Assembly: GCA_024256285.1 (NCBI GenBank)
Contig: JACGUG010000006.1
Span: 1-50,587 of the forward strand
Origin: an archaeon
Lineage (GTDB): Archaea; Thermoproteota; Nitrososphaeria; Nitrososphaerales; JACAEJ01
Direction: 5' to 3'
Length of the DNA stretch: 50,587 nucleotides
How positions within the stretch are numbered: position 1 is the stretch's first letter; the number at the start of each line of letters is the position of its first letter. The position numbers and the translations under genes are program-made. Shown here piece by piece: positions 1 through 50,587 of the stretch. The notes below the pieces were generated by a model that made no database searches, had not been told where the DNA came from, and saw nothing but the letters and a program-made list of their open reading frames with translations.

Positions 1-800
1 ACCGTAATGCTTCCAAAATCATCGGTCAATAGGCTCGGCTTTATCTTACTCACTTCTCTATCACCGTAATTGATCGTGGTGATCGTATCTGAGACTACGA
101 TATCCCCTAGAGGAGATATTGCCAGCTCTCTTTCAGCTTCAGTAAACTCAAGAAGGGCAAAATAGAGGCTTTCTTCAGCCATGATAGTTACATTCTCAGT
201 TATAGAAAAGCCTTGATTTAAATTGGAAAAATTTCCGATCAAGGCCCACCTATGATCGATCCTCTTAGCCGTGAAATTTTCATACTGAACTGAAGGAAAG
301 AATGTCGAAATTGGAATAATGAAAGATGAATCCAATTTTTCGATAGGTAAACTTAGGGCTGGAACGAGGGGCATCGAAGCAGTGTAATTTAACTCGTTAT
401 TAGAGGAGAGCACCCTCACGAAGTACATCTTGAGGGAAATTATAGCATTCTCATTCGGTGGAATCTTGTAGTCTTGGGGTGGAGTTAAAGTGAGTACAGT
501 ATAATTTTCAGTTAAAACTTTACTAAAATCGAAATTGGCAGGACTTACCGAATGTGTGGCTATGAGATCGTAAAATTCTAGAGGGTACGTTATATTGATA
601 GGAGGCAAGGTAGCATCTTCCTCAAAATCGTTCTTGACGACTATCCTATCGTCCACCAAGATGAAGCCATAATCGTTCAGGGTCGTCTGATGGTTGAAGT
701 ATGAGACCTTATCTATCGTTATCTGGGCATCGGCCTTACATGGGATGAAGGGAAGTAGTAAAAACAGCATTACGATCATAATTGTAGCGTATTTCTTCAT
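1..800 (-). CDS. Predicted secreted/membrane-anchored protein, truncated by the left window edge
   Basis: Open minus-strand frame starting ATG at 800 (MKKYATIMIVMLFLLLPFIPCKADAQITIDKVSYFNHQTTLNDYGFILVDDRIVVKND...), with an N-terminal signal-peptide-like hydrophobic segment; no stop before position 1. Absent from the ORF track because it runs off the edge. Confidence 0.75.
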   Translation of the reverse strand, partial: MKKYATIMIVMLFLLLPFIPCKADAQITIDKVSYFNHQTTLNDYGFILVDDRIVVKNDFEEDATLPPINITYPLEFYDLIATHSVSPANFDFSKVLTENYTVLTLTPPQDYKIPPNENAIISLKMYFVRVLSSNNELNYTASMPLVPALSLPIEKLDSSFIIPISTFFPSVQYENFTAKRIDHRWALIGNFSNLNQGFSITENVTIMAEESLYFALLEFTEAERELAISPLGDIVVSDTITTINYGDREVSKIKPSLLTDDFGSIT

Positions 801-884
801 GAGACGACACCAAGCTAGAGTAATTTACATTTATTAAAGTGCTTGGTTGAAAATTTAAACTAACTTATCAGAGGTTAGCATAGA

Positions 885-1262
885 TCACTGACTGGACTTT
901 AGCTTGTCTCTGATAGAAATGAGCCTTCCATCCTCTTTTACCATTATCTTCGTCTCGACACTTATCTTCATTCCAAGACTCCTAAAGAGATAGAGGAGTT
1001 CTCCACCGGATATGGTACCCTTCAGACCCTTGGACTTGATCAGTTCAACGAGATGTTTTACAATGATGGCCGTCCTTTCTGGGTAATATCTTTCTGCTGT
1101 CAGAAGGACTTCTTCTCCTCTATCTACAAGCCGATTTATCAAGATGTCCCTAGGAGTCTCTTTCTTTGGCTCTTCCTTAGATTTCTGAGAAAGCCTCTTT
1201 TTCATCTCCAACATCTTTTTGGCCATAAGCAGATCCAATTCTTTATTCTCTCCCATGGACAT
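885..1262 (-). CDS. PDCD5/TFAR19-like DNA-binding family protein
   Basis: 125 aa, basic N-terminal helix followed by a compact helical domain (RDILINRLVDRGEEVLLTAERYYPERTAIIVKHLVELI); resembles archaeal PDCD5-related proteins; overlaps pdxT end. Confidence 0.5.
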   Translation of the reverse strand: MSMGENKELDLLMAKKMLEMKKRLSQKSKEEPKKETPRDILINRLVDRGEEVLLTAERYYPERTAIIVKHLVELIKSKGLKGTISGGELLYLFRSLGMKISVETKIMVKEDGRLISIRDKLKSSQ

Positions 1263-1935
1263 TCTCCTCCTCTAATTTAGAGGAATCCCTTTCTATAAAA
1301 GGCGACTTCAGTATGAGCTCGATGAAGAATTCATGAAACCTTGTATCGGTTGTCAGCTCAGGATGGAAGGCTATCCCTATTCGATTGTCTTGCCGGACAG
1401 CCGCTATCTTGTCCTCATAAATCGCTAGAACTTCGACTTCATCACTCAGAACCGAGCTTACGGCCGGCGCTCTTATGAAGACTCCTGGGAAGCGACCTTT
1501 CCCTATCTTCGGCATCTCGAGATAGCTCTCGAAGGATTCACGTTGCCTACCAAAGGCATTTCTAACAACTTCTACATCCAATATCCCCAATATAGGTTGG
1601 TCGATCTTCCCAGTCCTTGCATCACGAACATGTTTGGCCATCAAGATCAAGCCTGCACATGTTCCGAATATGGGCATACCAGCTGAACTAGCGTCTCTGA
1701 TCTTGGAGAGCAGACCGTAGCGCTCTGCTATCCTTCCTATGGTTGTACTCTCTCCACCAGGAATTATCAGACCATGAACTTTATCTATCTGATCTTCTCT
1801 TTTTACTGTTACCACTTCTCCTTCTAGACCCATCTCTCTTATAGCCATATCTGTAATGTCTATATGCTCTGATACATCTCCTTGGAGAGCCAATACACCT
1901 ATTCTTAACAGCTTCAATTTTACCTTCTTACACAC
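1243..1935 (-). CDS. pdxT: Pyridoxal 5'-phosphate synthase glutaminase subunit PdxT
   Basis: [54 protein letters not shown] motifs; adjacent to pdxS. Confidence 0.96.
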
Positions 1936-2857
1936 CCCTGATCTGCATCATCTGCTCTGGCTTGAGGGTCTTGATGTCTATGCCGACCATGGACTTCTCT
2001 TCGGCTATCATCTTACTTGCCTCAAGCACGATTTTTGGATCGTTCCAATAAGTTGTCGCGATCACCGTAGCTTCAGCTCTTACCCCTGGGTCCTTGGACT
2101 TGAATATCCCCGAGCCAACGAAGACTCCATCAGCACCCAGATGCATCATCAAGGCTGCATCTGCAGGCGTAGCTATCCCACCAGCAGCAAAGTTCACTAC
2201 AGGCAACCTACCAAGCTTGGCGGTCTCCTTGACCAGCTCGATGGACACTTTATACTCTTTCGATAAATCAAGGATTTGCTCCTCATTCATACTTCTCAAC
2301 TCTCTGATCTTGTTCATGACAAGTTTCATGTGCTTCACAGCCTCCGCAACATTCCCAGTTCCTGCCTCTCCCTTCGTTCTGATCATAGAAGCCCCCTCTG
2401 CGATCCTGCGTAAAGCCTCACCAAGGTCTCTACAGCCGTTCACGAAAGGGGTTGTGAACTTCCACTTGTCTATATGGTGGCTGTCATCTGCAGGGGTCAA
2501 GACCTCGCTCTCATCGATCATATCCACCCCTAATACTTCAAGAATCTTGGCTTCCATGTAGTGGCCTATGCGGCATTTCGCCATAACAGGTATCGTTACA
2601 TGGTCTATGACTTCTTGTATTCTTTTTGGGTCACACATCCTAGCCACTCCTCCCGCAACCCTGACATCTGCCGGTAATTTGTCAAGGACCATAACGGCTA
2701 TCGCTCCAGCATCTTCAGCGATCTGGGCTTGTTCAACATTCGTCACATCCATTATGACCCCTCCTTTCTGCATCTTGGCGAAGCCCCTCTTCACCCTAAC
2801 AGTGCCGAATAGAGGCTTCTTCGATCTGACCTCAACAGTAGTTACCGTCATATCCAT
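1928..2857 (-). CDS. pdxS: Pyridoxal 5'-phosphate synthase lyase subunit PdxS
   Basis: [88 protein letters not shown]. Confidence 0.97.
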
Positions 2858-3084
2858 AACTCCTTGGCATGTACTCTCTTAAAGAGATTTTCCTTATTTA
2901 ATATATAGGTTGGGTCATGCCAAAATCCTTTGGAAGTAATTCGATGCTATAGTCAGTCTATCGATAAGAAGAAATATGAATTTGAACTTGGAGATGAGGT
3001 CAAGGACAGGATAAAGGAAGAGCTTAAAGATCGATGACATCTTCATAATTTCTTTTAATAAGGTCAATTGCAATTCTATACCCA

Positions 3085-3951
3085 ATGACCGACAAAGATT
3101 TTTGGGCAGGATTAGGTGCAATACTATCAACAATTATAGCAGGTCTCTCTTGGTTTTGGAATATAGGCGTTTTACAGATATTATTTTCAGTTTTAACAGG
3201 TGCTTTTATTACTTATCTTGTACAAAGTAAACTTCAGGATCGCATCGAAAAAAGGCGAACAGCAGTCGAAAACATCAAAAAAATATACGCCCCATTCTTT
3301 TTAGAAATTAAGAATACTAAAGAGAATTTACTATTAAATCTGGAAACAAAAGGGATAGGGAATTGGACTACAATAATTAACCAACCAGAAATATTTTGTG
3401 TAGAAACAGGATTCAAAAACCAAATGATCGAGTTCTGTAAAAGAGCAAACTCCTTTATCGAAAAAATTAATGGAATTAAAAGAATCGTAGCAGACATCTT
3501 TTGGGATGGTGTCAAAGAGATTTATTATCCTGCTTTTGCTGATGATATGTGGGTATCTCTTTCCCGAAGTGATCTTGCTGGTTTCCATCTAAGTCTCTTA
3601 AAACCAATTGGAAGAGATTTTGCAGAAATTGAGAAGTGTGCTATACTAAAAAACGATCCAATAAAAAGCCTCCAAGAAAAAACAACTTTCCTTGCAGCCC
3701 AATTAGAATTTGTCCTCGATTATGAATACAAAACAAAAACTGGTGGCGGGCATAGACAACATAGAGTCAACATTTCTGATTTAGATCCACCATTCAAGGA
3801 TTTTTGGAAAGATATGCTAGAAAAAGTTCATGAAAATATTGATGTCTCAAGATTCGATGCTGAAAGACAGGAATTGATTGAGATAGCAGACAATCTTTTG
3901 GAGAAACTTGGAAAATACATAGACAGGTATATCGAAATAGAGAAAATATGA
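3085..3951 (+). CDS. Hypothetical membrane-anchored protein
   Basis: 288 aa ORF with N-terminal hydrophobic segments then a charged cytoplasmic domain; distinctly more A-rich composition than the neighbours. Confidence 0.6.
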   Translation: MTDKDFWAGLGAILSTIIAGLSWFWNIGVLQILFSVLTGAFITYLVQSKLQDRIEKRRTAVENIKKIYAPFFLEIKNTKENLLLNLETKGIGNWTTIINQPEIFCVETGFKNQMIEFCKRANSFIEKINGIKRIVADIFWDGVKEIYYPAFADDMWVSLSRSDLAGFHLSLLKPIGRDFAEIEKCAILKNDPIKSLQEKTTFLAAQLEFVLDYEYKTKTGGGHRQHRVNISDLDPPFKDFWKDMLEKVHENIDVSRFDAERQELIEIADNLLEKLGKYIDRYIEIEKI

Positions 3952-4113
3952 CCCTAAATATAAAAATCGAATGTATACATTGGTTTTGTTTGAGAAAAAG
4001 AGGCGAAAAATGAAGCGGGTTTAGGAAAGGAACTAAATTTTCGGTTTTAAGGGGGGTTTAATTTCTTAATTTCTAGACGGTCATATTAGTGAATAAAAAC
4101 CCTTCATAAATCT

Positions 4114-4956
4114 CTATAAGTGGACGGCTAAATTTATCATGGCCAGAGATGCCAATAGCGCCTCTTCGGTCCTAACAGTGGCTGTGTTCTGATCAGGGAT
4201 CGTGTTCACTGTGAATCTGCTAAGTTGAAATGGGTTCATATCTTCGTCTGAAAGGATTTCGAATACGCCTCTTTTAGGAGAGCCAAAGGCAAGCATTATG
4301 CTCTTTGAATTCTTCACTTCGCCGACCAGATCGAGCCAGATTTCAGATATTGCCTTTCCTTTCCTTGAAGTGAAGATGGTGAGGTCTGCCTTGGCGCTCC
4401 TTACAAGTTTTCCTAAAGATGGGGCACGCTTGACCACATAGCCCCAATACTCTTTGATCTCTTCTCTTCTGGCAACTCTGCATCTTAGTTCTGGGAATCG
4501 TGATGTAAAGATCACTGTCACACGCCCACCTTCTCTCATGCTATTTTCCAAGGGCACCAAAGAAGATAGGCCGACATCTACCAGATTTTTTCCTCCAACC
4601 CTTACCACTACGCCCTCCCTCAAATCTCCAACACGAACCTTGGATAATGGAATTTCCAACTTGTGGTGGGGTGTCCTCAATGGCGGGAGAAGTCCTGCGT
4701 ATCTAAGTGCCTTCACCTGCCCAAAAATTCGCTTTCTGAGATACTGGGGCGTCTCCATATACTCAAGAGCCTTCTTTATAACTTCACAGTCATCTTCATA
4801 ATCCCCCGAGCTATCTTTGTAAAGATAGATCCTCGAAACCCCGAATACGGAGCAGGCTCTACCAACGGCACCTATCTTTAAGGTCTTCCCTCTCAGATGA
4901 GTAGAATCTGAAACCAAGGAGTCTGGGAGGGCTATCCATAACTGTTGGGGGATCAT
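4114..4956 (-). CDS. SPOUT-superfamily RNA methyltransferase (DUF171-like), divergent from rpl3
   Basis: TVNTIPDQNTATVRTEEALLASLAMIN C-terminal SPOUT knot, LRTPHHKLEIPLS insert, and the characteristic position next to rpl3 in archaea. Confidence 0.8.
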   Translation of the reverse strand: MIPQQLWIALPDSLVSDSTHLRGKTLKIGAVGRACSVFGVSRIYLYKDSSGDYEDDCEVIKKALEYMETPQYLRKRIFGQVKALRYAGLLPPLRTPHHKLEIPLSKVRVGDLREGVVVRVGGKNLVDVGLSSLVPLENSMREGGRVTVIFTSRFPELRCRVARREEIKEYWGYVVKRAPSLGKLVRSAKADLTIFTSRKGKAISEIWLDLVGEVKNSKSIMLAFGSPKRGVFEILSDEDMNPFQLSRFTVNTIPDQNTATVRTEEALLASLAMINLAVHL

Positions 4957-5019
4957 CGATCAATAGAGTCTTCAATAAATATTTAAAAGACATCCTGTAA
5001 ATCTGCCTTAAGAGCTACA

Positions 5020-6018
5020 ATGGGTCATAGAAAGAAGAGCGCTCCTAGAAGGGGGTCCTTGGCGTATAGGCCTAGAGGAAGGGCGGCAAGTATAGTGCCT
5101 ACTGTGAGGGCTTGGCCTGAAATATCCGTTGATAAACCTTCATTGTTGGGCTTTGCTGGGTTCAAGGCGGGTCTAATACACGTAATAACTGTGGATGATA
5201 GGGAAAAAACACCCAACTTCGGTAAACCCGTCTTCAATGCTGCTACCGTCATCGGTACTCCCCCCACCTTCATCTATGGTATGAGAGTGTATGGAAGGGA
5301 TCACGATGGTCTTTTTGTGCTTGGGGATGTTTACATAGACAAACTGCCCAAGGATTTAAGCGAGAAGAAGGGTAAGAAATCGAAGGTTGTGGAGAAGGCT
5401 CTAAAAAAGATAGAAGGTATCTTGGATAAATTAGTTCGAATGTCTGCTATCGTGAGGGTCTACCCTAAAGATGCGGGCCTATCACAAAAGAAGCCTGTAA
5501 TCTTTGAGATAGGTATTGATGGAGGAGATATGAAATCTCGCTTTGAATACTTGAAGGGCATACTGGGTAAAGAGGTTAAGATTAATGAGATAATCAAGCC
5601 TGGGACTTATATCGATATAATAGGGATTACGAAGGGCAAAGGTATTGAAGGCCCAGTTACCAGATTCGGCATAAAGAGGAAGAGCCATAAGTCCAGAAAG
5701 AGTGTCCGAGCAGTAGCAACACTTGGGGCATGGCATCCTGCAAGCGTCATGTATACTGTGCCTAGAGCCGGTCAGAGGGGTTATCACCAAAGGGTGGAGT
5801 ATAACAAAAAGGTCTTGGTCGTATCGAATTCAAAAGAAGAGGAGATAACCCCCAAATCTGGTTTCCCTCACTTCGGCGTCGTTGATGGGGATTACGTGAT
5901 CGTCAAAGGTTCTGTGCCAGGGCCAGCAAAAAGGCTGATCAAACTCCGTCTACCACTAAGGCCTCCTAAAGTCAAGATCCAACCACCGAAGATACTTGAA
6001 ATAAGCGTAAGAAGGTGA
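5020..6018 (+). CDS. rpl3: 50S ribosomal protein L3 (uL3)
   Basis: MGHRKKSAPRRGSLAYRPRGRAAS, ITKGKGIEGPVTRFGIKRKSHKSRKS, GQRGYHQRVEYNKK. Confidence 0.97.
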   Translation: MGHRKKSAPRRGSLAYRPRGRAASIVPTVRAWPEISVDKPSLLGFAGFKAGLIHVITVDDREKTPNFGKPVFNAATVIGTPPTFIYGMRVYGRDHDGLFVLGDVYIDKLPKDLSEKKGKKSKVVEKALKKIEGILDKLVRMSAIVRVYPKDAGLSQKKPVIFEIGIDGGDMKSRFEYLKGILGKEVKINEIIKPGTYIDIIGITKGKGIEGPVTRFGIKRKSHKSRKSVRAVATLGAWHPASVMYTVPRAGQRGYHQRVEYNKKVLVVSNSKEEEITPKSGFPHFGVVDGDYVIVKGSVPGPAKRLIKLRLPLRPPKVKIQPPKILEISVRR

Positions 6019-6028
6019 TCGATTAAAC

Positions 6029-6841
6029 GTGACAAAAGTTCCTATATACGATCTTAATGCCTCTAAGATAGGCAAGATCGATCTACCAGAGGTCTTCTCT
6101 ACACCTTTCAGGCCCGATATCATTCACAGGGCCCACATTGCATTATCATCAAATAAAATTCAGCCTCAAGGCAGAGACCCCATGGCGGGCAAGAAGACGA
6201 GCGCCTCGACCTATAACCCACCTACAGGCCGTGGTATTTCTAGAGTGCCTAGGGTCAAAGGCGAAAGAAATCCCAGATCTGGGCAAGCAGCAGGGATAGC
6301 AAGCGTAGTCAAGGGTAGGCAAGCCCATCCTCCAAGGTCTGAGAAGAGGATAAGAAAGGAGATCAACAAGAAAGAGCGATGGCTTGCTACAGCATCTTCC
6401 ATAGCATCTTCTGCCAATAGAGAGCTTGTCGCCTTGAGGGGGCATAAAATCAGTAAAGTTCCAACTATCCCCCTTGTTGTATCTGATGAGATTCAGAGCA
6501 TAGAGAAGGCCAAGGACTTAAGGTCCCTCTTTGAGAAGTTTGGTTTGGATGAGGATGTGGATCGGGCAGCAGGGAAGAGGAAGACCCGTTCTGGCAAACC
6601 TAGGATGCGTGGCAGGACGAAGAGAACGGCTAAAGGCCCATTGATAGTCGTAGCTGAAGATAGAGGGATAGGTAAAGCTGCAAGGAACTTTCAAGGGGTC
6701 GATCTTGCCTTGGCGAAGGATCTAAGTGTACTGCATCTAGCACCTGGCTCTCACCCTGGTAGGCTCGTTCTATGGTCAGAATCGGCCCTAAAATCCCTTA
6801 ACAGAACCTTGATGGAGGTTGCTAGAAGGTTTGCGAGTTGA
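6029..6841 (+). CDS. rpl4: 50S ribosomal protein L4 (uL4)
   Basis: VFSTPFRPDIIHRA, GRGISRVPRVKG, SAFRGHKIS-like region, LAPGSHPGRLVLWSESA. Confidence 0.96.
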   Translation: MTKVPIYDLNASKIGKIDLPEVFSTPFRPDIIHRAHIALSSNKIQPQGRDPMAGKKTSASTYNPPTGRGISRVPRVKGERNPRSGQAAGIASVVKGRQAHPPRSEKRIRKEINKKERWLATASSIASSANRELVALRGHKISKVPTIPLVVSDEIQSIEKAKDLRSLFEKFGLDEDVDRAAGKRKTRSGKPRMRGRTKRTAKGPLIVVAEDRGIGKAARNFQGVDLALAKDLSVLHLAPGSHPGRLVLWSESALKSLNRTLMEVARRFAS

Positions 6842-7097
6842 AGATGCATCGAGGATTGTCAAGCGTCCTTACGTTACTGAGAAGACCTTCAATATGGTGG
6901 AGAGAGAGAACAAGCTCGTGTTCATAGTGGACGAGAAGGCCAACAAAAGGGCGATAAAGCAAGCGATAGAAATTTTATACGAGGTCAAGGTTGAGTCGGT
7001 GAATACTACGAAGACTATATATGGCAAAAAGGCATACGTCAAACTATCGAAGGAAAATCCAGCAACAGATCTGGCTGCAAAGCTAGGTATAGTGTGA
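6819..7097 (+). CDS. rpl23: 50S ribosomal protein L23 (uL23); the start may be downstream of the listed ATG
   Basis: IVKRPYVTEKTFNMVERENKLVFIVDEKANKRAIKQAIEILYEVKVESVNT, YGKKAYVKLS. Confidence 0.95.
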   Translation: MLEGLRVEDASRIVKRPYVTEKTFNMVERENKLVFIVDEKANKRAIKQAIEILYEVKVESVNTTKTIYGKKAYVKLSKENPATDLAAKLGIV

Positions 7098-7153
7098 TCA
7101 TTCGATGGATAAAGACTTAAGAGAGATGATACGATCGATCTTGGTGATCTCTT

Positions 7154-7903
7154 TTGGGTAAAAGAATTCTCTCTCAAAGAAGGGGTCGAGGGGGCATGCA
7201 ATACCGATCGCCTAAGAAGGGTAAGGTCGCCCCTGCGAAGTACCCTGCTTTACCTATCTCAGAGACTGGAAGGGGCAAGGTTACTAGGCTTATAGATGAG
7301 AGGGGGAGGAGTGCACCCTTGGCTCAGATAACATTCGATGATGGGAGGGTAGCGTATCTTCCAGCGGTCGATGGACTGTATGTAGGGTATGAGATAGAGA
7401 TAGGACACAAAGCCGAACCAAGGCTAGGAAATATCCTCTCCTTGGAGAAGATTCCTGAGGGGATGCGCATCTGTAACATAGAGAGCAAAGTTGGCGATGG
7501 TGGGAAGCTCATTAGAGCAGCAGGGGGTTCAGCGGTACTCTTCTCAAAGATGCCCATGGGAGTTTTAGTAAAGCTACCATCTGGCAAGATGGTAACTTTG
7601 AATGCTAAATGTAGGGCTATGATAGGAGAGATAGCTGGGGGTGGGAGACTCGAAAAACCCCTATTGAAGGCAGGGGCCAAGTATCACGCTATGAAGGCCA
7701 AAGGGAAGCTCTATCCTCGAGTTAGAGGTATGGCCATGGCAGCCGTCCATCACCCCTTCGGAGGAGGGCGCCATCAACACTCCATCCATAAGTCTAAGAG
7801 CACTTCTAAGACTGCACCGCCAGGCGCAAAAGTTGGAAGTATAGCGTCAAGAAAGACAGGTAGATCTCGTAAGAAACGTATAAAAAAGAGGATGTTCAAG
7901 TAG
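7154..7903 (+). CDS. rpl2: 50S ribosomal protein L2 (uL2)
   Basis: [68 protein letters not shown]. Confidence 0.97.
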
Positions 7904-7907
7904 AATC

Positions 7908-8200
7908 ATGGTTCGAGAGTTCAAGTATCGGGGCTATACTCTAGATCAGTTGCAAAATATGTCTTTAGAGTCCTTCCTATCTCTTCTCCCTTCGAGACAG
8001 AGGAGATCGCTGAATAGAGGGATATCTGACGAGAAAAGGAAGCTACTTGAGACAGTGGAAAGGAGTTCGTCCCTCTAGAGATCAAACCCCAGATGATAGG
8101 GCATTATCTTGGAGAGTATGTGATAACCAACAAGAAGGTGACTCATGGAACGCCGGGTATAGGAGCGTCTCGTTCGTCTCTGTACGTGCCTCTAAAGTAA
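7908..8200 (+). pseudogene. rps19: 30S ribosomal protein S19 (uS19) with an internal deletion/frameshift
   Basis: Frame 1 (7908-8078): [56 protein letters not shown]. Frame 2 (about 8057-8200): [47 protein letters not shown]. The conserved middle of archaeal S19 (the ...THxRDMIxLPEMVGxT... region) is not present between them. Confidence 0.85.
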
Positions 8201-8274
8201 TATCAGTAAGATTATACAGCAAGTTAACAGAACTACGGTTTGAGTTTAAATTAAAAAAGAATTGGGAGCACTGA

Positions 8275-9873
8275 CTATAATTTCGACTCTCTTACCTCGT
8301 CCAATATCAACCTATAGGCATACCCATCTATAAGAGCCGTGGCACTAGCCTCGATTATATTCTCAGATAGAGCGGTAGTAGCCCATTGAAGATCATGATC
8401 CTTGAATTCTATGAACGTTCTAACAGTGGATGCAGTGCCACTACCACTGTCCACAACCGTGACTTTGTAGTTAAGGAGCGTGACATTTTTAAGTTGAGGG
8501 AAACGCTTTAGGAGGGCTTTTCTCAAAGCTTGATCCAAGGCATGGACAGGACCTACACCGACAGAGACTTCATGTAAAACTTCGTCGCCGACTTTAACCA
8601 TTATCTCCCCACTTGTAAAATTAACTCCATTCTTGATCGTAGAGACGCTCCAACGCTGGACTTTAAAGGGATAAAGTTCATAGCCCATGGCCCTTAAGAG
8701 AATCAAATGCACTGTAGCATCAGCATCTTCAACTCGATAGCCTTGGGCTTCCATGCTCTTTATCTCTTCAAGGACTTTATCCACTACATCGCTTCGCTTA
8801 TCCAACTTTAGCCCTAATCCTTGAGCCATATTTGCCACGCTAGCTCTTCCCGATAGCTCTGAGATAGAAAGCTCTCTACGATTGCCAACTAAAATTGGAT
8901 CGATATGCTCGTAAGCTTTTGGTTGCTTCAATATGGCATCTATATGCACGCCACCTTTATGGGCAAAGGCATTCTTTCCAACGTAAGGTTGGTAAGGATC
9001 TGGGGGCAGGTTTGTCAGATCATAGACATACTTTGATAGAGTTGATAGATTCTTTAATTGTTCGTCTATTGGTTTATCGTTATACAGAGCTCTTAGACCC
9101 ATCTTAAAATGGAGGATGGGCAAGATTTGGCAGAGATCGGTGTTGCCACATCTTTCTCCAAGACCGTTTATCGTACACTGTATATGCCTCACTCCAGCCG
9201 ATATGGCTATGACAGCATTGGCAGTTGCAAGCCCAGAATCGTTATGGCAGTGAATCCCAAGGGGAGCTTTCAATTCAGCCTTCACCTTCTCAACTATGTG
9301 CTGAACATCTGGAGTCAGGGTTCCTCCATTCGTGTCACAGAGCACTATCACCTCTGCCCCTGCTTCCTCCGCTGTTTTAACTACCCTTAAAGCGTACTCA
9401 TGGTTACCCTTGAAGCCATCGAAGAAGTGCTCTGCATCGAATATAACATTTAGGTCATGGTTCTTCAAATATTCTATAGAGTCCCTTACTATCTCCAAAT
9501 TTTCATCTAGCGTTGTCTGTAATACTTCAGCGACATGTAGATCCCAAGACTTGCCAAAGATCACCACAGTATTTACACCCGTATTAAGAAGGGAGGTCAG
9601 TTTTACATCCTCACTGGGCGAGAGGCCTTTCCTTCTCGTGCTACCAAATGCTACTACTTCTGAATTTTTTAGAGGAATCTTCTTGATGGTCCTAAAGAAC
9701 TCTACATCCTTTGGATTTGAGCCAGGCCACCCTCCCTCGATATACTTCACACCCAGTTCATCAAGGCGTTGAGCTATGCTAAGCTTATCTTGCAAAGAGA
9801 AGCCAACACCATACGTCTGAGCACCGTCCCTTAATGTGGTGTCCAGGATTTCTACGTCAGGATCGAACTCCAC
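8275..9873 (-). CDS. cimA: (R)-citramalate synthase (CimA type, HMGL-like TIM barrel plus LeuA dimerisation domain)
   Basis: VEILDTTLRDGAQTYGVGFSLQDKLSIAQRLDELGVKYIEGGWPGSNPKD; GIHCHNDSGLATANAV; KNAFAHKGGVHIDAILK; C-terminal regulatory domain. Confidence 0.88.
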   Translation of the reverse strand: MEFDPDVEILDTTLRDGAQTYGVGFSLQDKLSIAQRLDELGVKYIEGGWPGSNPKDVEFFRTIKKIPLKNSEVVAFGSTRRKGLSPSEDVKLTSLLNTGVNTVVIFGKSWDLHVAEVLQTTLDENLEIVRDSIEYLKNHDLNVIFDAEHFFDGFKGNHEYALRVVKTAEEAGAEVIVLCDTNGGTLTPDVQHIVEKVKAELKAPLGIHCHNDSGLATANAVIAISAGVRHIQCTINGLGERCGNTDLCQILPILHFKMGLRALYNDKPIDEQLKNLSTLSKYVYDLTNLPPDPYQPYVGKNAFAHKGGVHIDAILKQPKAYEHIDPILVGNRRELSISELSGRASVANMAQGLGLKLDKRSDVVDKVLEEIKSMEAQGYRVEDADATVHLILLRAMGYELYPFKVQRWSVSTIKNGVNFTSGEIMVKVGDEVLHEVSVGVGPVHALDQALRKALLKRFPQLKNVTLLNYKVTVVDSGSGTASTVRTFIEFKDHDLQWATTALSENIIEASATALIDGYAYRLILDEVRESKL

Positions 9874-10309
9874 AACCTCCTATTACTGAAGAATATCCTT
9901 CACATGTAAATAAGGATAACTGAATCATCACTACTATGGTGGAGATCCCTATCAAAAAGCCGAATAGGAAAGATATCCATGAGCTAATCCAAAGCCTTTC
10001 CCTGAAAATAACCGAGTTCAACTTCAAGTCCTTTGGTTGGAATTAATCTAGGGGAAGGGTGACATTTTGACATATTATATTTGCCGAAATATCTACCCTC
10101 TTCCTGGATTATTATTTTGCTTGGAAAACTTGATTTCGAACTCTTACGTTCTTTCACCTTAAAAGCGCTCAAAGGGTGGATAAATCAGGGAAAAATCTAT
10201 GTAGGTAATATTATTATTGATACAGTAGATAAAATGGCCTTAGAAGCGGTTTGCCCACACCATGAGGTATCCGTTCGTTTATATATCTTAAGTAGAGGAA
10301 ATACTAAAG

Positions 10310-11101
10310 ATGACAAAAATATCCGTAAACGGCATCGATATCAATTACCAAGAAGAAGGGGCAGGTTTTCCCGTAATCTTAATCCATGGTCTGTCGGACG
10401 ATTCCACTTTATGGGCCCCCTTGATGCCGGAATTTTCCAGACATTACTGGGCCATCGCTCTGGATGTCCGGGGTCATGGGCACTCCGGAAAACCAGATAT
10501 GCCTTATTCAATCCAGCTATTCTCCGAAGACCTTTTAGGGTTCCTCAAAAAATTGGAGATCCCACAGGCTCACCTGCTAGGCCTTTCCATGGGAGGAGCC
10601 GTAGCCCAGCAGTTCGCACTTGACCATCCAGAAAAAATTCGTTCTCTCATTCTGCTTTCAACTTTCAGTTATAATGATTCTGATCTTCGGGATACCTTCA
10701 AAATGCTTCGAAAAAGCTTAGTCAGGGGTGGATTCTCTGCTTTCTTCGACGAAGCAGTTAAACTAGTGGTTACCCCTGAGTTCGCCTCCGCCAATGCCGA
10801 TGCCATTGCAGAAATGAAAGAGGAAAGTGTCAGGATCAATTCTCCTACAGCCATCCTTCACGCCATCGATGCCTGCATGGACTTCGATGTGAAAGATAGG
10901 ATGTCCCAGATCTCGCATCCCACACTGATCATCTCTGGAAGGAAGGATGTATTAACCTCGCCCCATCTAGGAGAACAGATCCATCGATCTATCAAGGGTT
11001 CGGAGTGGAAGATCATGGAAGGAGTAGGACATAACCTGCTTATTCCTGAAAAGACCTCAGAACTGGCACGGATCATCCTGGAATTTTTGGGATGTCATTG
11101 A
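10310..11101 (+). CDS. Alpha/beta hydrolase fold protein
   Basis: VILIHGLSDDSTLW, LLGLSMGGAVAQQFALDHPEKIRSLILLS (nucleophile elbow GLSMGG), GVGHNLLIPEKTSEL catalytic His. Confidence 0.93.
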   Translation: MTKISVNGIDINYQEEGAGFPVILIHGLSDDSTLWAPLMPEFSRHYWAIALDVRGHGHSGKPDMPYSIQLFSEDLLGFLKKLEIPQAHLLGLSMGGAVAQQFALDHPEKIRSLILLSTFSYNDSDLRDTFKMLRKSLVRGGFSAFFDEAVKLVVTPEFASANADAIAEMKEESVRINSPTAILHAIDACMDFDVKDRMSQISHPTLIISGRKDVLTSPHLGEQIHRSIKGSEWKIMEGVGHNLLIPEKTSELARIILEFLGCH

Positions 11102-11213
11102 ACCAAGGATATCATGTAGTGCTGCAATAATTCTCGAACTCAGATCTTCTACAACTTGGATTATTACTTTGCCATCGTTGAGTATTTTAACCTGATATGC
11201 CCATAGAAATAAC

Positions 11214-11414
11214 GTGAGCAAATTGCTAAGCAAAACTGAGAGAGAATTCTTGATAGGTAAAGCAGTGAGCTATGGGCATAAGAGAAAGCTAATCCATACC
11301 ATCAGAAAGAAGGTCAAGACTTTCTTCATGCTTGAATTACCTTTAATCCAGAACAGCCCTTATGACAAGATCGTTACTGAAATCAGTAACAATGTTACTA
11401 AAAACAGTAACTAA
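11214..11414 (+). CDS. Small conserved-looking archaeal hypothetical protein
   Basis: 66 aa with a GTG start: LSKTEREFLIGKAVSYGHKRKLIHTIRKKVKTFFMLELPLIQ...; composition typical of small archaeal proteins; no family named. Confidence 0.5.
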   Translation: MSKLLSKTEREFLIGKAVSYGHKRKLIHTIRKKVKTFFMLELPLIQNSPYDKIVTEISNNVTKNSN

Positions 11415-11471
11415 AAGGAGAGTTGATAAAAGAGGCTCCAATAACGGTAAGTCTCCTCATACATCAAAAGA

Positions 11472-11547
11472 TGGGGTCGGTGGGATTTGAACCCACGATC
11501 GCTACCGCCCCAGGGTAGAATCCTTGACCAAGCTAGACGACGACCCC
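11472..11547 (-). tRNA. tRNA-Pro (anticodon GGG)
   Basis: Reverse complement GGGGTCG TC GTCTAGCTTGGTCAAGGATT CTACC CTGGGGC GGTAG CGATC GTGGG TTCAAAT CCCAC CGACCCC A folds as a cloverleaf; anticodon loop CTGGGGC. No intron. Confidence 0.95.
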
Positions 11548-11583
11548 TATAAATCCGTCATAAGATTGATAATTTAATTAATT

Positions 11584-13011
11584 TTATGAATCTTTATCTA
11601 TCGTCAACAATCTATCTGAACTCAACAGTCTGACCAACTCTTTCGCCATCCATGGCATAGATAAAAACTCGACATTTTCATCCCCAAGATGAATTTCATA
11701 GGTATCCACCATATCGTCTAAAAGACCTGGTGCTATGCCCAAGCCTCTTTTTTTATGAAGCAAAAGATTGAAGAAATCATCTATGCCCTTGATCCTCCTC
11801 TCCGTCAAAGCATAAAGCCTGGCATCATCGCCCAGCCAGATCAATTTCGATCTTTTAAGATTCTTGGCGATGAACTTCCTTGAATCCTCGTATCTGAAGA
11901 CCTCTGGACCCTTTTTATCTTCTATCTCGGGTTGCTCAAGGCTCTCCATCAAGAAGATAAAGGCACTCTCCTCCTTCTCGTCTGTAGCGCAAGTAGCCCT
12001 AAGGACTTTGAAGTCATAAAGATCGAATTGCTTTAGAATATGGTTGAGACTCCTCTTCAACTGACCCCAAAGAACATCTACGCTTCTTTTACTATGCTTG
12101 AACTTTAAGGTTACAAGATTTCTCATCAGTTCACTCTTCTCGATTTTATCCAGACGACCTTTTTCGCCTATGAAGTATCTCAAGCTCGGCTTCTCCAAGA
12201 ATGCCCTCGATGCTAAAATAAACTCGGCGAGCTTCTTTGGCGAAATCGCGTTTCCAAGGTTCCTCCTAGAATCTACAGGATCGAGTATTATCACGCTAGC
12301 CTTTAGGAATCTTTTCTTAAGGTCTTCATCTATCTTTTCTAAACTTATCACTTCTCCCTCCATCCATCTTGATGTAGACTTGAGGGTGGAAAGGAAGGAC
12401 CCATACTTTAAACACAAGACCTCACAGACGTACCCGCTGAAGCCTTGTATGGCTATCTCTGCGCCATAGACCCCCACTCCCTTCATGAACTTTTTGAGCA
12501 ACCTCGCCTCTCTTCGAAGACTGTCGTTCAATTCTTCTGTCATGAATATGGTATGGTAAGGAGACCTATCTGCTGCACTCTTCCACTCACCCTTCTTCAC
12601 ATCGTAGCAGGGAACGACGTTGACTCCAACATCTTCGATGTAAGCCTCTACGTATGGATGCTCGGCGTATCTCAATATCGGTTCATAGTCTTTCATCGAC
12701 TCCAGAGCAACATCTAAACCGTACTTTTTTAGGTCTGCTTTGTCCAAGCTCTTTGGAAATCTAACGAAGATGTCTATGTCTGCCTCCCCCTTCAGCCAAG
12801 TGCCTTTTGCATAAGACCCTCCCAGCACCACATCTGGTTTAAATCTGCTCTTCGATGCCACTTTTGAAACTCTCTGAAGAGCAAGAGAAGCTATGGCTTT
12901 TACATGGTTGATCTCTCCTTCTGCTGGCTCTACGATCTTCAAGGCATCCGATATTACCTTACTCAATTCATTGGATATATCAGTCCACCCCGAACTGGAA
13001 GGTATGAACAT
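11584..13011 (-). CDS. cca: CCA-adding enzyme (archaeal class I tRNA nucleotidyltransferase)
   Basis: VVLGGSYAKGTWLKGEADIDIFVRFP nucleotidyltransferase motif, YDVKKGEWKSAADRSPYHT, GVYGAEIAIQGFSGYVCEVL. Confidence 0.95.
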   Translation of the reverse strand: MFIPSSSGWTDISNELSKVISDALKIVEPAEGEINHVKAIASLALQRVSKVASKSRFKPDVVLGGSYAKGTWLKGEADIDIFVRFPKSLDKADLKKYGLDVALESMKDYEPILRYAEHPYVEAYIEDVGVNVVPCYDVKKGEWKSAADRSPYHTIFMTEELNDSLRREARLLKKFMKGVGVYGAEIAIQGFSGYVCEVLCLKYGSFLSTLKSTSRWMEGEVISLEKIDEDLKKRFLKASVIILDPVDSRRNLGNAISPKKLAEFILASRAFLEKPSLRYFIGEKGRLDKIEKSELMRNLVTLKFKHSKRSVDVLWGQLKRSLNHILKQFDLYDFKVLRATCATDEKEESAFIFLMESLEQPEIEDKKGPEVFRYEDSRKFIAKNLKRSKLIWLGDDARLYALTERRIKGIDDFFNLLLHKKRGLGIAPGLLDDMVDTYEIHLGDENVEFLSMPWMAKELVRLLSSDRLLTIDKDS

Positions 13012-13546
13012 CGCTGTATATGGGACCTTTCGGAGTCAGATCGCTCTTCTTGAGCTTCAGAGACATTATTGTTTCTTCGCCGAAGGCTTGACTCTCGTAC
13101 TCCTTTATCACATCTAGCAATCTATCCCTGTTCTTCCCACTCTTCACTCTAGAGATGGTGACATGTGGTTGAAAGCCTCTTCTATCACTGCGCACAAGGC
13201 CTTTCAACCTCTCTTCCACTGTATTCGCTACATTGAACAGATCGTCTCTACAGCTCTTCTCTACGCCTACCCAGATCACGGAGACTCTACGAGGACTTGG
13301 AAAGACCCCCATCCCTTTATAAGCTATATGCAAGGGTCTGAATCTGACACTCTTTAATGAGTTTATAATTTTTGTTGTCAAAGCTTCGTTTATCTCTCCG
13401 AAGAACTTGACGGTGAAGTGTAGATTGTTGGGCTCTACGAGCTTTATGTCGGCTTCTGTCTTTCTAAGCTTGTCTTGAACTTCTTCGATCAACCTGACAG
13501 TCCTTTCATCTCCTACATCTAGAGCAAGGAAAGACCTCATCGACAT
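12980..13546 (-). CDS. thpR: RNA 2',3'-cyclic phosphodiesterase (2H family)
   Basis: Two 2H-type motifs: NLHFTVKFFGEI and QPHVTISRVK; MRSFLALDVGDE N-terminus; overlaps cca start. Confidence 0.93.
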   Translation of the reverse strand: MSMRSFLALDVGDERTVRLIEEVQDKLRKTEADIKLVEPNNLHFTVKFFGEINEALTTKIINSLKSVRFRPLHIAYKGMGVFPSPRRVSVIWVGVEKSCRDDLFNVANTVEERLKGLVRSDRRGFQPHVTISRVKSGKNRDRLLDVIKEYESQAFGEETIMSLKLKKSDLTPKGPIYSDVHTFQFGVD

Positions 13547-13667
13547 CCCCAGTTACTACTATACTGGCCCTTTTTTTATTTTTGCAAACTTTAAAAAGAG
13601 GCATCGATCGTTTGTAAGGTTGTCAAGAGATTTTGTGGAGGATTTCTATAGGTAAAAGGGGTTTAAC

Positions 13668-14072
13668 TTGAAAATCCTACCTTTTTTAAAAGAATTAAAG
13701 GTAACTGTAGAAGCTTATGTCAACCCATCTGAAGATGTCGATAAAGTGAAAACTTCTATCCGAAACCTGATCAAGCACATAGAGCCAGATTTCTCACAAG
13801 ATAAAATCGTAACTACTTCGACAAAAGATGAGAAGAGCTTATATTTTATCTATGAGCGGATAAGGGCGAAGCAGACATTGGCTGTAGTGCGCAGGTTGCT
13901 TTTGAGGCATATGAATCAGGATACTACATGGCTTATCTTCAATAAACAGGCTGCATTCGTAGGGTCTGTCAACGTCTGTGAAGAAGAGAGCGAGCCGCCT
14001 CTAGGCCCCATAAAGCTCGTCATACAAAGCCCTTATCTCGGTGAATTTATAGATTGGTTAGCTCCAGAGTGA
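13668..14072 (+). CDS. UPF0201 family protein
   Basis: KVTVEAYVNPSEDVDKVKTSIRNLI N-terminus and LGPIKLVIQSPYLGEFIDWLAPE C-terminus match the UPF0201 pattern; start probably TTG. Confidence 0.75.
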   Translation: MKILPFLKELKVTVEAYVNPSEDVDKVKTSIRNLIKHIEPDFSQDKIVTTSTKDEKSLYFIYERIRAKQTLAVVRRLLLRHMNQDTTWLIFNKQAAFVGSVNVCEEESEPPLGPIKLVIQSPYLGEFIDWLAPE

Positions 14073-14076
14073 TTTC

Positions 14077-14871
14077 ATGGCTTTAGTCGGTCTATCTTCC
14101 CTCTACATCTTCTTAAAAGGGGAGCCTTTTGAAGATGTAATAAAAGAGGTACAGTCTGAGAGAGAAGGTTCCCAGAAACCAGATATCTGGGAGATAGTCG
14201 ATGAAGGCCATCACTCTCTTACTCGTAAAAGGGTCAGAATGATTCAGGATCTGAGTTCACAGGGATATACCTTCACCATCCATTCTCCCTACAGTAGTAC
14301 AAATATAGCAGATCTGGATAGTGGCAGACGCCGTGAGTCATTAGTCAAGCTTAAGAAGTCCATAGAGTCGGCAGCTGAAGCTGAGGCTAAAGCCCTTGTT
14401 CTGCACCCTGGTCTGAAAGCAAGGGATAAAGATCAGACCATGGCTGAGAGGTTGAATGAAGAGTCGATCTTAACTCTTTACGACTATGCCGAGTCTTCAG
14501 GTATAGTTCTTGCCTTGGAGAATATGAACCCTGCTACCCAGCATTTCATGACCAAGCCAAGAGATTTTGAAGAGTTCTTTGAGAGAAATAAAGTTCGTCT
14601 AAAGATGGTCTTCGATGTAGGGCATGCATACATAGGATCACTTGTAGACGAATTCATATCAAAGCTTTCAGATAGGTTCATCACAGTTCACTTTCACGAT
14701 AATAAAGGTGATAGGGATGAGCACTTAGGGATAGGGGATGGCTCCATCGATTGGAGAGGGGTTACATCTCAACTCATAAGGCTGGACTTTAGGGGCATGT
14801 ATATAGTAGAGTCTGTTGTAAAACCTTACGAGTCTGTAGCAAAATTAAAGGAGATGCTGGAACCATTTTAA
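14077..14871 (+). CDS. Sugar phosphate isomerase/epimerase-like (xylose isomerase-like / AP endonuclease 2 TIM barrel)
   Basis: FTIHSPYSSTNIADLD, LVLHPGLKARDKDQ, LALENMNPA, LKMVFDVGHAYIG, VHFHDNKGDRDEHLGIGDGSIDWRGV. Confidence 0.9.
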   Translation: MALVGLSSLYIFLKGEPFEDVIKEVQSEREGSQKPDIWEIVDEGHHSLTRKRVRMIQDLSSQGYTFTIHSPYSSTNIADLDSGRRRESLVKLKKSIESAAEAEAKALVLHPGLKARDKDQTMAERLNEESILTLYDYAESSGIVLALENMNPATQHFMTKPRDFEEFFERNKVRLKMVFDVGHAYIGSLVDEFISKLSDRFITVHFHDNKGDRDEHLGIGDGSIDWRGVTSQLIRLDFRGMYIVESVVKPYESVAKLKEMLEPF

Positions 14872-14983
14872 CCATCTAACGATTCGTTGGCATAATGATT
14901 TGATTAAAGATTGTCAGTAAAAAACCTAAAAGTTACGTTGCCCTCAAGCTTTTAATATCTCCATTCTGTTATAGTCACTGGCG

Positions 14984-15292
14984 ATGGTCTTGTCTGAAGA
15001 AGCAAAACTCGAAGAACTTCGTAAAGAGATTATCGATCTCTGTCAGAGGGTTAATAAAAGGATTAGAGAGTTGGGCGATGTCGATATCATGACCTACCGC
15101 TCAGACCCTGTTATCAAAGGTTTGCAGGACGATATCTGCAAAATCTACCGCAGTGCTGTAAGGTCATGTAAGACTTATGGCGAAGCCTCAGGGATCTGCA
15201 AACTCTTCATGAGTGAACCTGGCTGTCTTACTCAATTGATGCTATCAGAGGAAGTCGCATGCTTTGTAGAAGCTGAGGAAGAGGAGGAATAA
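14984..15292 (+). CDS. Hypothetical protein
   Basis: 102 aa with multiple Cys residues and an acidic tail; no family recognised. Confidence 0.55.
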   Translation: MVLSEEAKLEELRKEIIDLCQRVNKRIRELGDVDIMTYRSDPVIKGLQDDICKIYRSAVRSCKTYGEASGICKLFMSEPGCLTQLMLSEEVACFVEAEEEEE

Positions 15293-15357
15293 CCTCTGAA
15301 TATTTTTATTTTATGAAAAATATTTTAGGCAAGAATAGTCCAAAACTCTAATCATCT

Positions 15358-16287
15358 TTAAACTCGCTCATCTGGGTAGGGGACTTCTATTACGTCTAGA
15401 TCAGACGCAGCTATAACATTTGGATGTATCTTTAAGGCTTGAGACACCAACTTACTCACATTGCTGTACCTTGCACTGAAATGAGTAAGAACGAGTAACT
15501 TTGCTCCAGCATCTTTTGCTAATTGGGCTGCTTCTACGCATGTTGAGTGCATGTTCTCCTTCGCTTTGTCCTGATACTCTTCCCCATAAGTTGAGTCGAA
15601 TACGATCACATCGGCGTTAGAGAAAAGTTTGGATAGAAGAGGACTCGGTCTAGTGTCCCCAGATATGCCTATCTTTCTCCCTGGGCGTTTCGGTCCTAAG
15701 ACCTGATCTGGGGTGACTATCTTGTCTCCAATGGTTACGCTCTCACCACGTTGTAAGGTCGACCACAGTCTCCCCTTTGGTACGCCAAGTTTTGATGCCT
15801 TCTCAGGATAAAATACTCCTTGTCTATCGAACTCTTTCAATAGATATGAGTAAGACCTTACAGAATGCTCAGATCGGCAAGCTTCAATTACATAATCCTT
15901 CTCTCTCACAACTACCCCTCTTTTGACCTCATGGACAACGATCTGGAATGTAAGACCGAATTTTAGGTATCTTATGTTATGCCTCAAAAATCCTATGGTC
16001 CCTCTCGGCCCGTAGATATCTAAGGGTCTATCCCTATTGAGTAGAGACATAGTTTGTAAAAGACCGAGGAGACCGAGTATATGATCGCCATGAAAATGGG
16101 TGATGAATATCTTCGTTATCCTACTGAATCCGATGCCTGCCTTGATCATCTGCCTTTGCGTTCCTTCACCCACATCGAACAGCAGTATCTCTTTGCCTCT
16201 CATCAATGCTACAGAAGTCAAACCTCTTTCAGGTGTGGGGATCGAGGAGGAAGTCCCAAGAAATATGAGTCTCAATTGACAGATCAT
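15358..16287 (-). CDS. rnz: Ribonuclease Z
   Basis: LIFLGTSSSIPTPERGLTSVAL, LLFDVGEGTQRQMIKAG, IFITHFHGDHILGLLGLLQTM, VFDSTYGEE. Confidence 0.96.
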   Translation of the reverse strand: MICQLRLIFLGTSSSIPTPERGLTSVALMRGKEILLFDVGEGTQRQMIKAGIGFSRITKIFITHFHGDHILGLLGLLQTMSLLNRDRPLDIYGPRGTIGFLRHNIRYLKFGLTFQIVVHEVKRGVVVREKDYVIEACRSEHSVRSYSYLLKEFDRQGVFYPEKASKLGVPKGRLWSTLQRGESVTIGDKIVTPDQVLGPKRPGRKIGISGDTRPSPLLSKLFSNADVIVFDSTYGEEYQDKAKENMHSTCVEAAQLAKDAGAKLLVLTHFSARYSNVSKLVSQALKIHPNVIAASDLDVIEVPYPDERV

Positions 16288-16431
16288 CTGCCTCCTTTAA
16301 ATCTGACCATATATGTATGATTTACATTAATAAATTGTTGATGTGTGGCGTCTTTTATTATCGTTTTTATTATCAAAGGTAACAATGGAAAAACTAAAAA
16401 GCCCGTAAGACGATTTTATTCTAGATATCTT

Positions 16432-17181
16432 ATGCTTAAAAAAATTGAGATCGTTGAGAGAGAAGGCATTAAGATAGATGAGCCAACGGTTATAGAAGGT
16501 TTTCCAGATGTAGGCTTGGTGGGGGTCATAGCATCGTCTTACTTGGTGGATAAGTTAGAATTGGTTGAGGTAGCCCATATAGAATCTGCGCTCTTCCCTC
16601 CTGTCATGGTGCTTCATAAAGGGATTCTCACAGAGCCTGTTAGGATGTTTAGCAATGGAAAGATAATCGTCGTTACATCTGAAATCGCCATACCCCCAAA
16701 AGCGATATACGATCTTGCTGATGTGCTTTCAGACTGGTTCAAAGAGAAGAAGGCCAAACTCGTCGTCTCTTTAAGTGGCATCCCCGTTCAAAATAGAATG
16801 GAGATCGATACCCCTTCAGTCTATGGTGTTGGAAATAGTGAGAAGTGGATGAATATATTTAAGAAAAATGATATAGAAGTTATGGAAGAGGGATTTATGG
16901 CGGGTATCTATGCTTTACTCTTAAAAGGGTGCTTGAAAAGAGGTATACCAGCCATCGCCTTCCTCTCCCAATCTTTTCTAAATTACCCCGATCCCGGGGC
17001 TGCTGCATCGGCAATACTGTCCCTTAACAAGATTCTAAAGTTGGATGTAGATGTAAAACCTTTGCTTGAAAAGGCTGATGAAATCAGGGTGAAGGCGAGA
17101 GATCTGATGAAACAGGCTCAGGGCACTATGGGGGCTGTGAGAAAACCTTTAGAGAGGGAGATTCCGATAATGTACCATTAA
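16432..17181 (+). CDS. PAC2 (proteasome assembly chaperone 2) family protein; ORF opens at 16345 but a start at 16432 is more plausible
   Basis: PTVIEGFPDVGLVGVIASSYLVDKL, DLADVLSDWF, YPDPGAAASAILSLNKILKLDVDVKPLLEKADEI. Confidence 0.9.
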   Translation: MLKKIEIVEREGIKIDEPTVIEGFPDVGLVGVIASSYLVDKLELVEVAHIESALFPPVMVLHKGILTEPVRMFSNGKIIVVTSEIAIPPKAIYDLADVLSDWFKEKKAKLVVSLSGIPVQNRMEIDTPSVYGVGNSEKWMNIFKKNDIEVMEEGFMAGIYALLLKGCLKRGIPAIAFLSQSFLNYPDPGAAASAILSLNKILKLDVDVKPLLEKADEIRVKARDLMKQAQGTMGAVRKPLEREIPIMYH

Positions 17182-17195
17182 TAAATAGGATACTT

Positions 17196-17612
17196 ATGTG
17201 GAGGGGAAGAAGGTTGTCAGAATGGATTGATGAATTCTTAGAGCAGGCTTACAGTGAACTAATGCGCCCTTCTTGGGATGCTATTGAAAAATGCTTAGAG
17301 CCACTCGTCAACATCGAAGATAGAGAGGATGAGATAGTTGTTACTGTTGATCTGCCTTATGTTGAGGATAAGAACGATATAAGCATAGACATAGCTGAAG
17401 ACTCGCTCGAGATACGTGCGGAGATCAAGAAGGCCATTAGATGGGAGAGGTGGGGAACTGTCCAGAAGCGTATCTGGTTTAAATCTTTTAGGAAGTTCAT
17501 AAAGCTTCCAAGTAAAGTCGATCCTGAAAAATCTAGGGCAACATTTAGAAGAGGCATATTAGAGATATCTCTTCCTAAGGTTAGAAGAAGGTTTACAATA
17601 AAGATACAGTGA
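17196..17612 (+). CDS. Hsp20/alpha-crystallin family small heat shock protein
   Basis: PLVNIEDREDEIVVTVDLPYVEDKNDISIDIAEDSLEIRAE ... F.KFIKLPSKVDPEKSRATFRRGILEISLPK. Confidence 0.88.
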   Translation: MWRGRRLSEWIDEFLEQAYSELMRPSWDAIEKCLEPLVNIEDREDEIVVTVDLPYVEDKNDISIDIAEDSLEIRAEIKKAIRWERWGTVQKRIWFKSFRKFIKLPSKVDPEKSRATFRRGILEISLPKVRRRFTIKIQ

Positions 17613-17632
17613 GTCTTAAGATTCCAGTAACA

Positions 17633-17655
17633 AAATATTTATATATAACATTTGA
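17633..17655 (+). promoter_or_regulatory. Candidate archaeal BRE/TATA promoter for the rRNA operon
   Basis: ATTTATATATAACA TATA-like box in the intergenic leader upstream of 16S. Confidence 0.5.
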
Positions 17656-17786
17656 TATATTATTGAATTTGCGTATTATATGGCGGCGTTAGGGTCAAGC
17701 TTATGGGCCGAGCCCTGCGCGATGCAACTCCTAACCTCCAAATGCGCGAACATCGATGGAGATTCAACATAAGTTGGATCCAACAT

Positions 17787-17817
17787 GGGTCGTGTGCCCT
17801 CGCAAAAGTCAACCGTA
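17787..17817 (+). other. 5' strand of the 16S rRNA processing stem (bulge-helix-bulge-like)
   Basis: GGGTCGTGTGCC C TCGC AAA AGTCAACCGTA pairs with 19334-19363 (TACGGTTGGCT GCGA AGA GGCACACGAACC): 11-bp helix with one G-U, 4-bp TCGC/GCGA core, 3-nt bulge on each strand, 12-bp outer helix with one G-U; one extra unpaired C. Confidence 0.8.
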
Positions 17818-17823
17818 CCTTCG

Positions 17824-19325
<1,502 letters not shown>

Positions 19326-19333
19326 AGAAAGAA

Positions 19334-19363
19334 TACGGTTGGCTGCGAAGAGGCACACGAACC
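19334..19363 (+). other. 3' strand of the 16S rRNA processing stem
   Basis: Pairs with 17787-17817 as described there. Confidence 0.8.
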
Positions 19364-19427
19364 ATCTAGATGCAACTCAACAGTATGTTGTTGGGTGAAG
19401 GGCGTAGTGAGTTCTACTCACGATTAC

Positions 19428-19464
19428 CGCCATGCATAGTTGCGTAAGCATTTATGGAAGATTC
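19428..19464 (+). other. 5' strand of the 23S rRNA processing stem
   Basis: CGCCATGCATAGT TGCG ... TTATGGAAGATTC pairs with 22521-22556 (GAATCTCCCATAA GGG CGCA AAA ACTATGCATGGCG): 13-bp perfect helix, 4-bp TGCG/CGCA core with an AAA bulge, and a 13-nt distal helix with 12 matches. Confidence 0.8.
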
Positions 19465-22520
<3,056 letters not shown>

Positions 22521-22556
22521 GAATCTCCCATAAGGGCGCAAAAACTATGCATGGCG
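22521..22556 (+). other. 3' strand of the 23S rRNA processing stem
   Basis: Pairs with 19428-19464 as described there. Confidence 0.8.
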
Positions 22557-22605
22557 ACCCGATATGCCCCAAAACTCTACCGAACTTTCTCCTTAAAGTA
22601 CTGTT

Positions 22606-23652
22606 TTAGAGGTCTTCGAATAGAACAGTTCTGTTCAACTCTCCAACTATAGGTATCTTATATCCACAATAGATGCATCCTTTATGCTCATCCAAGTACC
22701 AACCAGTGATATCCCAACCAATCCTCCTCACAACTATCTTACCACATCCAGGACAGTACGTATGCTCCAATCTATGACCAGGGACGTTTCCTACATAGAC
22801 ATACCTTAATCCAACCTTTTTGGCTACATTATGGTGTCTCTCTAAAGTTTCAAGGGGTGTAGGATGAAGGTGCATAAGTTTGTAATTGGGTTGAAACCTC
22901 AAGAAGTGGAGGGGCACATCAGGACCAAGATTTTCGTAGATCCATCTAGATAGCTTTCTTGCCTCTTCAAGATCGTCGCCTATCTTCGGAACTACTAGGT
23001 CGGTTATCTCTACATGAATCCTTGTCTTATCCCTGATATCCAATAATGTCTGGAAGATGGGGTCGGCGTTTGAAACTCCAGCATACCTCTTAAGAAAGCC
23101 GGTCTCACCATTTCCCTTGAAGTCTACTGTTATGCAGTCAAGAAATTCTTTCATCATCCTTACAGCATCTGGTGTGCAGTAGCCATTCGATACAAATATA
23201 TTGACCAACCCTTTATCTCTGGCGATTACTCCAACATCATGGGCAAATTCGATGAATATCGTGGGCTCGTTGTATGTATAGGCAACACCTTGGCATCCGT
23301 AATCTTCTGCTAACTTCACTACCTCCTCTGGGGTTACATCCGTGCCTTCGACCTTCCTACGCTGGCTCATATCATAATTCTGGCAATAATGGCAGAGCCA
23401 GTTACAGCCTGTAGTACCGATCGAGAAGACCTTAGAGCCTGGCATATAATGAATTATAGGCTTCTTCTCTATGGGGTCTACATGAGCTGCCATGACCTTG
23501 CCGTAAACCGATAGGTGCAACTTGCCACCTATATTCTGTCTCACGCCACAGAACCCTATCTTGCCTTCAGGGATACTGCAGTAGCGGGCACAGGCAGTGC
23601 ACTTCACCCTATCATCAGGCAATCGCTCATATAGTACAGCCTCTTTGATCAA
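22606..23652 (-). CDS. amrS: AmmeMemoRadiSam system radical SAM enzyme
   Basis: [43 protein letters not shown] (CxxxCxxC-type cluster), [10 protein letters not shown], and C-terminal zinc-ribbon-like Cys pairs. Confidence 0.93.
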
Positions 23653-23769
23653 TCTACCATTATCACAAGATAATCAATTAATGACATTGGTTATATTGAG
23701 TTTTTGGATGTCTTCGGCATATATAAATAAACTACAAGAAATTTAATATAATAGTGGCCTCTTAAGTGG

Positions 23770-24261
23770 GTGAATTTACAAATGCATGTCTGGATAATGA
23801 TCTCTGCAAAAAGGGCTAGCCTTGACGTTGGGAAGTTGATTCGGGACAGTCTTAACCTTGATGCTATCGAGGTCTTAGGTCTATACGATGTAGTCGTTAG
23901 GGCAGATGTCGAAAGTCTCAACGATCTTTGGGAAAATCATATCTCATTGATCAACTCTCTTCCTCTGGTCGGCGGTTGCACAACTTACCTCTCTCTCTAC
24001 GAGAGGACAAGGAAGATATATCGAAGGCCGTCGGCATTTATTCTTATCAAAGCTGCACAGTCTGAACATATAGAAATCCAAGATAAAATCTTCAATATAG
24101 AGGAAGTCCAAAAAGTTGACATCGTTCTTGGCGCTTATGATATGATCGCTGAAGTCACCACAAATTCGATATCTAGTCTTTTCAAAGTCGTTCGCAAAGT
24201 GATGAACGTATCAAGTAACATCCTCAAAACAGTGACTATGGTCACCTTTCCAGAGGAGTAA
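23770..24261 (+). CDS. Tandem Lrp/AsnC ligand-binding (RAM) domain protein lacking an HTH
   Basis: Two RAM-like repeats: DAIEVLGLYDVVVRADVESLNDLWE and VQKVDIVLGAYDMIAEVTTNSISSLFKVV; no DNA-binding domain in the 163 aa. Confidence 0.8.
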   Translation: MNLQMHVWIMISAKRASLDVGKLIRDSLNLDAIEVLGLYDVVVRADVESLNDLWENHISLINSLPLVGGCTTYLSLYERTRKIYRRPSAFILIKAAQSEHIEIQDKIFNIEEVQKVDIVLGAYDMIAEVTTNSISSLFKVVRKVMNVSSNILKTVTMVTFPEE

Positions 24262-24275
24262 TTACAATTACTATC

Positions 24276-24565
24276 GGATGCGTGTCGGCAGTAGCCCTCT
24301 TTCTGTTTTATGCGGGATTCGACTTAGCGACCTACCCAAGTCTCGTGCAGAACTCATCGACTTCTTTTGGTCTTGCTCCACGTGGGTCAACCGTTTCACT
24401 CCTACCCAGAAACCTCAATAATTTATCATCGTGCACTCTGGTTCGGATCTCGTTTCTGTTTTGTTGCCAACCATCTCTGGTTACGCCTCACGGCGCCACG
24501 TTTCTGCATGGAGAGAGGAGCTTCCTCAGGGCATAGCCCCGTAACCCGCTCACCGACTCGCATCC
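24276..24565 (-). ncRNA. rnpB: RNase P RNA
   Basis: Minus strand begins GGATGCGAGTCGG and ends CCGACACGCATCC (P1, 12 of 13 pairs). Contains CR-I-like CCTGAGGAAGCTCC, archaeal-type GTTGACCCACGTGGAGCAAGACCAAA, ACTTGGGTAGGTCGCT and CR-V-like AAAACAGAAAGAGGGCTACTG. Confidence 0.93.
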
Positions 24566-24725
24566 ATGTTAACAATACCAATTTTGACCTATTAGTCTTT
24601 CGATTTTTAGTGACGACCTTGTTCATGGATGTTTTAGGTTGAGAAGTTCATTAACAAAATAAACTTGTTACAGAGAGGTAATAGAAAAGTCAAGTTGAGA
24701 GAGAAGATAAATTAATATCGAGTTT

Positions 24726-25244
24726 TTAAATAGATCCAAAATAATCCCTCTCGATCTTGATTATGTCTTCAGGGCCTTTTGCAAGCCTATAATCTTCAAG
24801 GGGATTCTTGTTCAACTCTAAGAAATTTGGCCCCCACTTAAAGATCGACATCAGCTTCTTGCTCTCTTCGATACAGTTCGCTATGTAAAGCGCAGAAGCA
24901 AGTGCTTCAACCGAGCTCAGCATAGAGATTTTACCATAGTTTATGGGGTTGGATGCCATCAAGAGGGGGAGCCTCCTGTTCAAGCCTCTAAATCTTTTTG
25001 CGAAGACTTCATCTATCCTCTTCCATGAGCAATCTATGGCCACAAGACCATGGCTCAGATGAAGCTTATCTTCAGGTGAGAATACATCCGTTGCCTTTGG
25101 ATTTAGAGTTATGCCCTTCTTGGGGATACGGTATCTATGGAGGATCGGTCGGACCAAGCCTAAACGGCAGAGCTTTGCTGAAGTGCACTTTCTCTGGTCG
25201 TCTTGTCTCATCTGGTAGACGTAGAGTTTTGCTCCATGGGTCAT
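24726..25244 (-). CDS. tsr3: Tsr3/DUF367 rRNA aminocarboxypropyltransferase
   Basis: MRQDDQRKCTSAKLCRLGLVRP, LNPKATDVFSPEDK, GLVAIDCSWKRI, RRLPLLMASNPINYGKISMLSSVEALASALYI, NPLEDYR. Confidence 0.92.
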   Translation of the reverse strand: MTHGAKLYVYQMRQDDQRKCTSAKLCRLGLVRPILHRYRIPKKGITLNPKATDVFSPEDKLHLSHGLVAIDCSWKRIDEVFAKRFRGLNRRLPLLMASNPINYGKISMLSSVEALASALYIANCIEESKKLMSIFKWGPNFLELNKNPLEDYRLAKGPEDIIKIERDYFGSI

Positions 25245-25365
25245 GGTGGCTCTCCTTAAGCTATTATAATAAACTCTGGTTAAAAATGATTGTTAAAGAT
25301 GAAGGTCATCTCCTATCGAAAATATTTAATATCGAATCTTTTCAAAGAAGGAGGCAGATAAAGGG

Positions 25366-28044
25366 ATGTGGGTCTACCTATTTGAAGAAGGAAGTGCTAA
25401 GTTAAGGTCACTTTTGGGAGGAAAGGGAGCAAATCTAGCTGAAATGACAAGGATAGGCTTACCCGTCCCCCCAGGGATCACCATAACCACCGAGGCTTGT
25501 AGGAAATACAATGCCATGAATCAACGCTTTCCAGATGGCTTAGAAAAGGAAGTTCTTGAGAAGATCGAGCATATAGAAAAGAAAGTAGGGAAGAAGTTTG
25601 GGGATTCCTCCGACCCTTTACTGGTTTCTGTCCGATCTGGAGCACCAGTCTCCATGCCAGGTATGATGGATACCGTCCTCAACCTTGGTCTGAACGACGA
25701 GACTGTCAAGGGCTTAGCAAAGGCAACCAATGATGAGAGAGTTGCTTATGATTGTTACAGACGGCTCATGGAGATGTTCGGCAACGTTGTCTTAGATTTA
25801 AAGCGTGAAAAATTTGGGAGAATAATAGAGGAGTATAAACACAAGTTAGGTGCGAAGTCGGATTTAGATTTAGATGCTGAGGCTCTAAAGGAGATAGCAG
25901 AGGAGTTTAAAAAGCTGATCAAGGAAGAGACTGGCAAAGATTTTCCCCAAGACCCTAATCAACAGCTACTCATGGCTATTAGGGCAGTCTTCGATTCATG
26001 GAATAATCCAAGGGCGATCGTGTATCGTAGAGAGTATAAAATTTCAAACGATCTGGGTACAGCTGTCAACATACAAGCGATGGTATTCGGGAATAGAGGC
26101 CCAGATTCGGGTACGGGCGTAGCCTTCACTCGCAACCCTGCAACTGGAGAGAAGGAGCTCTATGGAGAGTACCTTATGAATGCTCAAGGTGAGGATGTAG
26201 TAGCGGGCATACGCACACCGAAGTCCATCGATCAGATGAAGGAGGAGGCACCTCATATTTATGAAGAATTAGAACGTACTTGTGATCTGCTGGAGAGGCA
26301 TTATAAAGATGTACAAGATATAGAGTTCACAATAGAGAATGGCAGATTTTACATGTTGCAGACAAGGTCTGGAAAACGCACAGCACAGGCAGCGGTCAAG
26401 ATAGCGGTAGATATGGCGAAGGAAGGCCTCATCAGTAAAGAAGAGGCAATAATGAGGATAGAGCCGAAGCAGATCGAACGACTACTACACAGGCGAATAG
26501 ACCCAAATGCAGAGATAGAGCTTATTGCTAAAGGACTTCCAGCATCTCCTGGTGCGGCTTCAGGGATCGTTATCTTCGATGTCGATGAGGCTGACAAGCG
26601 TGGGAGTGCTGGGGAGAAGGTCATCCTAGTTAGGATGGAGACGACACCAGAGGATATTCATGGTATGGTGGCAGCTCAAGGCATCTTGACCAGCAGGGGA
26701 GGAATGACTAGCCATGCTGCTGTGGTAGCAAGGGGGATGGGCAAACCTTGTGTCTCAGGGGCAGGGGAGGTGAAGATAGACCGTGAGGCAGAGAAGTTCA
26801 AGGTTGGGGATATAACGATCGAAAAAGGAGATATCATCACCATCGATGGCACCAGAGGATACGTGATAAAGGGGGAGGTGCCCACTATAGAACCAGAGTT
26901 GAGTCCAGAGATTCGAGAGTTGCTGGGTTGGGCGGATGAGACCCGAACTTTAGGCGTACGCACCAATGCGGATACACCGGAAGGTGCCGAGAGGGCAAGG
27001 ATGTTCAGAGCAGAAGGGATAGGCCTCTGCCGTACTGAGCGTATGTTCAATGCTCAAGATCGCTTGCCGATTGTGCAAGAGATGATAATGGCTAATACTG
27101 AAGAAGAAAGGAAGATTGCCCTGAATAAGCTCTTACCTATGCAGAGGGGTGACTTTAAAGAGATCTTCAAGATTATGGACGGTCTGCCTGTGACGATCAG
27201 GCTCCTCGATCTTCCACTACATGAATTTCTACCGAGGTTGGAGGATCTGCTTGTTGAGACTACTGAGCTAAGACTTTCAGGAAAGGGTGAGAAAGCCCTC
27301 CTTGAAAAGACGAAGGTGCTCAAGAAGGTTCAGACGCTCAATGAACATAACCCCATGCTCGGCCATCGTGGTTGCAGGCTGGGCATACGCTACCCTGAGA
27401 TTTACGAGATGCAGACGAGGGCGATCTTTGAGGCTGCTACGGAGCTGGCTGAAGGGGGCATATCTGTAAAATTGGAGATAATGCTACCTTTGGTGGGTAA
27501 GGCAAGCGAGATAAGTTTCCTGAGGCAAAGGATAGAAGATGTAGCCAAGAGGGTGATGGAGGAGGCGGGAGTAAAGTTGGAGTATATGATAGGGACCATG
27601 ATAGAAGTGCCAAGAGCAGCCTTGACAGCCGATGAGATAGCCAGATATGCAGAGTTCTTCTCATTTGGTACAAACGATCTGACTCAGACCGTATTTGGCT
27701 ACAGTAGGGATGATGCCGAAGCCAAGTTCTTGTACAATTACCTCAACGAGAATATCTTAGAGGCGAATCCCTTCGAGACTTTAGACCGTGAAGGTGTGGG
27801 CAAGATCATGAGGATATGTGTGGACCTCGGAAAAAAGATAAGGCATGACATCGAGATAGGAATCTGTGGCGAACATGGTGGAGACCCAGCATCTGTAGAG
27901 TTCTGCCATGAGATAGGTCTGGATTACGTGAGTTGCTCACCCTTTAGAGTGCCCGTTGCAAGATTCGCTGCAGCTCAAGCCAAGATCAAGATGGATAGAT
28001 CATCAGCCGATGAGTCTGAAGTAAGATTCGAACAGATAGATTAA
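25366..28044 (+). CDS. ppdK: Pyruvate, phosphate dikinase
   Basis: LLGGKGANLAEMTRIGLPVPPGITITTEAC, GMMDTVLNLGLND, ILTSRGGMTSHAAVVARGMGKPCVSGAG, MIEVPRAALTADEIA..FFSFGTNDLTQTVFGYSRDDA, IGICGEHGGDP. Confidence 0.97.
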   Translation: MWVYLFEEGSAKLRSLLGGKGANLAEMTRIGLPVPPGITITTEACRKYNAMNQRFPDGLEKEVLEKIEHIEKKVGKKFGDSSDPLLVSVRSGAPVSMPGMMDTVLNLGLNDETVKGLAKATNDERVAYDCYRRLMEMFGNVVLDLKREKFGRIIEEYKHKLGAKSDLDLDAEALKEIAEEFKKLIKEETGKDFPQDPNQQLLMAIRAVFDSWNNPRAIVYRREYKISNDLGTAVNIQAMVFGNRGPDSGTGVAFTRNPATGEKELYGEYLMNAQGEDVVAGIRTPKSIDQMKEEAPHIYEELERTCDLLERHYKDVQDIEFTIENGRFYMLQTRSGKRTAQAAVKIAVDMAKEGLISKEEAIMRIEPKQIERLLHRRIDPNAEIELIAKGLPASPGAASGIVIFDVDEADKRGSAGEKVILVRMETTPEDIHGMVAAQGILTSRGGMTSHAAVVARGMGKPCVSGAGEVKIDREAEKFKVGDITIEKGDIITIDGTRGYVIKGEVPTIEPELSPEIRELLGWADETRTLGVRTNADTPEGAERARMFRAEGIGLCRTERMFNAQDRLPIVQEMIMANTEEERKIALNKLLPMQRGDFKEIFKIMDGLPVTIRLLDLPLHEFLPRLEDLLVETTELRLSGKGEKALLEKTKVLKKVQTLNEHNPMLGHRGCRLGIRYPEIYEMQTRAIFEAATELAEGGISVKLEIMLPLVGKASEISFLRQRIEDVAKRVMEEAGVKLEYMIGTMIEVPRAALTADEIARYAEFFSFGTNDLTQTVFGYSRDDAEAKFLYNYLNENILEANPFETLDREGVGKIMRICVDLGKKIRHDIEIGICGEHGGDPASVEFCHEIGLDYVSCSPFRVPVARFAAAQAKIKMDRSSADESEVRFEQID

Positions 28045-29234
28045 TAGTCCTTAAATTCGCTCAGACAGTAGATTAGTCCCCCTAAATTGTCCTTCTTTAT
28101 CACACCGTCTGCAACTTTTCTTAAGATTTCCTTTGCATCGAAGGCAATCCCCAAGCCAGCCTCCATGAGCATGAATCTATCGTTAGCACCATCGCCTATG
28201 GCAATAACCTCTTCCCTTTTGATCCCTTCCTTCTCTATAAGCTCTTGAATCGATCTTCTCTTCATCTCAGCATCGATTATAGGCTCCTTGACTTCTCCAG
28301 TGAGTTTGCCATCTTCTATTATCAGTTCGTTGGCAAAGACGAAATCTATATCGAATTTTTCTTTGATCTTATCTGTGAAATAAGAGAAACTCCCAGTGAT
28401 GATCGCTATTTTACAGCCAAGCTCTTTCAAGACCAGTAGTAGATCCTCAACCCCGCTACTGAATGTTATGTTCTTTAGAATTTCGTCCAAGACCGATACT
28501 GGTAGACCTTTTAAGAGCCTGACCCTCTCCTTCAGAGCCTTGGTGTAATCCATCTCTCCTTCCATGGCCCTTCTTGTTATCGATTCGACCTTTTCACCAA
28601 CCCCTGCTACGGCACTGAGTTCATCTATTATCTCCTGCTGGATGATCGTTGAATCCAGATCACAGACGACAAGCTTCTTCGCTTTCCGATAGACATCCTG
28701 TCTCTGAATTATGGCACTCAAGCCCAGCCCTAGACTTGCTCCATGAAGAGAGTCTTTAAAATCATTGAAATCCACGGAAAGGTTCTCTGTATTTAGAAGT
28801 AGTTCCATGGCTATCGTATCCCCCCTCGCCATCATCTTCGCCCTTTCTATGTTTACACCGTTTTCTGCACATATACTGGAGAATCTTGCAACTATACCAG
28901 GTCTATCTTTGCCGATTATCGTCAATAGGATCAGTTTCCTCTCTTCTTTTCTCCTTAAACCCTCATCCAGTGTGTAAGGCTCGATAGAAACCTTCATATC
29001 GAGCTCTCTGGCTTTTTTAATGAGCCCTTCTCTTACTTTTTTAAAAGTTTGAGTGGAACTGGTGAAGTCCGCTATTATGAACATGGCAAAGAGTTTTCTT
29101 ATAACCGTCTGATCTATGTCCACGATGTTGACATTAGCATCTGCCAAGATTTCTGAAATTCCTGCTACAAGCCCAGGTCTGTCTAGGCCTTGTACCGTTA
29201 TCACGTATAGTTGATTACCCATGGCACACCACAT
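28041..29234 (-). CDS. serB: Phosphoserine phosphatase with two N-terminal ACT domains
   Basis: Two ACT modules (VITVQGLDRPGLVAGISEIL; LLTIIGKDRPGIVARFSSICAE), HAD motifs KLVVCDLDSTII and IGDGANDRFMLMEAGLGIAFDAK. Confidence 0.95.
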   Translation of the reverse strand: MWCAMGNQLYVITVQGLDRPGLVAGISEILADANVNIVDIDQTVIRKLFAMFIIADFTSSTQTFKKVREGLIKKARELDMKVSIEPYTLDEGLRRKEERKLILLTIIGKDRPGIVARFSSICAENGVNIERAKMMARGDTIAMELLLNTENLSVDFNDFKDSLHGASLGLGLSAIIQRQDVYRKAKKLVVCDLDSTIIQQEIIDELSAVAGVGEKVESITRRAMEGEMDYTKALKERVRLLKGLPVSVLDEILKNITFSSGVEDLLLVLKELGCKIAIITGSFSYFTDKIKEKFDIDFVFANELIIEDGKLTGEVKEPIIDAEMKRRSIQELIEKEGIKREEVIAIGDGANDRFMLMEAGLGIAFDAKEILRKVADGVIKKDNLGGLIYCLSEFKDY

Positions 29235-29456
29235 GTAAATTAATTTTCGAATTTAAGCCCTTATACTTACTTCTACCTTGTTCATTAATATTGTTAACGA
29301 TTTAAGCTCTTTGATTAGCCAGGGTTAAAGTACTTTCGATGCTCAACTTATCCGAAGTTTTAGGTGACTACATTTAGCAAGAAGAGCAGTTAAAAATGTG
29401 AGAAGAAATGAAGGAACGGGTTAAAATCAACGTAAGAGTTTGAATAGATCGGTATT

Positions 29457-30719
29457 TTAAGGTAACTCTTCATTACTGGGCACTTCATAATTCAATTTAA
29501 ACTCAGTAACGTACTTTTGGGCTATGTAATAAAATGCATCTCTGACTTTCTTCACTTCTTCCCACTTCAATCCATACAAAGAGATTTTAAAATGCTTGCT
29601 CAACCCACGATGAAGTCCAACTATGCCCATTTTTATCATATCATCAGCAAGGAAGAAACCTCTCCTCTTATGATGTTTTGATATTTCCCAGAATATCGGA
29701 GTTTCAAAATGCATTAGATGGTGGTTATGAGGTCTATCTCCTATCAGAAAGATATCGCCAAGCTTCTCCATCTCTGATATAAACCACCTTGCCTTCTTCA
29801 GTTCTTCATCCCATCTTTTTACCCTCTCTATAACGTAAGGGAAAGAGTAAATGGCTGAGATCAAAGGCAAGCCTCCAACGCTACAACCGAAGACATTGAC
29901 CATCTTCTTACCCAAAATCCTCTCAGGTTGATCGATCTTCATCAAAGACTCTTTGAAGACTTTCTTCGCCCATTCATCATTCGTAATTAGGAAGCCGAGT
30001 GGACCGATAGAAGCCATAGACTTGTGAGCAGATACAGTTAGGAAATCTGCCTGAATATCTTTCATATCGACAGGGAATATCCCTGCTGTGTAAGCAGCAT
30101 TTACCATGTATGGAATATCATACTCTCGTGCTATCTTGCCTATCTCTTTTACGGGGTTCAAGTTTCCATAATGAGGCTCGACATGAGTTACTGCTATTAA
30201 TGCAGGCAGCTTACCGGTCTCCTTCTTGATGCTCTCGACCCTCTCTATATAGCTATCCGGCTCTACTTTATAATCTGGGTAACCAGAATGGGGCACTCCT
30301 ATTAGTTTAAGACCAGCCATCTCTGCTGCGACGGCTGTAGTGTAATGGCATAAGGGATCAGTGAGCACTATATCTGTGAAGTTCTTAGAGTCCTCTGAAA
30401 TTTCATCTGCTATCGTCTTCATAACGGCGAACTGGGCAGCCCTTGATGCAAAGGTATGCTCAGCAAAATCTCCGCCGAAGAAGTCTGCTAAATTGGTAAG
30501 GAAGTCGTCAACAGGAGGTTTCGATATCCTATCTGATCTTCCTTCAAGGCAGTTGTAGCAAATAGCGTATCCGACACGCATCCATCCCTCTTCGAACAAC
30601 TTCTTTTGCACTTCTTCTGGTACTATCCCTCCCCTCATTATAGGCTGGATTATTATCTGAGTCTTTCTACACGGGTTCATAAAATTTGAAAATTTTGTAA
30701 CATCGATCTTCTTTACCAT
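29457..30719 (-). CDS. pscS: O-phospho-L-seryl-tRNA:Cys-tRNA synthase (SepCysS)
   Basis: PLP-dependent transferase with the SepCysS-like N-terminus (IIQPIMRGGIVPEEVQKKLFEEGWMRVGYAICYNCLEGRSDRISKPPVDDFL), SAHKSMASIGPLGFLI Schiff-base Lys region, conserved Cys in CYNCLEGR and VFGCSVGG. Confidence 0.88.
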   Translation of the reverse strand: MVKKIDVTKFSNFMNPCRKTQIIIQPIMRGGIVPEEVQKKLFEEGWMRVGYAICYNCLEGRSDRISKPPVDDFLTNLADFFGGDFAEHTFASRAAQFAVMKTIADEISEDSKNFTDIVLTDPLCHYTTAVAAEMAGLKLIGVPHSGYPDYKVEPDSYIERVESIKKETGKLPALIAVTHVEPHYGNLNPVKEIGKIAREYDIPYMVNAAYTAGIFPVDMKDIQADFLTVSAHKSMASIGPLGFLITNDEWAKKVFKESLMKIDQPERILGKKMVNVFGCSVGGLPLISAIYSFPYVIERVKRWDEELKKARWFISEMEKLGDIFLIGDRPHNHHLMHFETPIFWEISKHHKRRGFFLADDMIKMGIVGLHRGLSKHFKISLYGLKWEEVKKVRDAFYYIAQKYVTEFKLNYEVPSNEELP

Positions 30720-30999
30720 TGTTACTTACGTATGGGAAGAGTCATAGTTTAAACATTTTCAAAAGCTTTCTATAGTTCGATTACTTTCAACTTTTATCTC
30801 TTGAAGAAACGATTCATCACAAAAATATATACACTCTATCAGCATGGCTTTCGTGCTATCGATGGTTATCGTCGCTGAAGTATATAATTCCTCCTCCGCA
30901 AGAGACTCTCTAACTGAACTTCATTCCGAAAAGCATAATCTTTTTACTTTAAGAGCTACACATAATAGTGGGGCACAATTTTAAGGTAAGTCGGTCAGG

Positions 31000-31407
31000 A
31001 TGAAGGTAGTGGTCTGTGGTTCTATAGGGGACAGGGGAGTTTTAGAGATAAGAGAGATACAGTCTCTTCTCAAAAAAGAGGGGTTCGATGTCTTAGATCA
31101 GATTTCTTATGAAGATTACAGTCAAATTAAAGATTTTAGAGATAAAAAAGATCTGGCTGAAGATATAACGAGGCACGATCTAGACTTCATTATAGAGAGC
31201 GATGTAGTTGTAGCATTGTTCGATGGGCCCAGTTATGGAGTTGCGGTAGAGATATACGTTGCTAAACAGATGGGGAAGAAGGTGGTCTTCATGAGCAAGA
31301 GAAGAGTACCCTCCCCATGGCCTATCGCCCTTTCAGATCGAATAGTATATGATGAAAAGCAACTCGTATCAACTCTAAAAGAACTAAGAAATTATCTGGA
31401 ATCTTAG
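31000..31407 (+). CDS. Nucleoside 2-deoxyribosyltransferase-like protein
   Basis: MKVVVCGSIGDRG, DLDFIIESDVVVALFDGPSYGVAVEIYVAKQMGKKVVFMSKRR. Confidence 0.75.
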   Translation: MKVVVCGSIGDRGVLEIREIQSLLKKEGFDVLDQISYEDYSQIKDFRDKKDLAEDITRHDLDFIIESDVVVALFDGPSYGVAVEIYVAKQMGKKVVFMSKRRVPSPWPIALSDRIVYDEKQLVSTLKELRNYLES

Positions 31408-31487
31408 CTTCAGTTACTTGGTTGCCACTTGGTTTCTCAAGAAACCTGAAGGAAACAATGTCATTCTTCATATTCTTAAAAATAAGA

Positions 31488-31576
31488 TAGCCCGGGCCAG
31501 ATTCGAACTGGCGTCAGCGGGTAACTTCGGAAGACCCTCCAAAGCCCGCTATGCTTGACCTCTACACCACCGGGCT
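31488..31576 (-). tRNA. tRNA-Gln (anticodon TTG) with a 16-nt intron at 31523-31538
   Basis: Reverse complement AGCCCGG TG GTGTAGAGGTCAAGCATA GCGGG CTTTGG [AGGGTCTTCCGAAGTT] A CCCGC TGAC GCCAG TTCGAAT CTGGC CCGGGCT A; intron placed at the canonical 37/38 site. Confidence 0.92.
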
Positions 31577-31665
31577 GAATTATGCAACAATAGATTAGCT
31601 ATAATCTTCTTTTAAATTTTGACATCGACTATAGAAAGTTATCTTTGTTATAGTTCTACATAAAG

Positions 31666-31890
31666 TTTAGAATCCTCTCAGCTCGATGTACCGACAGAAG
31701 GGTAAACACTTTTACGAAGACCCTCTTCAAAAAGTACAGAAAGGCAGAAGACTACGCCAATGCTGATCTAGAGGAGCTCGAAGAAGACATAAGACCCACT
31801 GGCTTCTACAGGAAAGGCCAGAAACATCAAGAAATGCTCCAAATCTTAGTTGAAAAGTTCAACTCGAAAGTTCCAAAAGGTGCAACTTGA
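31666..31890 (+). pseudogene. nth: Endonuclease III (nth) internal fragment
   Basis: FRILSARCTDRRVNTFTKTLFKKYRKAEDYANADLEELEEDIRPTGFYRK ... ILVEKFNSKVP. Between FYR and ILVEK the expected KARNIKKCSK lies in another frame. No start codon region and no C-terminal catalytic/FeS half. Confidence 0.75.
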
Positions 31891-31907
31891 TACCCTAAGT
31901 CATAAAG

Positions 31908-32378
31908 GTGATCGATTTCATAGTTATTAGGGGCGAGAAAATGGGACTTAAAGAATATTGGAAGAAGAGAGATTTTGAAGAAACAAAGGAGCCTAAAGGT
32001 CAAGAGAAAAAAAGTGATGGAAACATTTACGTCATCCAAAAACACCAAGCTACACACCTTCACTATGACTTAAGGCTAGAAATGGACGGAGTTCTCAAAA
32101 GTTGGGCAGTCCCGAAAACACCTCCCATAGAAAAGGGCGTAAAAAGGCTGGCAGTTCAAGTGGAAGACCATCCCATCGAATACGCAGATTTTGAAGGAAA
32201 GATTCCAGAGGGCCAATACGGCGCAGGTACTGTGGAAATTTGGGACAAGGGGCAGTATGTCTTAAAAGAAAGGGATGAAAAAAAGTTGGTCTTCGAAATC
32301 AAAGGCATCAAGCTTAGGGGCGATTACTGTCTGGTGAGGCTCAAAGGAAGGAAGAACTGGTTGTTTTTCAAGAAATGA
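31908..32378 (+). CDS. Standalone LigD-type 3'-phosphoesterase domain protein; ATG at 31941 is a likely alternative start
   Basis: IQKHQATHLHYDLRLEMDGVLKSWAVPKTP, VQVEDHPIEYADFEGKIPEGQYGAGTVEIWDKG, LKGRKNWLFFK. Confidence 0.93.
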   Translation: MIDFIVIRGEKMGLKEYWKKRDFEETKEPKGQEKKSDGNIYVIQKHQATHLHYDLRLEMDGVLKSWAVPKTPPIEKGVKRLAVQVEDHPIEYADFEGKIPEGQYGAGTVEIWDKGQYVLKERDEKKLVFEIKGIKLRGDYCLVRLKGRKNWLFFKK

Positions 32379-32414
32379 TCTACATTCACCTCTCCTAATT
32401 AACTGTATCTCGTT

Positions 32415-32893
32415 CTATGATTTACCTGCCTGCTTTGCCATCTGCAGGTCTAGGAGGCAGGCTTGTGCATGTCCTTTTACTCTTACCTTCCGATATACCT
32501 TCTTCACCATCCCCCTTTCATCAATGAGGAAGGTAGTTCGCTCCGTACCCATGAACGCCCTACCGTAGAGGCTTCTCTTCTTCCAGACACCGTATAGGTC
32601 CAAGACTTTTCCTTCGGGGTCGCTGAGCAAAGTAAAGGGCAACTTATGTTTTCTCTTGAACTTCTGGTGGGATTGAACGCTGTCCTTGCTTACGCTGAGT
32701 ACGACTATGCCTTCCTTCTCAAAATCTTCGATCATATCCCTGAACTCGATAGCCTCTCTGGTACAACGTGGGGTCCCGTCCTTTGGGTAGAAATAGAGAG
32801 CTACCTTTTACCTCGGTAATAGCTCAAGGACACATCTCTTCCATCGTCTGCTCGCAAAGTGAAGTCTGGAGCTCCGTCTCCTTCGCTGACCAA
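32415..32893 (-). pseudogene. bcp: Bcp/PrxQ-type peroxiredoxin interrupted by a frameshift
   Basis: N-terminal piece (32801-32893) LVSEGDGAPDFTLRADDGRDVSLSYYRGKR*; the continuation VALYFYPKDGTPRCTREAIEFRDMIEDFEKEGIVVLSVSKDSVQSHQKFKRKHKLPFTLLSDPEGKVL... is in another frame. The break lies at an A-run (AAAAGG on the minus strand) near 32805. Confidence 0.85.
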
Positions 32894-33138
32894 TTCAGAC
32901 CATAGATAGCGTGCTTCCTCATCAATTTAAGATGCTCTTTAGTCTTTAGGTATTCAATCTCGGTATCTCAGTTGGAAAATCCCTACTGGAAACCACTCAT
33001 CCATCTATCTCTGGCTTTAAGTCACCATGCCTCTAAAACTCCTTAGTGAGACAAAGTAAACATTCCCGAGAATAAGAGATACTGAGGGGCTGTACCGATA
33101 TCTGAAGGTACTTCTACGCCTGGATCAGTCACCTTAGC

Positions 33139-33765
33139 TCAAAGGCTTCTCTTCAACCTTTCCAGACGATCTAGAAAACTCTCTATACGAGGCTTTATAT
33201 TATCCATGCAGAGAGTTATGATCAATGAGAAGAAGGCTCCTGCTATAACGTCTCCTGGAAAGTGAAAGCCTGTATACACAACTGAAAAGCCCATCAAGAA
33301 AGAGAGGGTGACAAGGGAGGCTCCCAATCTAGGCCTATCAAATAGTATCGGGAAGGCTAGACTGAATACAAGCATGGTCGTTGTCGAAGGAAAGGAGAAG
33401 CTCGTAGTATGTATCAGACCGATGACTCTGGCAGGAAGAACCTCAAAGGGCCTTGGCCTTCCGAATAGAACCTTGAGTAGAGAGCCGATGCCATAGGCTA
33501 GGAAACCCGATATAATCGAGAGCAGGCCACTCACCTTAGAGCTACTCTTATGTGAAGTAAATACGATAATTAAGGAGAGGATGAAAGATGCGGAGAAAAG
33601 GAGGATGAACAGATACACACATGAAAAGTCTAGTATCTGGTTTGTTATCCCTTGGTTTATAATTATAAAGAACTCGTAATCTCCTAGAATTATATCGACT
33701 AAGAGCAGAGCAATTAAGGCTATGAGGGCAGGTGAAGCCAGAGAAAGGTTATGTCGTATTCTCAA
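33139..33765 (-). CDS. PAP2-family membrane phosphatase
   Basis: Multi-TM; KVLFGRPRPFE ... TTSFSFPSTTTMLVFSLAF ... YTGFHFPGDVIAGA follow the three PAP2 motifs, although the usual PSGH is PSTT here. Confidence 0.85.
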   Translation of the reverse strand: MRIRHNLSLASPALIALIALLLVDIILGDYEFFIIINQGITNQILDFSCVYLFILLFSASFILSLIIVFTSHKSSSKVSGLLSIISGFLAYGIGSLLKVLFGRPRPFEVLPARVIGLIHTTSFSFPSTTTMLVFSLAFPILFDRPRLGASLVTLSFLMGFSVVYTGFHFPGDVIAGAFFSLIITLCMDNIKPRIESFLDRLERLKRSL

Positions 33766-33976
33766 GTCTTGATCATCCTCTTTCTAGGCTGTTTCTTACG
33801 TATAGCTTGGGCACCATATCTTCTTGAGGGGTCATAATTTTAATTAATTAAGAAAGATATCCTATCTCCATTTAAAGCTACTCCATCTATTCTTCGTTTT
33901 ATCGTGACATCTTGGGATTCGGGGAGAATATGTCCTATAAGGAACAGATCTAGGAACAGATCTTTGATCTTTTATT

Positions 33977-34762
33977 TTATACAGCGACAGATTCTAAGGT
34001 GCTCAAAAGCTCATCTTCTATCTTTATGTGATATCCGAAGTGTTCATTGGGGTCTTTCAATAAGACGTAGAGCCAGTAGATTCCGAATATGCCCAAAGTT
34101 ATTATTGTGAGAATTAGATAGAGAACAAAGCTTCTGTCAGGCAAAGTCACCATCCTTCTGGGCATAGAAAACTTTACGCCACACTTGTCCAGTGCTTTGT
34201 TCATGTCTTCCCAAAATCCGTCTTCTTTTCTCTCATGCTTGTAGAAGTCTTTCATCAGAAAGTAGCGGACATACCAGTCTGCAAGGAATATGAAGGCTGA
34301 TAGAATAGCCCAAAGCACAGCGCTCTTCTCCGTTTCTTCAGCCTTGGCTTCCCTCACTGTTCTCTCACAAGACGCCAACTCTATCTCTGCATTGACTCCC
34401 TTTTTTGCCGCTATCACTCTAACTGCCTTAAGGATATCATCGAAAAGAAAGATTTGTCTTTTGAAATGAGTGTTACGCCTCTTAACAAGCATGTATATCA
34501 GTATTATGGAAACTATGAAACCGATTATCAATAGTAAAGGTAACAACACCGCCCATATTAGAAGGGGTATAACTGAAGGACCTGGAGGAGGAGTTGGACC
34601 TGGAGGAAATATCGTTACCCCTGCTATAAAGAAGCTCAATGGAAATAGAATCCATGCCAAGATGGGTATAACGTACACAAGTATCCATGCGATCGACATA
34701 ATTGAGTCGGTCTCGACACGCATCCGAACATCTTTCCTTATGTTTTCAATTTCAACACTCAA
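33977..34762 (-). CDS. Multi-TM membrane protein, possibly DUF4234-like C-terminal segment
   Basis: Two hydrophobic blocks at the N-terminus, Pro-rich loop FPPGPTPPPGPS, C-terminal LYLILTIITLGIFGIYWLYVLLKDPNEHF. Confidence 0.65.
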   Translation of the reverse strand: MSVEIENIRKDVRMRVETDSIMSIAWILVYVIPILAWILFPLSFFIAGVTIFPPGPTPPPGPSVIPLLIWAVLLPLLLIIGFIVSIILIYMLVKRRNTHFKRQIFLFDDILKAVRVIAAKKGVNAEIELASCERTVREAKAEETEKSAVLWAILSAFIFLADWYVRYFLMKDFYKHERKEDGFWEDMNKALDKCGVKFSMPRRMVTLPDRSFVLYLILTIITLGIFGIYWLYVLLKDPNEHFGYHIKIEDELLSTLESVAV

Positions 34763-34859
34763 TTTCCATTCTCCTTCATATTTAACATTTTGATTTCATT
34801 CATCAAACTTCATAGGTATCTTCAGCCTAAAGTTAAACTTTTCGTCGACTCTCTCGCTT

Positions 34860-35445
34860 GATGGGGGTCGATTCCCTCTCTTCCTCATAAGCGCCTACCT
34901 TATCTATGTCTTCTATCTCGTCAAGAGTGAGTTAAAAATCACTGTTGATAGGGAGCCTGCTAAAACGGGTATATGCTGCGGTGGAGACATAGCACTTACA
35001 TCGACCTTATGCTACTCAGAGCCGGTATTGGCTCGATCATCTTGGCATCCTGATCGTTGTGGATAGTGCTGTAGCCTTGTTGGAGTTTTTGCACATACCT
35101 CAATCGACGATAGGTTTCGTGATGATAGGATTAGGAATGGGTTGCCCGAACTTGTAGTATCTTGAATGTAGTAAGAAAGGGAAGCAGAGAGCTCTCGGTG
35201 GGAAACCTCATTGGCAGCAACGTTACAGATATACTCTTTTCGACGGGCATTGGCTCCATCATCTCTGGATTTATTTTAGATAGACAAAAACACTCTACTT
35301 TTCGATATCCCATCAGCTATCTTTGCTACTCTAACCTTTTTGCTCCTACTGAGGATAAGACGTAGACTCGACAGAAAATCCGGGCGTCTCTTCTTTTATA
35401 TACTTGGTATATTCAGGTCTGAAATCTCTTTCCAATAATTTCTCG
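34860..35445 (+). pseudogene. CaCA (sodium/calcium exchanger-like) antiporter, multiply frameshifted remnant
   Basis: Pieces in different frames: FLISAYLIYVFYLVKSELKITVDREP; IVVDSAVALLEFLHIPQSTIGFVMIGLGMG-PELVVS; NVVRKGSRELSVGNLIGSNVTDILFSTGIGSIISG; LLFDIPSAIFATLTFLLLLRIRRRLDRKSGRLFFYILGIF. Confidence 0.8.
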
Positions 35446-36762
35446 TCTCATTCGGACGGTTGGTATATAAACTCTGTTCTCAATGTAGGTTGTGTGATTT
35501 CTTTGAGAAGGGAGATCGGCCTCTTCGAGGTAACCATGTGGGGTGTGGGAATAATTCTGGGAGCTGGGATCTACGTATTGGTAGGGGAAGCAGCCGGTAT
35601 AGCGGGAAACTCTGTCTGGCTTTCATTCATATTGGGTGCCGCGATTGCCTCTCTAACAGGCCTGAGCTATGCCGAGCTTTCATCGATGTTTCCGAGGGAG
35701 GCTGCAGAGTACATCTATGTCAAGACTGCTTGTAAGTGTGAAATCTTGGCCTTCACCACCGGCTGGCTGATAATCTTGACTGGCATGATATCTGTTTCTG
35801 CTGTGGCTCTGGGCTTTGCCGGCTATTTCCAAGGCCTCTTTAGCTTCCCTATAATTCCAATCGCCGTGGTTCTAATAGCTTTGCTATCGTATATCAACTT
35901 CTCCGGGATAAAAGAGTCGACGAGAATGAATATACTCTTCACTTTTGTGGAGATGTTTGGGTTGATCCTCATAATCTTGATAGGTGCAAGAAGCCTAGGT
36001 AAAGTCGATCTTCTAGAGGCGCCCAACGGTCTACCCGGCATCTTATCGGCCTCGGCTCTGATATTCTTCGCCTATCTGGGCTTCGAGGACATCGTCAACA
36101 TAGCCGAAGAGACCAGAAATCCAGAAAAGATAATTCCAAAAGCGTTGATTTTCTCAATCCTAATAACAACATGCCTCTACGTCCTAGTGGTCTCAGCCAC
36201 TGTTAGCTTGGCTGACTGGAGGGATCTCGGTGGAACTGGTTCGCCTCTTGCCTTCGCAGCTTCTAAGGCTCTGGGTGAAAATGCGTTCACTATCATATCT
36301 CTGATAGCCCTATTTGCCACTAGCAATACAGTTTTGATCATGTTGGTTGTGGGCTCTAGGATGATCTACGGCATGGCGAGGGAAGGTGCTTTGCCAGGGA
36401 TCCTCTCAAGAATCGACCTCAAAAGGGGCACCCCATCGCTGGCAGTTCTCGCCATGATGCTCTCTTCCATCATCTTTGTCTTCTTGGGTGACCTAGAGTT
36501 CGTGGCCAACTTAACGAGTTTTGGGGCCTTCATCACCTTCGCCTTCGTTAACATTTCTTTGATACATCTAAGATATAGGGCACCAGAGTTGAAGAGACCT
36601 TTTAAGGTTCCATTGAACATAGGGAGATTTTCGGTAACCGCTTTCCTAGGTCTTCTATCCTGCCTTTTCATGATTCTACAGTTCGATATCACTGTGATCC
36701 TATTGGGATCTCTCTTAATAGTTGGGGGTGTCATTCTACACAGACTTCTAAAGACGAGATAG
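35404..36762 (+). CDS. APC-superfamily amino acid permease; true start probably the GTG at 35494 or nearby
   Basis: MWGVGIILGAGIYVLVGEAAGIAGNSVWLSFILGAAIASLTGLSYAELSSMFPREAAEYIYVK; FAYLGFEDIVNIAEETRNPEKIIPKAL. Confidence 0.93.
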   Translation: MVYSGLKSLSNNFSSHSDGWYINSVLNVGCVISLRREIGLFEVTMWGVGIILGAGIYVLVGEAAGIAGNSVWLSFILGAAIASLTGLSYAELSSMFPREAAEYIYVKTACKCEILAFTTGWLIILTGMISVSAVALGFAGYFQGLFSFPIIPIAVVLIALLSYINFSGIKESTRMNILFTFVEMFGLILIILIGARSLGKVDLLEAPNGLPGILSASALIFFAYLGFEDIVNIAEETRNPEKIIPKALIFSILITTCLYVLVVSATVSLADWRDLGGTGSPLAFAASKALGENAFTIISLIALFATSNTVLIMLVVGSRMIYGMAREGALPGILSRIDLKRGTPSLAVLAMMLSSIIFVFLGDLEFVANLTSFGAFITFAFVNISLIHLRYRAPELKRPFKVPLNIGRFSVTAFLGLLSCLFMILQFDITVILLGSLLIVGGVILHRLLKTR

Positions 36763-37272
36763 TATAGTTCCCAAGTTCGAGGTTAACTCATTCTTGCCGT
36801 GTTGTGAAGAAGAAAGGCCGTGGTTCTACAAGAAGTTAGGTATGGTATGGTTCCAATAGTAAACAAGTACGCTCCACTTAACCCCTATCCAAGGCAAGGG
36901 CGAGTCTGAGGCAATAACCATCGCCAGAACGGTAGATACTCTGGCTATATCGTCTTGTTAGATTTAAGGGGGATTACAAACTGCTCAATAAAGGTATAAA
37001 CCTTCCTATTCTATCCAACTTCTATAATATACCTAGTAGCATCGAAGCCATCCTACTGACCAAGAAGGTTGCTCCGTCTGACCCTAGCCCTATGAGTATC
37101 ATCTCTAACATCTTCCTCTTTACAGGAAGATTCGCTGAAATAGATATCTATCCCTAGATGTCTATTGAGTTGGGAGAATGGTATAAATTCCCCCAGAGCA
37201 TTACGTCTATCCAGACTTTCAAGACTTACCTCTAAGCGCTTTCATACAAATTAACTCTTTTAATTTAACGTG

Positions 37273-38163
37273 TTATAATATTGGAGGAACCAATCCCTGT
37301 AATTGGTAAATTCCTCTTACGATCAGCCTAAATCCTATTAAAAAGTAGACTATTGCGAGCAATACCTCGAATTTTTTAGGGGAAGTTCGATATGCGAGCC
37401 TTGGACCTACTTGAGCCAATAACACACTGGCAACACCGATTCCAAGGAAGGCTGTTAAATTGAGCCATCCAAAGGTTAATGGAGGGTAGTCGATTGCATG
37501 TTGCATCTGATCTATACGCCCAAGTAAACCGAATGATAAGGTACCAACTGAAGAGCCTATCACCATCGCGGCGAGGGATATTCCAACTGCTAAGAGAGCT
37601 GGCACACCCAAAAGAGTGTTCAAGACTGGTACGTACACTATTCCTCCACCACTTCCAATGAAATGGGCAAAAATTCCAGAGAATAGACCGCTTGCTGCAT
37701 ATTTCGGCACCGACGGGGCGGTTAGTTCTTTTACAATCATCGGCTTAGCCTTCATGAGCCTATATGCACCGAAGAAACAGAACGTTCCAAAGATGATCTC
37801 CAGAACTATTCCTGCCTCAACCCGAAAGGATGTGAAAAACATGAAAACCAATAGAGCACCGATGAAACTTCCAACGCCGACAGGGATTCCAAAGCTCAGA
37901 TAGTGCCTAACTGGAAACTTCATGTTCTTTATCTTTAACTCCTTTCTGTGCCTAAGTGCTCCGCTAAAGCTTGTTAGAACCACTATCGTCATATTCGTCC
38001 CAAAGGCTATCAATGTGGCAAGGCTTGGAGACACCCCCATGAAGGTCTCGAAGATGTAGATCGTAACGGGAACAGTTATGAAGCTTCCACCCACACCAAA
38101 GAAGGAGCTCACCAACCCGACTACTGCACCAGTTATGAGCATGATTATGAGCATTTCGATCAT
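37273..38163 (-). CDS. TauE/SafE-family sulfite exporter-like permease
   Basis: VVGLVSSFFGVGGSFITVPV and FSGIFAHFIGSGGGIVYVPVLNTLLGVP tandem motifs; multi-TM. Confidence 0.92.
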   Translation of the reverse strand: MIEMLIIMLITGAVVGLVSSFFGVGGSFITVPVTIYIFETFMGVSPSLATLIAFGTNMTIVVLTSFSGALRHRKELKIKNMKFPVRHYLSFGIPVGVGSFIGALLVFMFFTSFRVEAGIVLEIIFGTFCFFGAYRLMKAKPMIVKELTAPSVPKYAASGLFSGIFAHFIGSGGGIVYVPVLNTLLGVPALLAVGISLAAMVIGSSVGTLSFGLLGRIDQMQHAIDYPPLTFGWLNLTAFLGIGVASVLLAQVGPRLAYRTSPKKFEVLLAIVYFLIGFRLIVRGIYQLQGLVPPIL

Positions 38164-38263
38164 GATGGTATCACCTACTTAGAATATGGAGCTCTGATAG
38201 AATTTTCTCCAAATAATCAACCAAGTTTCAGTTAGGCTTATCACTTTTGAAGTCATTTTATAT

Positions 38264-39013
38264 CTAGAATTCTATGGTCTTACCTACTCCAACCTTGATG
38301 AGGTCTTCTGCGAACGCTTGCTTGAACATCGTTTTCACAAGGTCTCCGCTACAGTGACATGGAGCAACCTTCTCAACGCCTAAGTCTTGAAACTGATGGA
38401 TGACAGATGTAATGCTGTCCCGAGAAGTAGTTTCGATATGGTAGCCTCCAATTACAAGGTGTATTACCATCTTGGTCAACTCTTTGGCCTTTTTGATGAT
38501 CCTTATAATACCAGGATGAGAGCAACCCGTAATAACTACAAGACCCATCAGTGTGTTTACTAGAAGAGACTGCTCCTTTATAGCTACTCCAAGCTCTCCA
38601 GTTGAAGCTACACCATCGAATATCTTGATAGCATCTCTAACTTCGATAACTTCACATCCATAACTCTGTATCTCTCTTTTAAAACCACTCGGAAAACTGG
38701 AAGGTACATAAACCTTAAAATGATCATCTGAACGTATGACCCCCATCAATCCTCCGGCATGATCTCCATGTAGATGGGAGAGAACTATCACTTCGATCTT
38801 CTTCACGTCTATGTTAAGCTTAGCCATATTATAAAGCAAGGTTTTAGCATCTTCACCTGTGTCAAAAAGGATGTTGAATCCGTTTACGTTGACAAGGCAG
38901 CCAAATCCCCATGCAACCTTCAAACGATCATCGAACCTGTTGTTGTCGTAAACTATCAGAAACTTAGCTTTACTCACTGTTTCCATTTGTATCATTCTCC
39001 ATGGGGTAGGCAT
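38264..39013 (-). CDS. MBL-fold metallo-hydrolase (dihydropteridine-ribofuranosylaminobenzene phosphate synthase-like)
   Basis: GFNILFDTGEDAKTLLYNM, IVLSHLHGDHAGGLMGV, VVITGCSHPGIIRIIKKA, HLVIGGYHIETTS, PCHCSGD. Confidence 0.9.
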   Translation of the reverse strand: MPTPWRMIQMETVSKAKFLIVYDNNRFDDRLKVAWGFGCLVNVNGFNILFDTGEDAKTLLYNMAKLNIDVKKIEVIVLSHLHGDHAGGLMGVIRSDDHFKVYVPSSFPSGFKREIQSYGCEVIEVRDAIKIFDGVASTGELGVAIKEQSLLVNTLMGLVVITGCSHPGIIRIIKKAKELTKMVIHLVIGGYHIETTSRDSITSVIHQFQDLGVEKVAPCHCSGDLVKTMFKQAFAEDLIKVGVGKTIEF

Positions 39014-39077
39014 TACCCTCTTATATACTGATAAATAATGTCAATAGGTTGCTCTAAACATTTGAATGTCTCCTGAA

Positions 39078-39923
39078 TTAGTCTAGAGTAAGATGTGTTT
39101 CTCCTTTCTTAAGAAAGTCTTCAATTTTATCTACTATCTCTACGAACGCTTTTGCGGCTGGGGAGTCTGAATGTTCGATAATGAAAGGAGAGCCTTGATC
39201 AGAACCTTCGCATATCCGTGGATCGAGGGGGATCCTCCCGAGAAAAGGGACGTCAAGGTCGTCTGATATCTTCTGACCTCCACCAACCTTGAAGATGTTC
39301 GTCTCAGCACCACACTTTGGGCAGACAAAACCGCTCATGTTTTCTATGATCCCTATTATCGGCGAATTTAGTTTACGGGTGAAAGTAACTGCCTTTTTGA
39401 CAACTATCTGAGAAACCTCAGAAGGGATGGTGATTATAATGACACCATCTATATCTGGTATGAGTTGCATTATGCTGAGGGCTTCATCACCTGTTCCAGG
39501 TGGAAGATCGATGAGGAGAAATTCAAGTTCACCCCAGACCACATCAGCCAGAAACTGCTTTATGGCTACAGATTTCAGTGGACCACGCCAGATTATAGGT
39601 GTCTCATCAGATTGGAGGAGAAAGTCCATCGATACGATCTTTATTCCTAGAGGCCCTGTTGCTGGGAAAATTCCCGGTGGACCGGCTCTTAACTGTTGCT
39701 TTCTCGCTCCAAGCATCTTTGGTATGCTAGGCCCTGTGATGTCTGCATCTAGGATGCCCACCAGATTTGGTCGACCCTTCCGTGCCAAAGCGACAGCCAA
39801 GTTAGCGGCTACAGTACTCTTGCCAACTCCACCTTTACCGCTGAGCACAACTATCTTATGCTTGATCTTGGCCATCCAAGCGTTTATACGATGCTCCTGT
39901 TCATCCTTACCTCTGTTTTGCAT
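39078..39923 (-). CDS. Mrp/NBP35-family iron-sulfur carrier P-loop ATPase
   Basis: IVVLSGKGGVGKSTVAANLAVALA, LDADITGPSIPKMLG, EFLLIDLPPGTGDEALS, IIENMSGFVCPKCG. Confidence 0.96.
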   Translation of the reverse strand: MQNRGKDEQEHRINAWMAKIKHKIVVLSGKGGVGKSTVAANLAVALARKGRPNLVGILDADITGPSIPKMLGARKQQLRAGPPGIFPATGPLGIKIVSMDFLLQSDETPIIWRGPLKSVAIKQFLADVVWGELEFLLIDLPPGTGDEALSIMQLIPDIDGVIIITIPSEVSQIVVKKAVTFTRKLNSPIIGIIENMSGFVCPKCGAETNIFKVGGGQKISDDLDVPFLGRIPLDPRICEGSDQGSPFIIEHSDSPAAKAFVEIVDKIEDFLKKGETHLTLD

Positions 39924-40061
39924 AGATCACTCACACCATCTTCTTTATTATTAGTTCTTCGGTTCTCCTTGTATTGATATCTTACAAATTTTAGGCTGAT
40001 CTGCGGGCTCAAGATGTCGGATACCACTGATATTTCCCTTCGCCACGCTACCCCTATAATA

Positions 40062-40075
40062 TGTGCAAAAACACA
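40062..40075. promoter_or_regulatory. Candidate palindromic operator in the Mrp/DUF134 divergent promoter
   Basis: TGTGCAAAAACACA, next to TATA-like AAATATATATATTTTTC; a related 14-mer lies at 40604. Confidence 0.35.
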
Positions 40076-40160
40076 AATATATATATTTTTCATATATATA
40101 AAATTTCCTGAAAAATCTATCCTTACATCAACTCATATAAGTCTCTGCTCTATTAATTAA

Positions 40161-40562
40161 GTGGAGTGGTGGGAAAGTTTGGGATGTGGCTGGCGATGGA
40201 GACGAAGAGGAGGACGAGGACGACCTATGAAGCCCAGAATGATCGGAAGGATGCCTGACATAAGATGTTTCTTGCCAGTAACCTCTGACGGTGTTTTATT
40301 AATTTCAAAAAAGGATGTAATAACGATGACATTCGATGAATTAGAGGCTCTTCGCCTTGTCGATTATAAAGGATTGTTACAGGAAGAGGCTGCTAAAAAG
40401 ATGGGTGTCTCAAGGGGAACTCTGTGGAGGTGTTTGGATAGTGCCCGGAAAAAAGTGGCATCGATGCTCGCAGAAGGAAGAGAACTTGTTATAATCTCAG
40501 GCGAGGTTTATCCTTTAAATGAGAAGGATAATAAAGACCGATTGTTAGAAGTTAAAGAATGA
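40161..40562 (+). CDS. DUF134-family HTH DNA-binding protein (start uncertain)
   Basis: MTFDELEALRLVDYKGLLQEEAAKKMGVSRGTLWRCLDSARKKVASMLAEGRELVI. Confidence 0.92.
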   Translation: MEWWESLGCGWRWRRRGGRGRPMKPRMIGRMPDIRCFLPVTSDGVLLISKKDVITMTFDELEALRLVDYKGLLQEEAAKKMGVSRGTLWRCLDSARKKVASMLAEGRELVIISGEVYPLNEKDNKDRLLEVKE

Positions 40563-40585
40563 GTTTTGATGTAGATATTTTTTAA

Positions 40586-40617
40586 ATATGCATAATATAA
40601 TATTGTGCATATGTACA
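40586..40617. promoter_or_regulatory. Candidate operator palindrome upstream of the DUF5320-like gene
   Basis: 27-nt near-palindrome ATATGCATAATATAATATTGTGCATAT (40586-40612) overlapping TGTGCATATGTACA (40604-40617). Confidence 0.4.
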
Positions 40618-40638
40618 TATTAATTGGGTGATGTAGAC

Positions 40639-41057
40639 ATGGGTTGGAGAGGATGGGGTCGGTTTGGTAGAGGTCGTGGAGGTTGGTCGAGACCATGGCC
40701 AAGAAGAGGACCGTTCAGCTATCTGCCGCCTTGGTACAGACCAGGATGGTTCGGTAGAGGTAGGGGACTTGGTCGTGGAATGGGCATGAAACGAGGCATG
40801 TAAGAATTTCCTCCAACACCTTTCTCCCAAAAACCCATGAGAGCACCGATGGCGCCAACTCTTTCAATGTTGAAGGAAAAGAGATTTTATTGTTAAAGAA
40901 TCAGATGGAAAGTTTGCAACAACAGCTGAAGCAGATAGAGAAGAGAATTGAAGGACTGGGAGAATCACCTCTGGCTAGTATAATTAAGTCGAATTATGAT
41001 CCTAGAACATTTGCCCTAAATCAGGATCAAGCTTTTTTCCATACCCCTCAGCGCTGA
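40639..41057 (+). pseudogene. DUF5320-like Gly/Arg/Trp-rich protein gene, split by a stop codon and a frameshift (or a short intact ORF 40639-40803 plus a relic)
   Basis: MGWRGWGRFGRGRGGWSRPWPRRGPFSYLPPWYRPGWFGRGRGLGRGMGMKRGM* then EFPPTPFSQKPMRAPMAPTLSMLKEK in the same frame, then EILLLKNQMESLQQQLKQIEKRIEGLGES coiled coil in another frame; together these have DUF5320 architecture. Confidence 0.65.
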
Positions 41058-41156
41058 ACTTAGCGCCTTCCAGTCCTAATTTGGGGCGATAAGATAGTAA
41101 TAAACACCCTTAAAGCAAATATATTAAAGGACGATTATATCCCTTGAGATTAAAGG

Positions 41157-42371
41157 TTGTCAAATAATATCCTTGCCCCCATTACAATATTTGGCTTAAG
41201 TACGGAAGGGTATAGGATTGCTTCTTCACTATCCTTTTTTGACATGCAGACCACTCTAGTAGATGAAAACCTGAACGTTGGCATGCAGTTGAAAAATAAA
41301 ATCCTCGCCAGATTTGATTCGGTCGCAGCACTTCTTGAAGATGAGCCCTTGCTAGGTCTCGAATCGATGGAAGATGCGATAGGCAAGGCAAAATGCATCT
41401 TCTTCGCCCCTAAGATAAGGACTCATGGTATAGAAGGCAAGTCTACGATCAGCTTAAGGCTGAAGAGCGTAGTGAAACATCTCTCAAAAGGGGTGGTCTT
41501 TGTAAACATGTTGCCGATGAGTTATGGAGGCAATAGAGAGAGCATATCGTTGATAGAAAAGCTGACTGGACTAGATTTAGGTGTGGACTTCGATTACATA
41601 TATGCTCCACTAACTCCAAGAACCAATAAACCTGTCTTAATAGGGTCGAGCAGAATGGATTTAGATGAAGCCGTTATCGGGACTCTCAGATCGGCTCTGA
41701 TCGATGTACCCGATATCCTCCCCCTTTACTTGGCTGAGTGGCTCTATTCCAAGCACATAATAAGAAAGTACAGTTCTATAGCGACAGAATTAGAGTTGTA
41801 TAAAAAGTTAAGCAGATTAGAGGATTTGGGACTTCTGAAGGGTTTTAAAGATAGTCACGAGGAGGTCTATCTGGAGACGGTAAGTGAGAACCTATTCGAT
41901 ATAAAAGTGATCACAGAAACCTTGAAGAGTGGTGAGCCGTTGTGGTATACGATGTCGGGCATACTGAAAAGTCTGGAAGGCTATATCAAATACGTTGTAA
42001 ACAGGGTTCGTACCATATTAAAAGAGAAGGGTCTTAAAGCGGGCAGGGCAAGGATTTTGGTGGCGTGGTCCATCGATCCTTTTGAGATGAGGGAGGATAA
42101 GATATCGACCTTTTCTACCCTCATAGAGAAACTTCATGATTGTGTCGGCAGTGTGGTCGCCCTTAACACTATACCTTATCTTCAAGCCCTTTATCCGAGA
42201 TTAGGCGTAAAACGGGGATTGCCTTCTTATGAAGGAAGGGATAACTTAATCTTAGCTTGTTCAAAGGAAGATTTTGAGATAGTATTTGAGAATAGTCAGA
42301 CCGAACCAAGAGTGAGTTCGATCATCGTAAAAGCCAACCTGCCTGTCGAGGTTATAGTGACTCCTGACTAG
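41157..42371 (+). CDS. Conserved-looking protein with a Rossmann-like N-terminus, possibly a divergent nucleotide-sugar dehydrogenase relative
   Basis: ITIFGLSTEGYRIASSLSFFDMQTTLVDEN N-terminus; FDYIYAPLTPRTNKPVLIGSS; ARILVAWSIDPFEMREDKISTFSTLIEKL C-terminal domain. Assignment tentative. Confidence 0.55.
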   Translation: MSNNILAPITIFGLSTEGYRIASSLSFFDMQTTLVDENLNVGMQLKNKILARFDSVAALLEDEPLLGLESMEDAIGKAKCIFFAPKIRTHGIEGKSTISLRLKSVVKHLSKGVVFVNMLPMSYGGNRESISLIEKLTGLDLGVDFDYIYAPLTPRTNKPVLIGSSRMDLDEAVIGTLRSALIDVPDILPLYLAEWLYSKHIIRKYSSIATELELYKKLSRLEDLGLLKGFKDSHEEVYLETVSENLFDIKVITETLKSGEPLWYTMSGILKSLEGYIKYVVNRVRTILKEKGLKAGRARILVAWSIDPFEMREDKISTFSTLIEKLHDCVGSVVALNTIPYLQALYPRLGVKRGLPSYEGRDNLILACSKEDFEIVFENSQTEPRVSSIIVKANLPVEVIVTPD

Positions 42372-42387
42372 CCTAGTCTAGCCTAAC

Positions 42388-43008
42388 CTAAAACTCGCCC
42401 TTCTCTAAGGCTTTGATTATCTCTTCTGAACTCATAACCCTGCCGAAGGCTAAGGAAATCGTCTTTAAGGTCGCCTTCTGGGAGTCCTCATCCATAGCAA
42501 AGGTCACATCGCTCCCAAAGACGATCTTGTAATCTCTGAGAAAGGCCGATCTAGCTGTCGATTCACAGCAAATATTCGTCACAACGCCTGAGATCATTAC
42601 TGTATCGACGACCCTTGGACCCTTTATGTTCCGAATAATTATATCAAGGTTCGTACCATAGAAGGCGTCGTAGCGGTGTTTGTAAACTACTATCTCTCCA
42701 GGCTTTGGCCCTATTTCAGAGCGGATTTCGGCGCCCCTGCTCCCTAACCTTAAGCCCCTCTCCTTTAACTCAGGAAACATCAAAACCTCCATTGGATTGA
42801 TCTGGAAGTTCGGGAGGTGCACATGGGCCGCGTATATGACAGGAACTTTGAGCTCCCTGCAAACGTCTATCAGCCTCTTGAGCCTGCTCAAACCTTCTCT
42901 GGCTGCTGGTACTTCAAGGCAACTACCCTCTTCTATGAAGTCATTCTGCATATCTATTATGAGCAATACCGACTTCTCCCTTTCTAGGATGAAGGGTTTA
43001 TGGGCCAT
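42388..43008 (-). CDS. Isochorismatase/nicotinamidase-family cysteine hydrolase
   Basis: VLLIIDMQNDFIEEGS, YKHRYDAFYGTNLDIIIR, VDTVMISGVVTNICCESTARSAFLRDYKIVFGSD. Confidence 0.94.
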   Translation of the reverse strand: MAHKPFILEREKSVLLIIDMQNDFIEEGSCLEVPAAREGLSRLKRLIDVCRELKVPVIYAAHVHLPNFQINPMEVLMFPELKERGLRLGSRGAEIRSEIGPKPGEIVVYKHRYDAFYGTNLDIIIRNIKGPRVVDTVMISGVVTNICCESTARSAFLRDYKIVFGSDVTFAMDEDSQKATLKTISLAFGRVMSSEEIIKALEKGEF

Positions 43009-43256
43009 AGCCTAGCCCAATGGTGTAGACCTTAAAACTTTACTGGAGGAATCGATCGATGATAGACCATAGATAGGCTAGAGATGCAAGATATTTCAAG
43101 GAACACAACATCTTCCTCTACGGACTCCTTATTTTATTTAGAAAGATCGAATATGAGTGAATGTAAAATACAGCTCAATATGATGAAAGCGATCAGGGGC
43201 AAGAGCATGATGGGAGATTATGCTGATATTGCAATGAATCTCATTCATTGGTCATT

Positions 43257-44552
43257 TTACCAGACTCGAGGTGAAAGGCGAATCAAGGGCTTTGCCAAGT
43301 GCCTCCTAGCCCTAGGCGGAACTTCGTAGACCCCTAAGGTTATGCCCCTTGGCATCTCTTCAAATCTGACTGCTTCCTTCGAGAGCTTCAGCTTGCAGTT
43401 TTTACACACAAAGCCCTTCCCTTTCCCCGCTGACTTCATCCTCTTGCCACATGATGAACAGACTGGGTTTACCTTCTTCAAAACAGGGCTGAGCTTGACG
43501 ACTTCTATCTTCTCAAGGTTTATGGTCAATGGTAATGATGGCTTTAGCTTGACTCCACCATAGGCTTTGATCACATCACCAACAGTCAATTCCGTGACTG
43601 TCTTCCTGAATTTTCTTGTAGGCTCATAAGCGGCACAGTCTATCCCGCCACTCTCATCTCTTATTCTGAATATCACATGGCCCCCATGTATGATCCTTGG
43701 CTTCTTACAGACTTCTCCCTCGACCACAAAAGAACGGTCTGGTTGCACTTCAGATATCTTTGCATCTCTTATATGCTCATCCGTGGCTTGATTCGTCTTG
43801 TATATCACCCACCTTTCTATAGGCTCGAGGGCTTTTACAAAATTATGAGCTTTCTCTGCTGTCTGGGGACTTTCAGCCCTGATACCATACAAGATCGGGC
43901 AAGGTGTGTGGGGCGTTATCCTTATCTCACCCGTTGCAAGGTCGATATTATCGAAGGTCGCTGGATAAGTCAGTTCGTTCATCTTGAATACGGATTCTCT
44001 ATCGATCTTCCTCTTTGTGCCCCTGTTGTTCGGCACTCTATAAGTTATGAGTTCATAGGTTTTATCTTGCTTTAATTCTTCACCTATTGCTGCTAAAGCG
44101 CCTATGATTCCTCTCCCTATCTTGAACTTGAAAAACTCAGCACCTATCCTCTTCGCCAGATCTTCTGCTTCATCAATGGTCACTATATCCTTAATTACCT
44201 TATTTGAGAAGACCTTTAACTCTTCAGGTATATTGCCACCTTCTAAGAAGACCACGCCTGGATTCGTCGTCTCATGATCTAGCTCTGCCAGTTGCTCTAC
44301 AGTCTCCAAGACCATCTGCTTTATTTTAGGTATAAGCTCAGATCTTGTCTCAACTTCTATTGAGATGGCACAATTTCCCCTAGTCTTCAAGACCCAGTTC
44401 GGATTGAGCCTGATGAGACGTGGATAATCGATTATCTTCACGCCCATCTCCCTGAGTCTATCCACGACTACGGCGCCAACATAGGTGGTGCACATTCCAT
44501 CCTTGGAGTCTGTATCATCAAGGCCTATGTGAAGTACCCGAAGTTTGCTCAA
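43257..44552 (-). CDS. tiaS: tRNA(Ile2) 2-agmatinylcytidine synthetase
   Basis: LHIGLDDTDSKDGMCTTYVGAVVVDRL, RLIRLNPNWVLKTRGNCAIS, OB-fold, C-terminal zinc ribbon CSSCGKRMKSAGKGKGFVCKNCK. Confidence 0.95.
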   Translation of the reverse strand: MSKLRVLHIGLDDTDSKDGMCTTYVGAVVVDRLREMGVKIIDYPRLIRLNPNWVLKTRGNCAISIEVETRSELIPKIKQMVLETVEQLAELDHETTNPGVVFLEGGNIPEELKVFSNKVIKDIVTIDEAEDLAKRIGAEFFKFKIGRGIIGALAAIGEELKQDKTYELITYRVPNNRGTKRKIDRESVFKMNELTYPATFDNIDLATGEIRITPHTPCPILYGIRAESPQTAEKAHNFVKALEPIERWVIYKTNQATDEHIRDAKISEVQPDRSFVVEGEVCKKPRIIHGGHVIFRIRDESGGIDCAAYEPTRKFRKTVTELTVGDVIKAYGGVKLKPSLPLTINLEKIEVVKLSPVLKKVNPVCSSCGKRMKSAGKGKGFVCKNCKLKLSKEAVRFEEMPRGITLGVYEVPPRARRHLAKPLIRLSPRVW

Positions 44553-44769
44553 TTAACTATCTAAATAGATGAGGAACATGCTTAAAATTTTATTTGAGCC
44601 ACGTTTTTAGAGTTTAGATCAAAAGACGAATAGGTCTCGAGGATGTCTTTATCCAACTTACAGGTAGGAAGATAAGGGAGGGGTTCTAGGAATCTCTAGC
44701 GGTTCATGGCTCTTGTTGTGAAGGACTCGAAAAAGATTATCGGGCTACTGCCTTGTTTTGCTTTTCCGA

Positions 44770-45495
44770 CTACCAAACCCTTGGAAAAAGTCTATATTTT
44801 ACCCTTTTAGCATATTCTGAATACCCATTCAATTCGTTAAGGAGCGTTTTATCTTCCAACGAAGTACGGATTATCAACAAAAGAATAATAATTCCTGCCG
44901 GAATCAATCCGAAAAGGGAACCTATGATGAGTGGGATCGATATGGCCAACAGAATTCCTCCAGCATAACCAGGGTGTCTGATAATTTTATAGGGCCCGGT
45001 TGTTATAACTTGATGATCTCTATCTTTCTGGATTCGAACAGTTGTTTCAAAATGCGGGTTTGCTATCATTGCCCAAGTAAGAAGAATAGCGCTAATGATG
45101 TAAAACATGAAACCCAATACTGCAAAATTGATACCGAGACTTGACCCTTGAAATCTGCCGACATCCAGTCCGACTATGGCAAGCAATACATAGTGCATTA
45201 TACCATAGGCTGGCAACAAGACCTTGTCCCATGATTTTGTACCCTGTTTAAATCTCTTCCCACCCCTTATATTAAGGAGCTCGGGGTTAAGTTTGGACAG
45301 AATCATCATTCCTACCGCATAGTATACAAAAGTTATACCAAAGAAGATCCATGCTCGAGATATGTCGATACGACCTGCTGCAACAAATAGGATTATTATC
45401 TGTATAATAAGGCCCAGATAGCCCCGCAGAATAAGCAGAATTCCGGATCTTTTCAGTCCTTTATTGTTTTCTGTAATATTTTTACCTTCATCCAT
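44770..45495 (-). CDS. Isoprenylcysteine carboxyl methyltransferase-like integral membrane methyltransferase
   Basis: Multi-TM with KDRDHQVITTGPYKIIRHPGYAGGILLAISIPLIIGS motif. Confidence 0.88.
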   Translation of the reverse strand: MDEGKNITENNKGLKRSGILLILRGYLGLIIQIIILFVAAGRIDISRAWIFFGITFVYYAVGMMILSKLNPELLNIRGGKRFKQGTKSWDKVLLPAYGIMHYVLLAIVGLDVGRFQGSSLGINFAVLGFMFYIISAILLTWAMIANPHFETTVRIQKDRDHQVITTGPYKIIRHPGYAGGILLAISIPLIIGSLFGLIPAGIIILLLIIRTSLEDKTLLNELNGYSEYAKRVKYRLFPRVW

Positions 45496-45522
45496 TTGAA
45501 ATACACCTCATTAAATGTTATG

Positions 45523-45555
45523 TTAGACTAATCTAAATATGTTAGGTTAATCTAA
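45523..45555. promoter_or_regulatory. Tandem candidate operator: two TTAGNNTAATCTAA-like half-palindromes
   Basis: TTAGACTAATCTAA (45523-45536) and TTAGGTTAATCTAA (45542-45555), start-to-start 19 nt, upstream of the minus-strand gene starting at 45495. Confidence 0.5.
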
Positions 45556-45676
45556 ATTTAATTAATAAATTTTTCCTTTTATCGATATCGTCTGGCCCTT
45601 AGAATGGTCTTTAAGTAAAGTGAGGCAGTGATCTCTTAGCTTCCCATCTAATTTGATAGGAGTGCGATGTAGTAAA

Positions 45677-45928
45677 TTATGGCACTTCTACAACGATCAT
45701 CGTGAGAGTAGACCTTACTTTATCTAGGCGTCGGATCTTCCAAGTTACCGTCTCCTTTACATTCTCCATAGAGTCGGCTTCTATCTTGGCTATGATGTCA
45801 TAGACGCCATAGACTATATAAACCTCTTTTACATTCTCAATCTTCTTAAGCTCTCCCACTAATTCTTCCTCTGCTCCAAGGTCGGCATTTATCAACACGA
45901 ACGCCAAAGGCATGGTGCATCTCATCAC
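45677..45928 (-). CDS. Single Lrp/AsnC ligand-binding (RAM) domain protein
   Basis: AFVLINADLGAEEELVGELKKIENVKEVYIVYGVYDIIAKIEADSMENVKETVTWKIRRLDKVRSTLTMIVVE. Confidence 0.92.
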   Translation of the reverse strand: MMRCTMPLAFVLINADLGAEEELVGELKKIENVKEVYIVYGVYDIIAKIEADSMENVKETVTWKIRRLDKVRSTLTMIVVEVP

Positions 45929-45985
45929 GTTCTAATTAATAAATTTATCATTAAATGGTTCAAGTTATCAGTACCAACAGAAGCA

Positions 45986-46064
45986 GGTTCTGTCAAGATA
46001 CAGGCTCATAATTCTTGGTGTAAAGTTTACAACATGACGGATGAGCCTACAACTTGACAGAACC
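45986..46064. mobile_element. 79-bp palindromic MITE-like element with 8-bp target site duplication
   Basis: Perfect 12-bp TIRs GGTTCTGTCAAG / CTTGACAGAACC; second internal inverted pair AGGCTCAT/ATGAGCCT; flanked by perfect direct repeats CAGAAGCA (45978-45985 and 46065-46072). Confidence 0.88.
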
Positions 46065-46072
46065 CAGAAGCA

Positions 46073-46090
46073 CAATATTTAAATAAGATA
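46073..46090 (+). promoter_or_regulatory. Candidate TATA box of the grpE-dnaK-dnaJ operon
   Basis: CAATATTTAAATAAGATA immediately after the right target duplication and about 50-65 bp upstream of grpE. Confidence 0.55.
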
Positions 46091-46138
46091 ATTGACTATT
46101 TTAACAACCTTGCTTTAACCTCCCATTTAACTTAATTT

Positions 46139-46726
46139 GTGTGGAGGCTCAATGAAATGATAGGAGAACCTGTGGCAGAAGAGGAGCGAGCTAAAGAAAC
46201 CGAACCAACCGATGAATCGATCGATGCATGCAAAGCAGTGAGTAAGCTAGATGAACTGAGAAAGGCTTTGGAAGAAGAGAGGAGTAAGACTGAAGATTAT
46301 CTGAACCGTTTAAGGTATCTTCAGGCCGATTTTGACAATTATAAGAAGAGGGTGGATAGGGATATGCTCGAATTAGTTAAGTATGGAAACGAGCGATTGA
46401 TAGTTAAATTGTTAGATACCGTCGACGATCTTGAGAGGGCTGTTATATCTTGTAGGGAAGCAAAGGACAAAGAGGCATTGTTAAAGGGGGTTGAAATCGT
46501 CTTAAAGGAGCTGAAGGAGACTCTTAGAAAAGAAGGGTTAGAAGAGATAGATGCTGTTGGAGATACCTTCGACCCAAATTTACATGACGCTGTAGATAAG
46601 ATCGAGACCAATGACTACCCTACCAATACGATCGTAGAAGAGATCAGAAAAGGTTATCTTTTAAATGGAAAGTTAATAAGACCGAGTATGGTCAAAGTTG
46701 CTCTTAATCCACTTAATAAGGAGTGA
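46139..46726 (+). CDS. grpE: GrpE nucleotide exchange factor (start possibly 46157)
   Basis: [74 protein letters not shown]. Confidence 0.95.
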
Positions 46727-48618
46727 TGGAAGTCGTGGGTAGCTCTGAAGGAAAATCTAGGGAGAAGATCTTGGGAATAGATTTAGGGACGACCAATTCA
46801 GCCGCAGCCATGATGGAAGTAGGGAGACCCGTAGTAATACCGAGTACTGAGGGGCCTACAGTAGCAGGCAAGATGTTCCCCTCTGTGGTCGCATTTACGA
46901 AGGATGGGCAGCTCTTGGTTGGAGAACCAGCTAAGAGGCAAGCCTTGACAAATCCTGAAGGAACGATCTTTGAAATCAAGAGAAAGATGGGGACGGATTA
47001 TAAAGTGCGTATAGCTGGCAAGGAATTTACTCCACAGCAGGTCTCAGCCTTCATCCTTCAGAAGATAAAGAGGGATGCAGAAACTTTCCTCGGAAGACCT
47101 GTTGAGAAGGCAGTCATCACTATTCCAGCTCACTTCAACGATAATCAGAGGCAAGCAACGAAGGATGCTGGCACTATAGCTGGTTTGGATGCTGTGAGGA
47201 TAATAAATGAACCTACTGCAGCCTGCTTAGCCTATGGATTGGATAAGCTAGAAAAAGAGATGAAGATAATGGTCTTCAGCTTTGGAGGAGGAACACACGA
47301 TGTTACAATAATGGACTTTGGAGGTGGTGTATTTCAAGTAATTGCAACAAGTGGAGATACACAGACTGGCGGGGCAGATATAGACTACGCCATAGTCGAC
47401 CACCTTATCGAGGAGTTCAAGAGGCAGACAGGCATAGACATCAGGGGCGACAAGACGGCCATGGCTAGGCTCAAGGAGGCTGCTGAGAAGGCGAAGATCG
47501 AGCTCTCGACGCTTCCTACAACAGATATAGACCTTCCTTTCATAGCTATGGACAAAGAAGGGCCCAAACATCTGCGTTATACTTTAACTAGGGCAAAGCT
47601 GGAGGAGCTGGCTCGACCTATCGTGCAAAGGACTGAAGATACGATAGAGAGGGTTCTGGATGATGCAAAACTGACACCGAAGGATATAGACAAAGTGATA
47701 CTGATAGGGGGTCAGACAAGGATGCCCCTCGTAAGAAGATACGTTGAAGAAGCTGTTGGCAAACCTCCTGAGGTGGGCGTCGACCCTATGGAGTGTGTAG
47801 CTATAGGAGCAGCTATTCAAGGCGCAATAATAGCTGGCGAAGTGAAGGATATCCTTCTGCTCGATGTTACACCACTGTCATTGGGCGTAGAAACCCTTGG
47901 CGGGGTATTCACAAAGATAATCGAGCGGAACACCACGATCCCCACAAGAAGAAGTCAGATCTTCACTACTGCTGCTGATTTTCAAACTACTGTGACCATC
48001 AATGTTTTGCAAGGAGAGAGAACCATGGCTGCCGACAATGTCTCATTGGGCATGTTCAACTTAACAGGGATCCCCCCAGCTCCAAGAGGGGCGCCCCAGG
48101 TAGAGGTGACCTTCGATATAGATGTAAATGGCATATTGCATGTTACGGCTAAGGATCTAGCTACGAACAAGGAGCAGAAGATAGACATTACAGCATCAAA
48201 GAAGCTATCTCAAGAAGAGATAGAAAGGATGGTCAAGGAGGCTGAGAGGTTTGCTGAACAGGACAAGAAGAGGAGAGAAGAGGCAGAGCTCATAAATGCT
48301 GCCGACTCTCTGATCTATACTGCTGAGAAGACAAAATCCGACCTTAAGGAGAAGCTGAGCAAAGATCAGGTCGATAGAATAGACAAAGCTACGGGTGAGT
48401 TGAGGAGTGCCCTTGGTGAGAAGGACATGGACAAGATAAAGGCAAAGAGCGAGGAACTATCCAAAGTTCTGCAGGAGATAGGGATGGCTGCATATCAACA
48501 GGCAGCTCAGCAGCAAGCCAAAGAAAAGGAAGGCCAGGGTACAGAGCAGCCGAAGGAGGGAGGAAAGGAGAAAGTAGTCGATGCTGAATACGAAGTAGTG
48601 GATGATGACAAGAAGTAA
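46723..48618 (+). CDS. dnaK: Hsp70 chaperone DnaK
   Basis: [52 protein letters not shown], substrate-binding domain. Confidence 0.98.
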
Positions 48619-48647
48619 CTTTAACTCAAGTTTACAGTTGACTCTTT

Positions 48648-49748
48648 ATGGCAAAGAAGGATTACTATGAGATTTTGGGTGTCTCAAGGGATGCTACATC
48701 ACAAGAAATAAAGAATGTTTATCGTAAATTAGCATTACAGTACCATCCAGATAGGAACAAATCGCCTGAAGCAGAGGAGAAGTTCAAGGAGATATCTGAA
48801 GCCTACGCTGTTCTATCTGACGAGGAGAAGCGCAGACAGTACGATATGTTCGGTCATGCAGGCATCGATAGTAGGTACACGAGGGAGGACATCTTCAGAG
48901 GTGTCGACTTCGATGAAATCTTCAGGGATCTTGGTTTTGGATTTGGTGGCTTCGATAAAATATTTGAAGAGTTCTTCGGTAGACGTGAGCCCTACGGTCC
49001 TGAAAGGGGTCTTGATTTAAGATACGATCTCGAGATTAATTTGGAGGATGCATTTCGGGGGTTAAAGACCGAGATAGAAGTCCCCCGCAGGGAAAAATGC
49101 AGGACTTGTAACGGGACAGGTGCAAGCCCAGGGACGGAACCGAAGACTTGCCCTAAATGTAATGGTACAGGACAGGTACAGTACACCCGTACACTTGGCT
49201 TTGCAAGGTTTGTGCAAGTATTGACTTGTGATAAGTGTAACGGTAGAAGGGTGGTGGTAGAGAGTCCCTGCAAAGAATGTCGTGGTACAGGTGTCGCGAG
49301 ATATTATAGAAAGATAAGAGTCGAAATTCCACAAGGGGTAGATACGGGCTATCTTTTAAGGCTGAGGGGAGAGGGTGAAGTAGGCGTAAGGGGAGGGCCC
49401 CCTGGCGATCTATACGTCTTAGTAACCGTCAAACCCCATAGAATCTTCAAGAGAGATGGGAACGACCTCTTATACGAAACTCAGATAAGCTTTCCTCAAG
49501 CAGCATTGGGCACAGAGATAGAGGCCCCAAATATAAATGGAAAGGCAAGGCTCAAGATACCTGCTGGCACTCAGAGTGGGACGATATTCAGGTTAAAGGG
49601 GAAGGGGATGCCAAAACTAAGAGGTTTTGGTAGAGGGGATGAACTGGTCAGGGTGATTGTAAAGACCCCAACAAGATTGACAGATAGGCAGAAAGAGCTC
49701 CTTCTAGATTTTGCCAAGGAGTCTGGGGAGGATTTAGGAAAACATTAG
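48648..49748 (+). CDS. dnaJ: Co-chaperone DnaJ with four-motif zinc domain
   Basis: J domain [67 protein letters not shown]. Confidence 0.98.
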
Positions 49749-49790
49749 AAAGGGCCTTATCTTATAAGATTATATCGATCGATTCAATAG

Positions 49791-50366
49791 GTGGGAAAAT
49801 TTTACCAAAAGATAGGCATAACGGGCAACCCAGGCACAGGGAAGAAGACTGTTGGTAGATCGTTGGCTAAACTTCTAAATTATGATTTTTTAGATCTGAA
49901 TCAGCTCGCTATAGAAAAGGATGCTATAATCGGCGAAGATGAACACGGCTTTATCGCAGATTTAAGCCTGCTGAGGAAGTATGCAAAGGAAGTAGTCAAA
50001 GGGAAGAGCGTAGTTGTAGTAGGCCATCTTTTACCCTTCGTTCTATCTAAGAGAGAGGTCGATTTCGTTGCCGTTCTCAGATGCTCGCCCTTTGAGCTTG
50101 AGAAGAGGTATTCATCAAGAAATTACAGCGAAAAGAAGGTTAAGGAGAATATCGCTTCAGAAATACTTGGCATATGTGCTTATGAGGCTTTAAAAAAGTT
50201 CGGAAGGGACAGAATTGCTGAATTCGACACAACAGGAAGAGATGCCGATAGAGTTGCTGAAGAAATCATCAAAGTGATTAAAGGAGATGCTCCAAAAAGA
50301 GTGGGGTCCATCGATTGGTTACAACTCTTCACAGAAGGTGAACGATTAAGTCGATTTTTCGACTGA
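49791..50366 (+). CDS. AK6/Fap7-type adenylate kinase-like P-loop NTPase
   Basis: KIGITGNPGTGKKTVGRSLAKLLNYDFLDLNQLA, FVAVLRCSPFELEKRYSSRNYSEKKVKENIASEILGICAYEAL. Confidence 0.85.
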   Translation: MGKFYQKIGITGNPGTGKKTVGRSLAKLLNYDFLDLNQLAIEKDAIIGEDEHGFIADLSLLRKYAKEVVKGKSVVVVGHLLPFVLSKREVDFVAVLRCSPFELEKRYSSRNYSEKKVKENIASEILGICAYEALKKFGRDRIAEFDTTGRDADRVAEEIIKVIKGDAPKRVGSIDWLQLFTEGERLSRFFD

Positions 50367-50587
50367 AATTTCTTAAATTTTGAACATTGCTGGTATAAAG
50401 AGTTGTAAAGAGAACAAAATGTAAAAAAATTCCATTGGGAATTGATTTAATGAAATTTAATCATGGTGTCTGAGCCGATCTTTATATCAATATTTAGGAT
50501 ATGAAGTTTTAGCCTTCAACTACACCGTCTTGTGAAATCAAATAGATTCTTTTAAGAAGGTCTCCATATAATTTTTATCTGTATGAT

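Follow-up and report, generated by a model that had tools for sequence, protein, structure and literature searches.

The archaeal IS6 members that PMC6807381 lists have transposases about 211-231 amino acids long. An account of the family mentions just one IS6 element that carries a passenger gene, and it also records two IS6-family MITEs in ISfinder, of 227 and 336 bp (PMC7986276), and MITEs of IS6-type elements are thus already known. A survey of Thaumarchaeota mobile elements counts IS families (PMC6563490), and a term search of its main text gave no mention of SWIM, MITE or cargo. Here, we examine a 79-bp palindrome found in a stretch of 50,587 nucleotides (the window) from an ammonia-oxidiser-type archaeon, and compare its ends with those of transposons in the same archaeal order. 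The finding is ordinary in kind, a MITE, and an earlier note on this DNA was mostly correct about it; the transposon group to which its ends lead makes it more interesting than a typical MITE.

Results

A 79-bp MITE inserted recently and precisely upstream of grpE

The features of the locus are collected in Table 1. The inverted repeats of the element are identical at 12 of 12 positions, its flanking octamers at 8 of 8, and 31 of 39 positions agree when its left half is compared with the right half read as reverse complement; repeats, duplication and palindrome at 45978-46072 are exactly as quoted in the earlier note, as is the half-to-half identity, which was recomputed. When the window was scanned for 12-bp inverted repeats with a span of up to 500 bp and a required 8-bp flanking duplication, this element was the single match, and 40 Markov-simulated windows contained none. 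It has no useful coding capacity, also as claimed. Folding of the single-stranded DNA gave -22.9 kcal/mol, compared with -6 kcal/mol for shuffles (z = -8.6), and the RNA folds into a long hairpin (z = -8.1 against shuffles). An Rfam search with the element returned no family, the one weak plant-miRNA match lying far below threshold and attributable to chance; plasmid records searched with 95 bp (element plus duplications) gave no match, and viral contigs did not contain the exact 19-bp end. Among 85,462 species genomes this end occurs in two, both recorded as Thaumarchaeota or Nitrosopumilales; judged by these records and by its gene content, the host probably belongs to the Thaumarchaeota (Nitrososphaeria).

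Table 1. Features of the locus (positions in the window) and complete transposase-bearing elements of the group
Feature	Position or length	Strand	Target duplication	Basis or remark
Left copy of 8-bp target duplication	45978..45985	.	CAGAAGCA	identical to 46065-46072
79-bp non-autonomous element (MITE)	45986..46064	+		12-bp inverted repeats, absent from G001, ends as in C84 element
Left outer box GGTTCTGTCAAGATACAGG with pentamer CTCAT	45986..46009	+		PWM score 20.9 of 32
Central near-palindrome TGTAAAGTTTACA, half inner box from both ends	46019..46031	.		canonical 14-bp gap
Right outer box GGTTCTGTCAAGTTGTAGG with pentamer CTCAT	46041..46064	-		PWM score 31.5 of 32
Right copy of target duplication, adjoining grpE TATA-like box	46065..46072	.	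CAGAAGCA	duplication; G002 comparison
TATA-like element CAATATTTAAATAAG of grpE-dnaK-dnaJ, intact	46073..46087	+		conserved in G001 and G002; function inferred
grpE, likely start ATG 46157 behind GGAGG	46157..46726	+		PF01025, 1e-46
L126	3,079 bp		GAGATTCG	IS6-like transposase inside
L119	2,359 bp		GGATTGAA	IS6-like transposase inside
L122	3,270 bp		CTAAAACA	IS6-like transposase inside
L166	2,648 bp		ATAATACG	IS6-like transposase inside; CTCAT class
L167	2,733 bp		ATAAAACA	IS6-like transposase inside; CTCAT class
L177	2,691 bp		CGTTCGGA	IS6-like transposase inside

Comparison with relatives, a check that the note had proposed, revealed an empty site in the congener G001, which is about 94% identical here (about 94% in the upstream flank and 93% in the downstream flank). 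Query positions 1-309 and 389-2942 match G001, and the overlap between the two matches is exactly the 8-bp target, with no base lost. The aligned G001 sequence reads ...TATCAA-CATAAGCA-CAATATTTAAATAA..., with a single copy of the octamer (CATAAGCA). The element is missing from a second congener, G002, as well, and there CAGAAGCA immediately precedes the same TATA-like box. Because the site is empty in G001 and the element is absent from G002, the insertion is recent and precise; it is later than the split from G001, and it replaced no DNA. The earlier statement that regulatory DNA had been replaced does not hold, since the G001 comparison shows a doubled octamer and no loss, and the conserved TATA-like box is still intact. 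The element is short and non-coding, has terminal inverted repeats and a target duplication facing an empty site, and has relatives with the same ends, one (C84) in the same genome and many in the order. It is a MITE, a reading that the precise empty site bears out.

The genes downstream of the element code for GrpE, DnaK and DnaJ, and on its other side is the gene of an Lrp/AsnC ligand-binding protein, divergent from grpE (all by Pfam). The MITE sits between two promoters, one of which drives heat-shock chaperone genes, and its right octamer copy adjoins the TATA-like box of the chaperone operon, where the note had placed it. This copy leaves the promoter-proximal sequence as it was before, and the upstream DNA has been shifted away by 87 bp. 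A scan limited to terminators and bacterial-type promoters detected nothing resembling a terminator and no excess of such promoter sites. A regulatory effect on the chaperone genes is possible and, because the grpE TATA-like box is intact, unproven; no evidence was found for the influence on heat-shock control that had been suggested, and the insertion would not be expected to have a strong promoter effect. The Lrp/AsnC ligand-binding protein, at 45677-45928, is of the stand-alone type, and two further similar stretches are present in the same genome (C49, C111).

Because the palindrome lies right next to the grpE TATA-like box, on its upstream side, and folds strongly, it might instead be a mere MITE lookalike that serves the chaperone operon as a regulatory hairpin, an attenuator or a heat-shock operator. 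We regard this as extremely improbable, given that the palindrome is not conserved at the locus, being absent from G001 and G002 despite otherwise conserved flanks, and that the same ends occur on an unrelated contig. Its position upstream of the expected transcription start makes an attenuator unlikely, and the precise empty site refutes a regulatory hairpin as an ancestral feature.

A second element in the host genome carries the same ends

The 79-bp form is single-copy in the host assembly, but such ends are found at one more place, C84:27369-28803 (1,435 bp; L006:3370-4804). The C84 element has GGTTCTGTCAAGTTGTAGG at one end and GGTTCTGTCAGGTTGTAGG at the other, is flanked by the 8-bp duplication TTTTATTT, and shares the end GGTTCTGTCARGTTGTAGG with the MITE, whose right 43 bp are 91% identical to the right end of the C84 element. 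Its gene encodes a fusion of an N6/N4 DNA methyltransferase with an Mrr-type endonuclease domain, in a frame broken by one in-frame TGA just before a GYPTQKP stretch, and no transposase was found inside it. Its pentamers (described below) differ between left and right, GACAT versus CTCAT. The 1.4-kb body was not found in relatives, and no empty site could be demonstrated there, the left flank not being conserved.

Two related genomes, G004 and G005, contain a solo end similar to the left end of the MITE (88% identity over 34 bp in G005). This solo left end, GGTTCTGTCAAGATATAGGTTCAT, lies just after a triosephosphate-isomerase-like gene (L012:1505 in G004, L013:1537 in G005), and the DNA beyond the tip is different, as if flanking deletions or rearrangements began there.

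Matching ends bound IS6-like transposases across the order

In a loose pattern scan of the order, ends were far more numerous than matches to the reversed control; several of its single-ended matches look like chance and were left unused. With a strict two-box pattern, 48 matches were obtained in 39 of the order's 401 genomes, versus 0 for the reversed control, and the pattern was rarer outside the order (5 genomes in the phylum sample). Transposases with the IS240/IS6-type DDE domain PF13610 are present in 16 of 20 genomes carrying such ends, and L119, L122, L126, L166, L167 and L177 are complete elements with two such ends, each enclosing an IS6-like transposase and flanked by perfect 8-bp duplications (Table 1). 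Autonomous elements of the CTCAT class include L166, L167 and L172, the last without a clean duplication. Elements without a transposase include two of 471 bp and 738 bp (L176, L173), both with perfect 8-bp duplications, and TnpB-only elements with an 8/8 (L045, L046, L054) or 7/8 (L047) duplication. The transposon group is widespread in these archaea and typical of this archaeal order.

IS1341-like elements consist of TnpB only. Genes for TnpB (RNA-guided nuclease family), with no TnpA, were seen within DDE-type inverted repeats in L044, L045, L046, L047, L048 and L054, mostly with 8-bp duplications; the TnpB copy of L048 also matches LAGLIDADG, and there the duplication is absent. A candidate cargo element, L049, with helicase and luciferase-like genes between GGTGCTGTC repeats, was dropped because its repeat is unusually long and no target duplication flanks it.

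Some elements are arranged in arrays. At L115:1643-10949 (G239), three complete elements with SWIM-containing, IS6-like transposases and the start of a fourth follow one another. The three complete ones have their transposase genes pointing the same way, and one and the same octamer, TGTTTCGA, separates all of the elements. Neighbouring elements in L116, L119, L177 and L178 meet at comparable 8-bp junctions, and such arrays suggest repeated insertion exactly beside an existing end. In two genera (L167:4138, L171:3461), an element ends a few bases before the apparent start of a radA-type recombinase gene, as judged by eye.

Twelve aligned transposases share a SWIM motif (C.C...CKH) and a C..C...C..C ribbon, and residues D352, D411, E451 and R458 are invariant among them, the R seven residues after the E. 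The match to PF13610 is above cut-off, with the K/R seven residues after E that is typical of the IS240/IS6-type DDE domain, and the GG tip, short inverted repeats with CTGT and 8-bp duplication also agree with IS6/IS26. The NCBIfam IS6 model gave 122.5, 118.1 and 106.8 bits against a cut-off of 125, and because these scores are just under the cut-off, the transposases are best labelled IS6-like, judging from their sequences, and not textbook IS6. The proposal of IS6-type mobilisation in the earlier note therefore stands in part: matching ends with 8-bp duplications do bound IS240/IS6-type DDE transposases, but these carry an extra SWIM finger and zinc ribbon and fall below the NCBI cut-off. 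The Pfam SWIM model exceeded its cut-off in one of the transposases scanned, and a transposase profile compared with solved structures gave no match at E <= 0.01.

Duplications of 8 bp are not unique to IS6, and the zinc ribbon seen here is matched by IS1/IS1595 zinc models as well, so that another DDE family making 8-bp duplications (IS1595, ISL3, ISAs1 and others) might have moved the MITE. IS1595 was rejected as the source, since its domain PF12762, the one domain of these rival families that was searched for, was matched in only 2 of the 21 genomes searched, the host not being one of them; PF13610, in contrast, is found in 16 of 20 genomes and is located inside the ends. We consider mobilisation by another family very unlikely.

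Full-text searches of open papers for SWIM transposases in archaea, with ISfinder and subscription journals outside their scope, found nothing. That the open papers searched contain no description of a group with these ends and transposases may hint at novelty.

Each end has two boxes with matched pentamers

A pentamer follows each of the two boxes of an end, the outer box CTGTnAAnTnnnnGG and the inner box TGTnAAnnnTCGG, and the motif in both positions is TGTnAAnT...GG. The 48 two-box matches had been chosen without regard to pentamers. Outer and inner pentamers agree at 3.85 of 5 positions versus 2.36 expected, a value reached in 0 of 20,000 shuffles, although the shuffles ignore the common descent of ends, which inflates the permutation statistics to some degree; among 36 distinct pairs, agreement is still 3.69 against 2.21. 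The base n within TGTnAA agrees between boxes in 71% of cases versus 37% by chance, and the five matches outside the order show pentamer agreement at 3 or 4 positions. Boxes are separated by gaps of 12-14 or 20-24 only, with nothing between these ranges, though the pattern allowed 11-29, and these two classes are about 10 bp, or one helical turn, apart. Gap class is concordant at both ends in 15 of 15 complete elements (53 of 200,000 shuffles were as good). The two-box plan is common and not universal, because L045, L046 and L048 have good outer boxes and no clear inner box. Since the pentamers match and the spacing steps by about one helical turn, the boxes may be two putative binding sites for one transposase, which would read the outer and inner copies on the same face of the DNA, with a recognition pentamer that drifts jointly in both.

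The MITE read as two transposon ends on a shared core

The length of the MITE, 79, equals 19+14+13+14+19. Both of its ends carry the outer box with CTCAT, and a gap of 14 from either end leads to the same central TGTAAAGTTTACA, the first half of an inner box; the half with GG and pentamer is missing from both inner boxes. A possible reading of the MITE is that two ends (19+14) have a single palindromic core (13) in common, about the shortest form conceivable, in which the outer boxes are intact and the half inner boxes would overlap on the shared central palindrome. Very probably, the two ends of an IS6-like transposon typical of the order gave rise to the MITE, and it was inserted recently into the spacer between the Lrp-like gene and grpE-dnaK-dnaJ by a transposase supplied in trans, with duplication of 8 bp. 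The autonomous relatives code for a predicted DDE transposase in which a SWIM zinc finger at the N terminus and a CxxC...CxxC zinc ribbon accompany a catalytic core of the IS6/IS240 type.

The host assembly (G000; 95% complete, 118 contigs) has no match to PF13610, not even a fragment, nor to PF12762. Within the family, PF13610 is found in G004 only, and related autonomous elements were found only in other genera; transposons with matching ends exist elsewhere in the order, and the PF13610 and PF12762 searches found no autonomous parent in the host assembly. Because its own assembly is without a PF13610 transposase, mobilisation was probably in trans, or is over by now. Either the transposase gene is missing from the assembly, or the source disappeared after the insertion took place. 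Fragmented, incomplete assemblies often lose insertion sequences, and an IS6-like copy in the host may have escaped this one as a collapsed repeat or within the missing 5%, with the MITE still active. The fragmented state of the genome and an insertion postdating the G001 split favor such a copy, but not even a fragment of it was matched, and five of the six other family members have no PF13610; we see it as a serious possibility with somewhat less than an even chance.

Discussion

What began as an isolated palindrome is a recent insertion, proven by an empty site and tied to a group of transposons whose ends and transposases are unusual. We propose, tentatively and with the balance slightly against us, that this is an undescribed archaeal group, in which SWIM-finger, IS6-like transposases would read two helically phased boxes per end, the variable pentamers would form a specificity code common to both boxes, and elements lacking a transposase, as small as 79-bp MITEs or as large as restriction-modification or TnpB cassettes, would be mobilised in trans. 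The matched pentamers are a directly testable candidate recognition code for a zinc-finger transposase, and the transposase-less methyltransferase-nuclease and TnpB cassettes suggest a way in which such genes could move among these archaea without a mobility enzyme of their own.

The group shares with IS6/IS26 (PMC7986276, PMC6807381) a GG tip with CTGT and CAA motifs, 8-bp duplications, and the IS240-type DDE core with R seven residues after E. However, archaeal members such as ISC774 and ISH14 have transposases of 211-231 amino acids, whereas those described here span about 370-400 amino acids over the conserved part and include the SWIM finger and zinc ribbon; IS6/IS26 elements are about 700-780 bp, whereas most complete elements measured here are 2.3-4.5 kb with extra genes; and the two-box ends set the group apart. 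A clostridial IS6 clade, clade h (PMC7986276), likewise has an N-terminal zinc-binding extension before the HTH-DDE part, described with CxxC fingers, in contrast to the SWIM motif CxCx(n)CKH followed by a CxxC...CxxC ribbon seen here. Like the IS6 MITEs of ISfinder, for which 8-bp duplications are expected, our element combines both IS ends with no gene, but it is 79 bp long and its inner motifs overlap on one palindrome. Finally, IS1341-like elements and Fanzor-type passengers (PMC3627910) also have TnpB without a TnpA of their own, whereas the TnpB genes of this group lie inside DDE-type inverted repeats with 8-bp duplications (L045, L046 and L054; 7 of 8 in L047).
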